64,000 bases of DNA from Methanosaeta sp. PtaU1.Bin060 (GTDB taxonomy: Archaea; Halobacteriota; Methanosarcinia; Methanotrichales; Methanotrichaceae). Below are positions 1-64,000 of the stretch, one piece after another. Numbering within the stretch: position 1 is the stretch's first letter; the number at the start of each line of letters is the position of its first letter. Under the pieces are notes generated by a model that did not search any database, was not told where the DNA came from, and was given only the letters and a program-made list of their open reading frames with translations. A program made the position numbers and the translations under genes. Location of the stretch: NCBI GenBank assembly GCA_002067365.1, contig MVRK01000115.1, positions 1-64,000 on the forward strand. Direction: 5' to 3'.

Positions 1-47
1 GCATCTTCAACCGAAGGAATGGTTTCAGAGGTTAAAAGATCATTCAT
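1..47 (-). CDS. 5' end of an unidentified gene running off the left edge
   Basis: An ATG on the minus strand at 47 opens a frame that stays open to the window edge and begins MNDLLTSETIPSVED. A TATA-like stretch (TTATAA, about 70-75) lies roughly 25 bases upstream and there is no Shine-Dalgarno sequence, which would suit a leaderless archaeal mRNA. Only 15 complete codons are visible, so neither the function nor the reality of the gene is certain. It has the same orientation as most element genes to its right. Confidence 0.4.
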   Translation of the reverse strand, partial: MNDLLTSETIPSVED

Positions 48-216
48 TTTGTATAATATACTTGCTCGCTTATAATTGATAATTCTAAGTTAAATAATGA
101 ATTATTGTTTAAATAATTAATACTATAATAATCATGCGACACAGCAGTGAATCCTCGAATCTGACTGAAATAACGTTACAATCTGAATACTCTCTCTTCA
201 TAATAAACCTCAAATA

Positions 217-457
217 GGCTACGTATTACGTAGCCTTCAACGTACTATCCTACGTAGATGAAATCGCTATGTTCCAACGTTGTTACGTATCCTACGTAGT
301 GTTTCCGAGAAAGAAATAAAAAGGAAGAAGGGACAGACATTATCCTTCTTTCTCTATAATACTACGTAATATAATATATAATACGTTTATAGCTATTGAT
401 TTCGCTAACGTAAGTTGCTACGTAACTACTACGTAAAGCCTACGTAACTACGTAGGC
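217..457. repeat. TACGTA iteron field with two 9-bp inverted repeats
   Basis: The hexamer TACGTA occurs ten times in 235 bp, starting at about 220, 227, 251, 284, 293, 363, 419, 430, 441 and 449. Some copies pair into perfect inverted repeats: GGCTACGTA-T-TACGTAGCC at 217-235 and GCCTACGTA-AC-TACGTAGGC at 438-457. The tract is very AT-rich between copies. Clustered self-complementary iterons in AT-rich DNA beside a P-loop ATPase gene are typical of plasmid or viral replication origins or partition sites; that role is an inference. Copy spacing is irregular and there are no unique spacers of constant length, so this is not CRISPR. The last copies run into the 3' end of the neighbouring ATPase gene. 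Confidence 0.8.
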
Positions 458-1644
458 TCTCTCAGCTCTATCGAAACCTTGATAGTTGGGTCGAAGCTTG
501 AATCCAACCGATATTTCTTCGGTCTTCCTTCTTCCACGATCAGCTCTTTGCACTTATGAAGAAGGCCATGGTTCTCTTTGCCCCGACCATTCAAGATATC
601 ACTTACGCGCCCGGCACTCAATTGGGCGATTTCCTGGATCTGTGCCTGAGTTGCTTCTCCGCCATTCACCACGATGGCTTTCAGCACATTCATTTCTGCG
701 TCGGAGTATTTGTCGCGATCGTGGCCACCAATCTCGACGTACAGCGATTTGGCGTTCTCGAAATCTTCGATAGTTGCGATGAGTCTGCCTTCACTGTCCT
801 TTTTTCGCTTCATGTATCTGAATACAGCACTGGACTTTATCATGTCACGGAAAATGTTATAGGCGCGTGGATCTCCGGTGAAGTCTATCCTATTGGAGAA
901 AGGAATCACCACTGTGAACAATTTCTGCTTTAGATCGAGAGTGAGATACTGACAGACCAACGTTTCCAAGTGATCGTCCTGCGGCTTGCTATCACCCATA
1001 TCCTCGGCCTGCATATGCGCAATGATTTCTTGGGATCGATCGGGACCTGATGCAACACAATACGTGATGAAGCGATCTCGGATCTGTTCATCTGCCTGGG
1101 AATCAACGCATGATGCCCAAAAAGCTATTCGCTTTGCGGCTTGGAATTCTTTACCTTCCATCTCGACCGTTGTGAGTCTCGTCGCACCCTCCTGGTAATC
1201 AGTAGTGATCCGCTTTACAGTCACTCCTAGATCACCATTCCATACTATATCATCGAGGCCGATAACAATGCCGTCTGGCATATTAGGGCCCGAATAGTAG
1301 AGTGTCTGTGGGGTCACACCGCGATTCTTCCAGAACATCGGATGAACGAGTTCCCCCATCTTCTTTATGCCGTCCGACTTGCCGTAACCGCCTCGTCCCG
1401 TTGTGCATACGTGTATCCCTTGGGAATTGCTGACAGATTGAGATCCGAGCGAGTATAGCAAAGCTTTCCCAAGTGGCTTATCTCCGTGATGACGTTTTGA
1501 CCAGACATCCAACATATACGCGTATGTCTGACCTGCTTCCGCAATTTCCATCGCTCTCGTTTTGGCAAGTTGCTTAAGTTCCTTTTCAGACTGAGATTCA
1601 GCAGGTTCTGCATCAGCAAGCAACGATTCGGACATCTTAGTCAA
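448..1644 (-). CDS. P-loop ATPase with C-terminal winged helix, element replication protein candidate
   Basis: 398-aa protein. A Walker A motif (GRGGYGKS, residues 83-90) and a Walker B-like strand ending in DD (about 126-132) are followed by a stretch with FWASCVDSQ and an R-rich segment (about 175-192) that could be sensor-1 and arginine-finger regions. The C-terminus (about 318-390) reads as a winged helix-turn-helix. This architecture fits AAA+ helicase or initiator ATPases of archaeal plasmids and viruses, but no primase domain is visible and I cannot name a family. The gene overlaps the upstream 68-aa gene by 8 bp, so the two are probably co-transcribed. It ends inside the TACGTA iterons, which it may act on (inference). 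Confidence 0.75.
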   Translation of the reverse strand: MTKMSESLLADAEPAESQSEKELKQLAKTRAMEIAEAGQTYAYMLDVWSKRHHGDKPLGKALLYSLGSQSVSNSQGIHVCTTGRGGYGKSDGIKKMGELVHPMFWKNRGVTPQTLYYSGPNMPDGIVIGLDDIVWNGDLGVTVKRITTDYQEGATRLTTVEMEGKEFQAAKRIAFWASCVDSQADEQIRDRFITYCVASGPDRSQEIIAHMQAEDMGDSKPQDDHLETLVCQYLTLDLKQKLFTVVIPFSNRIDFTGDPRAYNIFRDMIKSSAVFRYMKRKKDSEGRLIATIEDFENAKSLYVEIGGHDRDKYSDAEMNVLKAIVVNGGEATQAQIQEIAQLSAGRVSDILNGRGKENHGLLHKCKELIVEEGRPKKYRLDSSFDPTIKVSIELREPT

Positions 1645-1843
1645 TCCTCGCTATTTGGTTCTTGACAGGGTCCGCTGCCAGTACCGCCTTTCTCCGGATA
1701 ATCGTAATTCTACCGTCTGCCCGCTCTATGGTTAGGAACTGGTCTGATACTGCGATTAACTTCCCGAAAACCGGTAATTTATGGTGTTCAGTATCGATTC
1801 GTATTATTTTACCCAAAAGAGGGTCAAATTCGTTTTCTGCCAT
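1637..1843 (-). CDS. Small beta-rich protein, possibly Sm/Lsm-like
   Basis: 68-aa protein whose pattern of alternating beta strands (GKIIRID, KLPVFGKLIAVSDQFLTIE, GRITIIRRKAVLAADPV) resembles the five-stranded Sm/Lsm barrel. The diagnostic Sm2 motif is not clear, so the fold assignment is tentative. The gene overlaps the start of the downstream ATPase gene by 8 bp, which suggests translational coupling. Its upstream region is AT-rich and carries the 12-bp palindrome at 1985-1996. Confidence 0.6.
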   Translation of the reverse strand: MAENEFDPLLGKIIRIDTEHHKLPVFGKLIAVSDQFLTIERADGRITIIRRKAVLAADPVKNQIARID

Positions 1844-1984
1844 ATTTCTGCTTCTCGTTTAGTTTTTAAGGCCGCAAAAAGGCCTGACATTGAGCCATAT
1901 TGACACTTAGCACAATGCAAGAGAAAATTTGTCTCTCAATACTACCAAGTAGTTTATACTTTACGCGAATTTTTGGAGAAAATT

Positions 1985-1996
1985 ATACTATAGTAT
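1985..1996. promoter_or_regulatory. 12-bp perfect palindrome in AT-rich promoter region
   Basis: ATACTATAGTAT is its own reverse complement. It sits in the AT-rich gap between the 518-aa ATPase gene and the small Sm-like gene, about 140 bp upstream of the latter's start. It could be an operator or TATA-related element. In such AT-rich DNA a palindrome is only moderately surprising. Confidence 0.35.
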
Positions 1997-2026
1997 AGTT
2001 TATATCGAACTAAAAAAAGAAAAAAA

Positions 2027-2052
2027 GATCGTTGTAATCGTTGGGATCGTTG
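2027..2052. repeat. Three 9-bp tandem repeats with core ATCGTTG
   Basis: The heptamer ATCGTTG appears three times in a row at a strict 9-bp period immediately after the stop codon of the 518-aa ATPase gene, following an A-rich run. It could be a small binding array or a slippage product. No function is evident. Confidence 0.5.
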
Positions 2053-3609
2053 TTACACAGCTGCCACCCTCATAATGCTGATCACCCTGCTCTGGATGCT
2101 CTCGTCACGGCTGAACTCAATAACAAGTCCGATCCTCGGCAGTGCCGGGGCCAAACGCCTCAATATACCGCTCAGGGCATTCGGAGCTCTAGGCCAGCCA
2201 GGAGGCTGTCTCTTATACGCATAGCCTGAGACAGCATTGAGCAGACCGAGCAGCTCCGTGGCAGTGCCCGACCACTCGCCCTGTTTGAGGTCGATGAATT
2301 CTAAGAGGGCCGACACTACAGGATCACCTTCGAGCGAATCTCTGACAACGCGATCCTTGTCAGCTTTGTATGCCTGCAGGAACTCAGGGCCTTCATCTCC
2401 CAGGGCTGCCATCACATACTTTGCAAAGTCAGCCATCCTCGGAAGCCCGGCTGAACTCATAGAACCCTTTCGCTGCAAGCCGGTAACTGCAGAATCAAGT
2501 AGGGCACCCAGGATCATGGGGTGGAGCTGTTCGAACTTTGCAATAAGCTCGGCTTCAGGACGGCGTTTCTCTTCAGGTATCCTCGGCATCGAGATATAGA
2601 TCGATCTGTCGAGAAGATCCTGCCTTGTTACAATGTCTTCGATACCATTCAGGATTATCGGCCTGCACACCCTGATGATCGTCTCATCCATGTCGCTGTA
2701 GAGCTCACGCTTCGAAATACCGCCACCGGTAGCAAGATTGCACAGGTTGTCTGACAACCATGGCTTGATGCGTGATAGATTGTCGTAGCTAAGGATATGG
2801 TTGGCGTTGGCCGAAGTCATCAGGTCATCGGTGCTTCTAGGCGGACCTCTGGTTGGAAGTGTGCTCGGATCGATAATACTCTTGAGAGTCTTCTCAAGCC
2901 AGGTCTTCGCAGAACCTTGCTCGCCTGCTATGGCCAGGATGGCGTAAGGGCCGTGCGGCGACAGGGCCCCTATTAACCACCCTTTGACCAATAGCCACGT
3001 TTCGCGGTCTGAGATGTTTAGGAGCGGCTTCAGTTCTTCGAGCGATCCACCTACCTCAGGGCGAGGCAGCGGCTTAAGGCCTCTCGGCCTCAAGAACTTT
3101 ACCGGAGGCTCTTTTATGATCTCCCAGCCCTCAGCAGTTATCCTGATGGCTTCCCAGGTAGCATCGAGTAGATCGACGTAGATGGCGTCGCCCAGAGCAG
3201 CTATGCGCACATGAACAGGGTATTGCGGTCCTTCTAATGCATAACCCTCCAATGTGGCAAGTGCCGTGGTTATTGCTGCAGGGCTCGCAGCATTACCCGT
3301 CTGCTGGTGGTAAAGCCTCTGCAGGTATTGCCTTGTGGCCTTTGCCTTCATGGGAAAGTGGACTGCGTGGCCGTCTTCATAAAGCAGAGACATGTGGCAG
3401 CTTCCTTCCTCAGTGTGCCACAACTCGACCGACTTGTTCTGCTCGTCAAGAACCGCGTCTACGATAATCGTTGCGGCTGACTTTTTCGCTTCATCCCTTC
3501 TCATCGCGGACTGTTCTGGCTGCGGCTGGCTGTTCGAGTCACTATCGACCCATTGCTCCGATACCTCGCACCTCTGCTCTGCTGTTAGAGCTTCTGCGGT
3601 GGAGCTCAA
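2053..3609 (-). CDS. D5/SF3-like helicase ATPase of the integrated element
   Basis: 518-aa protein with Walker A GEQGSAKT (229-236) and a Walker B-like HILSYDNLS (271-279), followed by a region with ILNGIEDIVTRQDLLDRSI. This resembles the helicase half of plasmid and phage primase-helicases of the D5/SF3 type. The N-terminal 200 residues show no primase catalytic motif that I recognise. The listed start is a TTG; the first in-frame ATG (3504) has no Shine-Dalgarno sequence. This is probably the replicative helicase of the element (inference). The C-terminal 130 residues probably form a helical or winged-helix domain. Confidence 0.75.
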   Translation of the reverse strand: MSSTAEALTAEQRCEVSEQWVDSDSNSQPQPEQSAMRRDEAKKSAATIIVDAVLDEQNKSVELWHTEEGSCHMSLLYEDGHAVHFPMKAKATRQYLQRLYHQQTGNAASPAAITTALATLEGYALEGPQYPVHVRIAALGDAIYVDLLDATWEAIRITAEGWEIIKEPPVKFLRPRGLKPLPRPEVGGSLEELKPLLNISDRETWLLVKGWLIGALSPHGPYAILAIAGEQGSAKTWLEKTLKSIIDPSTLPTRGPPRSTDDLMTSANANHILSYDNLSRIKPWLSDNLCNLATGGGISKRELYSDMDETIIRVCRPIILNGIEDIVTRQDLLDRSIYISMPRIPEEKRRPEAELIAKFEQLHPMILGALLDSAVTGLQRKGSMSSAGLPRMADFAKYVMAALGDEGPEFLQAYKADKDRVVRDSLEGDPVVSALLEFIDLKQGEWSGTATELLGLLNAVSGYAYKRQPPGWPRAPNALSGILRRLAPALPRIGLVIEFSRDESIQSRVISIMRVAAV

Positions 3610-3630
3610 AGATTCCGATATTGTGTTGAT

Positions 3631-3801
3631 TCAGACCACCATCACTACTATTGATGTCGGCGATCTCTCGCAGGCTACCTCATTCATCTCCGGGCTGATC
3701 CTGAACCCCAGAGCGCTCTGCTTATTTCCGGTCGGGTGAGATTCACCGCGTCCGGACCGAATGACAGGTTTCTTTGTCATCGGAACAACAGGTGTTTTCA
3801 T
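3631..3801 (-). CDS. Possible 56-aa protein upstream of the helicase gene
   Basis: An ATG at 3801 opens a 56-codon frame starting MKTPVVPMTKKPVIR, ending 21 bp before the helicase start on the same strand. It is Pro- and Lys/Arg-rich at the N-terminus. There is no recognisable domain and only a weak ribosome-binding site. It may be a small element gene or chance coding potential. Confidence 0.3.
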   Translation of the reverse strand: MKTPVVPMTKKPVIRSGRGESHPTGNKQSALGFRISPEMNEVACERSPTSIVVMVV

Positions 3802-3854
3802 TACCAATAACGTGTCAGATGTCGCGACAATATTAGATCGAGAAGGTGCTCGAG

Positions 3855-4871
3855 ATGAAAAGTGAAGTTCATATAAGTAAAGATCTTGAAAAAGCAATAA
3901 TAATGTGTCTGAAGGAGACAGAGTTCAAGCTCCCATCGCGAACAATAGTAGAATATGCAAAAAAATATGTAAAAGATACTGATGGAAATATAGAGAGGAA
4001 AATTCAGAGAATGGCAAAAAAAGGACTCTTATCTCATGATATAGATGCACATAAAAAGTATATATATTATTTAAATCCTGAAAATGATTTCACTTTAGAA
4101 GGCCTTCCACTAAAACTTTTAAAAGATACCAGAAAAGATGCTACGTCAGCAAAAGTAACACACTTTTCTGCTCTGAAGGACGCTATAAGAACATGGAGGG
4201 ATAACCTGTCGGAACCCAACCCAGGCTTCCCATCCGCCGAAGATATTCGTAATTCTGCAGTTATCGCTGCATGCGAAGGCCATACCTTGTTTCAAGATTT
4301 AGACAACCATCTTCCTGGATTGAGTATCGATGCTTGTAAGCGATGGGATGATTATAAAAAGGGGCTTATGGAGTTGGACGGACTCAAGCAAAACTTGCTT
4401 TCGGAGCTTGGAGCCAAAATCCTAGATTGCTTCGAAGGCATGAATCTCCGGTTCGTCAATGGCGAAGAGCATCATTATCTCGCGGATTATGAGTGTACCT
4501 TAACGCCGCATTCCTTGTATGATATCGTTCTTGCCTTGGAGTTGAGCGATGAAAGCTACAATAACCATGAGAGATTCCATTCATGGCTGCAAAACAATGC
4601 TCCATTAATCGAGGAAGGCGACCATCTGTTATTGGGAGATGTTGTAAGATATCTGAGAGCCCCCAAGAAAGATCGCGCTTCATTGGAAGCAGGCATACCC
4701 AGATTCCTATCTTTCGTTGAGAGTCTTCCCGACTCTGAATTCAGTATCAAAGCCGCAAATATAATCGCAAAAGCTAACATGCTAAAGCACGAACGAGAGC
4801 AAATTCTACAGGAACTTGATCACGCGCTACAGTATGCCAACTTCCCTGGAGAATGCAAATATCTGAAATGA
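3855..4871 (+). CDS. Unknown element protein with N-terminal winged-helix-like region
   Basis: About 338 aa. Residues 8-60 (EKAIIMCL...SRTIVEYAKKYV...RMAKKGLLS) look like a winged helix-turn-helix; the remainder is helical and acidic with no recognised domain. ATG 3855 is preferred over the in-frame GTG 3846 because AAGGTG at 3843-3848 is well placed for the ATG and would overlap the GTG. It is the only plus-strand gene of the element, divergent from the helicase gene. Codons are more AT-rich than in the chromosomal genes to the right. It might be a repressor or partition factor; this is a guess from position only. Confidence 0.65.
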   Translation: MKSEVHISKDLEKAIIMCLKETEFKLPSRTIVEYAKKYVKDTDGNIERKIQRMAKKGLLSHDIDAHKKYIYYLNPENDFTLEGLPLKLLKDTRKDATSAKVTHFSALKDAIRTWRDNLSEPNPGFPSAEDIRNSAVIAACEGHTLFQDLDNHLPGLSIDACKRWDDYKKGLMELDGLKQNLLSELGAKILDCFEGMNLRFVNGEEHHYLADYECTLTPHSLYDIVLALELSDESYNNHERFHSWLQNNAPLIEEGDHLLLGDVVRYLRAPKKDRASLEAGIPRFLSFVESLPDSEFSIKAANIIAKANMLKHEREQILQELDHALQYANFPGECKYLK

Positions 4872-4902
4872 AGATGGCATGTTGTTTCATTAAGATCTCC
4901 AA

Positions 4903-4994
4903 ATAGTACGGATAGTACGCTTCTTGGCTATTTTACCCCACTTAGGAAGAATATAAAGTAATAAAGTTAGCGAAAAGCGTACTATCCGTACTAT
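4903..4994. repeat. Perfect 20-bp inverted repeat, 52-bp spacer
   Basis: The left arm (4903-4922) begins ATAGTACGGATAGTACG and the right arm (4975-4994) is its exact reverse complement. Each arm also contains an internal direct repeat of ATAGTACG. It lies between convergent genes (ending at 4871 and 5057). Its core CGTACTATCC also occurs at 241-250 in the iteron region. A bidirectional terminator, a recombination or partition site, or an origin element are all possible. Confidence 0.8.
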
Positions 4995-5056
4995 GGGAAT
5001 CTGGCGGAGATGGCTTCTCTATTTCCTGTGCTTCCGAGAACAAAGTGATGGATCGC

Positions 5057-5182
5057 TTATGTTTCCTCTTTTAGGGCGTGGTCGCGCAGTACCATGCTAA
5101 TGAAGGCCTTATCATCGTCTGTTAGATCGATTAGTCCTTGAGATGAAGCTAATAGCATAACCATAGCTTCAAGCAGGTCCAT
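5057..5182 (-). CDS. Small acidic protein, unknown
   Basis: 41 aa from ATG 5182 (MDLLEAMVMLLAS...). The start lies inside the last codons of the upstream coiled-coil gene (stop at 5169), a 14-bp overlap that suggests translational coupling. An alternative longer start at 5242 would overlap more. No domain is recognised. Confidence 0.5.
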   Translation of the reverse strand: MDLLEAMVMLLASSQGLIDLTDDDKAFISMVLRDHALKEET

Positions 5183-5711
5183 TTTGGTTCGCATATCTTT
5201 CCAGGATCTCTTTTGCCTTTGAGACCCGACTTTGAAGATCATCGAGTTTAGGTTTCAGCTCGGCCTGGATACGGTCTCTCTTGTCCAACGAGGCCTGCAC
5301 AACTTCCAGACGTTCGGCTTCCAACGCGGATAGCCTACTATGCGCCATCGCGCGCTGCATCACGTTTTTTGTTTCAAGAGCGGAGTTGTCGATGGCTCGT
5401 CTGGTCCGGCTCAGGTTTTCCACGAGTCGGTTGAGTCCTTCACCTTCTGTCAATTCGAGGAATGTCTCGATGTCGGTTTCGACCTCTCTGAGATGCTTTT
5501 CGGCCTCTTCGAGGGGTGGAGCCAACTCCTCGGCGGATGGTGCAAAGACTGCAATCAAACCTTTGCTGGTCTTCTGCGGTCGAATTGATTTCAGAAGCTC
5601 GTCATGTTGTATTTCGAAGTCTGCTGTTGCGCTTTCATGGGCTTGGACTAGCTTGCTTTCAGGAGCATCTGTTTTGCCCTGCCAATATTTTAAAAATTCT
5701 TTAGAATTCAT
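5169..5711 (-). CDS. Coiled-coil protein of unknown function
   Basis: 180 aa, strongly helical and charged; residues about 60-175 (PLEEAEKHLREVETDIETFL... and RIQAELKPKLDDLQSRVSKAKE) show heptad-like patterns of a long coiled coil. No signal peptide or enzymatic motif. It starts 6 bp after the stop of the 211-aa gene in the minus-strand run of small element genes. A structural, scaffold or partition role is conceivable. Confidence 0.65.
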   Translation of the reverse strand: MNSKEFLKYWQGKTDAPESKLVQAHESATADFEIQHDELLKSIRPQKTSKGLIAVFAPSAEELAPPLEEAEKHLREVETDIETFLELTEGEGLNRLVENLSRTRRAIDNSALETKNVMQRAMAHSRLSALEAERLEVVQASLDKRDRIQAELKPKLDDLQSRVSKAKEILERYANQNGPA

Positions 5712-5717
5712 GATTCC

Positions 5718-6353
5718 TCATTCTCCCTCGGCAATAGTTCTGAGTGTTTCGTGTAAGGATTTGACTGCCGCCTCGCGCTCCGCGTGAATCATTGTATTGC
5801 GCCATCGCTCAAAGGAGGCATTCATCTTTGGGCATGATACAAACCTTTGTTGCTCATCGGTAAGAGGCATATTGTATCGCTGCTTAATGAAAATCACTTT
5901 ATTTTGGAGTGTTCTGTTGGCAGCCTCATCGCTGGCGTATCTCCATGCCCTGTCCAGAGCCTCATTGAAGTACTGCGGCTGACCTCGATCGTTCATTATC
6001 GCAAGCGGCACCTGATAGCTTTTAGGGTTCTGGCCATCGCCGACAAGGAAGAATCGCGTGGCATCCTGAATATTGCCCCGGTCGTTGGTAGCCCACTTCA
6101 GAATTGCGTCTCTGGCCTCTCGCGGGTTCCAGTTGGTGTTGCCTGCAATCGCTGGTGAGGCAGGAGGGACCGCGTTGTCATTCGATGCCACGGCATCCTG
6201 ATAAGTGACCGTGCCACCTCGCGCCGTAATGGGATGATCCGGTGCATACGGGTAGCCAGATTTCGTGATTGGGCTGTCTCGTGTTTGTCCGATCGAACCC
6301 TCATATATCGAGCCATTCTGCTTTTGAAGAAGCTTACAAAGTCTGATCTTCAC
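5718..6353 (-). CDS. Unknown element protein (211 aa)
   Basis: The N-terminal 80 residues are Gly/Pro/Ser/Thr-rich and look unstructured. The C-terminal half (NWNPREARDAILKWA... to SLHETLRTIAEGE) is helical with several Trp and Arg residues. No known motif. Its ATG overlaps the previous gene's stop by 4 bp (6350-6353), a typical coupled ATGA junction, so it belongs to the same transcription unit. Confidence 0.6.
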   Translation of the reverse strand: MKIRLCKLLQKQNGSIYEGSIGQTRDSPITKSGYPYAPDHPITARGGTVTYQDAVASNDNAVPPASPAIAGNTNWNPREARDAILKWATNDRGNIQDATRFFLVGDGQNPKSYQVPLAIMNDRGQPQYFNEALDRAWRYASDEAANRTLQNKVIFIKQRYNMPLTDEQQRFVSCPKMNASFERWRNTMIHAEREAAVKSLHETLRTIAEGE

Positions 6354-6610
6354 TGGGGATCTTCTCCCTCGGCAAGGACTTGGTGTGCTGCCTCTTCGAC
6401 ATCGGCTCTGCTGAGATTAAACATCCCACCATAATGCTGAACCCAATCGTTTGCGGCATTGGTCAGGCTATCGAGGTCATGGCCTGCTAGACCCCTCACT
6501 GAACGGTCTGTGAGCCAATTCTGAATGTACAATCTGGCGTAGACCATCCTCAGACCTTTAGGATGTAATCTTGAGAACACTTCATTAAATGTTGATAATT
6601 TTTTTGCCAT
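6350..6610 (-). CDS. Unknown small helical protein
   Basis: 86 aa from ATG 6610 (MAKKLSTFNEVFSRL...), chosen over the ATG at 6622 because it begins right after the stop of the AbrB-like gene (6612). The protein appears all-helical, with an acidic tail. It overlaps the next gene by 4 bp. No domain recognised. Confidence 0.6.
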   Translation of the reverse strand: MAKKLSTFNEVFSRLHPKGLRMVYARLYIQNWLTDRSVRGLAGHDLDSLTNAANDWVQHYGGMFNLSRADVEEAAHQVLAEGEDPQ

Positions 6611-6611
6611 G

Positions 6612-6785
6612 TTAGTCCTCAAGTAAGCAGGGTGTGTAGGGTGTGATCACCAAGCAGCTACCATCGAATATCATTTCGACTTTTTCATAATTCTCCCAGG
6701 CCTGTGCTATCGCCCGGGGAATCGTCAAGGCTGCTGCTTTGTTGTCGTAGCTCTTCGTTAGCTTTCTTTTAAATGCTAGGTGCAT
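6612..6785 (-). CDS. AbrB/MazE-like swapped-hairpin DNA-binding protein
   Basis: 57 aa from ATG 6785, which has a good GAGGT Shine-Dalgarno sequence 5 bp upstream; the longer start at 6809 lacks one. The pattern FKRKLTKSYDNKAAALTIPRAIAQAWEN followed by beta strands VEMIFDGSCLVITPY matches the SpoVT-AbrB fold used by transition-state regulators and antitoxins. No toxin gene is recognisable next to it, so it is more likely the regulator of this small-gene operon. An 8-bp inverted repeat sits in its own leader. Confidence 0.7.
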   Translation of the reverse strand: MHLAFKRKLTKSYDNKAAALTIPRAIAQAWENYEKVEMIFDGSCLVITPYTPCLLED

Positions 6786-6793
6786 AATACCTC

Positions 6794-6822
6794 TGAGAAG
6801 CGTCATCAATAGGTGCTTCTCA
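6794..6822. promoter_or_regulatory. 8-bp inverted repeat overlapping the leader of the AbrB-like gene
   Basis: TGAGAAGC (6794-6801) and GCTTCTCA (6815-6822) are perfect inverted copies separated by 13 bp. They sit just upstream of, and partly over, the Shine-Dalgarno sequence of the AbrB-like gene and about 25 bp downstream of a TATA-like CTTTAAATTT. The site could be an autoregulatory operator or an RNA hairpin that hides the ribosome-binding site. Confidence 0.55.
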
Positions 6823-6942
6823 AAATAAGGTACACGTAAAAATTTAAAGTTGAATCAGAAAATAGTAGTATTACTTTAGACTAGAGAGAAAAATCGTGCT
6901 AGTCGTGCTACAATGATTTTATCAAGAATAAACCAGTATCAG

Positions 6943-7062
6943 CTATCGTTTCTCGATTTCTTCAAGCTCCTGAATTAAGCGTTGACGCATCTCCTGTAAG
7001 GTATTGGCGATCTCGTCCAGGCGCTCGATGCTATCGATCAGCTCACTCTCAGACATTGCCAT
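6943..7062 (-). CDS. 39-aa coiled-coil micro-protein
   Basis: ATG 7062 follows the Shine-Dalgarno-like GAGAGGACC at 5-6 bp spacing and opens a 39-codon frame beginning MAMSESELIDSIERLDE, ending in EELEEIEKR. The heptad pattern is continuous and the protein is acidic. It lies between the integrase and the AbrB-like gene on the same strand. It could be an excisionase-like or partner peptide, but nothing identifies it. Confidence 0.55.
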   Translation of the reverse strand: MAMSESELIDSIERLDEIANTLQEMRQRLIQELEEIEKR

Positions 7063-7159
7063 TCTAGGTCCTCTCTGTATTCAATTCATACCGTTTTCTA
7101 TCATTTACTCAGCTAATTTTAAATTCATTTGATAGCTTATTAACTTATTGATTTAAATT

Positions 7160-8029
7160 TCAGAAATCTAGATACTTATTTTGTTTTTCCCGAAGGGTCG
7201 CAACATCCGTATGCAGGTAGCGTGCAGTCGTGTTTATGCTGCTGTGCCTCATCAACTGCTGCAACGAATAGATATCACAACCATGCCTCACCATGATTGA
7301 AGCCGGGCTATGTCTTCCCCATACGTGCACGCTACCGCGGGACTTCACACCTGCCCGCTTCTTGCATAGATCGAACATTACCTCAAGGCTTCTCAGGGTC
7401 CATTTATTTTGACGATCCGTATAAAAAACAAAGTGCTTGCCTTCGATCTCAATTTTAGGCCTGATCCGAAGGTACTCCTCCAAGATCGGTATGCAGACCT
7501 GGGGGATTGGCAATATCGCAGACTTCCCAAACTTCCCATCGCGGATTCGCAGGGTCATAGCCTTCATGTTTAGATCGTCATCTTCCAGGTTCATCAGATC
7601 TCCCGCCCTCAGCATACAGTAGAACATCAAACTTAACATAGTGTAGTGCTTCAGGTTTATAGTGGCATTCAAGATCGCCATGACCTCGTCTTCGTTGAAG
7701 AAATAGGGGATCTTGTTTGACACCTTCATGTGGGGCAGAGTTAATTCCAATCCGCGAGATCTATAAAAGGCCTTTAATGCAGCACTCCAGATGTTGACTG
7801 TGCTTCGGGCCAACTTTGATTCAGCAAGATCTCCGTGCCAACTCACGGCATCCTCTAATGTAGGGTTAACTGATCCTGCCACCCTTAGGAACTTCTTGAC
7901 TGCCCCAACATACGTCTGAACGCAGGCTTCACGATAGCCATTCTCGACAAGCCAGCGTTCAAATCTTCTTAAAGTCGGATCTATGTCCGTGGTTGTTTTT
8001 CGGCTCCAATTCACCTTGAGCCTGGCCAT
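7160..8029 (-). CDS. Tyrosine recombinase / integrase (XerC/D type)
   Basis: 289 aa. The N-terminal SAM-like core-binding domain spans about 15-95. The catalytic domain shows arginine I in CMLRAGDLMNL (R141), a basic strand DGKFGK (about 164-169), arginine II in GRHSPASIM (R239), the downstream LMRHSS (H262) and the nucleophile in TTARYLHTD (Y271). The first His of the usual HxxRH box looks displaced. It catalyses site-specific integration and excision of the element (family knowledge). It is the outermost element gene, 160 bp from the 3' end of the SRP RNA gene, which makes that region a candidate attachment site. Confidence 0.9.
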   Translation of the reverse strand: MARLKVNWSRKTTTDIDPTLRRFERWLVENGYREACVQTYVGAVKKFLRVAGSVNPTLEDAVSWHGDLAESKLARSTVNIWSAALKAFYRSRGLELTLPHMKVSNKIPYFFNEDEVMAILNATINLKHYTMLSLMFYCMLRAGDLMNLEDDDLNMKAMTLRIRDGKFGKSAILPIPQVCIPILEEYLRIRPKIEIEGKHFVFYTDRQNKWTLRSLEVMFDLCKKRAGVKSRGSVHVWGRHSPASIMVRHGCDIYSLQQLMRHSSINTTARYLHTDVATLREKQNKYLDF

Positions 8030-8190
8030 CTCTACTCACCTGTCCTTTCGCGATATAATTTTATTACCCGTTGTACCAGGTGAAGACTTCAGAAAACAGA
8101 ATCAATATTATAAGGACGATTTTGTAGCCCTTACCTGCTCGCCATCTCCTGCAAGCCGCTTCAGCATAGTGATTTTTGCTGTGGCTTAAT

Positions 8191-8504
8191 GGCGGGCGCG
8201 CCAGCGGTTGCCAGCAGGCTTGCCTGCCAGTTTATCCAGGAGCTTTCTCATCCCCTTAAACCTGTAAGCGACAGTTACCCGCAGTGGGTTTGCTCCCTTC
8301 CGGGCCTGAACCGGTGCCTGCAATTATGGTACATAAGCCTGCCTTCAGGAAGGCCCATGGACCGATGCTATCCCTACAGGACGGAGAATCATTGTCCGCA
8401 GCTGGACTGAGCATGCAGCGCCCAGTGTCTTCCGTCAGCTTCGCCCCCCGCTTATCGACGATTTCGGGTTACAGGTGACGCCGAACCACCCAGACTGCCC
8501 GCCA
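8191..8504 (-). ncRNA. ffs: Signal recognition particle 7S RNA
   Basis: Read on the minus strand, the 5' segment GGCGGGC pairs with GCCCGCC at the 3' end (helix 5 closure). The Alu-domain signature GGTTCGGCGTC...CCTGTAACCCGAAA follows near the 5' end. The S-domain helix 8 core CCGGAAGGGAGCA is near residue 210. The length of about 314 nt suits archaeal SRP RNA. It binds SRP54 and SRP19 to target nascent membrane proteins. A TATA box about 25-30 bp upstream supports the 5' end. Exact termini are approximate. Confidence 0.93.
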
Positions 8505-8526
8505 CTTTTAACATTGAGTTGAGCAG

Positions 8527-8535
8527 CTATAAACC
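8527..8535 (-). promoter_or_regulatory. TATA box of the SRP RNA gene
   Basis: GGTTTATAG on the minus strand lies about 25-30 bp upstream of the inferred SRP RNA 5' end, the archaeal TBP spacing. The divergent wHTH gene starts at 8562, so both promoters are packed into under 60 bp. Confidence 0.6.
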
Positions 8536-8561
8536 TAACGCAATAGGAGTGGACAAATTTC

Positions 8562-8816
8562 ATGGAAGAAGACTTGGCAAGCAACATAGGCTTCATCATG
8601 GGAAACAAGCAGCGCCAACGGATCGTCCAGGTCCTCGGCTCCAAGGGAAAGATGGCCTCTGAGAAGATAGCGAAGGTCGAGCACCTGCCGCTGCTTCCCG
8701 TGAAGAAGCTCCTGGAAGAGATGGCCAAAAGAAAGATAGTCTCTGAGGAGGGCGGCGTCTGGTGCCTGACCGAATCCGGCCTTGAGATCGAGAAGGAGAT
8801 GAAGAAGAGGACCTGA
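8562..8816 (+). CDS. Small winged-helix transcriptional regulator
   Basis: 84 aa. NKQRQRIVQVLGSKGKMASEKIAKVEHLPLLPVKKLLEEMAKRKIVSEEGGVWCLTESGLE reads as a single ArsR/MarR-like winged helix with no ligand domain. GGAG lies 12 bp upstream of the ATG. The nitroreductase gene follows after 7 bp, so the two probably form an operon. Similar stand-alone wHTH proteins are common in methanogens; the target is unknown. Confidence 0.75.
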   Translation: MEEDLASNIGFIMGNKQRQRIVQVLGSKGKMASEKIAKVEHLPLLPVKKLLEEMAKRKIVSEEGGVWCLTESGLEIEKEMKKRT

Positions 8817-8823
8817 GGCAAAA

Positions 8824-9330
8824 ATGGATCTCATGGAGGCCATCCGAGGCCGCAGGAGCATCCGGAGCTTCCTGGATCGCCCCGTCGAGGATGAGAAGCT
8901 TCAGGCGGTCCTTGAGGCCGGACGCCTCGCCCCGTCCGCGAGAAATATGCAGGACTGGCGGTTCATAGTAGTAAAAGATGAACCGACGCGCCACCGTCTC
9001 GCGGAAGCTGCCAGGAAACAGGCATTCGTGGGGCAGGCCCCTGTGGTGATAGCCGCATGCGGCACATCCGACCTCGTCATGACATGCGGCCAGCCAGCTT
9101 ACGCCATAGATGTCGCCATCGCCGTCGATCACATGACCCTGGCCGCCTTCTCTCTGGGCCTTGGAACCTGCTGGATCGGAGCCTTCTACGAGGACCAGGT
9201 CAAGGAGATCCTGGGAGTGCCCGAGAGCGCGAGGGTTGTGGCGCTGCTGCCTCTGGGCTATCCCGCCGAACCGCCGCGCCAAACGCCTCGCAACAACCTG
9301 GTGGATATTGTGGCCTACGAGAGCTGGTGA
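8824..9330 (+). CDS. Nitroreductase-family FMN oxidoreductase
   Basis: 168 aa. The N-terminal signature RGRRSIRSFLDRPVEDEKLQAVLEAGRLAPSARNMQDWRF is the FMN-binding start of the nitroreductase fold, and the C-terminal half carries GLGTCWIGAFYEDQVKEILGVPESARVVALLPLGYP. Such enzymes transfer hydride from NAD(P)H to FMN and then to diverse acceptors; the substrate here is unknown. GAGG lies just before the start. Its 3' end overlaps the convergent phosphoribulokinase gene by 16 bp. Confidence 0.9.
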   Translation: MDLMEAIRGRRSIRSFLDRPVEDEKLQAVLEAGRLAPSARNMQDWRFIVVKDEPTRHRLAEAARKQAFVGQAPVVIAACGTSDLVMTCGQPAYAIDVAIAVDHMTLAAFSLGLGTCWIGAFYEDQVKEILGVPESARVVALLPLGYPAEPPRQTPRNNLVDIVAYESW

Positions 9331-10295
9331 TCTCCCAAGAGGTGTTCGAGCTTCTCGATGCCGCTCCAGGTCAGAATGAGCTGAGCTAGACCTATCGCAT
9401 TGACATACTCCTCGCTGCGATCGCTGATGACGGTCTCGGCCCCAAGGCTGTCGCAGAGCTTCTTCTCCAGATCGGCGACCATCGTCTGGTGAACCTCGCC
9501 ATCTATGGTCATGACTCCGACCTTCTTGCCGTAGTAATCGTCGCGCTCGAAATCGATGGAAAACTCATGCTCCGCAGTGCGAAGGATCTTGCTCAGGTCT
9601 ATGGTCAGATCCACCTTCGAGACGGGCTGCTTCAGCATCTTCTGAATTAGCCTGACAGAATACCACTCCGGCCTCAGGCCGTTCTCCAGGAGCGAGGGCT
9701 GAAACCTCGAATCCTGAATCTTGATCACTATCTCCGCGTAGATCTTCTGAATATCGATGTAGAGCTTGTAGTCGGGCTCGCGCTGCAGGATCTCCGCCAT
9801 CACCTGCTGTGGGTTGTAGCCTCTCTCGCCCACATCACGGCGCACCTTCCAGAGGCGCTTGACATGTCGCGATGGATCTACGAAGATCTTGATGTCGATC
9901 GCGTTTCGCAGCCGCTCTGTGTAAAAGGGGTGCAGGCCCTCGACGATGATCACGGGCCTCGGGCCGAAGGGCACAGTCCCACTGATCTCGCCGATAGAGT
10001 GATCATAAACTGGCTTTTGCACAGTCTCGCCGCGACGCAGAGCCTCCAGGTGATCTGCCAGAAGGTCCAGATGGTTGGCATCGGGGTTAAGAGGTGTTAT
10101 CCCCAGCTCCTTGCGCTGCTTTCTGTCCAGGCTGTGGTAATCGTCCATGGAAAAGGATGCAGTCATCTCATCGCCGAGCATCCTCCTGATGCCGCGCGAG
10201 ATCGTGGTCTTTCCCGAGCCGCTGTCTCCTGCTATCCCGATGACGAATACCCTGCCGGATTCTCGTATCCTATCCATGAGCGATTTCATAACCAT
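9315..10295 (-). CDS. prk: Phosphoribulokinase, methanogen type
   Basis: 326 aa. Walker A GDSGSGKT (23-30), DDYHSLDRKQRKELGITPLNPDANH, the YDHS motif (97-100) and VIIVEGLHPFY are the phosphoribulokinase pattern. It would phosphorylate ribulose 5-phosphate to ribulose 1,5-bisphosphate with ATP. In methanogens PRK acts with form III RuBisCO in the reductive hexulose-phosphate pathway (established for Methanospirillum); no RuBisCO is in this window. Start ATG 10295 has AAGGTG 6 bp upstream; the frame extends to 10433 but that part lacks PRK sequence. A uridine kinase-like relative is the main alternative. Confidence 0.88.
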   Translation of the reverse strand: MVMKSLMDRIRESGRVFVIGIAGDSGSGKTTISRGIRRMLGDEMTASFSMDDYHSLDRKQRKELGITPLNPDANHLDLLADHLEALRRGETVQKPVYDHSIGEISGTVPFGPRPVIIVEGLHPFYTERLRNAIDIKIFVDPSRHVKRLWKVRRDVGERGYNPQQVMAEILQREPDYKLYIDIQKIYAEIVIKIQDSRFQPSLLENGLRPEWYSVRLIQKMLKQPVSKVDLTIDLSKILRTAEHEFSIDFERDDYYGKKVGVMTIDGEVHQTMVADLEKKLCDSLGAETVISDRSEEYVNAIGLAQLILTWSGIEKLEHLLGDHQLS

Positions 10296-10339
10296 AGAAC
10301 GCACCTTTGAATTAAAATTGATTGAGCTTGAAGGGCTTA

Positions 10340-10354
10340 AGGTTAACTTAACCT
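10340..10354. promoter_or_regulatory. Inverted repeat upstream of phosphoribulokinase gene
   Basis: AGGTTAA-C-TTAACCT is a perfect 7-bp inverted repeat 45 bp upstream of the PRK start, on the upstream side of an AT-rich TATA-like tract. Its position suits a transcription factor operator. No regulator gene is adjacent. Confidence 0.5.
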
Positions 10355-10429
10355 GAGTGCACTGGCGGCTGAGATCGCGTGAAAGTATGCTTTTGGCCCA
10401 AGCTTCGCCAGTGATCCGGTGCAAAGCAC

Positions 10430-11089
10430 TCAATTCCTCTCTTCTCTTGGACGCTCAGGGCCCCCGATCTTCACCTCAGCGGCCAGGTTCTTGTTTGCCA
10501 GGTTCCTGGCATGAACCGCCGGGAGGGCCACTACGTCGTCCTCAGAAAGGCGGTAATTCCTCCCGTCCACCCCCACGAAGACGGGAACGCTCTCAAGCAT
10601 CCTCACCACCTCGTACTCCGCAGACGCCCCAGCATTCGCTGGCTTTTCTGTATGGGACAGATGGGCGAGGATAGTCTCGCGCCCTCTCATGATGGCCAAT
10701 AGAAGGCTGCGGTATATCTCCTCCTCCTCCTCTGTCATCCCCTGGACATCATCCTGAGATGCGGAACGCGCGTTCCTGACTGCTTTTCGAACGATCTTCT
10801 TCATCCTCTGGTCGATGAGCTTATTCATGCTGTTCTTCTCGCTCTTGAGGGTGTCCTGGAGAATTTGAGCCTCCACGCCGTACGGGTCCAGCACAGCCGA
10901 GAGCTCCTGAGTCAGACTGACAAGATAGGCTCCAACCTGCCGGTAAAAGTCCTTCTCAAGGTGCTGAAGCTCAGCGGTCTTCCGCTCATCCCGAAGCGTG
11001 TTGGCCAGATCCAATCTAAATCCCTCGCAGCGATGTGCGCTGATCTCTCCCCTCGAAATGCCAGATATCAGGGCCTCATGCAGTCGCAT
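10430..11089 (-). CDS. Archaeal GINS complex subunit (Gins51-like)
   Basis: 219 aa. The N-terminal helical region (about 15-140, including LQHLEKDFYRQVGAYLVSLTQEL) and a small C-terminal beta domain (VPVFVGVDGRNYRLSEDDVVALPAVHARNLANKNLA) match the A-B domain order of archaeal Gins51. It belongs to the replicative CMG complex with MCM and the GINS-associated nuclease. It lies 39 bp downstream of priS, the conserved archaeal gins-priS pairing that supports the assignment. It has no clear ribosome-binding site. Confidence 0.85.
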   Translation of the reverse strand: MRLHEALISGISRGEISAHRCEGFRLDLANTLRDERKTAELQHLEKDFYRQVGAYLVSLTQELSAVLDPYGVEAQILQDTLKSEKNSMNKLIDQRMKKIVRKAVRNARSASQDDVQGMTEEEEEIYRSLLLAIMRGRETILAHLSHTEKPANAGASAEYEVVRMLESVPVFVGVDGRNYRLSEDDVVALPAVHARNLANKNLAAEVKIGGPERPREERN

Positions 11090-11128
11090 CAGATCCAGAA
11101 ATCTGATATCATTAACATCATTACTGCA

Positions 11129-12334
11129 CTAAAACTTTGCCCGAGCCTCTGCCACGCCCCGAGCCGTGAGGAAGACTGCCAAGTGCATCGGCACTTCTGC
11201 CTCACCCTCTGCCAGGCGATAGCTCTGTCCCCTCATCTCTGTGCTGAAGGGCTTCATAATCTCGATTGACATTGGCTCGTCTCCGAAGACGACGGCATCC
11301 TGAAGGGGATCGAACTCCTCCAGGCTCGCCATTGTCAGCGGCGTTACCCGCAGTCCTGAGCCCCCGTGCAGGCTCCCCGGGCAGCGGATCAGCCTGCGCA
11401 CATCCGCTGTGACAGGCTCGTCCGTCTCGCCACGCTCCTCATCCAGGCTGAAGCCCATCTTCACGCCCTCGCTGTCCAGATACTCCACCAAAAGCTTCTT
11501 CCAGATGCCCGAGCTGCCTCGGAAGAGGTCGAGATTTCCCCGGCGTATCTCCTCAGGAACGCTCTCCTTCAATATGCTCCTGTAAAAGCTGGTCGCCCTT
11601 TTTGGCCCTATTCCCTTGCTCCGAGTCAGTATTTTCACCGCCTCTTTCTCATCGAGGCTGCGCAGGTTGTTCACGAATGAGCCTATGGAGCGATTGATCC
11701 TTTTTCCCCAGCCTGCTGCACCTTCGGCGGGCGCTCTAAGTCTGGATGCCCTCTCTCCACCGCTCTCGCCTTCGAGAGGTGCCTCGCAGATGAACCTTTC
11801 CATAGACAGGCCCCTGCCAGCGAGATAATCCACGATCTCCCGTCGTTCGCTGCTTCCTATAGTCAGAACCCTCGTATCCCTGACGTGGATATGGTATCCT
11901 CGTCCGCCTGAGAAGACAACGCTGAGGTTCTTCTCGGCGAAGCCGAAATCGGACGTGAGAAAACCCAGCAGCTTCAATGTCTCCTTCTTCACGAGGCCCA
12001 GCATCTCGCCATAGGATCTCGGAGCATTTCGCAGATGATCTGCATCAAGGTCGAAGATCAGATCGGCACCTTTCCAGATCTTCTCCTTCATCGTGGGCGC
12101 TCCGGGCCGCTCGTAATATGCGGCTGAATGGTAGACATGAGCGGGCACCATGCTGCGAACATAGTCCGCCAGCTCGCCGCGGGCGAGGAAGGACTTGTGG
12201 CGGCGCATGCCTATATCGTCGAAGAGGATGAAGCCCCACTCACGTGCCTCCATTTCCGGCGGCGTCTCCAGGGATGTCTTGAGGTAGTACTCCCTGAACT
12301 TCGAGGTCAGGAAATATCTGGTCAGGGCGTTCAG
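11129..12334 (-). CDS. priS: DNA primase small (catalytic) subunit, apparent CTG start
   Basis: Synthesises RNA/DNA primers together with PriL. The catalytic aspartates are in DLIFDLDADH (about D95 and D97), with SGGRGYHIHV and RRLIRCPGSLHGGSG as further primase motifs. The conserved N-terminus (LTRYFLTSKFREYYLKTSLETPPE) lies upstream of the first ATG (12253), so an ATG start would remove 27 conserved residues. That frame has no ATG, GTG or TTG between its upstream TGA and 12253. A CTG at 12334 is preceded by AGAGGAGG at 7 bp, and it overlaps the stop of a 20-codon ORF as CTGA. Length from CTG is 401 aa. A +1 frameshift from that short ORF is the alternative. Confidence 0.88.
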   Translation of the reverse strand: MNALTRYFLTSKFREYYLKTSLETPPEMEAREWGFILFDDIGMRRHKSFLARGELADYVRSMVPAHVYHSAAYYERPGAPTMKEKIWKGADLIFDLDADHLRNAPRSYGEMLGLVKKETLKLLGFLTSDFGFAEKNLSVVFSGGRGYHIHVRDTRVLTIGSSERREIVDYLAGRGLSMERFICEAPLEGESGGERASRLRAPAEGAAGWGKRINRSIGSFVNNLRSLDEKEAVKILTRSKGIGPKRATSFYRSILKESVPEEIRRGNLDLFRGSSGIWKKLLVEYLDSEGVKMGFSLDEERGETDEPVTADVRRLIRCPGSLHGGSGLRVTPLTMASLEEFDPLQDAVVFGDEPMSIEIMKPFSTEMRGQSYRLAEGEAEVPMHLAVFLTARGVAEARAKF

Positions 12335-12393
12335 GCTGAATCCTCCTCTGGGCGAGATCGAGTCGTCTCAAGCGGCCTGTAAGTCTCAACCAT
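12331..12393 (-). CDS. 20-codon ORF overlapping the priS start
   Basis: ATG 12393 has the Shine-Dalgarno sequence GAGGTGG 5 bp upstream, begins MVETYRPLETTRSRPEEDSA and stops with a TGA that overlaps the proposed CTG start of priS. It could be a leader peptide that couples priS translation to the upstream nitrilase gene, or the true N-terminus joined to priS by a frameshift. Confidence 0.4.
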   Translation of the reverse strand: MVETYRPLETTRSRPEEDSA

Positions 12394-12403
12394 CTCGACC
12401 ACC

Positions 12404-13126
12404 TCAGTAGACCTCCGGCCTCCTGTCGGAGAGACAGGGTAGAGAGTGCCTCACAGCATCGCGTTCCTCCAGGTCGATCTCGCCGAAGATCACCGTCTCT
12501 CCGGGCCCTGCCTCTGCCTGCACGCCGCCACCTGCGTCCACGATGATTGATGTCCCGCCCTCTGAATAGTTGCAGGCCAGGTGAGGGATCTGGTTCTCGA
12601 TCGCCCTGGCGATGCATAGCACTCTCCATTGCTCTATGCGGGATGCGGGAAACTGCGCCACTGTGATCAGGAAGTCGGCGCCCTTGAGCGCCAGAGCCCG
12701 CGCGACCTCGGGAAAGCGCAGATCGTAGCAGACCTCCAGGCCCGCCATCCCCCACGGCGTTGCCACGGGCGAGATGAAGTCGCCGCCATCGAAGTGCTCC
12801 TTCTCGACGCCGAAGGGATGGATCTTGGGCCGCAGATCGAGGCTCTCCGAATCGAGGCAGAACCCCAGGTTTTGTCTGCCGCTGCGAATCGAGCCTGCGA
12901 TCAGGCAGCTGTGCTCGCGTGCCAGAGCCCTGAAGGGTTCAAGAGATGGATAGGGAACTGCATCATCCGCTTCAGTTGCATAGCAGAAGCCCGTCAGGAA
13001 TAGCTCTGGATAGACCAGGATCTCGGCTCCTCTGCCGATGGCCGAGCGAGCAAGCTCCAGGGCCCTTCGCAGGTTCTCCTCCCGGCCGCAGGGCTCGACA
13101 TAAAGCTGGATGCAGGCGGCACGCAT
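12404..13126 (-). CDS. Carbon-nitrogen hydrolase (nitrilase superfamily)
   Basis: 240 aa. The Glu-Lys-Cys catalytic triad is visible: YPELFLTGF (E41), LRPKIHPFG (K101) and EVCYDLRFPE (C133). The family hydrolyses omega-amides, N-carbamoyl compounds or nitriles; the substrate cannot be read from the sequence. It is first in a likely minus-strand unit with the 20-codon ORF, priS and gins. Confidence 0.9.
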   Translation of the reverse strand: MRAACIQLYVEPCGREENLRRALELARSAIGRGAEILVYPELFLTGFCYATEADDAVPYPSLEPFRALAREHSCLIAGSIRSGRQNLGFCLDSESLDLRPKIHPFGVEKEHFDGGDFISPVATPWGMAGLEVCYDLRFPEVARALALKGADFLITVAQFPASRIEQWRVLCIARAIENQIPHLACNYSEGGTSIIVDAGGGVQAEAGPGETVIFGEIDLEERDAVRHSLPCLSDRRPEVY

Positions 13127-13178
13127 GATAAAAAGAGGGCAAGTTCGTATATATTAAGATAGATACACCCTGGTTCGA

Positions 13179-13976
13179 ATGAGCCAGATCTCCAAGAAGC
13201 GCGTCTACGAGATCCTGGAGGCCACAGAGCCTGAGGACCCTGCGGCAGATGTGGTGAACTTCCTCCTCATGCTCCTGGTGGTCTTAAACGTCATCGCCGT
13301 CATCCTGGAGACAGTGGAGACGATTTACCTCCACTATAGAATCGCTTTCCAGTACTTCAGCGACATCTCGATAGCAGTATTCACCATAGAATACCTGCTG
13401 AGGGTATGGTCCTGTGATGTGGATGTGAAGTACAACGGCGCTTTTGCGGGCAGGCTGAGGTACGCCCTGACGCCATTGATGCTCATCGATCTCATGGTCA
13501 TCCTTCCATCCTACATCATCTTCGCCTTTCCCCAGGACCACAGGCTTCTGCGCAGCCTGAGGGTCTTCTGGAGCTTCAGGCTTCTCAAGCTCAGCAGGTA
13601 CTCTGAATCGCTTCAGACGATAGTGGATGTGATTAAGGCGACGCAGCGGGAGCTGGCGATGAGCGTCTTCGCCATAGTCTTCTTCATGGTCCTCTCCTCC
13701 ACCATCATCTACTTCCTGGAGCACGACGCCCAGCCCGAGGGCTTCCCCAGCATCCCAGCCACCATGTGGTGGGCGATCCTGATAATGACCACGATAGGCA
13801 CAAATGTCTATCCCGTCACTATCCCCGGGAAGGTCATAGGCGGCCTGATAATAGTATTAGGAGTGGCCACCTTCGCCCTCCCGACATCCATCCTCACATC
13901 GGGGTTCGTGGACGAGCTTTCGAAGAAACGCTCAGAGCGAGCCTCAGAGGATCTCCAAAAGAAGAGGGAAGGCTGA
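13179..13976 (+). CDS. Voltage-gated-type ion channel with atypical selectivity filter
   Basis: 265 aa, six membrane segments plus pore. The S1 segment is near 27-48. The S4 helix is RLLRSLRVFWSFRLLKLSR (about 122-140), with basic residues every third position. The pore helix WWAILIMTT is followed by the filter TTIGTN-VYP (204-211). Canonical K+ channels have TTVGYGDVYP, so the key GYG is absent and the filter is one residue shorter. Flanking residues (PVT..GK) are conserved, so this is a real channel with altered selectivity or a mutated one. A TATA-like sequence about 25-30 bp upstream and no Shine-Dalgarno suggest a leaderless transcript. Confidence 0.88.
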   Translation: MSQISKKRVYEILEATEPEDPAADVVNFLLMLLVVLNVIAVILETVETIYLHYRIAFQYFSDISIAVFTIEYLLRVWSCDVDVKYNGAFAGRLRYALTPLMLIDLMVILPSYIIFAFPQDHRLLRSLRVFWSFRLLKLSRYSESLQTIVDVIKATQRELAMSVFAIVFFMVLSSTIIYFLEHDAQPEGFPSIPATMWWAILIMTTIGTNVYPVTIPGKVIGGLIIVLGVATFALPTSILTSGFVDELSKKRSERASEDLQKKREG

Positions 13977-14031
13977 TCTTTGAAGAGGTCCGCTCATCGA
14001 GAAATCGGGCAGAAACAGCCCTTATTTCGCT

Positions 14032-14463
14032 CTAGGCAGTCGCCTTCTCCTTCTTCGCCACCCGGATATACTCTATAACAGTCTCGGGATAGTTGCCTGT
14101 CGCATCCTTCTCAAGGTACTTGATCATGTCCCAGACATTGAGGAGCGCCACGGATACCCCAGTCAGCGCCTCCATCTCGACCCCAGTCTTGCCGACTGAT
14201 GTCACAGTGACTGTGGCCTGGATGGTATTGACGCCTATCTCGAACTCCACGTCAACGCCCGTGATGGGAATGGGATGGCATAGAGGAATCAATCTGGGAG
14301 TCTCCTTCACAGCCAGGATAGCTGTCATTCTCGCTGTCGCAAGCACATCCCCTTTCTTCACTCGCCCGGATCTGATTGCCTCGATGGTGCTCTCCATTAG
14401 CCGGATAGAGCCCGCGGCCCTGGCCCTCCGAAAGACGTCAGGCTTTCCTGTGATCTCCACCAT
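14032..14463 (-). CDS. moaC: Cyclic pyranopterin monophosphate synthase
   Basis: 143 aa. MVEITGKPDVFRRARAAGSIRL, PLCHPIPITGVDVEFE and KTGVEMEALTGVSVALLNVWDMIK are MoaC signatures. It converts the MoaA product to cyclic pyranopterin monophosphate in molybdopterin or tungstopterin synthesis. Bacterial MoaC usually carries about a dozen more N-terminal residues; the upstream frame has no standard start, so ATG 14463 is kept. It lies 58 bp downstream of the NAD(P)HX repair gene on the same strand. The moaA partner is at 63 kb. Confidence 0.93.
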   Translation of the reverse strand: MVEITGKPDVFRRARAAGSIRLMESTIEAIRSGRVKKGDVLATARMTAILAVKETPRLIPLCHPIPITGVDVEFEIGVNTIQATVTVTSVGKTGVEMEALTGVSVALLNVWDMIKYLEKDATGNYPETVIEYIRVAKKEKATA

Positions 14464-14521
14464 CCCTGCGAGCCTTTCCGCTTCCTCCGGCTCTTTCTTC
14501 TCTTTCTCTTCTGCCAGGGTC

Positions 14522-15931
14522 TCACAACCTCATGGCCTCTGGGATCTTCTCGATCAGGTCCGTCGCCACCATGCCGAAATCCTTCTCATCACGAACCAGG
14601 TCGCCTGCTCTTCCATTCACAAAAGCAGCTGCCGTTGCTGCTCTCAAAGCTGTCGTCCTGGCATAGAGGGCGGCCGTCACACCCGCCAGGACGTCGCCAG
14701 TGCCTCCCACTGTCATTCCAGCGTTGCCGTTAGTGTTGGCCCTGACTCCATCGCCATCTGTGATCAGATTCGATACGAGATCGATCTTGCCCTTCAGCAG
14801 GACCACCACTCCCTTCTTGCGAGCATAATCCTTCAGGGGCTCGATGCGCTCGCGAAAACCAGCTGTGGAGAGGGAGATGCTGCTTATCCTCTTGAACTCG
14901 CCCACATGAGGTGTGACTATGCCCTTCAGAGGAAGATCGGGCTGCAGGGCGTCGGCATCTATGACCGCCTTCCTGCAGAGGGGCATTATCTCCTTCAGCG
15001 CAGCATGAGTCTCTGGGGCCCTGCCAAGGCCCATGCCCATCACGACCACATCGTGCCTCGGTATCTGGTCCCGTAGGACGTCCAGATCCTCAGGCTGCAG
15101 ATGATCCCCTGAGAGCTCCCTGACTATTAGGTTGGGCGAGAATCCTGCCACAGTCCCGGCTGCACTCCTGGGGGTGGCAACTGTTACCACGTCCGCCCCT
15201 GCTCTCAGGGCTGCAAGGGCTGTGAGGGCTGGAGCGCCCGTGTAGGGGCCGCCGCCTATCACCAGGATCCTTCCGCTCTCGCCCTTGTGGCTCTCAGGCC
15301 TCCGTTTCCCGACGAGCCAGAGGTCGCCGAGGCCCACGAAGAACTCTGCCTCCGGGGGGATGCCGATGTCAGCAACCTTCACCTCGCCTGACATGCCGGT
15401 CTTCGGCCTGTGAAATGTCACTGTGGCACTGGCAGAAACGACCTTGTTGGTCCCAAGGCCGCTTGGGATGTCCACAGCCAGAACAGGCCTGCCGGAGGAG
15501 TTGATGGCATCGATAGCTGCAGCCTCGAGGCCCTTGACCTGGCCGTGGACTCCTGTGCCGAAGATGGCGTCGAGGATGAGATCGCTCTCCTTTAAGGAAA
15601 TGTCTGATGCTTCTCCGACCTCTCTCAGATCGGAGCCCAGGCTCGCCAGGATCTGCCAGTTCCTCTTAGCCTCGTCGGTGGCGATGTCCCTTGAGCGTCC
15701 GAGAAGATAAGTCGTCACCTCGAAGCCTGCCAGATGACGTGCTGCCACAAAAGCATCTCCGCCGTTGTTCCCACGGCCGGCAACAATGGCCACCCTCTTG
15801 CCAGCCGCCCTCGCCCTGACCTCGCGGGCTAGGGCAGCGCCCGCGTTCTCCATGAGCTGCAAGGGCAGCAGGCCGAAGTACTTGCAGTTCATGTCCAGGG
15901 CATTCATCTCTTCAGGCGAGATTGGTCTCAT
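14522..15931 (-). CDS. nnr: Bifunctional NAD(P)HX epimerase / ADP-dependent NAD(P)HX dehydratase
   Basis: 469 aa fusion. The N-terminal YjeF-like epimerase spans about 1-210 (LQLMENAGAALAREV, VAGRGNNGGDAFVAARHL, LDAIFGTGVHG). The C-terminal ribokinase-like dehydratase begins with KGESGRILVIGGGPYTGAPAL and carries NAGMTVGGTGDVLAGV. Together they repair hydrated NAD(P)H. The domain order and length match the usual bifunctional Nnr protein. Confidence 0.95.
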   Translation of the reverse strand: MRPISPEEMNALDMNCKYFGLLPLQLMENAGAALAREVRARAAGKRVAIVAGRGNNGGDAFVAARHLAGFEVTTYLLGRSRDIATDEAKRNWQILASLGSDLREVGEASDISLKESDLILDAIFGTGVHGQVKGLEAAAIDAINSSGRPVLAVDIPSGLGTNKVVSASATVTFHRPKTGMSGEVKVADIGIPPEAEFFVGLGDLWLVGKRRPESHKGESGRILVIGGGPYTGAPALTALAALRAGADVVTVATPRSAAGTVAGFSPNLIVRELSGDHLQPEDLDVLRDQIPRHDVVVMGMGLGRAPETHAALKEIMPLCRKAVIDADALQPDLPLKGIVTPHVGEFKRISSISLSTAGFRERIEPLKDYARKKGVVVLLKGKIDLVSNLITDGDGVRANTNGNAGMTVGGTGDVLAGVTAALYARTTALRAATAAAFVNGRAGDLVRDEKDFGMVATDLIEKIPEAMRL

Positions 15932-16060
15932 GATGTGACCATCGATCTGTTAAGAGATAAATCCGACGTGAGATCCAGGGCGATGTTGATAAAATTTAAT
16001 TCCTCGAATTTCAGAAACAAGAGCTGATGAGCAATTGCAGTGACGATTTTTTGGGGCGTT

Positions 16061-16681
16061 TCAGATATCCTTTCGTCTCTGTATCTCTTTTATGGCCCTG
16101 ACAACGCTCTTCCAGTCAGGGCAGTAGTGCACCTGATCTGAATAGCTCTCGATGTCCGTCTCATTCAGGCTCCATGGATGTAAGAACAGGATCCCATCTC
16201 GATCCGGGTCGCTCTTGACAAATTCGGATATATTGATATCCAGGTCGTCGATCAGCACATCTGATGGTATGGCATGCTTTGTCCCTGTGCTCGCTCGATG
16301 GTATTCAGTAAGAGACGGAAAATGCATAGTCAGCCATTGCTTTGTAGCCTCTTCCGCATTGGGCCGTCTAGCCGTTACAACGCAGACTCTGTGATCGGCC
16401 AATTGGCTTATGCCATTTTGCGATCCTTCTATCAATGGCAGATTTATGGTATAATCCGGGTCTGCCAACAGCCTGCTTATCTCAGACCAAAGTTCTCTTC
16501 CAGCAAAGTTCCAATGCGCACGATTGATATCACTTTTGAGGTACCTCAGGCCGTATTCTCTTTCGATCACACCGAGGACTGCTCCGACCTGGTCGGCCAG
16601 CACACCGTCGATGTCTACGGCGATCTTCAACCTGTGCTCCTCTGAAAAGACCTCTTTCATCATCTCCTCGAAGGACCGCAT
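16061..16681 (-). CDS. HAD-family 5'-nucleotidase-like phosphatase
   Basis: 206 aa. Motif I IAVDIDGVLADQ holds the nucleophile and acid/base aspartates; CVVTARRP is motif II and PSDVLIDDLDINI is motif IV. This combination is typical of the 5'(3')-deoxyribonucleotidase branch of HAD enzymes. The substrate is uncertain. Stand-alone gene with no close operon partner. Confidence 0.8.
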   Translation of the reverse strand: MRSFEEMMKEVFSEEHRLKIAVDIDGVLADQVGAVLGVIEREYGLRYLKSDINRAHWNFAGRELWSEISRLLADPDYTINLPLIEGSQNGISQLADHRVCVVTARRPNAEEATKQWLTMHFPSLTEYHRASTGTKHAIPSDVLIDDLDINISEFVKSDPDRDGILFLHPWSLNETDIESYSDQVHYCPDWKSVVRAIKEIQRRKDI

Positions 16682-16730
16682 CTATCCAATGCTGCCAAAC
16701 CCGTAGATCCGCTTCTGCCTCGAATGCAAA

Positions 16731-16982
16731 TTATCTTGTAGCACCCGACCGCAGGCGGGTTCGGACTAGGGCTGGCCATTTGCTTCTCGGGCAGCTTAAA
16801 GTTTCTGCCGATAGCTGCTCAAGCGAATTAAGGCCCTCTCCTTCCGCATATGCATCGCACTTCTTTGTATCTGGTGCATTGCACTCCAAGGGCTCTAATG
16901 TTGGCAGATACTCCTCTGTTCCGTCATACAAGAAGCATCGATCGATATTATTGCTATCAGGATATTTGTATTTGCATGTCAT
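16731..16982 (-). CDS. Small cysteine-containing protein, unknown
   Basis: 83 aa starting MTCKYKYPDSNNIDRCFLYDG. The first 50 residues have cysteines at about 3, 16, 34 and 42 and a composition like a real small metal-binding or disulfide protein; the last 20 residues are Arg-rich and less convincing. No signal peptide. Moderate confidence that it is expressed. Confidence 0.45.
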   Translation of the reverse strand: MTCKYKYPDSNNIDRCFLYDGTEEYLPTLEPLECNAPDTKKCDAYAEGEGLNSLEQLSAETLSCPRSKWPALVRTRLRSGATR

Positions 16983-17213
16983 TGGAATTCACTCCCCCGC
17001 AATCATCTCGTCGATCAGGCCGTATCAGCCATGGAATATGTACTTGTTAAAGTCATCGCTCGTCTTTGAGGCATGGGCGCTTCAGCCATATCCCGCCTCA
17101 CCGACTCGGACGCCCGCGATCTATATCCCGATCCATGATTTCGGAAGAGGAGTGATCACAGCAATATAAAAAGGAATTTTAAAGAGGTTTGTCCAAGATA
17201 TGGTGGAGCTATT

Positions 17214-18506
17214 CTACAATAGCTCCCCTTTGTATCTATCAGGTATTCCCAATAGATCATCACCACATTCTATGGGCGGATAAATGAATGTCCCATGTTC
17301 ATTTACGTCGTAGTCCAGTTTCATAAACCTTGTTAGGAATTCCTGATGCATGGCATCCGGATCTAAGTCCTGGAAGAGATCTGGATGCAACACTTTTGCC
17401 ATATACGCCACACCGACAACGAATTGTGGTGCACATGCGATGCAACCACTCAACACATAGACTCGCTTATTTTTCACAGCATCTACGCCAGCCAGCTCGG
17501 GTCGGCCGATCATAGAATCCCTTAAAGCCTTCATCTCGGATGGATCATCCACCTCATAGCCGCTTCCTGCAGTAGTAAATAAATTTTTGAATATGTAATC
17601 GGGATTTTTTGTTATCACCCATTCAGGGTCGACATCAGTCACAGAGGAATTAGTGGATAGATCGCCAGCCGCGATGTTAATGCCGCCAGCCATGGCTGGC
17701 ATATAACCACGCACAGCGCGCCCCTGTTCCACAAAGGCTCTGTAATCACCAAACTCATAGTACACCAGCGGCTTATCCTCCTCTGAAAGCCCTTCAACCC
17801 TCTTGGTGATGGTATCCAAGTATCCCAGGTACCAATCGATGAACTCCTTTCCCTTATTTTTCTCGTCAAATAGGTACCCAAACTTTTGCCATGATTGAAT
17901 TATGTCGTAAGGGTGTTCGTAAAAATTAAAGCGAAGGACGGTTATGCCCGCATGCCCTAGGTTCTCTTCGCATTGCCCTGTGCATCGAACAGTATTGTGT
18001 ATGAATACATCAGGTTTAAGTTCCAGCACCTTCTCCCAATCAGCTCCACTCTCACTGCTTCCGGCTGATGGCAACTGGCTTAGCTTTGGGAAAAGCATTT
18101 GCCTGCTTGTTATCCAAGAGCCCACACCAATCACTTTATCCTCTTGTCCAAGTGCTACTAAGGCCATAGCTGGGGCCTGGTCCATGACCACTACTGTTTT
18201 TATTGGCAAATTGACTGTCACTATCCTATCGGCAGAATCAATCAGCGTAAGCTCTTTCTCCTCCCCGCTTATAATCTGCTCAATCTGTGCGATATCGTCA
18301 TCGTCTATCTTGCCATCATAATTGGCGTCGCTCAGGTTAGTGGCGACCTTTGCTCCTTTGATCACACCTTCGACATATTCTACATCCTTCTCATCTATAG
18401 TATCATCCATGTTCGCATTGCCGAATATTCCCAGAGCATAATCCATTGCGCCCCCGGACATAGAGAATAGAGAAATGCATAGGGCCGCCAATATCATTCT
18501 CTTCAT
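17214..18506 (-). CDS. Dockerin-bearing ABC substrate-binding protein (Fe/B12 type)
   Basis: 430 aa from ATG 18506, which begins a signal peptide MKRMILAALCISLFSMSGGA. Residues about 22-85 form a type I dockerin-like pair: GNANMDDTIDEKD and SDANYDGKIDDDD, each a Ca-binding NxDx-type loop followed by a helix. The rest is a PF01497-like periplasmic-binding domain (VIGVGSWITSRQ, KVLELKPDVFIHN, DPEWVITKNPDYIF). Such domains bind ferric-siderophores, corrinoids or metals. The dockerin half may anchor the protein to a cohesin or bind calcium. No BtuCD/FecCD permease gene is nearby. It is a paralogue of the next gene. Confidence 0.85.
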   Translation of the reverse strand: MKRMILAALCISLFSMSGGAMDYALGIFGNANMDDTIDEKDVEYVEGVIKGAKVATNLSDANYDGKIDDDDIAQIEQIISGEEKELTLIDSADRIVTVNLPIKTVVVMDQAPAMALVALGQEDKVIGVGSWITSRQMLFPKLSQLPSAGSSESGADWEKVLELKPDVFIHNTVRCTGQCEENLGHAGITVLRFNFYEHPYDIIQSWQKFGYLFDEKNKGKEFIDWYLGYLDTITKRVEGLSEEDKPLVYYEFGDYRAFVEQGRAVRGYMPAMAGGINIAAGDLSTNSSVTDVDPEWVITKNPDYIFKNLFTTAGSGYEVDDPSEMKALRDSMIGRPELAGVDAVKNKRVYVLSGCIACAPQFVVGVAYMAKVLHPDLFQDLDPDAMHQEFLTRFMKLDYDVNEHGTFIYPPIECGDDLLGIPDRYKGELL

Positions 18507-18568
18507 GTACCATCCTCGCACCTCTTCCATATAAATAATTGATTGTTAGTAATAAATAGTTTGAATTA
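18282..18568 (-). repeat. Duplicated promoter-signal-dockerin cassette, copy 1
   Basis: This stretch is nearly identical to 19887-20171. It covers the upstream AT-rich promoter, the signal peptide codons and both dockerin loops, and similarity drops sharply where the binding domain begins. Confidence 0.85.
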
Positions 18569-18874
18569 GTTATTGTTTTATATGGCCAAAGGCCTTTGAA
18601 TTTATATGTCGATGATTCCGCAGGAGAAAAAATAAAGTTGTACAGCTAACTATAATCAGATCAAATGATTTATCCGTGCTAGAAACAACAATGAAGTCAC
18701 CAACAATCATGAGATGGCATCCAATACAAGAGCAGGCTGTGAAGATATTGCTCCAGCTAAGCCATATCATCCTAGATGTTGATTTTTTGTCACGCTACTC
18801 TTGTCGAAAAATACAGAAGAGGAGAAAAAGTTAACCCCTCCTCGATGCTATTTTTAGCGCTGTCCCTCAAGGTC
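18569..18874. other. Intergenic region between the two binding-protein genes
   Basis: AT-rich DNA holding the promoter of the downstream gene. A weak plus-strand frame around 18,660-18,830 has no start signal or recognisable domain. I see no gene or RNA. Confidence 0.5.
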
Positions 18875-20110
18875 TCAGCTTGGTGCCGGATAGACATACA
18901 TCTCAGGATATTCAATTCCCATGAAGGTATTCCAGTACTCATCAGCGATTTTCCTGGGGTTTAGATCGCTGAAGAGCTCTGGCTGAAGGATTTTAGCGAA
19001 ATAACATCGTCCAACAATATTCGCTACAGCTAAATTCATTTCAGCGACGTAGATATAAAGCTGACCATTTTCAACAGCTTTGAGTTCATTCCATCCAGTT
19101 CTATTTTCGAGTTCTAAGATCCGCGCTTTTGCCTTTTCCTCAGAGACCAAGTCGGTCTGAGCACGGACCCTCCGGAAGATCACATCAGGATTTTGCTTTA
19201 GCACCCATTCCGGGTCCACCTTGTACGCACCCCCATCCAGTTGCGGGAACAACCCTACATCGTCTATGATGTTGCGTCCACCGCATTTGGCTGCAGCTTT
19301 ACCGTCCCCTGAATCTGATCCAAAAGTTATCCAATCACCATATGTCTCAAGGTAGAATGTTGGTTGCTCTTCCGGAGCTAAATCCCTAGTTCTCTCCTCA
19401 ATGATAGAGTCGTACTTCTGAATCCAATCGACGACTTTATCCGCCTCACTCTCTTTTCCAAACATCACACCTAACATTTTTAGTCCTGATATGACTTTTT
19501 GTGTATCCGGAACGCTCAAAGAGAAGGCAATAACGGGAATTGTATCCGGCAGATTCTTGGACACCTCATCCACATATTGCGGCTCCATAAAGACGATGTC
19601 CGGATTAAGTTCGATGATCTTTTCGTAGTCCAGCTCATGGGTGTATACATATCCCACATCCGGGAGATCCATCCATCTCCCCGCTTCTGCGATATACGGC
19701 TTGAAATTTTTGATGCCTGAAGAAACACCCACTACCTTATCCGCCGCGCCTATGGCGATGAGTCCCTCATCTCCTGACCCCATGCGAGCAAGAACCACTC
19801 TATCCAGTGGCATCTTCAAAGTAACAATTCTCTCAGACTCATCACGGATCTTAAGCTCCTTCTCCTTGCCAGATATAATTAAACCGATCTGTGCGATATC
19901 GTCATCGTCTATCTTGCCATCATAATTGGCGTCGCTCAGGTTAGTGGCGACCTTTGCTCCTTTGATCACACCTTCGACATATTCGATATCCTTCTCATCT
20001 ATAGTATCATCCATGTTCGCGTTGCCTAATATTCCTAGAGTATAATCCACAGCGGACGCGGACATGGCCAATAGAGAAATGCATAATGCCGCCAATATTG
20101 TTCTCTTCAT
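18875..20110 (-). CDS. Dockerin-bearing ABC substrate-binding protein, paralogue
   Basis: 411 aa from ATG 20110 (signal peptide MKRTILAALCISLLAMSASA). The dockerin loops GNANMDDTIDEKD and SDANYDGKIDDDD are the same as in the neighbouring paralogue, while the binding domain (VVGVSSGIKNFKPYIAEAGR, KIIELNPDIVFMEPQYVDEV, DPEWVLKQNPDVIFRR) is clearly divergent. It probably binds a different Fe-, corrinoid- or metal-chelate ligand. Upstream repeats give it the same promoter as its neighbour. It lies just downstream of the ABC exporter-fold pair on the same strand. Confidence 0.85.
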   Translation of the reverse strand: MKRTILAALCISLLAMSASAVDYTLGILGNANMDDTIDEKDIEYVEGVIKGAKVATNLSDANYDGKIDDDDIAQIGLIISGKEKELKIRDESERIVTLKMPLDRVVLARMGSGDEGLIAIGAADKVVGVSSGIKNFKPYIAEAGRWMDLPDVGYVYTHELDYEKIIELNPDIVFMEPQYVDEVSKNLPDTIPVIAFSLSVPDTQKVISGLKMLGVMFGKESEADKVVDWIQKYDSIIEERTRDLAPEEQPTFYLETYGDWITFGSDSGDGKAAAKCGGRNIIDDVGLFPQLDGGAYKVDPEWVLKQNPDVIFRRVRAQTDLVSEEKAKARILELENRTGWNELKAVENGQLYIYVAEMNLAVANIVGRCYFAKILQPELFSDLNPRKIADEYWNTFMGIEYPEMYVYPAPS

Positions 20111-20171
20111 GCGCCATCCTCGTGCTTCTCTCATATAAATAATCTATTGTTAGTAATAAATAATTTGAATT
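19887..20171 (-). repeat. Duplicated promoter-signal-dockerin cassette, copy 2
   Basis: Second copy of the cassette described at 18282-18568; dozens of consecutive bases are identical through the dockerin codons. Confidence 0.85.
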
Positions 20172-20248
20172 TATTGCATTTTTGTATAATCAAGAGAGAG
20201 AACAAGATAATCCATAACCTTTCTGAATTTCATCATCGGATATCGGGT

Positions 20249-20284
20249 GAAGCTTCAGGCGCTGAGCTTGTGCGCCTGAGCTTC
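20249..20284. terminator. Hairpin downstream of the ABC transporter operon
   Basis: GAAGCTTCAGGCGC and GCGCCTGAGCTTC form a 13-bp stem with one bulged T and a 9-nt loop, about 90 bp after the stop of the second ABC gene. A terminator or mRNA-stabilising hairpin is likely; there is no strong U-run. Confidence 0.5.
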
Positions 20285-20374
20285 TATTGGCTGGCAGAAT
20301 CTCGAAACCACTTGGATCTGCCCTCGTTTGCCGGATTTCGATGATTTCTTAAGTCCTTGAGACAGAATAAAGCC

Positions 20375-22144
20375 CTACAGGACGCAGTCCATGCTGCATC
20401 TTTGCGCCTCCACCAGTCGTGCATAATCCCCTTTCTTCGCCAGCAGCTTCTCGTGGCAGCCGTGTTCGGCCACCTTCCCATCCTTAAGGACGAAGATCTC
20501 ATCTGCATCCACGACAGTGCTCAATCGATGGGCGATCATTATGGTGGTTTTTCCAGATCGAAGTTTCATGAGGGTATCCTTTATGGCCCTCTCGCTTTCC
20601 CCATCAAGGCTAGAGGTGGCCTCATCCAGGATCAGGATCGGTGCATCTTTCAACAGCGCTCGAGCAATGGCGATTCTCTGGCGTTCTCCGCCACTCAGCC
20701 GTATGCCTCTCTCTCCAACTATTGTATCGTAACCATCGGGCAGCGTTTTAATGAATTCATGGATCCTGGCAAATGACGCTGCTTCTTCGACTTCAGCATC
20801 GCTCGCATCGGCTCTTCCCAAGCGAATATTCTCCCTAACTGTATCATTGAACAGAAAAGTCTCTTGGGAGACCACAGAAAACTGGTTGCGAAGCACTTGA
20901 AGGGGATAGCTTCTCAGATCCCGCCCACCGAGTATAATCTTTCCCGATTCGGGGTCCCAGAAGCGCAGGAGAAGGTTGATCACCGTCGTCTTTCCCGCGC
21001 CACTTACTCCCACCAGTGCAGTTGTTGAGCCTGCGGGTATCGTGAGATTGATATCGTTTAGGATCTTCGGCTCCCCAATTGAATATCCAAATGTTATGTT
21101 TTGCAGGGATAAAGATGGAACAATAGCCGTTTTTGTAGAATCATGGTCCGCGAAATTGTCACTGACTGCCGGCTCCTCATCTAAAAGCACAAAAAGTCTT
21201 CTAGCTCCTGCAAACGTCTGAGAGAGCTGTTTTGAGGTCTCAACAACGCTCATCAGCGATGCAAATACGCTCCCTGCCAGGAGAACCGCTATAGGCAAAT
21301 AGCCTTTGATCAGTTGGCCCTCGCTAACCAAGATCGCTGAACTCAATAAAATGCATATCGAACCAGATGATTGAAGGACAGTGCTAAGAGCGCTCTGAAG
21401 CCCATTATTGGATGCCTGCTTTGCCTGCAGACCTATCAGATTGTCAGTCTCACGGCAAAGCAGATCCCTCCGGGCATTTTCATAACCAAAAGCCAGAATA
21501 TCCCTCATGCCCTGAAGGCTGTCCAGCACCTGTGCGTTGAGGCGAGCCAGCTCAGCCCTCAGCCGATCCCCTAGAGCACTGCCCAGCCTGAAAGCAAGCC
21601 TGGGCATCAGCGCCAGAAGGACGAGGAAGACTAGCAAGACCTCCGCTAGCGTGATATTTATGATCGCCAAAGCTGTCAGAGAGAGGATAGGCACAATCAC
21701 TGCGACTGCTATCGAGCCTGCAGTGTGTGCAAAAAACAGTTCCAGGATCTCGATATCCGAAACTGCCGTTGATGTCAGGTCGCCAGTACGCCTGGAGACT
21801 AGATTGGCGGGAGCAAGAGGCTCTATGATCCTGTAAAAATCATCCCTCGTCGAGACTAAGATTCGATACGCAGCCACATGAGAAATATACGGCCCTAAAT
21901 AACTGAAGGCCCCCTTGCATATCCCAAGAAAAACCATGCCGAACGCATACGGATAAAGCTCTTGAGTCGGCTTCCCGGCTGCAGCCATGGCGAACAGGGC
22001 AGCGCCTGCCACGGCCACCCCAATTCCTGAGATCTGCCTTAAGACTTCGAAAAGAACTGCGAGGCTCATCAGGCCGATGTGAGGGCGGATGGGGTGAATC
22101 AATCGGAAGTGCTCCGATTTGGAATTCAAGATGGAGCCGATCAT
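20375..22144 (-). CDS. ABC exporter-fold half-transporter (TMD-NBD), second subunit
   Basis: 589 aa. A six-helix membrane domain (about 25-310) is fused to a nucleotide-binding domain with Walker A GVSGAGKTT, signature LSGGERQR, Walker B LILDEATSS and the H-loop AHRLSTV. All catalytic residues are present. It begins with an ATGA overlap on the partner gene, so they form a heterodimer. Cytochrome bd (CydDC) partners are absent. With Fe/B12-type binding proteins next door, a siderophore-importer-like role such as that of IrtAB or YbtPQ is possible (inference); an exporter is the default. Confidence 0.9.
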   Translation of the reverse strand: MIGSILNSKSEHFRLIHPIRPHIGLMSLAVLFEVLRQISGIGVAVAGAALFAMAAAGKPTQELYPYAFGMVFLGICKGAFSYLGPYISHVAAYRILVSTRDDFYRIIEPLAPANLVSRRTGDLTSTAVSDIEILELFFAHTAGSIAVAVIVPILSLTALAIINITLAEVLLVFLVLLALMPRLAFRLGSALGDRLRAELARLNAQVLDSLQGMRDILAFGYENARRDLLCRETDNLIGLQAKQASNNGLQSALSTVLQSSGSICILLSSAILVSEGQLIKGYLPIAVLLAGSVFASLMSVVETSKQLSQTFAGARRLFVLLDEEPAVSDNFADHDSTKTAIVPSLSLQNITFGYSIGEPKILNDINLTIPAGSTTALVGVSGAGKTTVINLLLRFWDPESGKIILGGRDLRSYPLQVLRNQFSVVSQETFLFNDTVRENIRLGRADASDAEVEEAASFARIHEFIKTLPDGYDTIVGERGIRLSGGERQRIAIARALLKDAPILILDEATSSLDGESERAIKDTLMKLRSGKTTIMIAHRLSTVVDADEIFVLKDGKVAEHGCHEKLLAKKGDYARLVEAQRCSMDCVL

Positions 22145-23937
22145 GCATTGCTCCTCGCAGTCACATTTCTTGGAAAGATCGAGCGTCTGCGCAGAGGCAT
22201 AATCTCTGTACGATCATCGTCGAGGCATTGGGCGGCGATCAAACGAGAATAAATTCCGTCATGTGCCATCAGCTCGTCATGCGATCCGGCCTCTACTATT
22301 CGACCATGCTCCATCACTAGAATCTTATCTGCATTTATGATGGTGCTCAAGCGATGAGCGATGACCAGAACAGTGCGCTTGGATCTGAGAAGCTCCAATG
22401 CCTTCTTGATGGAGGCTTCGTTCTTTGCATCGACGTTGGATGTCGGTTCATCTAACAGAAGGATGGGTGAGTCCTTTAGCAGGGCTCGAGCAATGGCGAT
22501 CCTCTGCCGTTCACCGCCGGAGAGCCGAATGCCCCTCTCACCGACTACAGTCTGGTATCCTTCTGGCAGATTTAATATGAACTCATGGGCATGAGCTGCG
22601 ATAGCTGCCTTGACCATCTCATCATTCGAGGCGGAAGGTTTGGCAAGGCGCAGGTTATTCTCTATGGTATCATAAAATAGGAATGGTTCTTGAGCCACCA
22701 GAGCCATCTTGGATCTCAAGTACTCCAAAGGAAGAGATCTTACGTCTAATCCTCCAATCAAGACCCGACCTTTTTGTGGTTCATGGAAACGATAGAGAAG
22801 ATCAACAACAGTGCTTTTTCCTGCTCCCGTCGCCCCGACCAAAGCCACCATGCCACCCGAGGGCACATCGAAGGAGATATCCTGCAAAACAGGTCGATTT
22901 CCATCGTATGCAAAACAAACATCCTCGAATTTGATGCTGGGTTCGAGGGAGGCGGGGGTCAATGTGCCTTTGTCTATCACATCCGGTTTAATATCCAAAA
23001 GCGCAAAGATGGCGTCAGTTGCTCTCCTCCCGTGCAGACTGTAATGACGGTAAATAAGCATATGGCTGACGTGTTCATAGAACAATGAGCCCAATAGAAG
23101 TACAGTTACGAGTTTGCCAAGCTCCAGGCTTCCTTGGCTCAAACGAATTGAGGCGACGATGAGCGTAATGGAGTAGCCCAGTACAGGTGCAATTTCTGAG
23201 ACGAGGCTCGCTCCAAAGGAGATTCTCAGGCTATGAACTACGGAACGCTCCAGCTCCACAGAGCGCTGATGAAGGGCCCGTCCTCGAGCATCAACCTGGT
23301 GAAACAGTTTCAATGTGGTTAGGCCCTGAAGGCTATCTGAAAAGTAAGCGCTCAATTCTCGGTAGGCTATCCAGACACGCCTTCCCAAGTTTCTTTCTTC
23401 TATTTTATTTAATATGAATATAGATAGGGGTATCAATGGTACAAAACTTATGAGGATGACTGCTGAGATCAGATCCACATAGAATGCAAAGCCCAGGAAT
23501 AGCAAAATCGGCATGACTATGCATAAACTGATATAAGGAATGTAAAGGCCGATATAGGGGTCCATAGCCTCTATGCCATCCACCATGGTTGAAGTCAGGG
23601 CGGCTGTGTTTCTATGCTCCAGGAAGGCTGGGCCCAGTTTCATAAGATGCTCATAGAGCCTCTCCCTTATTTTTGCCTTGACGAATGATGCGGATTTCTG
23701 AGCACTGATATCTCTCATAGCCTCAGTCGCAGCTCGAAGAATGAGTGCAAGAACCATCCCGATGAAGAGATCGATCATGGATGACAGGGCTCGACCCTCA
23801 TAGACTCCAACGATGACTCTCCCAGCAAGCAGAAGCATAGCAATATTAGCGAGCGATCCGATAAGCCCGGAAAAAAACGTAATAGCCATCCAATGCTTAG
23901 CACCTTTTGCGAATTGATACAGCCTCTTATCTATCAT
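22141..23937 (-). CDS. ABC exporter-fold half-transporter (TMD-NBD), first subunit
   Basis: 598 aa. A six-helix membrane domain (about 15-310) is followed by an NBD with GATGAGKST, LSGGERQR, LLLDEPTSNVD and AHRLSTI. Both half-transporters keep the catalytic Glu after Walker B, so the pair appears to have two active sites. It overlaps the second subunit by 4 bp. The N-terminal 20 residues lack a signal peptide. Upstream is a 475-bp AT-rich region that must carry the operon promoter. Confidence 0.9.
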   Translation of the reverse strand: MIDKRLYQFAKGAKHWMAITFFSGLIGSLANIAMLLLAGRVIVGVYEGRALSSMIDLFIGMVLALILRAATEAMRDISAQKSASFVKAKIRERLYEHLMKLGPAFLEHRNTAALTSTMVDGIEAMDPYIGLYIPYISLCIVMPILLFLGFAFYVDLISAVILISFVPLIPLSIFILNKIEERNLGRRVWIAYRELSAYFSDSLQGLTTLKLFHQVDARGRALHQRSVELERSVVHSLRISFGASLVSEIAPVLGYSITLIVASIRLSQGSLELGKLVTVLLLGSLFYEHVSHMLIYRHYSLHGRRATDAIFALLDIKPDVIDKGTLTPASLEPSIKFEDVCFAYDGNRPVLQDISFDVPSGGMVALVGATGAGKSTVVDLLYRFHEPQKGRVLIGGLDVRSLPLEYLRSKMALVAQEPFLFYDTIENNLRLAKPSASNDEMVKAAIAAHAHEFILNLPEGYQTVVGERGIRLSGGERQRIAIARALLKDSPILLLDEPTSNVDAKNEASIKKALELLRSKRTVLVIAHRLSTIINADKILVMEHGRIVEAGSHDELMAHDGIYSRLIAAQCLDDDRTEIMPLRRRSIFPRNVTARSNA

Positions 23938-24412
23938 TTTCTGCTATACACTTCCTCATTCATACATGCCAGTAGATCGAGAACGCATTGTTCTGGTTCA
24001 TGTCCATTAATAAATCTGTCGATAATAGTGTTAAAAATAGTATAATAGTATCTGGATAAGGTGAACCGTCTCGATCCGAATCGAAACTTCAGAAAACCTG
24101 TTCTAATATATTTGCATCAGTAAAACAGAGCATCCCCGCTGAAATCTGCGAAGTATCCATTTAAAAATAAAGTCTCTCGCCCTGATGTTGCGCTCTCAAA
24201 AATCAGGCAGTTTGTCCTGTGAGGCGATGCCGTCCTGTCGTCTCAAGGCATAATTCAAATTTTTATCTCAGTGCTATGTTGAACCTCCTGCCCAAAAAGA
24301 GTGCCGGTGCCCACGTCCACACGAGCCGCCTGCACTGGAGCGTGGCCCAGCCAACCGCTTGGCCTCCCGGAGATGAGAACCTCAAATCATCCGCAGCCTC
24401 ATCATCCCCGAT
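23938..24412. other. Intergenic region, no gene seen
   Basis: AT-rich near 23,940-24,170 (promoter of the ABC operon), then more GC-rich up to the symporter stop. No tRNA-like fold or convincing ORF on either strand; the 75-codon plus frame at 24219 has no domain or ribosome-binding site. Confidence 0.5.
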
Positions 24413-25999
24413 TCACCTCACTCCTCTGAAGCACTCGTCGAGATGATCATCGCTCGGCGGCTTCGTCATCAGGCTCACTATCACTGTGACCACCACCGCC
24501 AGGGGCAGTGCCACGATTATCGGGTCAACGACAGGCCATGGCATCTGGGTTATCAGCACATCCCTGCCCAGGAGCATCTTGGCCACCCCAAGGGGCACAG
24601 CCTCTGCCTTGTGAATGAACAGATACCAGAAGACTGTAACCAAGGTGCCTGTGATCAATCCGGCGATCGCCCCAGCCTTTGTCGCTCCCCTCCAGTAAAG
24701 GGCGGACGTGTACATCGGAAGGAAGGCTGCAGCACACAGGCCGAAGAATATGGCAGTGCCTCTGGCAATGATGTTTTCGGGAAGGATGTAGCCCAGAGTT
24801 ACCGCTATTATGACTGCGACAAGTATTCCCGCCCTGGTCAGCATTATCGATCCTCCGCCCTTCTTGCCAGACAGCGTCTCGTAGATATCCCTTCCGATGG
24901 CGCTTCCCTGGGAATGAAACTGAGAGCTGGATGTCGACATCGCGGCAGCGAGAAGCGTCAGCATGAAGAGGTAGACGAACCACTCAGGCGTGGCCGCATT
25001 GATGTAGATCGGAATTATGCTGTCTGCATTCCCATTGGCGATGTTCACTGATATGTTCCCCTGCGTCTGGTAGAAGAAGACATTGGATAGAGCCCCCACC
25101 ATGAAGGCCACACCTGTCATGGCCAGTATGAAGATGCCGCCTATCAGCACACCGCGGTTCAGCTCCCTGTTGGACTTGACTGTCATGAAGCGAACCACGA
25201 GCTGGGGCATGGCCAGAACCCCGATCCCCACGCCCATGACGATGGTCGAGATCAATGTCCACCACCAGGCGCTCCCGAAGACCGGCATGGCCGTCCAGCC
25301 TGCATGACCCTGGGCGGCCAAGCTCTTTGGAACCAGATTGACCATATCAGTGAGGGCCTGGTGTGCGGGTGTTATTCCACCCAAATGCGTGTAGGTCATG
25401 ATGAGGAGGAAGATCATCCCCACGAACATGATTGTTCCCTGCATGGCATCTGTGTACATGACACCCCTGAGCCCTCCCCAGATGACATAGGCTGCGATGA
25501 TCACAGAGTAGATCAGCAGTGCCACATCGAAGTTGATCTCAAGAGTGGTCTCCATGAACCTTGCAGCACCTATCAGGACCACCGAGGCATAAAGCGGCAT
25601 GCCAAGAAAGATCACCAGCCCGCTGAACCACTGGATGAACTTGCTGTCAAAGCGCCTGCCCATGAACTCGGGGAAGGTCATGGCGTGGAGGTTGTGGCCT
25701 ATCTTCCTGGTGCGCTTGCCATAGACGACGAAAGCCAGGAAGATCCCAACGAAGATGTTGAGGAAAGTCAGCCACAGAAGGCCCATGCCGAAGAGACCTG
25801 CAGTGCCTCCGAAGCCGACTATGGCCGATGTGCTGATGAATGTCGCTCCGTAGCTCATGGCCATGATGTAGGGATGAGTCTTCCTGCCAGCGACCAGGTA
25901 GCCCTCCGAGTCCTTCGTCTCCCTCCAGGCCCTGTAGCCGAGGTAGAGCGTGGCGAGAAGGTAGATCAGGATCATGACATTGAGCAAGAGAAGGTCCAT
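24413..25999 (-). CDS. Sodium/solute symporter (SSS family)
   Basis: 528 aa, about 13 hydrophobic segments. EGYLVAGRKTHPYIMAMSYGATFISTSAIVGFGGTAGLFG, DAMQGTIMFVGM and LTLLAAAMSTSSSQFHSQGSAIGRDIY are SSS hallmarks, with the Ser/Thr-rich segment of the Na2 site. It would import a small solute with Na+. In an acetoclastic methanogen acetate or another organic acid is attractive, but nothing in the sequence fixes the substrate. It lies 5 bp downstream of a small one-helix membrane protein gene, its likely accessory subunit. Confidence 0.9.
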   Translation of the reverse strand: MDLLLLNVMILIYLLATLYLGYRAWRETKDSEGYLVAGRKTHPYIMAMSYGATFISTSAIVGFGGTAGLFGMGLLWLTFLNIFVGIFLAFVVYGKRTRKIGHNLHAMTFPEFMGRRFDSKFIQWFSGLVIFLGMPLYASVVLIGAARFMETTLEINFDVALLIYSVIIAAYVIWGGLRGVMYTDAMQGTIMFVGMIFLLIMTYTHLGGITPAHQALTDMVNLVPKSLAAQGHAGWTAMPVFGSAWWWTLISTIVMGVGIGVLAMPQLVVRFMTVKSNRELNRGVLIGGIFILAMTGVAFMVGALSNVFFYQTQGNISVNIANGNADSIIPIYINAATPEWFVYLFMLTLLAAAMSTSSSQFHSQGSAIGRDIYETLSGKKGGGSIMLTRAGILVAVIIAVTLGYILPENIIARGTAIFFGLCAAAFLPMYTSALYWRGATKAGAIAGLITGTLVTVFWYLFIHKAEAVPLGVAKMLLGRDVLITQMPWPVVDPIIVALPLAVVVTVIVSLMTKPPSDDHLDECFRGVR

Positions 26000-26004
26000 C
26001 TAAA

Positions 26005-26193
26005 TCACTGTCCCAGCTCTTTTTTCTGCATCTCTTCCTCTTCGACTTCCCAGACGGCCTCCTCTTGGATCTCCACAGCCTCGAGCTCTCCCTCGCGGTT
26101 CCAGTTGACGATGCCGTAAATCACGCACAAAAGCGCGCTAAATATGCACAAAAGATAAACACCCCAGATCACAGGATCATCGATGCCCAACAC
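26005..26193 (-). CDS. Small membrane accessory protein of the symporter
   Basis: 62 aa from a GTG at 26193, giving MLGIDDPVIWGVYLLCIFSALLCVIYGIVNWNRE followed by an acidic tail. One transmembrane helix (about 8-28). A longer frame to 26289 adds a low-complexity stretch that I reject, because the MLGIDDP start matches small proteins known beside SSS symporters in methanogens. GGTG lies 5 bp upstream. Coupling with the symporter (5-bp gap) supports a joint function. Confidence 0.7.
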   Translation of the reverse strand: MLGIDDPVIWGVYLLCIFSALLCVIYGIVNWNREGELEAVEIQEEAVWEVEEEEMQKKELGQ

Positions 26194-26562
26194 GCTAACA
26201 CCAGCTTGTTGCTGCTCCCTCGCAGCCTTTGCACACCATCCTGGAGTTTTTTTGGTCGGATGGCCGTGAAGTGTGGTAGCATGTAGCATTATTTCATGTT
26301 ATAAGGGTGTCGGTCAGCATTAATTGTGCAGTTTAAATCGCCATTGAAACCTTGCGGGCTGCTCATCAATTTCATTTCACGCCGCTTGCTCGTCAATTCC
26401 AGCATAAGCCCTTTGAGCCAGAACGCCTTCGCATCGTTTAAGTATGCTGATGATAATTATTTTAGATAATAGCGGCATTGGATGCATATCATTTTATATC
26501 TGGAGGAGAGGGAACCTCGTCATAACAGAGGGTCCGCTGGCTCACCCGAGAGAGCGTGAAGG
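26194..26562. other. Divergent promoter region, no gene seen
   Basis: Lies between the symporter unit (minus) and the TrkH gene (plus). AT-rich TATA-like sequence TTTTATATCT is at about 26,490, some 70 bp upstream of TrkH. No RNA gene or repeat recognised. Confidence 0.45.
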
Positions 26563-28125
26563 ATGAGGGTTAGAGTATTTCTGCACCTATTGGCATCGCT
26601 TCTTAAACTTCTTGCAGTTCTTCTCTTGATTCCTGGTGCAGTCGCAGCCTACTACACAGAGACGCGCAGCGTGATGGCCTTTGCGCTGACGTCTCTTCTG
26701 ACCCTTGTCACGGGCATAGCCCTGATGCGTCTTGGGTCCGACGAGGAGATAGGTCCAAAAGAGGGCTTCGCCCTGGTGGCACTCGGATGGCTGGCTTCCG
26801 CCTTCTTCGGCGCATTGCCCTACTTCTTCCTAGGGACGAATATGGTGGACAGCCTCTTCGAATCGATGTCGGCTTTCACCACCACAGGCTCCTCCATCCT
26901 CACAGAGCTAAATGCGCAGGGTTACTGGATTATCAACAGCACCATGGCGGACAGAAGCCTCATACATCTCCTGGAGCTGAGGCTGTCCACCCTGACGGGG
27001 AACTCTTCCATCATTCATTCTGACTCCCCGCAGACATACTTCGGCCTATTATTCTGGAGGTCTTTTGCTCAGTGGCTGGGTGGAATGGGGATCATACTCT
27101 TGTTCATAGCGATACTGCCCCGCCTTGGAGTCGCAGGCCGTCAGCTCTACAGGGCAGAGGTCCCCGGGCCTGACAAGGATGCTCTGACTCCGCGCATAAA
27201 GCAGACAGCCAGGGTGCTCTGGTGGGTCTACATACTTCTGACTGTGGCAGAGATCGTCTTGCTCTGCCTTGCGGGAATGCCGCTCTATGACTCGATGTGC
27301 AACACCTTCGCCACCATGGCTACTGGCGGGTTCTCGCCGCAGGGGCTGAGCATCGCAGCCTACCATAGCTGGATCATCGATGTCATAGTGACCCTCTTCA
27401 TGTTCCTAGCTGGCGCGAACTTCGCCTTGCATTACAGGATGCTCACATCAGACAGAACCGCCCTCTTCAAGGATACAGAGTTCAGGTTCTACACACTGAT
27501 CATCCTGGCATCGACCGCAATCATCGTCCTGTGGGGCGGCCTTGAGGGAGATCTCTCCCATAAGATGAGGCTGGCTGGCTTTCAGGTCGTCTCCATCATG
27601 ACCACCACGGGATTCGCCACAGCAGACTTCGATAGATGGTCTGCAGCAGCCAAGTTCACCCTCCTCCTTCTCATGATCGTCGGAGCCTGTGCGAGTTCGA
27701 CTGGTGGTGCAATAAAAGTTGCGAGGATTTTGTTGATACTGAAGAGCGGTTATCGCGAGCTTCTGCATTCCCTTCATCCAAAAGCAGTCTTCCCCGTGAG
27801 ACTTGCAGGGGTGCCGATAAAAGATGAGGTCTTGCGATCGAGCAACGTCTTCGTCTCACTTTATCTGATCATCTTCGCTGTGGCTGCACTGCTGCTCGCC
27901 ATCATCTCCTATGGCGATCCGCAGATGAACATAGAGACCATAATCTCAGCAGTAGCCACAACGCTTGGCAACGCCGGTCCGGGGCTTGGAAAGGTCGGCC
28001 CGGCCCTGAGTTTCGCTGATATTCATCCGGCGGGAAAGATGTTGCTGTTCTTATGCATGTGGATCGGACGGCTGGAGATTTTCACAGCCTTGGTGCTGTT
28101 TGTGCCTGATTTCTGGAAAAAGTGA
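26563..28125 (+). CDS. trkH: TrkH/KtrB-type potassium uptake channel subunit
   Basis: 520 aa. Four M1-P-M2 repeats; the filter glycines are seen in SAFTTTGSSI, FATMATGGFS, SIMTTTGFAT and TTLGNAGPG. Also GGMGIILLFIAILPRLGVAGRQLY and GACASSTGGAIKVARI. It forms the K+-translocating subunit; the regulatory TrkA/KtrA protein is not in the window. The start is preceded by GTGAAGG, a usable Shine-Dalgarno sequence. Confidence 0.93.
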   Translation: MRVRVFLHLLASLLKLLAVLLLIPGAVAAYYTETRSVMAFALTSLLTLVTGIALMRLGSDEEIGPKEGFALVALGWLASAFFGALPYFFLGTNMVDSLFESMSAFTTTGSSILTELNAQGYWIINSTMADRSLIHLLELRLSTLTGNSSIIHSDSPQTYFGLLFWRSFAQWLGGMGIILLFIAILPRLGVAGRQLYRAEVPGPDKDALTPRIKQTARVLWWVYILLTVAEIVLLCLAGMPLYDSMCNTFATMATGGFSPQGLSIAAYHSWIIDVIVTLFMFLAGANFALHYRMLTSDRTALFKDTEFRFYTLIILASTAIIVLWGGLEGDLSHKMRLAGFQVVSIMTTTGFATADFDRWSAAAKFTLLLLMIVGACASSTGGAIKVARILLILKSGYRELLHSLHPKAVFPVRLAGVPIKDEVLRSSNVFVSLYLIIFAVAALLLAIISYGDPQMNIETIISAVATTLGNAGPGLGKVGPALSFADIHPAGKMLLFLCMWIGRLEIFTALVLFVPDFWKK

Positions 28126-28224
28126 TACGCGGATTCTTCGACAGCGATGATCCATTGATCATTGCGATAGATTCTCTTATGAGGGCATCTCCTCAAGGGC
28201 CACTATGGCGCAAATCTCGGCCAG

Positions 28225-29175
28225 CTAACCGTCTATGTGATCGAGGATATGCTTCTGAGTGGCGTTTCGAATAGTCGGTTGCTCGACACACATGAGAAGG
28301 TGGCCCCCTCTCTGGAAGCTGACGAGATTCGCGCCGGGGATTGTGGAAGCAGCGAACTCGGCATTATGGTATAGCTGCAGCATGTCGTCAGTTGCATGGA
28401 ATATCAACGTCGGCGCTCGAATCGCGGCGATCCTCTCATTTGGCATCACAGCCTTGTTGTCGAAAGCCGCACCGTCTGACCGCAGCGAAACGGGATTCAT
28501 GTAGTCTATAACCTTGTCAGCCAATTCCTGCTGGCCGGGAGTAAGGCTGGCGATGACTGCATCGTTGGCGCCCATCAGCTCCATCAGCTGCTTCCTGAAC
28601 AGCTTGGTGAAGGCCCAGTAAAGCTGGTCGTACTTGAAGATGGTCACTAGCATATCGCCTTTCTGGTTCGCCTGCACCTGATCCGTTGATGCTGAAGAAG
28701 CAACGCCGCAGGAGATGAGGGTCAGCGAGGATACTCTTTCAGGATACAATAGAGCGAAGAGCAGGGCCGAAGGCCCGCCATGTGATAGAGCAACGACTGC
28801 AACTTTTTTGATGCCCAGCTGGTCGAGCAAATATGCGTAGGCGCGCGCCTGGTCGTCGAATGTGGCACCATCATGGAAGGTCGAGTGCAGATATCCGAAA
28901 CGCGAAGGCGTAATCCAGTGGAATCCATCACCGAGCACAGCCTGTGCGAGAAGCTCCCCCTGATCATAACCGCCGCCACTGCCATGAATCACCAGGACAT
29001 CGGGGCCCGATCCGCCCTCTGTGAACTCGATATCCCCATAGGGAGAAGGCATCAAGGTGCTCTTTTTGCTGACCCTCTCATAGGCGCGATTCATATCGCC
29101 TAAATATGCTGCTGAAACCAATACCACAGCTAAGAACAGCCCTATCGCGATCCAGAGTAGATTCCTTCGCAGCAT
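28225..29175 (-). CDS. Membrane-anchored alpha/beta hydrolase
   Basis: 316 aa. An N-terminal membrane segment (LLWIAIGLFLAVVLVSAAYLG, about 5-26) is followed by an alpha/beta-hydrolase fold: oxyanion VLVIHGSGGGYDQG, nucleophile elbow ALSHGGPS (usual GxSxG with Ala for the first Gly), acid HATDDML and His GGHLLMC. An esterase or lipase-like enzyme on the outer membrane face is likely; the substrate is unknown. Confidence 0.85.
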   Translation of the reverse strand: MLRRNLLWIAIGLFLAVVLVSAAYLGDMNRAYERVSKKSTLMPSPYGDIEFTEGGSGPDVLVIHGSGGGYDQGELLAQAVLGDGFHWITPSRFGYLHSTFHDGATFDDQARAYAYLLDQLGIKKVAVVALSHGGPSALLFALLYPERVSSLTLISCGVASSASTDQVQANQKGDMLVTIFKYDQLYWAFTKLFRKQLMELMGANDAVIASLTPGQQELADKVIDYMNPVSLRSDGAAFDNKAVMPNERIAAIRAPTLIFHATDDMLQLYHNAEFAASTIPGANLVSFQRGGHLLMCVEQPTIRNATQKHILDHIDG

Positions 29176-29752
29176 ATTGCTCTCCCTTCAGGGGCGTGCA
29201 AGCCCCAAGCCTCCACTCTTCATGGCAGCGGCGCAATTCGGATCAAGATCAACTTCCCGCTCAGCCCCAATGCGCATCAGGACTTCAGCATATTTATCTG
29301 TATTCCATCTGCTTGAAGGCGCATGACTGAGCCGAACCGCAATTAGAAGATGGGCAAGCTGCTTTTCGATATATGGCAAGCCAAAGCATTGGCCGCGCGG
29401 GAATACGGCCCCGAGCACCACGAAACTGGGCAGCATACATGAAACTGTTCGGGCTTTGCTGCAGGAGACATCCTGGAGGAGATGAGCCAGCCTCTCAGCT
29501 CGCGGGATATGTCCTGCCCTCTTTCATGACACCTTTCTCGCAGCCGAGCAGCCATGCCTCGATATCATCCGTCGGACCGCATATATCCGCCGGTCGCGAG
29601 GACATCGCTATGCTTTGCTCTCTTATCTTCCGATGCATTCCAGGCAGCTCTCCCTGGACAGGAGACTATGATATTCGGAAAACGACTATTAATATAGGGA
29701 CAAGATAAAACGAGAGGCAGCCATTCCGGCTTTTGCCCGATCAGGTGAGTGC
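29176..29752. other. Long intergenic region, possibly holding decayed coding sequence
   Basis: 577 bp. On the minus strand a frame at 29188-29436 ends just before the hydrolase gene and its last 50 residues (RLSHAPSSRWNTDKYAEVLMRIGAE...) look protein-like, but there is no supported start, and no domain. No RNA gene seen. Confidence 0.4.
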
Positions 29753-29995
29753 ATGGTGAAGATAGAAGTCTTGGGAACAGAATGCGCCAAATGCAAGGCT
29801 CTTGCCAGAAACGTCGACCTGGCTGTGAAGGAGCTGGGGATCCAGGCTGAGGTCGTGAAGGTTAGCAGCATCGCGGAGATCATGAGCCGCGGCGTCATGA
29901 TGGTCCCAGCCCTTTATGTGGACGGTGAGGCCAAGGCCGTGGGGAAGGCACTGGGCGTGGAGGAGATAAAGAGGCTTCTCAAGAGAGGCGGTTGA
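29753..29995 (+). CDS. Small thioredoxin-like redox protein
   Basis: 80 aa. Redox motif CAKC near the N-terminus (GTECAKCKAL), cis-Pro region MMVPALYVDGE and a terminal helix give the mini-thioredoxin (thioredoxin_3) fold. It probably reduces disulfides or acts with a thioredoxin reductase; no partner is nearby. AGGTGAG sits 5 bp before the ATG. Confidence 0.9.
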   Translation: MVKIEVLGTECAKCKALARNVDLAVKELGIQAEVVKVSSIAEIMSRGVMMVPALYVDGEAKAVGKALGVEEIKRLLKRGG

Positions 29996-30091
29996 TTCAT
30001 CTTTTTTTGGGGGCAACAGGCCCTTGGCGAAAAAGGGTGCAAAGGAGGCAGAACGCCCTCCTCAGAAAGGGCGTCAGGCCGCAGATTCGCT

Positions 30092-30874
30092 CTACTCCTC
30101 TGCCGTTGACTCCCCGGACCCTGGCTCTTCAGCGGCCTCAGGCTGAGAGTCGATCTCGGCACCGGGCTCCTTTCCTGGTGGGCTGACAAGCTCTGCCTTA
30201 ACCCTCTCGCCGGTGTGCTTTTCCACGTAGTCCACCTCTTTTAAGCCCAGGTGCTGGAGGATCATGTCAGCGAGGCCGCGCCTGATCATGAACCACTCCT
30301 TGTAGTAGCTCATCTCCCAGGGGGCTGTGATGACAGCCACATCGTCCCTGATCTCTGCCTCCAGGTCCATCCGGGCGAAGGCCTTTATCATGGCCTTGAG
30401 CCTCTCCGGCCGATCCTCGACCGCCTCAAGGATCTTGTACTCATAGACGACGGTCTTGTCCGCCAGAGGGTGGTTGAAGTCCACGCTCACCTTTCTGCCA
30501 ATCACCCTTGTGACAATCCCCACCTTGTTCTCGACGCCGACGCGCATTCCGGGATAGGGCCTCTCCTCCTTGAACCTGTTGATGGGAATCGTCTCGACCT
30601 TTGCAGGATCGTGCTTCCCGAATGCCTTTTCCGGAGGAATTTCAATGCTCCCAGAGTAGCCGATCTCCTTTCCAAGAAGATCCTCTTCGAGGCCCTTTAT
30701 TACCTGGCCTGCTCCGACTATTATGAGCTGGGGGCCGTACTGGGCCTCCTCGTCATAGATCCCCTTCTCAGTCGCGACATCCTTGTCCGTGGCGGCTATC
30801 GCTTTTCCGTCAACGCTCTCGGTGAAATCTATCCTGATGAAATCTCCGTTTTTCACAGTCATCTTGAATTCCAT
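30092..30874 (-). CDS. FKBP-type peptidyl-prolyl isomerase (SlyD-like, long archaeal)
   Basis: 260 aa. The FKBP core (VKNGDFIRIDFTES, QLIIVGAGQVIKGLEEDLLG, EIPPEKAFGKHDPAKVETI) with an inserted flap domain (VGVENKVGIVTRVIGRKVSVDFNHPLADKTVVYE) matches archaeal long FKBPs, which fold proteins and chaperone. A C-terminal extension (about 155-260) ends in a Glu/Pro/Ser-rich tail. Alternative start ATG 30862. Cytoplasmic. Confidence 0.93.
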   Translation of the reverse strand: MEFKMTVKNGDFIRIDFTESVDGKAIAATDKDVATEKGIYDEEAQYGPQLIIVGAGQVIKGLEEDLLGKEIGYSGSIEIPPEKAFGKHDPAKVETIPINRFKEERPYPGMRVGVENKVGIVTRVIGRKVSVDFNHPLADKTVVYEYKILEAVEDRPERLKAMIKAFARMDLEAEIRDDVAVITAPWEMSYYKEWFMIRRGLADMILQHLGLKEVDYVEKHTGERVKAELVSPPGKEPGAEIDSQPEAAEEPGSGESTAEE

Positions 30875-30981
30875 CCTAGCTTCGGGACCAAAACGACAGA
30901 TCCCATCTTAAGCTTTCGCATCTCCACTTTCGCGATCCTTCGCTTGATGTTTATGGCCCAAAAACCTGTTCCATGGGTTTC

Positions 30982-31467
30982 CTAGATCAAGTAGTCTGCA
31001 ATCTTATCCGTCAGCGGCTGCTCGCAGTAGAGGCACCTCAAGAGGACGGGGTTCTTGGCCTTCACGAGCATCCTGGATCTGATGGGCTCGGAGGTATTGG
31101 AGATGCAGCTTGGGTTCTGGCAGCGCACCACACCCACGATCTCCTCTGGCAGATCCACGCAGCGCTTCTCGATGACCTCGTAGTCCCGGATGATGTTGAT
31201 GGTGGCAGCGGGTGCGATGAGGGCGATCCTGTTGACCTCCTCCTCCAAAAGCTCCCTGTCTTCGACCTTGACTATGTCCTTCTTGCCGAGCTTCCCGCTC
31301 TCGACGTTCATGACCACTGAGACTGTGGCGTCTGTGGTCCCCGAGATCCCCAGGATCTTCAGCACATTCAATGCCTGGCCCCCTGCGATGTGATCTATCA
31401 CTGTGCCGTTCCTGATGGGCTTCACGCGAAGCTCTCTTGGCTCCCCTCTTTGTCCTGTCTCAGACAT
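30982..31467 (-). CDS. pyrI: Aspartate carbamoyltransferase regulatory chain
   Basis: 161 aa from ATG 31467, preceded by GGAGGTGAT at 4 bp; the longer frame starts at a GTG inside that Shine-Dalgarno sequence. Allosteric domain IRNGTVIDHIAGGQALNVLKILG and a zinc site with CQNPSC and CLYC. It binds PyrB and transmits nucleotide feedback control of pyrimidine synthesis. The start is 1 bp after the pyrB stop, so the two are co-expressed. Confidence 0.96.
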   Translation of the reverse strand: MSETGQRGEPRELRVKPIRNGTVIDHIAGGQALNVLKILGISGTTDATVSVVMNVESGKLGKKDIVKVEDRELLEEEVNRIALIAPAATINIIRDYEVIEKRCVDLPEEIVGVVRCQNPSCISNTSEPIRSRMLVKAKNPVLLRCLYCEQPLTDKIADYLI

Positions 31468-31468
31468 C

Positions 31469-32812
<1,344 letters not shown>

Positions 32813-34843
32813 CTAGCCGCAGTACTTGCACCCCGGCACAGTCTCCGCATTCCCGAGATAAAGCACCTGGCTTCGGCTGCCGTACCTGAAGACAGTCACG
32901 CCCTTGCATCCGAGGTCGTATGCGAGGTCATATACCCTTCGCACATCAGCTACCGTAGCGCTCTGGGGGAGGTTCACAGTCTTTGAGACTGCATTGTCCG
33001 TCTGCTTCTGGAAGGCTGCCTGAATCCGGACATGCTGCTCGGGCGGGATGTCGAGAGCCGTGACGAAGAGGTCCTTCAGGTCCTGGGGCACTCCGGCGAT
33101 ATCCTGCACTGAGCCCTTCCTCGCAAGCTCAGTCTTCAGATCCTGGGTATAGATGCCGCGCTGCTGCGCGAGCTGCTCAAAGAGGGGCGAGACCTCCATG
33201 AGACACGCGCCCTCAAGTACATGGCGCACGAAGGAGAGGGCGAAGAGCGGCTCGATACCGCTGCTCGTTCCCGCGATGATGCTGATGGTGCCAGTCGGCG
33301 CGATCGTAGTGACAGTGGCGTTGCGCATGGCGCTCCATTTCTTGAGCTTCGACTCCTCGAAGAGGGGAAAGGAGCCGCGGGCTTCGCCCAAAGACGCAGA
33401 CTCCTCTCTTCCGCGGCGGGAGATGAACGAGATGACCTCCTCTGCCCTGGAGATGGCCTCCCGCGAATTGTAGGAGATGCCCATCAGTATCAGCATCTCT
33501 GCAAAGCCCATCACCCCCAGGCCTATCTTGCGGCTCTTCAGCGTCGCCTCCTCGATCTGCCTCAGAGGAAATCTGTTCATGTCTATGACGTCATCCAGGA
33601 ATCGCACGCCAAGGGCGACCAGCTCTCCGAGCTTTTCCCAGTTCAGCTCCCCCCTTTCCACCAGCCGCGAGAGGTTTATGGAGCCGAGATTACATGACTC
33701 GAAAGGAAGCAGCGGCTGCTCGCCGCAGGGGTTCGTGGCCTCGATCGTCCCCGGGATCGGATGAGCCGCGTTTATCCTGTCGATGAAGATCACCCCCGGA
33801 TCGCCGCCTCTCCATGCAGAGTTGGCGATCAGGTTCATGAGCTCTGGAGCATCCAGGCCGCCCGCCGCCTCTCCGTTGCGGGGATTTATGAGCTCAATTC
33901 CGCCTCCACAGCGCGTCTTCTTCATGAAATCGTCAGTGGCTGCGACGGATATGTTGAAGTTCTCCAGGAACCCCGGCTTCTCCTTGGCCTCTATGAACTC
34001 CAGGATGTCGGGATGATCTATTCGCAAAACGCCCATATTCGCGCCCCTGCGGCGTCCTCCCTGCTTGATGACATCCGTGGCGGCATCGAAGATGCGCATG
34101 AAGGAGACTGGACCTGAGGCGACTCCGCCCGTGGCATGCACCACATCTCCTTTCGGCCGCAGCCTGGAGAATGAGAAGCCAGTCCCTCCGCCGCTCTGGT
34201 GGATGAGCGCCATGTACTTCAGGGTATCGAAGATGCCTGGCAGGGAGTCCTCCACAGGCAGGACGAAGCAGGCCGAGAGCTGTCCGAGATCGAGGCCAGC
34301 GTTCATCAGCGTCGGCGAGTTGGGCAGGAACTGCAGCTCGCGCATAATTCTCCTGAAGCGGGCGCGATAGCCCTCCCTGTCGCCCCCATGTCTGGACTCG
34401 GCCAGGCTCACATGCGATGCCACGCGATCGAACATCTCTCCAGGGGTCTCCACTATTGCTCCGTGCTCATTGCGCCTCAGGTACCTCTTCTTCAGGACCT
34501 CTGCGGCGTTGACGGAGAGCTTCAGGTCGTCGGCCACGCCCATGAAGCGCTTAGCCTCCCTGATCTCGCTATGCTTCTGGCGATAGAGGATGTAGGCCTT
34601 GGCAGCCTCTGCGAAACCCTCCTCGATCAGGGTCTTCTCAACGATATCCTGTATGTCCTCGACCCCTGGGACGGTCTCCACGAACCTCTCTCTGGCATTC
34701 TCCACAACGCGCTCGGCAAGATCCCTAGCAGCAGTTGTGTCCTCGTTGCCCGTGGCACGAAGAGCCTTCAAAATAGCCTGCTCGATCTTCTCTTTATGAA
34801 AGTCCACCATTCGTCCGTCTCTCTTCCTGATGTGCTTGATCAT
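32813..34843 (-). CDS. nrdJ: Adenosylcobalamin-dependent ribonucleotide reductase (class II)
   Basis: 676 aa from ATG 34843 (GGGAG upstream; the longer frame adds unrelated residues). N-terminal ATP-cone MIKHIRKRDGRMVDFHKEKIEQAI; catalytic-site LSACFVLPVEDS, NPCGEQPLLPFESCNLGSINL and TTIAPTGTISIIAGTSSGIEP; C-terminal CKYC redox pair. It makes deoxynucleotides using B12, without an oxygen-dependent subunit, as fits a strict anaerobe. Divergent from the CooC-like gene. Confidence 0.95.
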   Translation of the reverse strand: MIKHIRKRDGRMVDFHKEKIEQAILKALRATGNEDTTAARDLAERVVENARERFVETVPGVEDIQDIVEKTLIEEGFAEAAKAYILYRQKHSEIREAKRFMGVADDLKLSVNAAEVLKKRYLRRNEHGAIVETPGEMFDRVASHVSLAESRHGGDREGYRARFRRIMRELQFLPNSPTLMNAGLDLGQLSACFVLPVEDSLPGIFDTLKYMALIHQSGGGTGFSFSRLRPKGDVVHATGGVASGPVSFMRIFDAATDVIKQGGRRRGANMGVLRIDHPDILEFIEAKEKPGFLENFNISVAATDDFMKKTRCGGGIELINPRNGEAAGGLDAPELMNLIANSAWRGGDPGVIFIDRINAAHPIPGTIEATNPCGEQPLLPFESCNLGSINLSRLVERGELNWEKLGELVALGVRFLDDVIDMNRFPLRQIEEATLKSRKIGLGVMGFAEMLILMGISYNSREAISRAEEVISFISRRGREESASLGEARGSFPLFEESKLKKWSAMRNATVTTIAPTGTISIIAGTSSGIEPLFALSFVRHVLEGACLMEVSPLFEQLAQQRGIYTQDLKTELARKGSVQDIAGVPQDLKDLFVTALDIPPEQHVRIQAAFQKQTDNAVSKTVNLPQSATVADVRRVYDLAYDLGCKGVTVFRYGSRSQVLYLGNAETVPGCKYCG

Positions 34844-34960
34844 CCGACTCCCAGGTATTATTGCATCAGAATCGATATAAACATACATGTGAATGTAGTA
34901 GTGATCATCTCTCGAAGTGATCATTTCGAGATTCGTTTAATTGTCCCAAGAGGTTCACAG

Positions 34961-35734
34961 ATGAAGATAGCAATCTCAGGAAAGGGCGGCGTGGGCAAGA
35001 CAACGCTTGCGGGAACCCTGGCAAGGCTATTCGCACGCGACGGCTACAATGTCCTGGCCATCGATGCAGACCCGAGCATGAACCTGGGCTCGGCCATTGG
35101 AATAAGTCAGCTGCCAAAACCAGTCATCGAGCACAAGGATCTGATACAGGAGCGGGCTGGCATGCCCATGGGAATGTTCAAGATGAACCCGAAGGTGGAT
35201 GATATAACCCAGATGTGCGGCTGCACAGGGCCGGACAATGTGAAGCTGGTGGTGATGGGAACCATCGATTCCGGCGGATCTGGCTGCATGTGTCCTGCCA
35301 ATGCCTTCGTCAAGGCCCTCATCAGGCATGTCATCACCCGCGAGAAGGATCTTGTGATCATGGACATGGAGGCGGGAATCGAGCATCTTGGAAGGGCCAC
35401 CGCCCGCGGTGTCGATGCCATGATCGCCGTGGTCGAGCCCGGGATGAGGTCTATAGAGACTGTCGAGAGGATAATGCAGCTGGGCAAACAGATAGGAATA
35501 ACAAGGTACCTCGCAGTCATAAACAAGTCCAGCGAGCCGGGCGTCGTCGAAGAGAGGCTGAAAGGCATGGGCATTGAGGTGATCGGCGTCATTCCTTACG
35601 ACAAGAACCTGATAGAGGCCGATTTGTCAGGAAAAGCGCCTGTGGACGTTGGCGGTCCGGCGGTCGAGGAGATGAAGAAGATCAAACAAAGGCTGCAGGA
35701 TATGTTTGAAAAAGATGCTGTGAGAGCAGCCTAG
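34961..35734 (+). CDS. CooC-like nickel-insertion/maturation ATPase
   Basis: 257 aa from ATG 34961, with GAGG upstream; a longer frame back to 34199 is antisense to nrdJ and rejected. Deviant Walker A SGKGGVGKTT (7-16), AIDADPSMNLGSAIG, the CMC motif in GSGCMCPANAFVKAL and MDMEAGIEHLGRAT. CooC proteins load nickel into CO dehydrogenase, central to acetate cleavage in acetoclastic methanogens. No CODH genes are in this window. ParA-like alternatives fit less well. Confidence 0.85.
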   Translation: MKIAISGKGGVGKTTLAGTLARLFARDGYNVLAIDADPSMNLGSAIGISQLPKPVIEHKDLIQERAGMPMGMFKMNPKVDDITQMCGCTGPDNVKLVVMGTIDSGGSGCMCPANAFVKALIRHVITREKDLVIMDMEAGIEHLGRATARGVDAMIAVVEPGMRSIETVERIMQLGKQIGITRYLAVINKSSEPGVVEERLKGMGIEVIGVIPYDKNLIEADLSGKAPVDVGGPAVEEMKKIKQRLQDMFEKDAVRAA

Positions 35735-35770
35735 CAGGAACGGCTGCTAAATCTCCTCCTTTATCTTGCT

Positions 35771-36775
35771 CTAGTCCAGCTTCAGGCTGCCTGCTTTCAG
35801 ACCCTTTTTTACTATCGAGCCGATGACCTTCGACCCCATTCCCATGATCCTGCAGGCCTTCTGGGCATCCTCCTCGGGCACTACCACTACGAAGCCCATG
35901 CCCATGTTGAATGTCCTGTACATCTCCGCCTCATCCACATTCCCGAGCTCCTGCAACAGCCTGAAGATCGGCTGAGGCTCCAGCAGGTCCATGATCTCGA
36001 AGCCGAGCGGAGAGATGCGACGCAGCTTGAGGAGGCCCGAGCCGGTGATGTGGGCCAAGCCGTGCACATCGCACTCTTTGACCAGTTCCACTATCTCGTG
36101 GTAGATGCGAGTGGGCGTCAGCAGCTCCTCGCCGATGGTATGGTCCGTCCCAGGCATCTTGTCGAAGTAGGTGTGCTTCGACTCTTCCACGATGCGCCGC
36201 GCCAGGGTGTAGCCGTTGCTGTGCAGTCCTGAGCTTGGAACCCCCACCAGCACATCACCCACCCGAACCTTCTCGCCGGTGACCACCTTCTCCTTCTCGA
36301 CAACGCCTATCGCCGTTCCCGCCAGGTCGAAGCCCCTGATGATCTCGGGCAGCGAAGCCGTCTCACCGCCCACGATGGTCATATTGGAGAGCTCAGCGCC
36401 CCGCCGAAGGCCGATGGCGATCTGCTCCGCCCTCTCGGGATCTACCTTCTCGACCGCCAGGTAATCCACGAAGGCGATCGGCTCAGCGCCTAGGGCGTAC
36501 AGGTCGTTCACGTTCATGGCGATGCAGTCGATGCCCACTGTGTCCCATTTCTTCAGGGCGTTGGCGATCAGGACCTTCGAGCCTACGCCATCAGTGGTCA
36601 TCGCGAGAGCGAAGCTGCCCATATCCAGAAGCCCTGCGTAGTGTCCTATATCTGTCATGGGCGCGCCGAAGCCCTGGCGCTTAGTTGTGAGGACGCGCTT
36701 CATTGCGTCTATGGATCTATTCTCAAGATGAATGTCTACGCCGGATTCGGCGTAGGTCAGAGCCTTCTTCTTCAT
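35771..36775 (-). CDS. purM: Phosphoribosylformylglycinamidine cyclo-ligase
   Basis: 334 aa. TTDGVGSKVLIA, CIAMNVNDLYALGAEPIAFVDYLA, GGETASLPEII and GLAHITGSGLLKLRR are PurM motifs. It closes the imidazole ring to AIR in purine synthesis. Its ATG overlaps the stop of the aspartate kinase gene (ATGA, 36772-36775), so they are co-translated. Confidence 0.96.
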   Translation of the reverse strand: MKKKALTYAESGVDIHLENRSIDAMKRVLTTKRQGFGAPMTDIGHYAGLLDMGSFALAMTTDGVGSKVLIANALKKWDTVGIDCIAMNVNDLYALGAEPIAFVDYLAVEKVDPERAEQIAIGLRRGAELSNMTIVGGETASLPEIIRGFDLAGTAIGVVEKEKVVTGEKVRVGDVLVGVPSSGLHSNGYTLARRIVEESKHTYFDKMPGTDHTIGEELLTPTRIYHEIVELVKECDVHGLAHITGSGLLKLRRISPLGFEIMDLLEPQPIFRLLQELGNVDEAEMYRTFNMGMGFVVVVPEEDAQKACRIMGMGSKVIGSIVKKGLKAGSLKLD

Positions 36776-38166
36776 GCCTCTCCTCCAAGTCCAAACTCAC
36801 GATGCAGCTCCTGCACAGCCCTCTCTGCGTCCTTGGCCGCCACGACGAAGGAGATATTATGTTGGCTTGATCCCTGGCTGATCATCATCACATTGATCCT
36901 GGAAGAGCCCATGGCCTTGAAGACGCGCGCAGCGACGCCTGGCGTCCCAGCCATGCCAGCGCCGACGACGGCCACGGCGCAGACGTTGAGATCATGCGAG
37001 ATATCTTTGACGAGGTCGCGCGGGAACTCGGCCCGCAGGGCATCCTCTGCCTTCTCCATCTGACGCTCCTCGATGACCATGGAGATGTTCGCCTCTGAGG
37101 AGCCCTGGCTGATCATGATGATATTGATTCCGGCCCTCGCGAGAGCTGTGAATGCGCGCGCAGCCACGCCCAGTGTCCCTATCATTCCAGCCCCCGAGAT
37201 GTTCAGCAGTGCGACGTTCTTGTGAAGCGTGACAGCCTTGATCACATCCACCTTCTGAACGTCATCGTGAACTATCTGGGTTCCGGGGCTCTCGGGATCG
37301 AAGGTGCACTTGACGCGAACAGGTATGCCTTTGCGAATGGCAGGCTCTATCGCCCTTGGGTGCAGGACCTTGGCCCCGAAATAGGAGAGCTCCATCGCCT
37401 CCCTGTAGGATATCGATGGGATCGATTTCGCCTCAGGAACTATCTTCGGATCTGTGGTCAATACCCCCGATGTCTCCTTCCAGAACCAGATCTCGTCGGC
37501 GTCTATCGCCGCCCCGATGAGCGAGGCTGAGAGGTCAGAGCCACCGCGGCCCAATGTGGTGATTGTCCCCTTCTCATCCTTGGCTATGAAGCCTGTGACC
37601 ACGGGGACGCCCTGCAGGGGCAGCAGCCTCTGGGGAATCAGGTGGTAGGTCTTTTCGAGAGGACGCGAGTCGCCATACTCGCTGTCGGTGATTATTCCTG
37701 CCTCGGCACCTGTGAATGCCCGGGACGGCACGCCCATGTCCCTGAGCACTCCCGCCAGTATCGGCGCTGCAAGCTGCTCGCCGTAGCTTGATATGTAGTC
37801 AAGCGAGCGCGGGGTCAGCTCTCCCAGGTAGCAGATGCCGATGTATGCCTTTTCCAGCTCCGAGAGCTTTTGGTCCAGTGTTTCCTGGACCTCCCTGGCT
37901 ATTCCCTGGTCCTTTATGGCATCCGCCACGGCCTGATGGTGTCTGTCTGTAAGCTTCTCTATGAAATCAATGACATCTGAGACATTCCCCTCATTCGCTG
38001 CCTTCCTGGCAGCAAAGAGCAGGTCGTCTGTCACTCCCTGAAGGGCAGATGTGACTATGACTATCTCGTTATCGCTGTTGAAGTGTTTTACCAGGTCACC
38101 AACGTGTCTGAGCCGTTTTCCATCGGCCACAGAAACGCCGCCAAACTTCATTATCAAGCGCGCCAT
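36772..38166 (-). CDS. Aspartate kinase
   Basis: 464 aa. Nucleotide site KFGGVSVADGKRL; TLGRGGSDLSASLIGAAI; two C-terminal ACT domains (about 310-460, GTLGVAARAFTALARAGINIIMISQGSSEANIS and GTPGVAARVFKAMGSSRINVMMISQGSSQHNIS). It phosphorylates aspartate for lysine, threonine and methionine synthesis and is probably feedback-regulated through the ACT domains. Upstream is the divergent EF-2 promoter region. Confidence 0.95.
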   Translation of the reverse strand: MARLIMKFGGVSVADGKRLRHVGDLVKHFNSDNEIVIVTSALQGVTDDLLFAARKAANEGNVSDVIDFIEKLTDRHHQAVADAIKDQGIAREVQETLDQKLSELEKAYIGICYLGELTPRSLDYISSYGEQLAAPILAGVLRDMGVPSRAFTGAEAGIITDSEYGDSRPLEKTYHLIPQRLLPLQGVPVVTGFIAKDEKGTITTLGRGGSDLSASLIGAAIDADEIWFWKETSGVLTTDPKIVPEAKSIPSISYREAMELSYFGAKVLHPRAIEPAIRKGIPVRVKCTFDPESPGTQIVHDDVQKVDVIKAVTLHKNVALLNISGAGMIGTLGVAARAFTALARAGINIIMISQGSSEANISMVIEERQMEKAEDALRAEFPRDLVKDISHDLNVCAVAVVGAGMAGTPGVAARVFKAMGSSRINVMMISQGSSQHNISFVVAAKDAERAVQELHREFGLGGEA

Positions 38167-38411
38167 CGTGAAAACCTTGGTGGCAAAGCTATTCTCCCAG
38201 CGATTTAAGCTTTACCTACAATATTATAATTTAACCTCGAATCATTGACTGCCCTCGTCTCGTGGTGATCCTCTGAAAATGCTCTCGGGCAGAGCATAGG
38301 ATTAAAAATAAAAACCGGCTGAGATGGCCTAAGCCTTAAATAGATTGAGTTCTAGGAGATTCGGGTCCTACTCTGGATTATAGCTTTATCTCAAACTTCG
38401 CGAGGCATATT

Positions 38412-40607
38412 ATGGGCAAGAGGAAGAAGATAGCAGAACGCGTCATAACCCTGATGGACAAGCCTGAGAAGATCAGGAACATCGGAATCGTGGCGCACAT
38501 CGATCACGGCAAGACAACCCTTTCTGATAACCTGTTAGGTGGCGCGGGCATGATCTCCATGGACCTGGCTGGAAAGCAGCTCTTCATGGACTTCGATCCC
38601 CTGGAGCAGGCGCGAGGCATCACCATAGATGCGGCCAATGTATCCATGGTCCACGAGGTGAACGGAGAGGAGTATCTGATCAACATGATCGATACCCCCG
38701 GGCACGTTGACTTCGGCGGCGACGTCACCAGGGCCATGCGTGCCGTGGACGGAGCAGTAGTTGTGGTGGATGCTGTCGAGGGGGCCATGCCCCAGACGGA
38801 GACTGTTCTGCGCCAGGCGCTGCGAGAGGGCGTGCGGCCAGTCCTTTTCGTCAACAAGGTTGACCGCATGATCAATGAGCTGAAGGTCGAGAAGAAGGAC
38901 ATGGCGGCACGTCTGGGAAAAGTCATCGACAACATCAACAAGCTCATTCGCGGGATGAACGAGGAGAAGTACAAGGCAGGCTGGCGCGTGGATGCCTCCA
39001 ATGGCACTGTCGCCTTCGGTTCAGCCCTTTACAACTGGGCGATAAGCGTGCCCCAGATGAAGAAGACGGGCATCGGCTTCGATCAGGTCTTCGATTACTG
39101 CAGGGCAGGAAAGATGAAGGAGCTGGCCGAGAAGGTCCCGCTCTACAGGGCGGTCAACGATATGGTGGTCAAGTTCCTGCCAAGCCCCATCGAGGCCCAG
39201 AGGGAGAGGGTCAAGGTCATCTGGCATGGCGACTGGAATAGCAGTGTGGGAAAGGCCATGGCCGCCTGCGATCCGAACGGCCCCGTCGCCTTCATGATCA
39301 CCAAGGTGAAGGTCGATCCGCATGCAGGCGAGGTGGCTACTGGCAGGCTCTTCTCAGGAACACTCACGCGCGGCATGGAGCTGTACATCTCTGGCATCAT
39401 TAACACCAACCGCATTCAGCAGACGGGCATCGTCATGGGCGCTGAGAGGGTCGAGGTCGAGTCCATCCCCGCCGGAAACATCGCCGCGGTCACTGGCCTT
39501 CGGGATGCGATCGTGGGTTCCACTGTCTCATCCGAGGAGGGCATGACCACCTTCGAGCAGATCAAGCATGTCTCAGAGCCGGTCATGACTGTGGCTGTGG
39601 AGGCCAAGAACACCCGCGATCTGCCGAAGGTCGTGGAGGTTCTGCGGCAGGTTGCCAAGGAGGACCCGACACTGCAGGTCACCATCAACGAGGAGACAGG
39701 CGAGCACCTCATGGCAGGCATGGGCGAGCTGCACTTAGATGTGACAATTACGCGGCTCCAGCGCGACCGCGGCGTGGAACTGAAGACATCGCCCCCGATT
39801 GTTGTGTACCGTGAGTCCATTGCCGGGCGGGCGGGTCCCGTCGAAGGAAAGTCGCCCAACCACCACAACCGCTTCTACATCGAGTTCGAGCCTCTGGAGC
39901 AGGGAGTGATCGATGCCCTGAAAGAGGGCAAGATCAGCATGAAGATGGAGGAGATCGAGCGCAGGAAGCTCCTCATCGAGAGAGGCATGGACAAGGAAGA
40001 GGCCAGGAACATCACAGGCTACTATGGAACAAATGTCCTGCTCAATATGACCAAGGGCATTCAGTACCTCAAGGAGACTATGGAGCTTATCCTGGAGGGC
40101 TTCGAAGAGGCCCTGAAGAACGGCCCCATATCGAGAGAGCCTGCCCAGGGGATCAAGGCGAAGCTAGTGGATGTCAAGCTGCACGAGGATGCTGTACACC
40201 GCGGCCCGGCCCAGGTGATTCCTGCGGTTCGTCAGGCTGTTCAGGCGGGTATCCTCATGGCCGATCCCGTTTTGCTTGAGCCCTTCCAGAATGTCTATAT
40301 ACAGGTGCCTCAGGATCAAATGGGTGGTGCGATGTCGGAGATCCAGGGACGCAGAGGAGTTATTCTGAGCATGGACAGCGAGGGCGACATGATCATACTC
40401 AAGTCCAAGATGCCTGTGGCTCAGATGTTCGGGTTTGCAGGAGCCATCAGATCGGCCACAGAGGGACGGGCTCTCTGGTCCTCGGAGTTCGCAGGCTTCG
40501 AGCCGCTTCCAGCCAACCTGTTGCTTGAGACAGTCAAGCAGATCAGGACAAGGAAGGGCCTGAAGCCGGAGATGCCCAAGCCAAGCGATTACCTGAAGGT
40601 CGTCTGA
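38412..40607 (+). CDS. fusA: Translation elongation factor 2
   Basis: 731 aa. G1 AHIDHGKT (28-35), DTPGHVDF and NKVD GTPase motifs; the [15 protein letters not shown] loop includes His596, the diphthamide site. It drives translocation on the ribosome. TATA-like CTTAAATAG lies about 75 bp upstream. The usual archaeal rps12-rps7 genes are not upstream; aspartate kinase is, on the opposite strand. Confidence 0.97.
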
Positions 40608-40686
40608 AGAGCGGCCTTCGAAAAGATTTAAACACAAGGCAGAGAAATAGAGAAATATGCATAGTTCCAATTGGAGGAGATAAGTC

Positions 40687-41961
40687 ATGGCAGAGCAAAA
40701 GCCACACCTCAATCTAGCATTTATTGGACATGTCGATCACGGAAAGTCGACTACAGTAGGCAGATTGATGTATGAGACGGGGGCTGTGGACCCCCACATC
40801 ATTGATGAGTATAAGAAAGAAGCATCCGCGAAGGGCAAGGCCACCTTCGAGTTCGCCTGGGTCATGGACAGCCTGAAGGAGGAGCGCGAGAGGGGCGTCA
40901 CCATCGATATCGCTCATCAGCGCTTCGATACGTCCAAATACTACTTCACAGTAGTGGACTGCCCCGGCCACAGGGACTTCGTGAAGAACATGATCACTGG
41001 AGCGAGCCAGGCAGATGCTGCTGTGCTCGTGGTCGCAGTGCCAGACGGCGTCATGGCCCAGACGAAGGAGCATGTCTTCCTTTCGAGAACCTTGGGCGTC
41101 AACCAGCTCATTGTGGCCATGAACAAGATCGATGCCACCAAGCCGCCATATGACGAGAAGAGGTTCAACGAGGTCAAGGATGAGGTAGGCAAGCTGCTGC
41201 GTATGGTCGGCTACAAGCTGGAGGACATACCCTTCATACCAATCTCCGGCCTGATGGGTGACAACCTGGCCAAGCCGAGCGAACACACGAAGTGGTACAA
41301 GGGTCCGACATTGCTGGATGCCCTGAATAACCTCAAGGTGCCTCAGAAGCCGACGAATCTGCCGCTGCGCGTGCCTGTGCAGGATGTTTATACAATCTCT
41401 GGCGTAGGCACAGTGCCTGTCGGGCGTGTGGAAACAGGCGTCATGAAGAAGAACGATAAGATCATCTTCGAGCCGGCCAACGTCTCAGGTGAGGTCAAGT
41501 CCATTGAGATGCACCACGAAGAGGTCCCCGAAGCCTATCCGGGAGACAACATCGGATGGAATGTGCGTGGCGTCTCAAAGAAGGACATCCGTCGCGGCGA
41601 CGTCTGTGGACATGTGGACAAGGCCCCGACTGTCGCCAAGGAGTTCAAGGCGCAGATCGTCGTTCTGCAGCATCCGAGCGCTATTTCCGCAGGATACACG
41701 CCCGTCTTCCACTGCCATACAGCTCAGATCGCCTGCACCATCACCCAGATCCTGGCCAAGCTCGACCCGCGCTCCGGTACAGTGAAGGAGGAGAACCCGG
41801 CCTTCATCAAGGCAGGAGATGCAGCCATCGTCATGGTCACGCCCTCGAAGCCCATGGTCATCGAGCCGGTGAAGGAGATCCCACAGATGGGCAGATTCGC
41901 CATCCGAGACATGGGCACAACCGTTGCGGCGGGCATGTGCATGACTGTGACTCCCCGCTAA
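40687..41961 (+). CDS. tuf: Translation elongation factor 1-alpha
   Basis: 424 aa. GHVDHGKST (14-22), [20 protein letters not shown] and NKID GTPase motifs, then the tRNA-binding beta-barrel domains ([26 protein letters not shown]). It delivers aminoacyl-tRNA to the ribosome. GGAGGAGAT stands ahead of the start and a TATA-like ATTTAAAC is about 60 bp upstream, so it has its own promoter as well as read-through from fusA. Confidence 0.97.
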
Positions 41962-41984
41962 ACTAATTTTTTTGGTGTTCATAC

Positions 41985-42293
41985 ATGCAGAAGGCAAGAA
42001 TACGGCTCTCCGGAACGAACCCCTTGATGCTGGATGATATCTGCAATCAGGTCAAGGGAATCGCCCAGAGAACGGGTGTGCATATGGCAGGACCCATTCC
42101 CCTGCCCACGAAGAAAATGGTCGTTCCGTGCAGGAAGAGCCCTGACGGCGAGGGATCGGCTACCTGGGATCACTGGCAGATGAGGGTGCACAAAAGGCTC
42201 ATAGATCTGGATGCGGACGAAAGAGCGCTGCGGCAGCTCATGAGGATCCAGGTCCCCAAGAACGTAAACATCGAGATCGTGCTGGAAAGCTAG
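41985..42293 (+). CDS. rpsJ: Small ribosomal subunit protein uS10
   Basis: 102 aa. [30 protein letters not shown] and [24 protein letters not shown] are S10 signatures. Only 23 bp follow the tuf stop, so the gene is in the tuf operon as in other archaea. Confidence 0.96.
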
Positions 42294-42321
42294 ATCTGAA
42301 ATTCAGGGTTTTTAGGTAAAA

Positions 42322-42347
42322 GGGCTCCTTCCTCTGGAAGAAAGCCC
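42322..42347 (+). terminator. Hairpin after rpsJ
   Basis: GGGCTCCTTCC pairs with GGAAGAAAGCCC (one mismatch/bulge) around a TCT loop, about 30 bp after the rpsJ stop. Likely end of the translation-factor operon. The downstream sequence is not a clear U-run. Confidence 0.55.
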
Positions 42348-42422
42348 GCTGCCTATATATCCCATGATTTTGATTCTGATTCTCTAATTCCCGAGCCGTC
42401 CAGCCGCGGGAGCTTGATACGT

Positions 42423-42496
42423 GGACTCGTAGTATAGCCAGGATAGAATAGAGGCCTCCGGAGCCTCGGGCCCGGGTTCGAATCCCGGCGGGTCCG
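42423..42496 (+). tRNA. tRNA-Arg (anticodon CCG)
   Basis: 74 nt, no intron. Acceptor GGACTCG/CGGGTCC, discriminator G; anticodon stem GAGGC/GCCTC around loop CTCCGGA, giving CCG at positions 34-36; T arm CCGGG-TTCGAAT-CCCGG. Invariant A14, G18G19 and A21 are present. The D stem is weak: G10-U25 and U13-G22 wobbles and an A12-A23 mismatch. CCA is not encoded. Confidence 0.92.
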
Positions 42497-42616
42497 CTAC
42501 TTCCTTTTGTTTGACCTGCTGCAAGATCAATTGCAGTAAGGGCTTCATGTAAGGGAATGTCAACATCAAAAAAACCTTTTTATACTTTGAGGTAGCGATA
42601 AATATGGGGTTTTGTT

Positions 42617-42913
42617 ATGAAGGCATTGGAGATCATCCTAATCCTTTCGATCTTCGGAGTGATCTGCTCCGTGAGCGCTGCCCAGCCATCTGGAGATGAT
42701 GATTCAAGTTCTTGGGGAGTCATGCATAAATCGTCCTATCATCCGTCGAACCACGACTGGCTCTCCACTGGATCCTACTGGCACCCCTATTACAATTACA
42801 GATACTATTACTATCCATACTACTCCTATTACTACCCCTACTATTACTCGTATTACTATCCATACAGCTATTACTACGGGTATCCCAGGTACTGGTACGG
42901 ATGGGGCTATTAA
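42617..42913 (+). CDS. Secreted tyrosine-rich protein
   Basis: 98 aa. Signal peptide MKALEIILILSIFGVICSVSAA; residues 35-98 carry almost all of the 28 tyrosines, in blocks such as YYYYP, YYYSYYYP and GYPRYWYGWGY. GGGG lies 9-12 bp before the start and a TATA-like TTTTTATAC is about 45 bp upstream. The Y/P/G/W-rich mature chain of about 76 residues resembles low-complexity extracellular matrix proteins. A cell-surface, sheath or electron-transfer role is a guess. Confidence 0.8.
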   Translation: MKALEIILILSIFGVICSVSAAQPSGDDDSSSWGVMHKSSYHPSNHDWLSTGSYWHPYYNYRYYYYPYYSYYYPYYYSYYYPYSYYYGYPRYWYGWGY

Positions 42914-43323
42914 GCCATAGCTCCTGAGAAAAATACCAATATTTTTTGAGGGCATTGGATCAGAGGGTCATCGCATTCTATGCTGAAGGCATTGGGATGA
43001 GTGATGTGCAATAGTTCAGAAATGAGATGAGTCTTTCTTTCAGAGCTTCTATGGGTGGTAATTTGGATGGAAGCCAAGGATAAGTGTGCGGGCTGATCCC
43101 CTTGAGGTGCATTTCGCGATGGATAACCACCGTCTACGATGAACGATGCAGTTGGCATGAAAGGGAGAAGGGATCGGGATGTGGGCATCCTCGATCGGAT
43201 AGCACTAGTAAAGCAAAGATCTACCAAAAGTGCTATATTCACGAGGTACCAACCAACACAGAAAATATCGTAGAGGATCGAGGAGGCGGAATTACGATTC
43301 AAGGAGGGGCTTTATGGATCGCA
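42914..43323. other. Intergenic region upstream of the 421-aa secreted protein gene
   Basis: Contains no convincing gene. A 130-codon minus frame (42910-43302) lacks a start signal and any domain. Two Shine-Dalgarno-like AGGAGG sequences are at about 43,280 and 43,302, leading to the irregular start described for the next gene. Confidence 0.45.
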
Positions 43324-44589
43324 GTGATATTGATGCTCTCCTCGATGGTTGGCATTTCCCTGGGAAAAACCGGCTACACTGTGGATGTTTCCGTCGGCGG
43401 AACCGCATGGCAGATAAGCCGCTTCGCGGAGAATATGAGTTTCAATAATTATGAGAACATCAGTGGTGCAGGTAATTTTTCTAGATACAATCATGTGAAT
43501 GGCATTTCGGATTTCGGTTTTACAGAAAAATCCTCTGTGGTTCGGGGAGGTGATCTATCCCTCGATCAACGCACGCGCTTCTTCAGCCGAGAAGGGCCTG
43601 TGGCCGTCAGCTATGCGCTCAGTAGTGTTGCAAGCGGAACGACATCAAATCTCACCGAGTCGGCGAAGGTGACTATTGATGAGGTATGGCCTTTCTATTT
43701 CGTCAATTACAAAAAGCTCCATTATGTAGGGCATGGGATAAGGAATCCCATAAGAAATTCGGAAGTTTATGATAATAACGGAAATGTCATCACGACATCA
43801 TCTGATTCGTACAGCCTGCAGAAGGAGAGCGTTTATTCTTCATACAATAATAGAACACTGATCACCACCACTGTTTATCCCTATTCCGTGGTGGTCGATA
43901 GGGCATCCAACAAATCATCCTCATATGTTTTGACGCTGAAATCCATTGGAAGCCTCTCAAGCCTCGATGTGATCGAGGGAAGGCCCTCAGACGAGTCTGG
44001 AAATAAGCTCACTGATGAAGCTGCAGCTCGAATAACGCAGGATTACAGAGGCCTCGTCAATATGAACTTGAAGATAGCCTCAAAGCAGAATGTGCCAGTG
44101 AGCAGATATGTGCCTGTATCCGACGAAGATGGTGCATATGTATCCTATTTCAATACAGCCGACAGCTTCGCCGATTACCTGCCCTGTTGCATGGACGGCT
44201 ATTCGGGCCTGTCGAAATTTGACCGCGAGCACCTCAGTGCAGATTGCATCTTCGATTCCTATTCGGCCAATGTTGCAATCCCGCAGTCAAGCAGCACCGA
44301 ATCCCTTTCTGCTTCGAAGTCCCTGGCGGTCAGAGAGCCTGCAGTGGTCGCCGAAACAGATGCAGCATCCAGCATCCAGCAGAGAATGGCTGTGAAGCGG
44401 CCGAGCGAGACGAAGGCGAAGGCTGAGCAGGCCAATGAGACATCGAAAGTCGTGGCTCCGACGGTGAAGCCCGCCCTCAAGACAGTATCTCCGGCCCCAC
44501 GGGCTGCAGAAGAATCGCCCGTTTCAAATACGCCGCCTCCAGCCGGGCCGGGCGAGGACAGGTACTATGAGGAAATGCGGGCAGAATAG
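43324..44589 (+). CDS. Secreted protein of unknown function, irregular start
   Basis: About 421 aa from an in-frame GTG (43324). The hydrophobic leader VILMLSSMVGISLG is a signal peptide; residues 25-330 form a beta-rich domain with many NxS/T sites (YTVDVSVGGTAWQISRFAENMS...). The C-terminal 130 residues are Pro/Ala/Lys/Glu-rich linker ending EMRAE. The best start, AAGGAGG then ATG at 43314, is in another frame and stops after 44 codons; a single skipped base would join it to this frame. No known family. Confidence 0.7.
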   Translation: MILMLSSMVGISLGKTGYTVDVSVGGTAWQISRFAENMSFNNYENISGAGNFSRYNHVNGISDFGFTEKSSVVRGGDLSLDQRTRFFSREGPVAVSYALSSVASGTTSNLTESAKVTIDEVWPFYFVNYKKLHYVGHGIRNPIRNSEVYDNNGNVITTSSDSYSLQKESVYSSYNNRTLITTTVYPYSVVVDRASNKSSSYVLTLKSIGSLSSLDVIEGRPSDESGNKLTDEAAARITQDYRGLVNMNLKIASKQNVPVSRYVPVSDEDGAYVSYFNTADSFADYLPCCMDGYSGLSKFDREHLSADCIFDSYSANVAIPQSSSTESLSASKSLAVREPAVVAETDAASSIQQRMAVKRPSETKAKAEQANETSKVVAPTVKPALKTVSPAPRAAEESPVSNTPPPAGPGEDRYYEEMRAE

Positions 44590-44689
44590 AATGAGCTGAA
44601 AAGGCAGGGGCGGTGAGAAAACCCGCACTGCGTCTTTCAGGCCTGGAAAGGTCAAAACGCCGAAAAAGTCAGGGCTGGGAAGCGGGTCT

Positions 44690-45667
44690 TCAGTCCTTCA
44701 CCCCTTCCGTCGTCACCGTGAAGACCGCCTCGCCATCTGGCAGGTTCGGCGAGTCCACGAGCCTGGCTATCCTCTTTTCGCCCTTCGACTTTCTCAGGTA
44801 GAGGCGGAAGGTGGCAGTGTGGCCCAGGACATGCCCGCCCACGGGTTTCGTGGGATCGCCGAAGAATGTGTCAGGCTTGGCCATCACCTGGTTGGTGACG
44901 AGGATCAGGGCGTTGTTCAGGTCTGCGAAGCGCATTAAATCATGAAGATGCTTGTTCAGCTTCTGCTGGCGGTCGGCGAGCGTTCCGCGCCCCACGTACT
45001 CCGCCCTGAAGTGAGCCGTCACCGAGTCCACAATGAGCAGGCGCACCGGCTTTTCAGAGTCCTTGACCTTCTCCGCCAGATCCATGGCGCTCTCAGCCAG
45101 GAGGATCTGGTGATTGGAGTTAAAGGCCCTGGCAACGCTGATGTTCTTCAGGAACTCCTCGGGGTCCCATGTCTCGCCGTCTGGCCCTGGCGGAAGACCC
45201 CTGACCATCTGGGCGATGCGCTCAGGCCGGAAGGTGTTCTCCGTGTCGATGATGATCGCCGATCCGCCGAGGCCGCCCATCTCCTTTGGCAGTTGGGTGT
45301 TTATGGCGAGCTGGTGGGCGACCTGCGTCTTGCCCGAGCCGAACTCGCCATAGAGCTCCACTATGGCCTGCGTCTCCATCCCGCCGCCCAGCAGCTCGTC
45401 GAAGCTATGGCTCCCTGTTGTGACCTTGCCCACCTGTCTCCTGCGCTCCAGTATCCGATCCCCAGTCTCAAAGCCGCCGATCTCAGCCGCTTCCCTGGCA
45501 GCGGCTATGATCTTGGAGGCTGTCGCTTCGCCCACCTCGGCAGCCGCCACGAGCTCCCCGGGGGATGCCACTGCCACAGTCTCGACTGAGTTGAAGCCCG
45601 CATCGCGCAGCTTCTCCGCAGTCGCAGGGCCCACGCCCGGAAGGTCTTCCAGTAGTTTGATCGCCAT
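44690..45667 (-). CDS. radA: DNA repair and recombination protein RadA
   Basis: 325 aa. N-terminal helix-hairpin-helix [17 protein letters not shown] (9-25), Walker A GEFGSGKT (107-114), Walker B LLIVDSVT, and [22 protein letters not shown] near the C-terminus. The archaeal Rad51/RecA homologue that forms nucleoprotein filaments for strand exchange. The adjacent RPA gene makes functional sense. Confidence 0.97.
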
Positions 45668-45713
45668 CTTTAAAGTTCCTCAGAAGGTGATTATCATCCG
45701 CCCTTTAACTTAG

Positions 45714-46835
45714 TTACTCAGGCGGAGCGAAAGTGATCCTGGTTCGCCAGCCGCAGCTTATCTCCATCTCCTCATTCCAGCGCTTGACCTGGGCATCCAT
45801 CAGCTGAGCCCTCTGCCCGATGTCCAGGCCCTCCAGGAGCTGTACGTGATCTCCCCAGAGGGCAACCTTTACGCGGCCCGTGGCATCTGAGATGTAGATG
45901 TTCGCCACGCGCCCCTGGCGGCCGTCATCTCGCTGGAACTCCCGCACCTCACCGAGGCCCGTCACGAACCCCTCGACGCTGCAGATCATTCCGGCCTCAA
46001 GATCGGCAATGGGAATGATCTTCTCCCTGAAACTCACTGTCCTGCTGCTCTTTCTCACAACTGTGAAGCCACTCGTCTGGACCTCAACGCTTCCGTATCT
46101 CTCCCTCGATGAGCCGTTCATGATCTCCAGGGTCTCTCCCTCCACAAGATCCATCTTAGCCTGCTCATTCCAGAGAGTGAGCCTGATCTTGCCGGTCTCA
46201 TCGCCCAGGAGCACCGTCCTGACAAGCCCCTCAGACCCATCCTTTCGCGCAAACTCCCTGACGGTTCCCGGGTCCAGGACACGTGCCATGAGGTTCACCT
46301 CACTCATGTCCCTCTTTATCTCCGAGATCTTGTAGGGCTCTGTTCTCGGCCTTACGTCGGCATCCACCTCCTCGATGCTGCCTGTTCTGCCGAGATTCAC
46401 CTCAGTCCCTGCAAAGCCTTCCTTCGCGAGCCCTCTCACCTTGAGGCACAAATCGACCTTCAGCTCCCCTGACCTGATCGACTCAGTGGCTTCGTCCCAG
46501 AGGGCCACCCTTATCGTCCCAGTCTCATCTCCCAGAGTTAGGTTGGCCACATGACCAGGGCGGCCATCGGAGCGCTGGAACTCGCGGATCTCAGAGATGG
46601 CGATCAATCTTCCGATGAAGGTGACTGTTCCCATCTCGGGTCGTATGCTACCTATCTTGGTCAGGACCTCGGAAGCGCCGAGATCCCTCGCCACAAGCAT
46701 GGCCGCAGTTCTGCGATCGCAGAGGCCAGCCATGAGAACGACCTTCTCGTCCACACTGCCCTCAAACTGCTCAGCCGAGATCCTATCTGCAACCTGGGCG
46801 TAGATCTCCTCCAGTTCATCATCCATTCCAGTCAT
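45714..46835 (-). CDS. rpa: Replication protein A, three OB folds
   Basis: 373 aa single-stranded DNA-binding protein. Three repeats each show a strand pattern around a LGDETGTIR-type sequence: about 70-130 (FIGRLIAISEIREFQRSDG), 170-235 (LMARVLDPGTVREFARKDG) and 290-350 (VEGFVTGLGEVREFQRDDG). The C-terminus has only one Cys (CGWRTR), with no clear zinc finger. It coats ssDNA in replication and repair, consistent with radA next to it. Confidence 0.92.
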   Translation of the reverse strand: MTGMDDELEEIYAQVADRISAEQFEGSVDEKVVLMAGLCDRRTAAMLVARDLGASEVLTKIGSIRPEMGTVTFIGRLIAISEIREFQRSDGRPGHVANLTLGDETGTIRVALWDEATESIRSGELKVDLCLKVRGLAKEGFAGTEVNLGRTGSIEEVDADVRPRTEPYKISEIKRDMSEVNLMARVLDPGTVREFARKDGSEGLVRTVLLGDETGKIRLTLWNEQAKMDLVEGETLEIMNGSSRERYGSVEVQTSGFTVVRKSSRTVSFREKIIPIADLEAGMICSVEGFVTGLGEVREFQRDDGRQGRVANIYISDATGRVKVALWGDHVQLLEGLDIGQRAQLMDAQVKRWNEEMEISCGWRTRITFAPPE

Positions 46836-46844
46836 CCTTGAATC

Positions 46845-48557
46845 TTATATGGCGGTCTCTGGCTTCAGGTAAGGCACGTCGCATCTGGCCAGAAAAGTGT
46901 CGCAGACCTCGAAAGGATCACCTTCAGCCACAATGGCGCCCTTTTCTATAAGAATTGCCCTGTGGGAGACCTCTTTCACGAAATTCAGGTGGTGGCTCAC
47001 AAGTATCACAGTGGTGCCGAGCCTGGAGTTGATCTTCTTGATGGCATTGGAGACCTCTCGCAATGTGATCGGGTCGATGTCTCCAAAGGGCTCATCCAGG
47101 ATCAGGATCTTGGGCCTGGCTGCCAGAAGAATCGCAAGAGCTGCCCTCACCCGCTCGCCGCCGCTTAGCTGGTCCGGCAGCTTCCACAGGACCTGAGGAT
47201 CAAGGGACAGAAGCTCAAAGATCGGCTCGGCGAAGCTGCGGGCCTCTGTTGCGGGGAAACGGGGGAAGAGCTCCTTGAAGATATCCCTCGTCAATCCAAG
47301 GGATTCAAGGACTGCTTTGGCGTCCTCCTCGGACATGTCCGTCAGGTTGTAGAGCACATCCAGCACCCTGTCGCTGATGCCAAGCTCCTCTGCCATGACA
47401 CGGGCGTGGTCGATCACGTCATGCCCCTTCACGCCCAGCTGGTATGCGATGTGCTCTATGATACTCTCTCCCGGGTAGAGGGCAAACTCCTGGTACATGA
47501 TGCCTAGAGTCCGCCTGACATTCATCCTGTCTGGGGAGTAGACGAGCATATCGACCCATTTGCCCTCATGCCTGAAGAGCACAGCTCCCTCATCCGGCAG
47601 TCTGACACCCTGCATGATCTTGAGGATAGTGGTCTTTCCGCCGCCGCTGTTCCCTATGAGTGAGGTGATCTCGCCCTCGTTCACATCGAAGTTGAGGTTC
47701 TCGATTTTCAGGACCTCCCCCTGCCCGAACAGGTAGTTCCTCTTGAAGACTCCGCGCACCTTTATCAGCGGCTCAGGGTTGACTCTTGATGCCAGAGGCT
47801 CCATGCCCCCGATCCCCGAAAGGAATTCCTTCAGAACCTCATCTGTCCTTCCATCTGCAATTATCTCGCCCTTCTCCAGCCATATCAGCCTATTGGCCAG
47901 ATACCTGTGAACCTCGGGCAGGTGGGAGACCAGCACAGTCGTTAGCTTGAGCTCCTTGTTCACATTTTTTATGGCGTCCAGCACCTCCTGCTTCGTCGCT
48001 GGACAGGCCATGGTAGCAGGCTCATCCAGGAGCAGCAGCTTCGGCTTCTTCGCAAGTTGCCTGGCGATTATCAGCCTCTGTTTCTCGCCACCGCTGAGGA
48101 TGGTAGCGAGATGCCTCGCCTTCTTCTCCAGACCGACGAGCCTGAGGTAGTACATCGCCTCCTCATAGATCTGGTCGTACTCGGGGTTCTCCGGGATGGG
48201 AAGGACCTCGAAGCCGGTGGTGCGGGAATAAATCCTTCGCACGACATTCTTCAGGGCGCTCTCAGTCCAGAGGGCAAAATCCCTCTGAAGGTGGATGGCG
48301 GTGAGGGCATTCTGCTTCCTGATAGTCTCATCATCAGCATCAGGAGCTATTATGAGATCGTCCATGGCGATCCTGCCTGAATCGAATCTCTCCATGCCTC
48401 GCAGTACCTTCAGAAGAGTGCTCTTGCCACCACCGCTCCTGCCCACTATCCCGAGTACCTCGCCAGGCCGGACAGTGAAGCTCACGTCCTTCAGGGCGGG
48501 CACATCTCTGTCATCCACCCTGTAGGCCTTGGACAGATTATCGATCTGGAGCAACAT
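46845..48557 (-). CDS. atwA: Methyl-coenzyme M reductase system component A2
   Basis: 570 aa, tandem soluble ABC ATPase. First Walker A GRSGGGKST with LSGGEKQR and LLLDEPATMACPATK; second GNSGGGKTT with LSGGERVR and LILDEPFGDIDP. The DEPATMACPATK stretch and arrangement fit AtwA, which uses ATP to help reduce and activate MCR, the last enzyme of methanogenesis. No membrane segments. It is followed on the same strand by rpa. Confidence 0.95.
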   Translation of the reverse strand: MLLQIDNLSKAYRVDDRDVPALKDVSFTVRPGEVLGIVGRSGGGKSTLLKVLRGMERFDSGRIAMDDLIIAPDADDETIRKQNALTAIHLQRDFALWTESALKNVVRRIYSRTTGFEVLPIPENPEYDQIYEEAMYYLRLVGLEKKARHLATILSGGEKQRLIIARQLAKKPKLLLLDEPATMACPATKQEVLDAIKNVNKELKLTTVLVSHLPEVHRYLANRLIWLEKGEIIADGRTDEVLKEFLSGIGGMEPLASRVNPEPLIKVRGVFKRNYLFGQGEVLKIENLNFDVNEGEITSLIGNSGGGKTTILKIMQGVRLPDEGAVLFRHEGKWVDMLVYSPDRMNVRRTLGIMYQEFALYPGESIIEHIAYQLGVKGHDVIDHARVMAEELGISDRVLDVLYNLTDMSEEDAKAVLESLGLTRDIFKELFPRFPATEARSFAEPIFELLSLDPQVLWKLPDQLSGGERVRAALAILLAARPKILILDEPFGDIDPITLREVSNAIKKINSRLGTTVILVSHHLNFVKEVSHRAILIEKGAIVAEGDPFEVCDTFLARCDVPYLKPETAI

Positions 48558-48565
48558 TAAATCAC

Positions 48566-50593
48566 CTATCTCACTCTGGTGCCAGTCTCAACCCTCTCGG
48601 ACGGCCTCAGCAGCACTGCCTTTCCCGCCACATCAGCCGCCAGGAGCATAGCCTGGGACTCTACGCCGAAGAGCTTTGCCGGCTCAAGGTTCGTCAGGAC
48701 CACCACCTGCATCCCCACAAGGTCCTCGCACTCGTAGGCACCGGCGATTCCCGCAACCACCTGCCTCGTCTCGCCCCCGATGTCAACATCGAGCTTCAGA
48801 AGCTTGTCCGAGCCCTTGATCCGCCCCGCCTCCTTTATCTCGCCGACACGAAGGTCGAGAGCTTGAAACTCATCGAAGGATATCATCCCTTTTTTCTCCA
48901 CTGATTTCACCCGCTCCTTGGACTCCGCCTCTCTTATCCTCTCTTTGAATATACTGTCAAGATCCTTGACTGCCGCCTCTTCCATCCTCTGGAAGAGTAT
49001 CTCGGGCTTTCCCAGCGGCTGGCCAGATCGAAGAATCACCAGGGCCTCATCGAAGGCTATATCGTCTGCCCTGCCATCCAGGCCGAGCTGTCTCCAGGCC
49101 TCCTCCATCTTCGATGGCATGAACGGCTGCATGAGGACCACGAGGGCCTTGGCAATCTGCAGACAGTTCTTGAGAACGACGCCTGCCTTCTCTTTATCGA
49201 CCTTGATGAGCTTCCAGGGCTCTCTGCTCTGGAAGTAGATGTTGCCATAGTCCGCCAGGGCCATGATGCTGTCAGCGGCCTTCTTGAACTCGTACTCCTC
49301 GATGGACGATCTCACTTCTTTCAGGGTCTGCTTGATCCTGGCTGCCACCTCGGCGTCCACATCACCATCCGGGACACGCCCATCGAAGTTCTTTGCGGTG
49401 AAGGTCAGGGCCCTATTGAGGAAGTTGCCGAAGGCTCCCACCAGCTCAGTATTCACCTTCTCTGCAAAGATCTTCCAGGAGAAGTTGACCTCCTTGTTGT
49501 GCGAGGTGTAGCTGGCCAGGTAGTACCTCAGAAGATCGGGATGCAGCCCGCGATCCAGGTAATCGTCCTTCACCCAGATCACATTCCCGCGAGACTTGGA
49601 GAACTTCTTGTCGTCGATCTTGAGCATCCCGCTGGCAACGACCGCCGAGGGAAGGGTGTAGCCTGCCCCTTTGAGCATGGCCGGCCAGAAGATGCAATGG
49701 TGGTAGACGATGTCCCCGCCGATGAAGTGGATGATCTTCGCATCATCCTTCCAGTATTTCTGCCAGTCAGCATTCTTCCGGGCGCACCACTCCTCTGTGA
49801 AGGCGATGTAGCCGATGGGCGCATCGACCCAGACATAGACCACCAGGTCGTTGTGGCCCGGAAACTTGACGCCCCAGCTCATATTCCTGGTGATGCACCA
49901 GTCCTTCAGCTCCTGGCGGACCCACTCCAGGGCGTAGTTTCGGGCCGAAGCCGTCCCGCCCAGGGTCTTCAGGTATTCGAGGAGGAATTCCTTGAACTGG
50001 GAGAGCCTGAAGAAGTAGTGGGTCTGAGTCCTGTAGTCCGCCTTTCCGCCACAGATCTTGCAGACGGCGTTCTTGATCTCGCCTGGCTCAAGGTGGCGAC
50101 CGCAGCCCTGATCGCACTCGTCGCCGCGCGCAGGCTTTCCGCAGTAGGGGCATTCGCCCTCCACGTACCTGTCAGGCAGGAAGCGCTCGCACTTCGGGCA
50201 GTAGGCGAGCTCTATCTCCTTCGGGTAGACATAGCCCTTCTCCATGAGGGCCCTGACCATCTCCTGGGTGCGGTTGTGGCAGGCAGGGTCGTCAGTATCC
50301 CCGAAGAAGTCGAAGTTCACGCCCATGCCGCGAAAGACCTCATCGAAGTGGCTGTGGTACTTCGCCACCAGCTCCTTGGGAGTCATCCCTTTGGCCTCTG
50401 CGTTCACCACTATGGGGGTTCCGTGGGCGTCGGAGCCGCAGACGAATAAGACCTCTTTGCCCATCCTTCTCATCCCCCTGACGAAGATGTCGGCAGGCAC
50501 ATAGGTTCTGAGGTGGCCCAGGTGGCACGGCCCGTTGGCGTAGGGCAGGCCGCAGGTTACGAGGATAGGGGAAGACAATGAGAACACCTGCAT
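48566..50593 (-). CDS. metG: Methionyl-tRNA synthetase
   Basis: 675 aa. HIGH-like PCHLGHLR near the N-terminus, two zinc knuckles (CPKC...CPYC and CDQGC...CKIC), KMSKS-like KFSKSRG and a C-terminal EMAP/Trbp tRNA-binding domain (about 575-675, [17 protein letters not shown]). It charges tRNA-Met. Stop lies 8 bp before the atwA start on the same strand. Confidence 0.97.
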
Positions 50594-50748
50594 GCGATAT
50601 GATGCAGGGGATGATATAGGTTTCCCAGATAGGAGACAGTCAAATCAGTATTCTTGAAGCCTCACTCTGATTGTCATCAGCAAAAGGGTGACGCATCGGG
50701 CCCATGAGGCCCATGCAGATCTCGCATAGGCTTATGGCGGGGCAGCCT

Positions 50749-51381
50749 TCACGGGCACGGCAGATTCAGCACTGAGCTGTTTCCTGCCTGGATCTCCTCG
50801 ATGATCTTCGCATAGCCTACGTAGGTTCCGCTCATGATGAAGGATGGCACAGTCTTGGAGTTCTTCTGCACCCTGGAGCCTATCCTGGCGGTTCCCTGGA
50901 TCTCCGAGTTGATGTTGTAGATTGAGATGTTATCGTCCTGGTAGATGTGTGTGTCCTTGATGAGATCCTTGCCGATCTCATATGTCTCTGAGAAGACGGA
51001 CCCGACCTCGTAGTTCTTGGCGCAAAGCGCATTGCGAAGGTCGCTCTGGCTGAAGACAGCAGGGGGCGTGTATGGGTGATAATCGTAATTGGAGTCCACT
51101 TTGAGGTACATATCGTCCTCGTTTGAGTCCTTGTAGACGAAGGAATCTATGGTCCTTGTGCCTATCCCGCTGCCTCTGGTGGCCAGGACCATCTTTGAGC
51201 CATGAAAGCCCTCTTGTGTCTGGTAGATCCTGGATTCATCCATGTAGCCATTGATGAAGATCCACGAGTGCTCTGTCATATTCTGGGCAAGCGTATCCAC
51301 TGCGGCTGCATCTGTGGCGACCACGAGAATGCCAGCCGAAAACGCCAGCAATGCCAGCAGAATCGCACTAAGCTGTCCCAT
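50749..51381 (-). CDS. Secreted protein of unknown function
   Basis: 210 aa from ATG 51381 (AGAGGTG 5 bp upstream; the longer frame starts at a GTG at 51396). Signal peptide MGQLSAILLALLAFSAGILVVATDAAA. The mature part is Asp/Tyr/Ser-rich with beta-type sequence; two cysteines. No known domain. Together with the neighbouring secreted genes it looks like part of a lineage-specific surface repertoire. Confidence 0.75.
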   Translation of the reverse strand: MGQLSAILLALLAFSAGILVVATDAAAVDTLAQNMTEHSWIFINGYMDESRIYQTQEGFHGSKMVLATRGSGIGTRTIDSFVYKDSNEDDMYLKVDSNYDYHPYTPPAVFSQSDLRNALCAKNYEVGSVFSETYEIGKDLIKDTHIYQDDNISIYNINSEIQGTARIGSRVQKNSKTVPSFIMSGTYVGYAKIIEEIQAGNSSVLNLPCP

Positions 51382-51566
51382 CAGAGCACCTCTCACCCTC
51401 GCAATCTCATGAAGAGCATCGGATATAAGTCTATCCTCTCGTTGCGGAAAGTTGCTCGCGGCGTGTCTGCATATAAGTGCATCTCCTGATGTTCACTCCA
51501 AAGGCCAGCCGCCCGCTCCCATCAGCATTGCAGTCTCAGATCAACCTGAAGTCGAAGTCTCCTGAA

Positions 51567-51989
51567 TCAGAAGTTATAGATGGCAGGCCCCACGGAGTAA
51601 TAGGTCTCAGCAGGCAATCCGCCTATCATTCCATAGGCATCAGGTTCCGGCATCACACTCTTCGTCTGGTTCCAGCTTGCGTCAATCGCATGAACAGGTC
51701 CGACGGTCTTGCTGGCGGTATAGGGCTGACTCTGCGATGCGGTTTTTATGACTTCGAGGGCGGGCATCACAGACGAGTTCTGGCCAAAGATGCTCGCGAC
51801 CCATTCATTGTATTTTGGTACAGCTTGGTTGTAGGATGTCGGGTCTCCCGTCTGGGCCTGATCGTACCTTTGTGCCAAAGTCCAGCCTCGGGTGAACCCC
51901 TCCAGGATCCCCTTCTGATAATCTGTCAGCGCCAAGCATGGTGCCGCGAGCATCATCAGCAGCATCAGGACGATTAATACTCTTCTCAT
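51567..51989 (-). CDS. Small secreted protein, unknown
   Basis: 140 aa from ATG 51989, with GAGGATG 5 bp upstream and TATA-like ACTTATATCT further upstream. Signal peptide MRRVLIVLMLLMMLAAPCLA; the mature region (LTDYQKGILEGFTRGWTLAQRYDQA...) is helical then Ser/Pro-rich. No known domain. Confidence 0.75.
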   Translation of the reverse strand: MRRVLIVLMLLMMLAAPCLALTDYQKGILEGFTRGWTLAQRYDQAQTGDPTSYNQAVPKYNEWVASIFGQNSSVMPALEVIKTASQSQPYTASKTVGPVHAIDASWNQTKSVMPEPDAYGMIGGLPAETYYSVGPAIYNF

Positions 51990-52066
51990 CTTCGCATCCT
52001 CTTTTCGTATAGATATAAGTGCATCGAACAAAAAGGATTTGGTGAATCCGGCAAAAAAAGCTTCTT

Positions 52067-53815
52067 CTACCTCTCTTTAATCTTCCTCAGCTCCGCAGCC
52101 ACGCCCCTGCTCGACCCGACCATCTCCCATCCTGACATCCTGGCGCGACCAACGCCAAAGGCCCTATCGCCCCGGATCAGGACCTCGTCTCCGGGCCTGA
52201 TCTGCTCATCAGCATCCACGACGCCTGGCGCGAGCAGGGAGCCCTTCGGCACGAATTCGCCGATGGTGACGATGTACCTTCCGAGCGGCTCCAGCCTTCT
52301 TGCGCCCGCGATTGAGAGCGCCAGGGAGCCGTTGGGGGTGCTAGCAGCAAGCGGCCTCTTCTTATCGTCCTGAAGCTCCCTGCCCCTTACAGTGACCTCT
52401 CCTTCGAGGAGGGCATCGCCCGCTCCCTCGCCAAAATAGTAATCAGCCACAGCACGATAGCGCTGCAGCCGCCAGTCCTGCAGGCGCTTCGCGTCGCAGC
52501 AGGCGTCCTTGACTGCGGCCGCCAGCCTCTCCAGGGCAGGGCCGCTAGTGCCCCCGCCCGTATAGATCGCATCGATGCCGTGCTCCTTCAAAGCCTCCTC
52601 CAGCTCACCCTCCAGGTGGGCGACCACCGCCCTGTAACTGTTCTTCTGCAGGTAGGCGTCAAGGCAGCCGAGCAGCCAGGCGCGCTCTTCCAGGTCCCAG
52701 CGGCCAGTCACTGGGACATCGTAGGATGCCGCAGGATAGACCTCCTCCAGTTCCCGCGGCACGAGAGCGAGAGGCGATGTGAGGATAAGCTCATGCAGGC
52801 GGCGATGCCAGGGTCTGATCGCCTCGGCGAAGAGGCGGTGAGAGCGCGAGGTGGAGTAGGGCTTCCTGGCGGAGCAGGGCAGCAGAAGAAGGACGTCGCT
52901 TGGAGGAGCCCTGTACCTCTGCAGCACCCTCTCTGCATAGCGCGTGACCTCCACTCGCCTCAAGGATTCTGCTGTATTGGCATAAAGGATGCTGTGCCTT
53001 GACTGTGGAGTCCTAGCCTCAAGGTATCTGTGCTCCTGATCGAGGAGGCGCAGGGCAGCTGTCAGGTCGGGGGTCACGCGCACCTGCCGCTCGACGTACT
53101 CCCTGATCGACTCGTGCCTGATGGCCTCCCGCACCGCCAGCAGCTCCTCCTCAAGCTTCAGGAGGTTGTGGCCCGCGAGAAGCCCCTGGATCGGGCCGTC
53201 TCGATCATCGGCAAGCCTTCGGCAGCTCTCGCACCTGCAGGGAAGCTCAGTCAGCTCATCGAGGGCATAGACTCCGTCATGCGTGTGGTATCTTCCAAAA
53301 TATGCATCAGCTACTGTTTTAGTCGAATCGATCAGATCCACTCCGAGATAGACCAGGAAGGCGAGGTTGGCGGGCGTGGCCAGAGCAGGGGCATAGATTG
53401 CCGTGTCCGGAGAGGTCCTCTCTCTCACCCCGACCACTGCGGCCACAAGATCCCTCGGGTTCCTCAGGCAGCCCGCAGATGCAAGGACATAAACATCTGC
53501 CTCCTCCGGCTTCTCAGAAGAGAAGGCGTGGATCACCACACCCTTGGGGCCCTCGATCTCAGTCGGTGGCAGCCTCAGGGCTGGCTCCGAGTGAAGCCCT
53601 GCGGGAACGAAGGGCGCTATCGCCAGCTTCTTGTGGCCCTTCAGGGCAGACGCACAGCTTGTGGCTTCATCCTGAGAGGCATATCGGAAGAGACTTCCGC
53701 AGGACGCGTAGTCGTTCCCGGTGATCAGGGCGGGCGTGCCGATGGCTCTCTCAAGAAGCAGCTTTCCGATGCGTGCAGGCCCGTCGCGCTTAAGGACCTC
53801 GAAGTACCTTGTCAT
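52067..53815 (-). CDS. arcS: Archaeosine synthase
   Basis: 582 aa. The conserved LLLLPCSARKPYSTSRSH motif is the active-site signature of ArcS, and the C-terminal 75 residues form a PUA domain (DEQIRPGDEVLIRGDRAFGVGRARMSG). It converts the preQ0 base at G15 of tRNA into archaeosine. The N-terminal part resembles TGT but lacks its catalytic Asp pattern. The gene follows tgtA by 7 bp, so the two steps of the pathway are adjacent. Confidence 0.93.
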   Translation of the reverse strand: MTRYFEVLKRDGPARIGKLLLERAIGTPALITGNDYASCGSLFRYASQDEATSCASALKGHKKLAIAPFVPAGLHSEPALRLPPTEIEGPKGVVIHAFSSEKPEEADVYVLASAGCLRNPRDLVAAVVGVRERTSPDTAIYAPALATPANLAFLVYLGVDLIDSTKTVADAYFGRYHTHDGVYALDELTELPCRCESCRRLADDRDGPIQGLLAGHNLLKLEEELLAVREAIRHESIREYVERQVRVTPDLTAALRLLDQEHRYLEARTPQSRHSILYANTAESLRRVEVTRYAERVLQRYRAPPSDVLLLLPCSARKPYSTSRSHRLFAEAIRPWHRRLHELILTSPLALVPRELEEVYPAASYDVPVTGRWDLEERAWLLGCLDAYLQKNSYRAVVAHLEGELEEALKEHGIDAIYTGGGTSGPALERLAAAVKDACCDAKRLQDWRLQRYRAVADYYFGEGAGDALLEGEVTVRGRELQDDKKRPLAASTPNGSLALSIAGARRLEPLGRYIVTIGEFVPKGSLLAPGVVDADEQIRPGDEVLIRGDRAFGVGRARMSGWEMVGSSRGVAAELRKIKER

Positions 53816-53822
53816 CCTCTCT

Positions 53823-55244
53823 TCACGCCCCCATGTCCATATCTTCAGGCATATGCCTCAGCCTGAAGCTGAATGTGGCTGATGGATTGGCCGCCACTAG
53901 GCGTCTCGTGTTCTCCAAAGCCTGCTCCATTGAGGCCGCATCCGCCATCTCCGGAGTCTCCGCATTGAATGGCTTGGTCTCAGAGAGCTCCTGCGGATAG
54001 GGGCCGAAGGGCGGCTTGAAATAGAGAACATGCTCGAAGCCCGATGCATCTGCTTTCGGATCGTCTGTGACGAGGACACGCCCCTGCAGCGAGATGCGCT
54101 CGACCCTCCTGCCAGCGCGGATCACCTCAGGCCTGCTGGCCGACTCGGGGCCGAGGTAGAAGAATGTGGACTTCGAGGAGCCGTCCAGGCTCTCCAGCCA
54201 ATCGCCTTCTCTGGCGAGCCTCATCAGGCCGTCGAGCATCCGCGGATGAGATCTGCACCTTGATTCCAGGAGATCCCAGAGGGATCCTTCACGGATGCAC
54301 TGCTTCACCAGCCTCATCTCCTGGAGGGAGACGTAGAGGTTGTGCGCTGCCAGCAGCTTGGCCTTCTCAGGGCTCTCTATCAGCTCCTTGGCCGAGTGTC
54401 CCTGGCAGACTGGACAGGAGCACGGGAGCCAGCTCATCTCATCGAGCCTCCAGGTCCCCCGCGCTGAGAGGTATCGGCCCTGACGGGCATAGAGGGCGTA
54501 GGCTGCAGAGTCGAAGAGATCGCAGCCCATCGCTGCCGCGAGGGCGAAGATCATGGGGTGGCCTGCCCCGAAGAGGTGAACAGGCTTGCCTGAGCCTAGG
54601 CCCTTCTTGGCGGCGACCACCACATCCACCAGATCCCTGAACCTGTAGGCCTCCATGAGGGGCACGACGCCGCCCACGGGATATAGATCGAAGTCCAGGC
54701 CCCTCAAAAACGCTGCCGCCCTCTTCCTCAGATCGGGATAGGTCGAGCCCTGAATGGGCCCTGCTAAGAGAGAACCTCTCGGCCTGACGGCCGCCTCTTC
54801 AAGCCTCGCCTCTGTCAAACGCAGCTCAGCCTCGGCCCTCTCCCTCTCAACGTCAGGCGGCGTAGGTATGTCCAGAGGAACGCAGATGTCCGATTGAATC
54901 GCATTCTGAAAATCCAGGATCTCCAGCGGCTTGACGTCGATATCCCCGTAGACCGATAGCTGGAAGGCCCCCGAGTCGGTCATGATGGGGCCATGAAATC
55001 CCAGGAGATCGTGCAGCCCCAGCTCCAATGCTCTCTCCCTGAGGCCCTCATCCTGATGGATTATGTAGCTGTTGGTGATGATCATCTCGGAGCCCATTTC
55101 GGCAAGCTTCGGGGCCGGGATGATCTGGATGTGCGGATTGACGACCGGCATGAGCAGGGGGGTCTCGATGGTGCCATGTGGTGTGGAGAGCCGCCCGATC
55201 CTTCCAGAGAGGTCTTTGTGCAGAATCTCGAAGCGGTCCGGCAT
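53823..55244 (-). CDS. tgtA: Archaeosine tRNA-guanine transglycosylase
   Basis: 473 aa. GPIMTDSGAFQLSVYG holds the active-site Asp (about 90), and the zinc cluster CSCPVC is present. It exchanges guanine 15 of tRNA for preQ0. Length suggests no terminal PUA (the PUA is on ArcS), as in the split archaeal arrangement. First gene of the tgtA-arcS unit. Confidence 0.95.
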   Translation of the reverse strand: MPDRFEILHKDLSGRIGRLSTPHGTIETPLLMPVVNPHIQIIPAPKLAEMGSEMIITNSYIIHQDEGLRERALELGLHDLLGFHGPIMTDSGAFQLSVYGDIDVKPLEILDFQNAIQSDICVPLDIPTPPDVERERAEAELRLTEARLEEAAVRPRGSLLAGPIQGSTYPDLRKRAAAFLRGLDFDLYPVGGVVPLMEAYRFRDLVDVVVAAKKGLGSGKPVHLFGAGHPMIFALAAAMGCDLFDSAAYALYARQGRYLSARGTWRLDEMSWLPCSCPVCQGHSAKELIESPEKAKLLAAHNLYVSLQEMRLVKQCIREGSLWDLLESRCRSHPRMLDGLMRLAREGDWLESLDGSSKSTFFYLGPESASRPEVIRAGRRVERISLQGRVLVTDDPKADASGFEHVLYFKPPFGPYPQELSETKPFNAETPEMADAASMEQALENTRRLVAANPSATFSFRLRHMPEDMDMGA

Positions 55245-55330
55245 ATGTTTCCCTGCACTGATAAGGAATAAATAGGTTGGGACCGATCTGCAGAATCTGG
55301 ATAATCTGATGAATATAAAGGTGATTTAAA

Positions 55331-55828
55331 ATGAAGACGCTACTAGCGTTGGTAACCTTAACCTGTCTCCTGGGCCCATCGGCTGCCCAGATGATGTTCA
55401 CCGGTGAAGGGTATAGCACGAGCCAGTTGGCCTTTTTCAACTCTCCACTGGCCTCGACCTTCGAGCCAAATGTTGAGAAGTATTGGGGAACCTACATCGC
55501 AGGCGGCCAGAATGCAACTGCATTAAAGGGTCCCGAGGCCAACATGGCCATCTGGATGAACACATTCCCCTTGAACTTCAATGCACCTCTGATTATCAAG
55601 AGCACGAGCTTCATGGCCAATTCGTCCGACCTATCCAGCATGAGCGAAATAGACAGGAACAGCATGGTCCTGAAGAGGGATATCAGCAACGGATTTAATT
55701 ACGCCCAGTACTGGGCGAATCAGGCGACAGAAGGCAGCGTATCCGCCGGCAAGAGCACTGAAGCCCCCGATAAGGATTCCGGCGGCCAGATATTATCTCA
55801 GGGCATCTCAACCCTCTTCAGCACCTGA
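55331..55828 (+). CDS. Small secreted protein, unknown
   Basis: 165 aa. Signal peptide MKTLLALVTLTCLLGPSAA; AAGGTGAT 5 bp before the start. The mature chain has NxS/T sites (NATAL, NSSDL) and an acidic Ser/Gly tail. Divergent from tgtA. No known family. Confidence 0.75.
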   Translation: MKTLLALVTLTCLLGPSAAQMMFTGEGYSTSQLAFFNSPLASTFEPNVEKYWGTYIAGGQNATALKGPEANMAIWMNTFPLNFNAPLIIKSTSFMANSSDLSSMSEIDRNSMVLKRDISNGFNYAQYWANQATEGSVSAGKSTEAPDKDSGGQILSQGISTLFST

Positions 55829-55926
55829 AGATTGGGAATCTGTGGAACTGAAAAGGCTGAACAGGGACCGATTCTGAGATGGAATATCATAGGGAGAGTC
55901 TGGCCCCCCTATAGGGCAGACTCGAT

Positions 55927-57867
55927 CTATTTCTTGCCCTGAACAGTGAAGGGCAGCAGCCCTCCGGCCAGGAGGATGTCCCGCTGGCGTCGGCTCAGGT
56001 TCATCCTCAGCCTGATCTCTTTCTCTCCTGAGAGTGCCAGCGCCGCATCATTTTCATTCTCCAGCAGTCTCCGCAGCCCAGGTATCCTGATCTCCTCGCC
56101 TGTCTTCAGGTGGTCGTAATCCTCCTCCCGAACGAAGCTGAAGGGGACGATGCCGAAGTTGACAAGGTTGGCAGCATGAATCCTCTCGATTGATTTTGCG
56201 ATCACAGCCTTCACGCCGAGGTACATCGGGCAGAGGGCAGCGTGCTCCCGCGAGGAGCCTTGGCCGTAGCTTTGGCCCGCAACTATCACATTGTGCTGGC
56301 CCTTGTCCCTCAGGGCGCTCGCTCTCGCGCTGAACTCCTTGTCCAGCGGCTCGAAGACGAATTCGGAGTACTTCGGAACATTCGACCTGTACTTCAGGCG
56401 CGCTCCCGCTGGCATGATGTGGTCTGTCGTGACGAGATCGCCTACCTTGATGGCGACGACGCCCCTGATCCCCTCGGGCATGGGGCCGTTGAGTGGCGGC
56501 TCGCCGATGTTGGGCCCCCTCTGAATCTCGACATCTGCCCTCGACTCCAGAGGCATGGGGGGAATTATCATGCTGTCATCGATCTCGAAGTGCTCAGGCA
56601 TCTCGACCCTTGGGATGGCGATCTTCAGGTCCCGCGGGTCTGTCAGCCTGCCCGTGAGTGCCGAGGCAACAGCGACGACGGGGCTTGTCAGGTATACATT
56701 GGCGCTGGGTGTTCCTGACCTGCCCTTGAAGTTGCGGTTGCTGGTGCGCACTGAGACAGAATCCGTCCTCGGGGAGAGGCTGTTGCCGATGCAAAAGCCG
56801 CAGGCGGACTCAAGAATCCTCGCCCCGAAGGAGATGAGGTCTGAGAGCGCCCCGTTCCTGGCGATGGTGTTCAGCACCTGCCTTGAGCCCGGCGCGATGC
56901 CGAGGCTGACGCCGCTTGGCAGATGCCGTCCCCGTGCCATCGCGGCCACCGTCATGAGGTCTACGAAGCTGGAGTTGGTGCAGGAGCCGATCATCACCTG
57001 GTCCACAGCGAGGTCCAGGTCCCTGATCTTCACGACATTTCCAGGGCTGTGGGGCGCTGCAGCCAGCGGCTCCATCTCCGAGAGGTCTATCTCAATTGTC
57101 CTCTCGTATTCGGCGTCCCTGTCAGGTCCCAGGGGGACCCACTGATCGCCCCTGCCCTGAGCCTCCAGGAACCTCCTGGTCTGTAGGTCGCTTGGGAAGA
57201 GCGAGGTGGTCACGCCGGTCTCTGCGCCCATATTGGTGATGGTCGCCCTCTCGGGAACAGTGAGCTTCTCGATGCCCTCGCCGGTGTACTCGCAGACGGA
57301 GGCTACGTTTCCCTTGGTGGTGAGGATCTGAAGAACCCTGAGAACGACGTCCTTGGCCGTCGCCCAGGGCTGAAGCTCGCCTGTGAGGCGGACGTTGATC
57401 ACCTTCGGGGCTGTGAGGTAGTAAGCGCCGCCGCCCATGGCCACAGCCACGTCCAGCCCGCCCGCGCCGATGGCCAGAGACCCGACGCCCCCAGCTGTCG
57501 GCGTGTGGCTGTCAGACCCAAGGAGCGTCTTTCCGGGTCGGGCGAACCTCTCCAGGTGGACCTGGTGGCAGATGCCATTGCCGGGCCTGGAGAAGTAGAT
57601 GCCGTACTTCTCGGCGATGGACTCCAGATAGGCATGGTCATCGGCGTTCTCGAAGCCCACCTGGATGGTGTTGTGGTCCACGTAGCTGACAGACAGCTCA
57701 GTGGCTATCTCTTTCAAGCCCATGGACTCGAACTGAAGGTAGGCCATGGTGCCCGTCGCATCCTGGGTCAGTGTCTGATCTATCTTTATGCCGATCTCAT
57801 TGCCGGGCTCATAGGAACCGTCTAAGAGGTGCTCTCTTAGGATCTTCTCAGTCAGGGTGTAGCCCAT
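55927..57867 (-). CDS. Aconitase-family hydratase
   Basis: 646 aa. Active-site Fe-S ligands in IGSCTNSS and CGFCIGN, plus LLGSDSHTPTAGGVGSLAIGAGG and YGQGSSREHAALCPMYLGVKAV (swivel domain, fused). Catalyses a citrate/isocitrate-type dehydration-rehydration. Full-length fusion favours aconitate hydratase over split isopropylmalate or homoaconitate isomerase; the exact substrate is not certain. Confidence 0.85.
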   Translation of the reverse strand: MGYTLTEKILREHLLDGSYEPGNEIGIKIDQTLTQDATGTMAYLQFESMGLKEIATELSVSYVDHNTIQVGFENADDHAYLESIAEKYGIYFSRPGNGICHQVHLERFARPGKTLLGSDSHTPTAGGVGSLAIGAGGLDVAVAMGGGAYYLTAPKVINVRLTGELQPWATAKDVVLRVLQILTTKGNVASVCEYTGEGIEKLTVPERATITNMGAETGVTTSLFPSDLQTRRFLEAQGRGDQWVPLGPDRDAEYERTIEIDLSEMEPLAAAPHSPGNVVKIRDLDLAVDQVMIGSCTNSSFVDLMTVAAMARGRHLPSGVSLGIAPGSRQVLNTIARNGALSDLISFGARILESACGFCIGNSLSPRTDSVSVRTSNRNFKGRSGTPSANVYLTSPVVAVASALTGRLTDPRDLKIAIPRVEMPEHFEIDDSMIIPPMPLESRADVEIQRGPNIGEPPLNGPMPEGIRGVVAIKVGDLVTTDHIMPAGARLKYRSNVPKYSEFVFEPLDKEFSARASALRDKGQHNVIVAGQSYGQGSSREHAALCPMYLGVKAVIAKSIERIHAANLVNFGIVPFSFVREEDYDHLKTGEEIRIPGLRRLLENENDAALALSGEKEIRLRMNLSRRQRDILLAGGLLPFTVQGKK

Positions 57868-58052
57868 AAAAGACCTCCAGAAGACATCTTAATCCAGGCA
57901 GGTAGTTGATGATGATATTAATACTCAACGATGCCTGATGGCGGATAGGAAGTTTAAAAAAGTAAACTGTGAAATATATTAAAAAAGAAAACTACTATAA
58001 AATGTCTATTTAAAAAATATATTCTAAAAATTCTAAGCCTGATTCTGGCCGC

Positions 58053-58190
58053 CTATTTCTTCGTCCCGCTGGATGTGGGATAGCATGTATCGAGCAGAGA
58101 GCCCTTCTTGCGAGCCACCCTCGGGTCTCCGGGCTTGATCGGCTCGACCTCAGCTTCCTTCTCTTCCTTCTTTGTTTCGTGGTGTGTCAT
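58053..58190 (-). CDS. 45-aa charged protein
   Basis: ATG 58190 with AAGGGGT about 6-7 bp upstream and a TATA-like ATATAATTAA beyond it. Encodes MTHHETKKEEKEAEVEPIKPG followed by a basic tail ending SSGTKK. Highly charged, single Cys. Divergent from the Trm5-like gene. Function unknown. Confidence 0.5.
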   Translation of the reverse strand: MTHHETKKEEKEAEVEPIKPGDPRVARKKGSLLDTCYPTSSGTKK

Positions 58191-58351
58191 TTCTTGACCC
58201 CTTTTTATTATTGCATCTGATCTTAATTATATCTTCCGGTGGACGGCTTGATCTCATCTTGGAAACTCGCGAAAGAGCCTCGTCAATCTTTTATGCCCTC
58301 CTCTTTCAAGGAAATTATAAATCATCGACCAAGCTGATGATACAGGAAAAA

Positions 58352-59164
58352 ATGGTGACAATTCGATTTCAACTCATCGGAGATGTGGCGGTGCTCTGCC
58401 TCCCACAGGCGCTCGATGGCCAAAAAGAGGAGATCGCGAGGTCTCTCGTCTCAAGGAACAAGAGCATCAGGACAGTGCTCAACAAGACATCGAAGCTGGA
58501 GGGCGAGCGGAGGGTGGCGACCTTTGAGGTTCTGGCTGGCGGCGAGACTCTCACACTGCACAGGGAGTACGGCTTCACATACCGCCTGGACGTTGCCAAT
58601 GTCTTCTTCAACAGCCGCCTGGGCTATGAGAGGCAGAGGATTGCGGCCCTGGTCGATGCTGGCGAGCGGGTGCTTGTCCCCTTCTGCGGCGTTGGCCCCT
58701 TCGCAGTGCCGATAGCCGCCAAAGGCGCGAAGGTGGTCGCTCTGGAGAAGAGCCGCGAGGCATGTCGCTGGCTGGAGGAGAACGCGAGGCGCAACAAGGT
58801 GAAGGACAACCTGATGGTGGTAAACTCAGACGCCCTTCGGACAGCAAAAATGCTGAAGCCCTGCTTTGACAGAGCAGTCATTCCTGCGCCCTACGGGATG
58901 GACGAAATACTGCCAGTGGTCTGCGAGGTCGTGCGGATGGGCGGATGGGTGCACTTCTACACCTTCAAAAAGCGCAATCAGATCGAGGGGCTGAAGGAAG
59001 AATACCGACAACTGGGCTTAGATGTCGAGCTATGCCGCAGGTGCGGCAATGTGGCCCCCGGAGTCTCAAGGTGGGCTTTCGATATGGTGAAGGTCTCAGG
59101 GAGAGATGATTCAAAGCATAATCAGGAGGCTGATTACGGGGTCAGACCTGACATGCTCTTCTAG
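58352..59164 (+). CDS. Trm5-like class I SAM methyltransferase
   Basis: 270 aa from ATG 58352 (AGGA 5 bp upstream); a longer frame from 58172 has no homology. SAM motif [26 protein letters not shown], acidic motif NSDALRTA, and [16 protein letters not shown], where Trm5 usually has an NLP or NPPY-type motif. Archaeal Trm5 makes m1G37 (or wyosine precursors) in tRNA. It is shorter than typical Trm5 because the N-terminal D1 domain is missing or reduced, so the substrate is uncertain. Confidence 0.82.
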
Positions 59165-60102
59165 CCTGCTATCTCCACCTGGAAGGTTCTCACGTCTGCC
59201 ATGATGTTCTCCCAGGGCCTCCTGTAGACCATAGAGATCGTGGTCTTTCCTGGCCTCTCCGGGATGAAGGTGAAGACTGCTGTGCCGCCCGCTCCGATGG
59301 CCTCCGAGGGGCCTTTCGAGTAGCTCTCGTTCTCGAGGCTCAGCAGATACGAATCGTAATTGGCATACCACCTGTAGCCCGTGGTGGGATTTGCCTCCAG
59401 GGATATCGTAAAGGGTTCCTTCAATCTGGCAGCGATATGTTCCATTCCGCCCTCCTTCCTCTCGCTCTCTTCCTTTTCCTCAAGAATCCTGTAGCTCTCA
59501 ACAGGCTGCATCAAGGGGTAATAATCGATGTTCTCAGGGCCTATGACCTTCGGATCATCGCCTATGCCGTCGCCGTTCTCATCCACTCCTGAATAGTCTG
59601 CCCAGTAGTTGCCCAGGCGGCTGCGAAAGACCTTGCTCTCAAAACTGTAGCTGAGGGGCATACTCGAGTTCCAGGATGCTGGGGCCTCTGGGCAGATGGC
59701 GATCTTGCCTAAGAGGTCGTTATAGTAGATCGCAGCGGGAAGGACGACCTCCAGGGAGCAGCCATTCTGTGCATTCTCGGGCAGGGCGAGGTCGATGCCC
59801 CGCAGGGTCACACCCTTGGCAGCCAGGATCACTTTATCTCCAGGAGGGGCGAGGATGGGCCTTCCGCTGCCTGTATCCAGGCCATGAAGATCGACCGGCC
59901 TGCCCACTATCAGGTCCTCGCGGTAGATCCCGCTCTCCAAGAGAATCGTCTCATTCTCTGTGGCATTGTTCACAGCCTCCTGGATGCTCTGGTAGCCGCA
60001 GCCTGCAGCGCAGACCCTCATCTCGGCAGAGGCCGAAAAGGCGGCAGAAGTGAGCAGCAGAACTGCGAGGGGTAATGCGAGAAGCAGGCTTTTGTAGCTC
60101 AT
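59161..60102 (-). CDS. Secreted beta-helix protein fused to a chagasin-like inhibitor domain
   Basis: 313 aa. Signal peptide (about 1-26); a beta-helix-type region ([31 protein letters not shown]..., about 30-120) of the NosD/CASH kind; then [35 protein letters not shown]. The C-terminal 90 residues carry the chagasin/I42 inhibitor motifs NPTTGYRW and [28 protein letters not shown]42 domains block papain-family cysteine proteases. Probably cell-surface. Its 3' end overlaps the convergent methyltransferase gene by 4 bp. Confidence 0.8.
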
Positions 60103-60158
60103 GGTAACACTAATAGTGATCTTGGAAGTTAATAGCCTTGCGACGGCTGGGATAGATC

Positions 60159-61109
60159 ATGTCGAATTGTCAAGAAATCGGGGAGCGAGAGCTTATCAGG
60201 CGGATCTCTGAGATCCTTGGTGGCGTTGTCAATGACGACTGCGCAGTGATCGATGCTGGAGAGAGCTACCTGGTCGCGACCACTGACATGCTTCACAGGC
60301 TGACCGACTTTCCTGAGATCATGAGCCCCTGGCAGATCGGCTGGATGACAGTCGCAGTGAACCTGAGCGATGTAGCCGCGATGGGGGCAAAGCCCGCAGG
60401 CGTCCTCATAGCAGCCGGCCTGCCGAAGGATGCAGATCTCTACTTCATCGATGAGCTGTTCTCTGGCTTCGGGGACTGCGCTGCCTACTACGGCGCGAAG
60501 GTCCTTGGCGGCGACACAGACTCGCACCAGGAGCTGACCATCACAGGCTGCGCCCTCGGCTTCGTCGAGAAGGATCTGGTTTTGAGGCGCGAGGGGGCAC
60601 GAGTGGGCGACCTGCTCTGCACCACAGGCTCTCTCGGAGGCGCGGGTGCAGGATTGTGGGCCTGGAGGCATGGAGAGCTGCAGAACAAATTCATCGAGAA
60701 GCTCCTTGAGCCCGAGCCGCGGCTGAAGGAGGGGCGCGCCCTGGCGCAGAGCCGCGCGGTCACAGCCATGATGGACAACAGCGACGGCCTCGCGCTCTCT
60801 CTCTCGGATCTCTCGGAGGTGAGCCGGGTCGGGTTCGTGGTTCGCGAGGAGGCGCTGCCCATTGCGGGAGGAATCGAGCAGATGGTCGGCCATGAGGTGG
60901 CGTTGGAGATGGCGATGAGCGCTGGCGGAGACTTCGAGCTTGTCTTCACGGTAAAGCCTGAATGGCTGGAGCGGGCGCGGCAGGCGTGCGATCTCACTGT
61001 GATCGGAGATGTGGTGGAGGAAGGGCTATGGATGGAGACCGAGGGCGAAAGAAGGAGGATCGAGGCGAGAGGGTATGAGCACAGGATCTGCGGTCGTTCT
61101 GAAAGATGA
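60159..61109 (+). CDS. thiL: Thiamine-monophosphate kinase
   Basis: 316 aa. IGERELIRRISEIL, NDDCAVID, ATTDMLHRLTDFP, QIGWMTVAVNLSDVAAMGAKP, GGDTDSHQELTITGCALG and MMDNSDGLALSLSDLS are ThiL/PurM-superfamily motifs. It makes thiamine diphosphate from thiamine monophosphate. No thiamine genes nearby. Divergent from the beta-helix gene. Confidence 0.93.
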   Translation: MSNCQEIGERELIRRISEILGGVVNDDCAVIDAGESYLVATTDMLHRLTDFPEIMSPWQIGWMTVAVNLSDVAAMGAKPAGVLIAAGLPKDADLYFIDELFSGFGDCAAYYGAKVLGGDTDSHQELTITGCALGFVEKDLVLRREGARVGDLLCTTGSLGGAGAGLWAWRHGELQNKFIEKLLEPEPRLKEGRALAQSRAVTAMMDNSDGLALSLSDLSEVSRVGFVVREEALPIAGGIEQMVGHEVALEMAMSAGGDFELVFTVKPEWLERARQACDLTVIGDVVEEGLWMETEGERRRIEARGYEHRICGRSER

Positions 61110-61335
61110 GATTACTTTTCCAGGTTTCGGGGGCATACGTGCGAATATCGAGAAGAAAGCTTGAAAGAGCTTCTCCGCTTTCCAGCTCGATCTTCTTTTC
61201 AATACTCTTAATCGAAAGCTAAAAGGTCTATTATTCACTCAATATTGAATTTACAGTACTAATTGCTGGGCTATTGACTCTTTTCCTTATTTAAACCAAA
61301 CTCTTTATATAATGGTATAACTATGAGTTATGTGT

Positions 61336-61350
61336 ATAACCGTTGGTTAT
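61336..61350. promoter_or_regulatory. Operator-like inverted repeat upstream of the TetR gene
   Basis: ATAACC-GTT-GGTTAT is a perfect inverted repeat 36 bp before the TetR start, about 20 bp after the TATA-like CTTTATATAA. Related GTATAAC and GGTTAT half-sites lie at about 61,315 and 61,364. Likely autoregulatory operator of the TetR protein. Confidence 0.65.
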
Positions 61351-61386
61351 CATTATAAACTATGGTTATACTCCGGGAGATAAGAA

Positions 61387-62052
61387 ATGCCGTTCACAAA
61401 TCTGAAGGAGCAAGAAAAAGAGCAAAGACGGGAGCTAATCCTCAGCGCAGCTGAAAAGATGTTCTTCTCCAGGGGCTATGATAATGTCTCTATGGATGAT
61501 ATCGCCAGCGAAATCGGCCTGAATAAGGCCACGCTTTACCTCTACTTCAAAAACAAGGAATCGTTGTTCTTTGCAGTAGTCCTGCGAGGAGCACTGATTC
61601 TGAACGCCATGATCAAGGAACGCATTAAAAAATGTAATTCTGGGATGGAAATAATCGATGCAATAGGGATAACGTACTTCGATTTCGTTGAAAAGCATCC
61701 AGACTACAGCCGGGCGTATCTTTACTTCCGATCTGACAGGTTCTCCATCGAGAATAACGGGGATCTATGTGATGATGCAAAGAGGGTTCTTGAGCTGCGC
61801 AACGAGGAGTTCGCCATAGTATGCAAGGCAATAGAATCCGGCATGGAAGAAGGTATGATCCGTCCCGATCTTGATCCTATTGAAGTGACTGTTTTCTTAA
61901 CCCTTATTCTTAAGACGCTCACAGAGATGCGCCCGAGCTTTAAGAAAGTTCTGGAGGATCGAAGAATAACTCCAAATCAGTTCTTCAAAGACGTCGCTGG
62001 CTTAGTTCATCATATGCTCGCAAATACTGATAAGAAAGATGGGAAATTTTGA
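61387..62052 (+). CDS. TetR-family transcriptional regulator
   Basis: 221 aa. N-terminal HTH (about 15-62: RELILSAAEKMFFSRGYDNVSMDDIASEIGLNKATLYLYFKNKESLF) is the standard TetR DNA-binding domain; the rest is a helical ligand domain. It lies 12 bp upstream of the methyltransferase gene and probably controls both. The upstream TATA and inverted repeats are candidate operators. Ligand unknown. Confidence 0.93.
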   Translation: MPFTNLKEQEKEQRRELILSAAEKMFFSRGYDNVSMDDIASEIGLNKATLYLYFKNKESLFFAVVLRGALILNAMIKERIKKCNSGMEIIDAIGITYFDFVEKHPDYSRAYLYFRSDRFSIENNGDLCDDAKRVLELRNEEFAIVCKAIESGMEEGMIRPDLDPIEVTVFLTLILKTLTEMRPSFKKVLEDRRITPNQFFKDVAGLVHHMLANTDKKDGKF

Positions 62053-62064
62053 GGGAGGCAATAC

Positions 62065-62985
62065 ATGCAGAAATCCGATAGTGCCACATACTATTATGAG
62101 ACAGGGCTGAAAAGTCAAGGACCAAGCAAGATGGCCGAGGCAATTGCAATTCATCGGCTTGCCGAATCTGCAAAGCCGGAAGATGAGCGCATCTGTTATG
62201 ACCCATATGCAGTCCATTTCATCAGCCCCGAGATACTGGAGTTCAGAGCCAAAAATCCGGAAAAAGCAAAGGCGCTGTCAGAGCATTATGAACGCCTATT
62301 TTCCGGCTTCGACAACTCGGTTCGGGCAAGGGTCAGATATTTCGATGATGCTGTAAAAGCTTATCTCAATAATGGACTGAAGCAGCTGGTAATTCTTGGT
62401 GCGGGATATGATACCAGAGCATATCGAATCGAAGGGCTCAAGGAAAAAGTCAAGGTCTTTGAGGTGGATCACCCAGCCACTCAAAGCTTGAAAAAAGAGA
62501 AGATCAAAAAAATCTTCGGTGTTCTCCCAGAACATGTCGTGTATGTGCCAGCCGATTTTGAGGTGGAAAAACTTGGCCAGAGGCTACGTAAGATGGGATA
62601 CGATAGTTCCAAAAAGACTCTCTTTCTCATGGAAGGGTTCGTCATGTATATTCCACCTAAGGCTGTTGACGAAACGCTTTCTTTCATTGTGAACAATTCG
62701 GCAAAGGGAAGCGCAGTTCTCTTCGATTACTTCCCTCAGTCTGTAGTGGATGGCACATGCGAATCAGATGATGGAAAAAATATAAGGAAGTTCGCAGCCG
62801 AGCGGGGAGAGCCGCTGCAGTTCGGAATTGTTGATGGTGGAGTTGATGCTTTCCTGTCGCAACGGAGATTTTCCAAGATCAAGAATGTGACTAGTGAGGA
62901 CTATAAAAAGGCCTATTTCCATGGGGCAAATAAAGACAGGACTGTGTGCAGCCTTATGTCGTTTGCCCATGCAATAGTCAAATGA
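62065..62985 (+). CDS. Class I SAM methyltransferase, LCM/PPM1-like
   Basis: 306 aa. SAM site LVILGAGYDTRAYRIEG, EVDHPATQSLKKEKI and LFLMEGFVMYIPPKAVDETLSFI match the leucine carboxyl methyltransferase-like family (TIGR00027 type), which O-methylates carboxylates in many bacterial pathways. Substrate unknown. Co-transcribed with the TetR gene. Confidence 0.87.
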   Translation: MQKSDSATYYYETGLKSQGPSKMAEAIAIHRLAESAKPEDERICYDPYAVHFISPEILEFRAKNPEKAKALSEHYERLFSGFDNSVRARVRYFDDAVKAYLNNGLKQLVILGAGYDTRAYRIEGLKEKVKVFEVDHPATQSLKKEKIKKIFGVLPEHVVYVPADFEVEKLGQRLRKMGYDSSKKTLFLMEGFVMYIPPKAVDETLSFIVNNSAKGSAVLFDYFPQSVVDGTCESDDGKNIRKFAAERGEPLQFGIVDGGVDAFLSQRRFSKIKNVTSEDYKKAYFHGANKDRTVCSLMSFAHAIVK

Positions 62986-63046
62986 GCTGATCAGGCAACA
63001 CGCTCCAAGATTTTAAATTTTGCGAAGAACTTTATTTAATTCCGGA

Positions 63047-63961
63047 TCAAGATCCTTTACTCTTGGCAGGTGTCAGCACCTTTCCAAAGTACGGCTCCCT
63101 TCTCATGTTCGCTTCCTGCAGCAGCTCCTTGATCCTCTCACAGTCGCAGGTCCCGATCTCGATCAGGTTGTCGCTGCGAAGCAGGCAGGGCTTGATCTTT
63201 CCGTCCGAGGTGACGCGCAGGCGCGTGCAGTTGGCGCAGAACTCGGTGTTGTCCATCGGCCGAACAACCTCGACCTCTGCGCCGTCAAGGAAGTACTTCT
63301 TCCTGCGGTGCATCTCCCGCGTGCGGACATGGTCAGCCTTCGCCTGAAGGCCCCGCTCGATCGCCTCGATGTCCCCAGAGACCCCGAGGCCATGCAGGTC
63401 CAGAAGCTCAATCAGCTGCAGGATCAATCCATGCTCCCTGGCGAATTCTATGAGCTGCGGGACCTCGGCCTCGTTCATCTTCAGGACCACGACGTTCAGC
63501 TTGATTGGCACAAGGCCTGCAGAGTTCGCGGCATCGATCCCGGCCAGCACCCTCTCCAGGTCGCCCTCGCGACAGCCGGTAATGGCGCTGTAGACGTCGG
63601 GGCGCAGCGAGTCGAGGCTCACATTCACCCTGTCGAGGCCAGCGTCTGCCAGGCGCATAGCTTGCTTTTCCAGGAGGATGCCGTTGGTGGTGAGGGAGAT
63701 ATCAAGGCCGCGAGGAATCCGGGAGACCAGGTCTGCCAGATCGCTTCTCAGCAGCGGCTCCCCGCCTGTGAACTTCAGGGAGCGCACGCCCAAATCAGCA
63801 GCAGCCCGGGCCACACTCACGACCATCTCCCCTGAGATCTCTCGCTGTGGCTTTACCTCACCCTCATGGTGGCAGTAGATGCACTTCAGGTTGCAGCGCG
63901 GCGTGAGGGCGATCCTCAAGCCAGTGACCTTCCGGCCAAAGGAGTCCACCATCGTCGGCAT
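63047..63961 (-). CDS. moaA: GTP 3',8-cyclase (MoaA)
   Basis: 304 aa radical SAM enzyme. N-terminal CxxxCxxC (C23, C27, C30: RCNLKCIYC) and a C-terminal second cluster (C242, C245, C259: CANC...KPC) are the MoaA arrangement. It converts GTP to 3',8-cyclo-7,8-dihydro-GTP, first step of molybdopterin synthesis, with MoaC at 14 kb. Lies on the minus strand, convergent with the methyltransferase gene. Confidence 0.96.
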   Translation of the reverse strand: MPTMVDSFGRKVTGLRIALTPRCNLKCIYCHHEGEVKPQREISGEMVVSVARAAADLGVRSLKFTGGEPLLRSDLADLVSRIPRGLDISLTTNGILLEKQAMRLADAGLDRVNVSLDSLRPDVYSAITGCREGDLERVLAGIDAANSAGLVPIKLNVVVLKMNEAEVPQLIEFAREHGLILQLIELLDLHGLGVSGDIEAIERGLQAKADHVRTREMHRRKKYFLDGAEVEVVRPMDNTEFCANCTRLRVTSDGKIKPCLLRSDNLIEIGTCDCERIKELLQEANMRREPYFGKVLTPAKSKGS

Positions 63962-64000
63962 GAAGGCTGCAAGGGTTGCTTCCAGTATTAGTATGTTGGC

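Follow-up and report, generated by a model that had tools for sequence, protein, structure and literature searches.

The priS locus

The window, a stretch of 64,000 nucleotides, is part of contig 115 of a draft genome (2.78 Mb, 136 contigs) of an uncultured methanogenic archaeon of the genus Methanothrix. Its minus strand carries priS, encoding the catalytic (small) subunit of DNA primase (11129..12334; 401 codons, from CTG 12334 to TAG 11131-11129), with a nitrilase/carbon-nitrogen hydrolase family gene (12404..13126) as the upstream neighbor and a gene for a GINS-type replication protein (10430..11089), with a weak Sld5/Gins23 match, as the downstream neighbor. PriS matches the NCBIfam profile NF001639 over its whole length (residues 4–397 to profile positions 4–388/391, residue 4 at profile position 4, E = 3e-108) with a score of 362 bits, under the curated cut-off of 577, while the scores for TIGR00335 (176 versus 143.5) and PF01896 (Pfam DNA_primase_S) exceed their cut-offs. 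From residue 1 onward it is 62–73% identical to full-length PriS of other Methanothrix species. Compared with archaeal PriS, the protein itself is ordinary and its start codon is the sole oddity.

The priS frame is closed upstream by an in-frame TGA (12368..12370, minus strand) and, as the preliminary description had stated, contains no ATG, GTG or TTG from there until ATG 12253. Between TGA 12370 and the CTG start codon (12332..12334, minus strand) the sole AT-type near-cognate codon is ATC at codon -8. The CTG is preceded by the Shine-Dalgarno (SD) sequence AGAGGAGG (12342..12349, minus strand), of which AGGAGG (12347-12342) begins 13 nt before the CTG. The SD complements the 16S rRNA 3′ end ...GGATCACCTCCT, as read in G001, a closed relative that we take to be M. 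soehngenii GP6. Only 5 of the 2930 CTG triplets in the window (0.17%) have a 6-nt SD match at exactly this distance, so the priS SD is more than a chance occurrence, and the good spacing claimed for it was borne out.

The start codon across Methanotrichaceae

priS was found in 47 of 50 family genomes, mostly as a single copy. The gene and its upstream DNA were read in 23 loci of the genus and in the ten remaining genera of Methanotrichaceae, and codon columns were counted in 44 long PriS sequences of the family. Two loci of genus g11 (L054 and L055) encode PriS with an insertion of approximately 200 residues between conserved blocks, in a 602-residue frame. One genome (L016 and L024, on G014:C203) carries a complete priS, whose upstream DNA differs, and a second, truncated priS, which sits behind a nitrilase-like gene about 1.5 kb from the full copy. 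An apparent internal TAG in priS of L029 was rejected, being the terminal stop of the gene.

The codon aligned to CTG 12334 was ATG in 14 of the 44 sequences, TTG in 11, CTG in 10, GTG in 7 and ATA in 2; the column is thus NTG in 42/44 and ATA in 2/44, and the alignment with relatives that the preliminary description had proposed places a start-type codon at the identical position throughout the family. For comparison, 48% of Leu codons elsewhere in the same priS genes are NTG, the median for comparable hydrophobic columns is 45% NTG, and of 63 hydrophobic columns just three are more NTG-restricted than the start column, all of them invariant methionines. Since seven sequences have GTG, which would encode Val, the column is better explained as a start codon than as a Leu residue.

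The distance from this column to the first conserved helix is constant in the family alignment, and every same-genus locus whose sequence extends to the N-terminus conserves LNALTRYFLTSKFREYY there, starting at codon 1. The claim that conserved residues precede the first ATG therefore held, conserved PriS sequence beginning at CTG 12334. In most same-genus loci the SD lies at a register distance of 13 nt, as in the source genome, alike for CTG, TTG, ATG, GTG and ATA sites, and 13 nt is also the commonest SD register distance in the genus. L012–L014, L018, L025, L028, L047 and L050–L052 have an in-frame stop three codons before the column and no start codon in the interval, which makes an earlier start impossible in these relatives.

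CTG occupies the start column in 12 same-genus loci. Apart from the source genome, L005, L006, L011 and L027 have no canonical codon in the 11 codons before the CTG, and 7 of the other 11 CTG loci have an in-frame ATG 1–5 codons upstream that might serve in place of the CTG. On the tree, well-supported branches force three changes to account for CTG at the priS start, so that CTG was gained repeatedly, or gained and then lost. Of the two ATA sites, that of G001 (L014) is preceded at the same distance by an SD of 8 nt, with ATG at codon 6 as an alternative, and that of L020 has an SD match of just 3 nt.

The 20-codon open reading frame and alternative readings of the start

An open reading frame (ORF) of 20 codons (12331..12393, minus strand; ATG 12393, TGA 12333-12331) ends in a TGA that overlaps the CTG of priS. 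It is preceded by GAGGTGG and is probably incidental. In nearly all same-genus loci read, the 3′ end of the nitrilase-family gene adjoins or overlaps priS, its stop either overlapping the priS start or preceding it by approximately 10 nt; the source genome has approximately 60 nt more between the two genes. The ORF is located in this stretch, which is absent from the relatives, and the GAGGTGG after the nitrilase stop now stands in front of ATG 12393. The ORF was absent in all other species read. In the window, 12% (ATG only) to 20% (ATG, GTG or TTG) of TGAs terminate an ORF 20 codons long or longer. An xTGA at the priS start is automatic: the first base of codon 2 is A, so there is always a frame that terminates at this point. 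The ORF exists as the preliminary description had it, but its coupling to priS found no support, as the ORF is not conserved and its length is ordinary by chance; with no counterpart in relatives and a chance rate of 12–20%, neither coupling nor a frameshift is supported.

Termination-reinitiation downstream of the 20-codon ORF, as the main route to initiation at the CTG and a form of leader-peptide control, would be compatible with a CTG start, and of the alternatives it fares best. The 4-nt overlap between the TGA of the short ORF and the CTG of priS is formally of the same geometry as the ATGA/GTGA overlaps of Haloferax volcanii, as coupled genes in archaea usually have -4 nt overlaps (PMC10666635), and a CTGA coupling geometry occurs at hemL-hemC in Methanotrichaceae. 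Against this, and unlike in H. volcanii, the short ORF is not conserved, being unique to the source species among those read and of a kind expected at 12–20% of TGAs, and the CTG has a strong SD of its own; the geometry is conserved at hemL-hemC only. Reinitiation as the main route is accordingly judged unlikely.

A +1 frameshift, or a base missing from the assembly, could join the 20-codon ORF to priS and give PriS a 20-residue N-terminal extension from ATG 12393. A plausible SD precedes the ORF, which is offset by 59 nt, and a single-base change would fuse the frames, but no relative has such an extension or a conserved upstream frame, the segment itself being missing in all other species read. 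Moreover, the CTG has a 6-nt SD upstream, at the conserved distance of 13 nt, a match found by chance at the 0.17% given above, and RNA folding around the priS start revealed no unusual structure (z = -0.28). The frameshift offered in the preliminary description is therefore very improbable.

Even less credible is a start at ATG 12253, the first in-frame ATG and the choice of common gene finders, which would yield a shorter PriS of 374 amino acids: it lies outside the conserved start column, and it would lose 27 residues that are conserved in family members and in part align with solved PriS (1zt2, residues 9–102 aligned). Another near-cognate start, for instance the ATC that lies in frame at codon -8 within the open stretch, can practically be discounted, as the ATC is not conserved, the CTG column is NTG or ATA throughout the family, and the SD is spaced to that column.

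The hemL-hemC overlap

hemC of the source genome (G000:C130:24042-24971, minus strand; L185) was compared with the family loci L186–L214. In 30/30 family loci there is a 4-nt overlap between the hemL stop and the hemC start column, and the codon in this column is CTG in 25, TTG in 2, ATG in 1 and CTA in 2, the two CTA loci having a GTG two codons further on. At 11 of the 30 loci, the source genome among them, there is no ATG, GTG or TTG for the next 11–45 codons. From the conserved N-terminus and the geometry, we infer that hemC starts at the CTG column. The hemL-hemC CTGA overlap resembles the common archaeal ATGA overlap used for termination-reinitiation (PMC10666635) and is what truly corresponds to the coupling that had been proposed for priS.

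Other CTG starts in the lineage

Orthologs were compared between 593 kb of the source genome and 1.6 Mb of G001 (M. soehngenii), with overlap filtering against shadow ORFs, which gave 188 pairs. Besides priS, three genes of the source genome seem to be CTG-started: ribL, hemC and a gene for a secreted protein. The ribL-like gene, for an FAD synthase (G000:C130:16165-16638, minus strand; family loci L215–L244), has the CTG start in the source species only, and the start column is TTG, ATG or GTG in the other 29 family loci. The secreted protein gene, on contig 75, has CTG in the source genome versus TTG in G001, with an SD. The CTG cases amount to approximately 2% of the 188 ortholog pairs, a rate that is just indicative, given a small sample, cases judged by visual inspection and the lack of a clear CTG excess in the SD metagene. 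When codons were counted by distance from SD matches, ATG, GTG and TTG peaked at register 13–16 and CTG had no clear excess, so CTG starts must be rare overall, which limits how common they can be. An unbiased joint start caller was also tried and rejected: it returned non-canonical starts, widely spread over codons, for 75 of the 188 pairs and was too noisy for a rate.

Two further genes are less certain. A sodium/solute symporter-like gene (G000:C111:28917-30272, plus strand) has ACG at SD distance in both the source genome and G001, and in the source genome its first ATG lies approximately 20 codons in, within the apparent first membrane helix. A UspA-like gene (G000:C29:274-798, minus strand) has ATC, versus ATG in G001, with a 6-nt SD match. 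In both genus g11 genomes the ribL match contains one in-frame TGA (G048:C31:9787-10206 and G049:C138:3205-3624).

Interpretation

priS is very probably translated from CTG 12334, which the ordinary initiator tRNA would read as Met, helped by the strong SD. Counted against this is the draft state of the assembly (136 contigs), in which an upstream indel is possible. A rare CTG start in an essential gene, one of the two readings of the preliminary description, is strongly supported by the family-wide alignment, and the near-cognate start of this essential replication gene appears, from these genomic comparisons, to be conserved and well supported. The start site would be ancestral for the family, comparison showing its location and SD spacing, and only the first base of the start codon (in two species the third) would have changed, to give ATG, GTG, TTG, CTG or ATA. 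Weak initiation may keep primase low, which is an attractive idea, and CTG starts would be used sparingly for a few other genes of the lineage. The priS case would belong to an apparent use of CTG starts at the level of the lineage. A broader proposal is put forward tentatively, at somewhat less than even confidence: that Methanotrichaceae have relaxed start-codon selection, with CTG (occasionally ATA, perhaps ACG or ATC) starting approximately 2% of genes, a weak but conserved priS start and a family-wide CTGA overlap for reinitiation at hemL-hemC, all missed by pipelines that allow only ATG, GTG and TTG.

The CTG start of priS is a real case of a rare kind of start codon, not a new mechanism. 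In Ribo-seq of Methanosarcina mazei, a methanogen of a related lineage, CTG starts 5% of unannotated translated small ORFs (PMC11456600); related archaeal ribosomes can therefore use CTG, and a CTG start is in itself not of a new kind, although those cases are unannotated small ORFs whereas PriS is a conserved housekeeping protein. Reconstructed switches of start codons to CUG are very rare, at 2 of 61,358 ancestral AUG and 1 of 2,468 ancestral UUG (PMC5622118). As with other rare non-AUG starts of prokaryotes (CUG, AUU, AUA), the priS SD is in the usual place and the codon varies among relatives at a fixed site; in contrast to them, the priS CTG recurs in one essential gene, through three forced changes, with ATA in two species. 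The unusual point is this recurrence of CTG in a conserved replication gene. A search of the literature on CTG starts in archaea and on start codons in Methanothrix returned nothing direct.

For the acetate-using methanogens of this group, gene finders that forbid CTG will truncate proteins like PriS, HemC and RibL. The priS site, at which ATG, GTG, TTG, CTG and ATA interchange, is a natural test of start-codon discrimination by archaeal initiation factors, and likewise of whether weak initiation keeps primase scarce.
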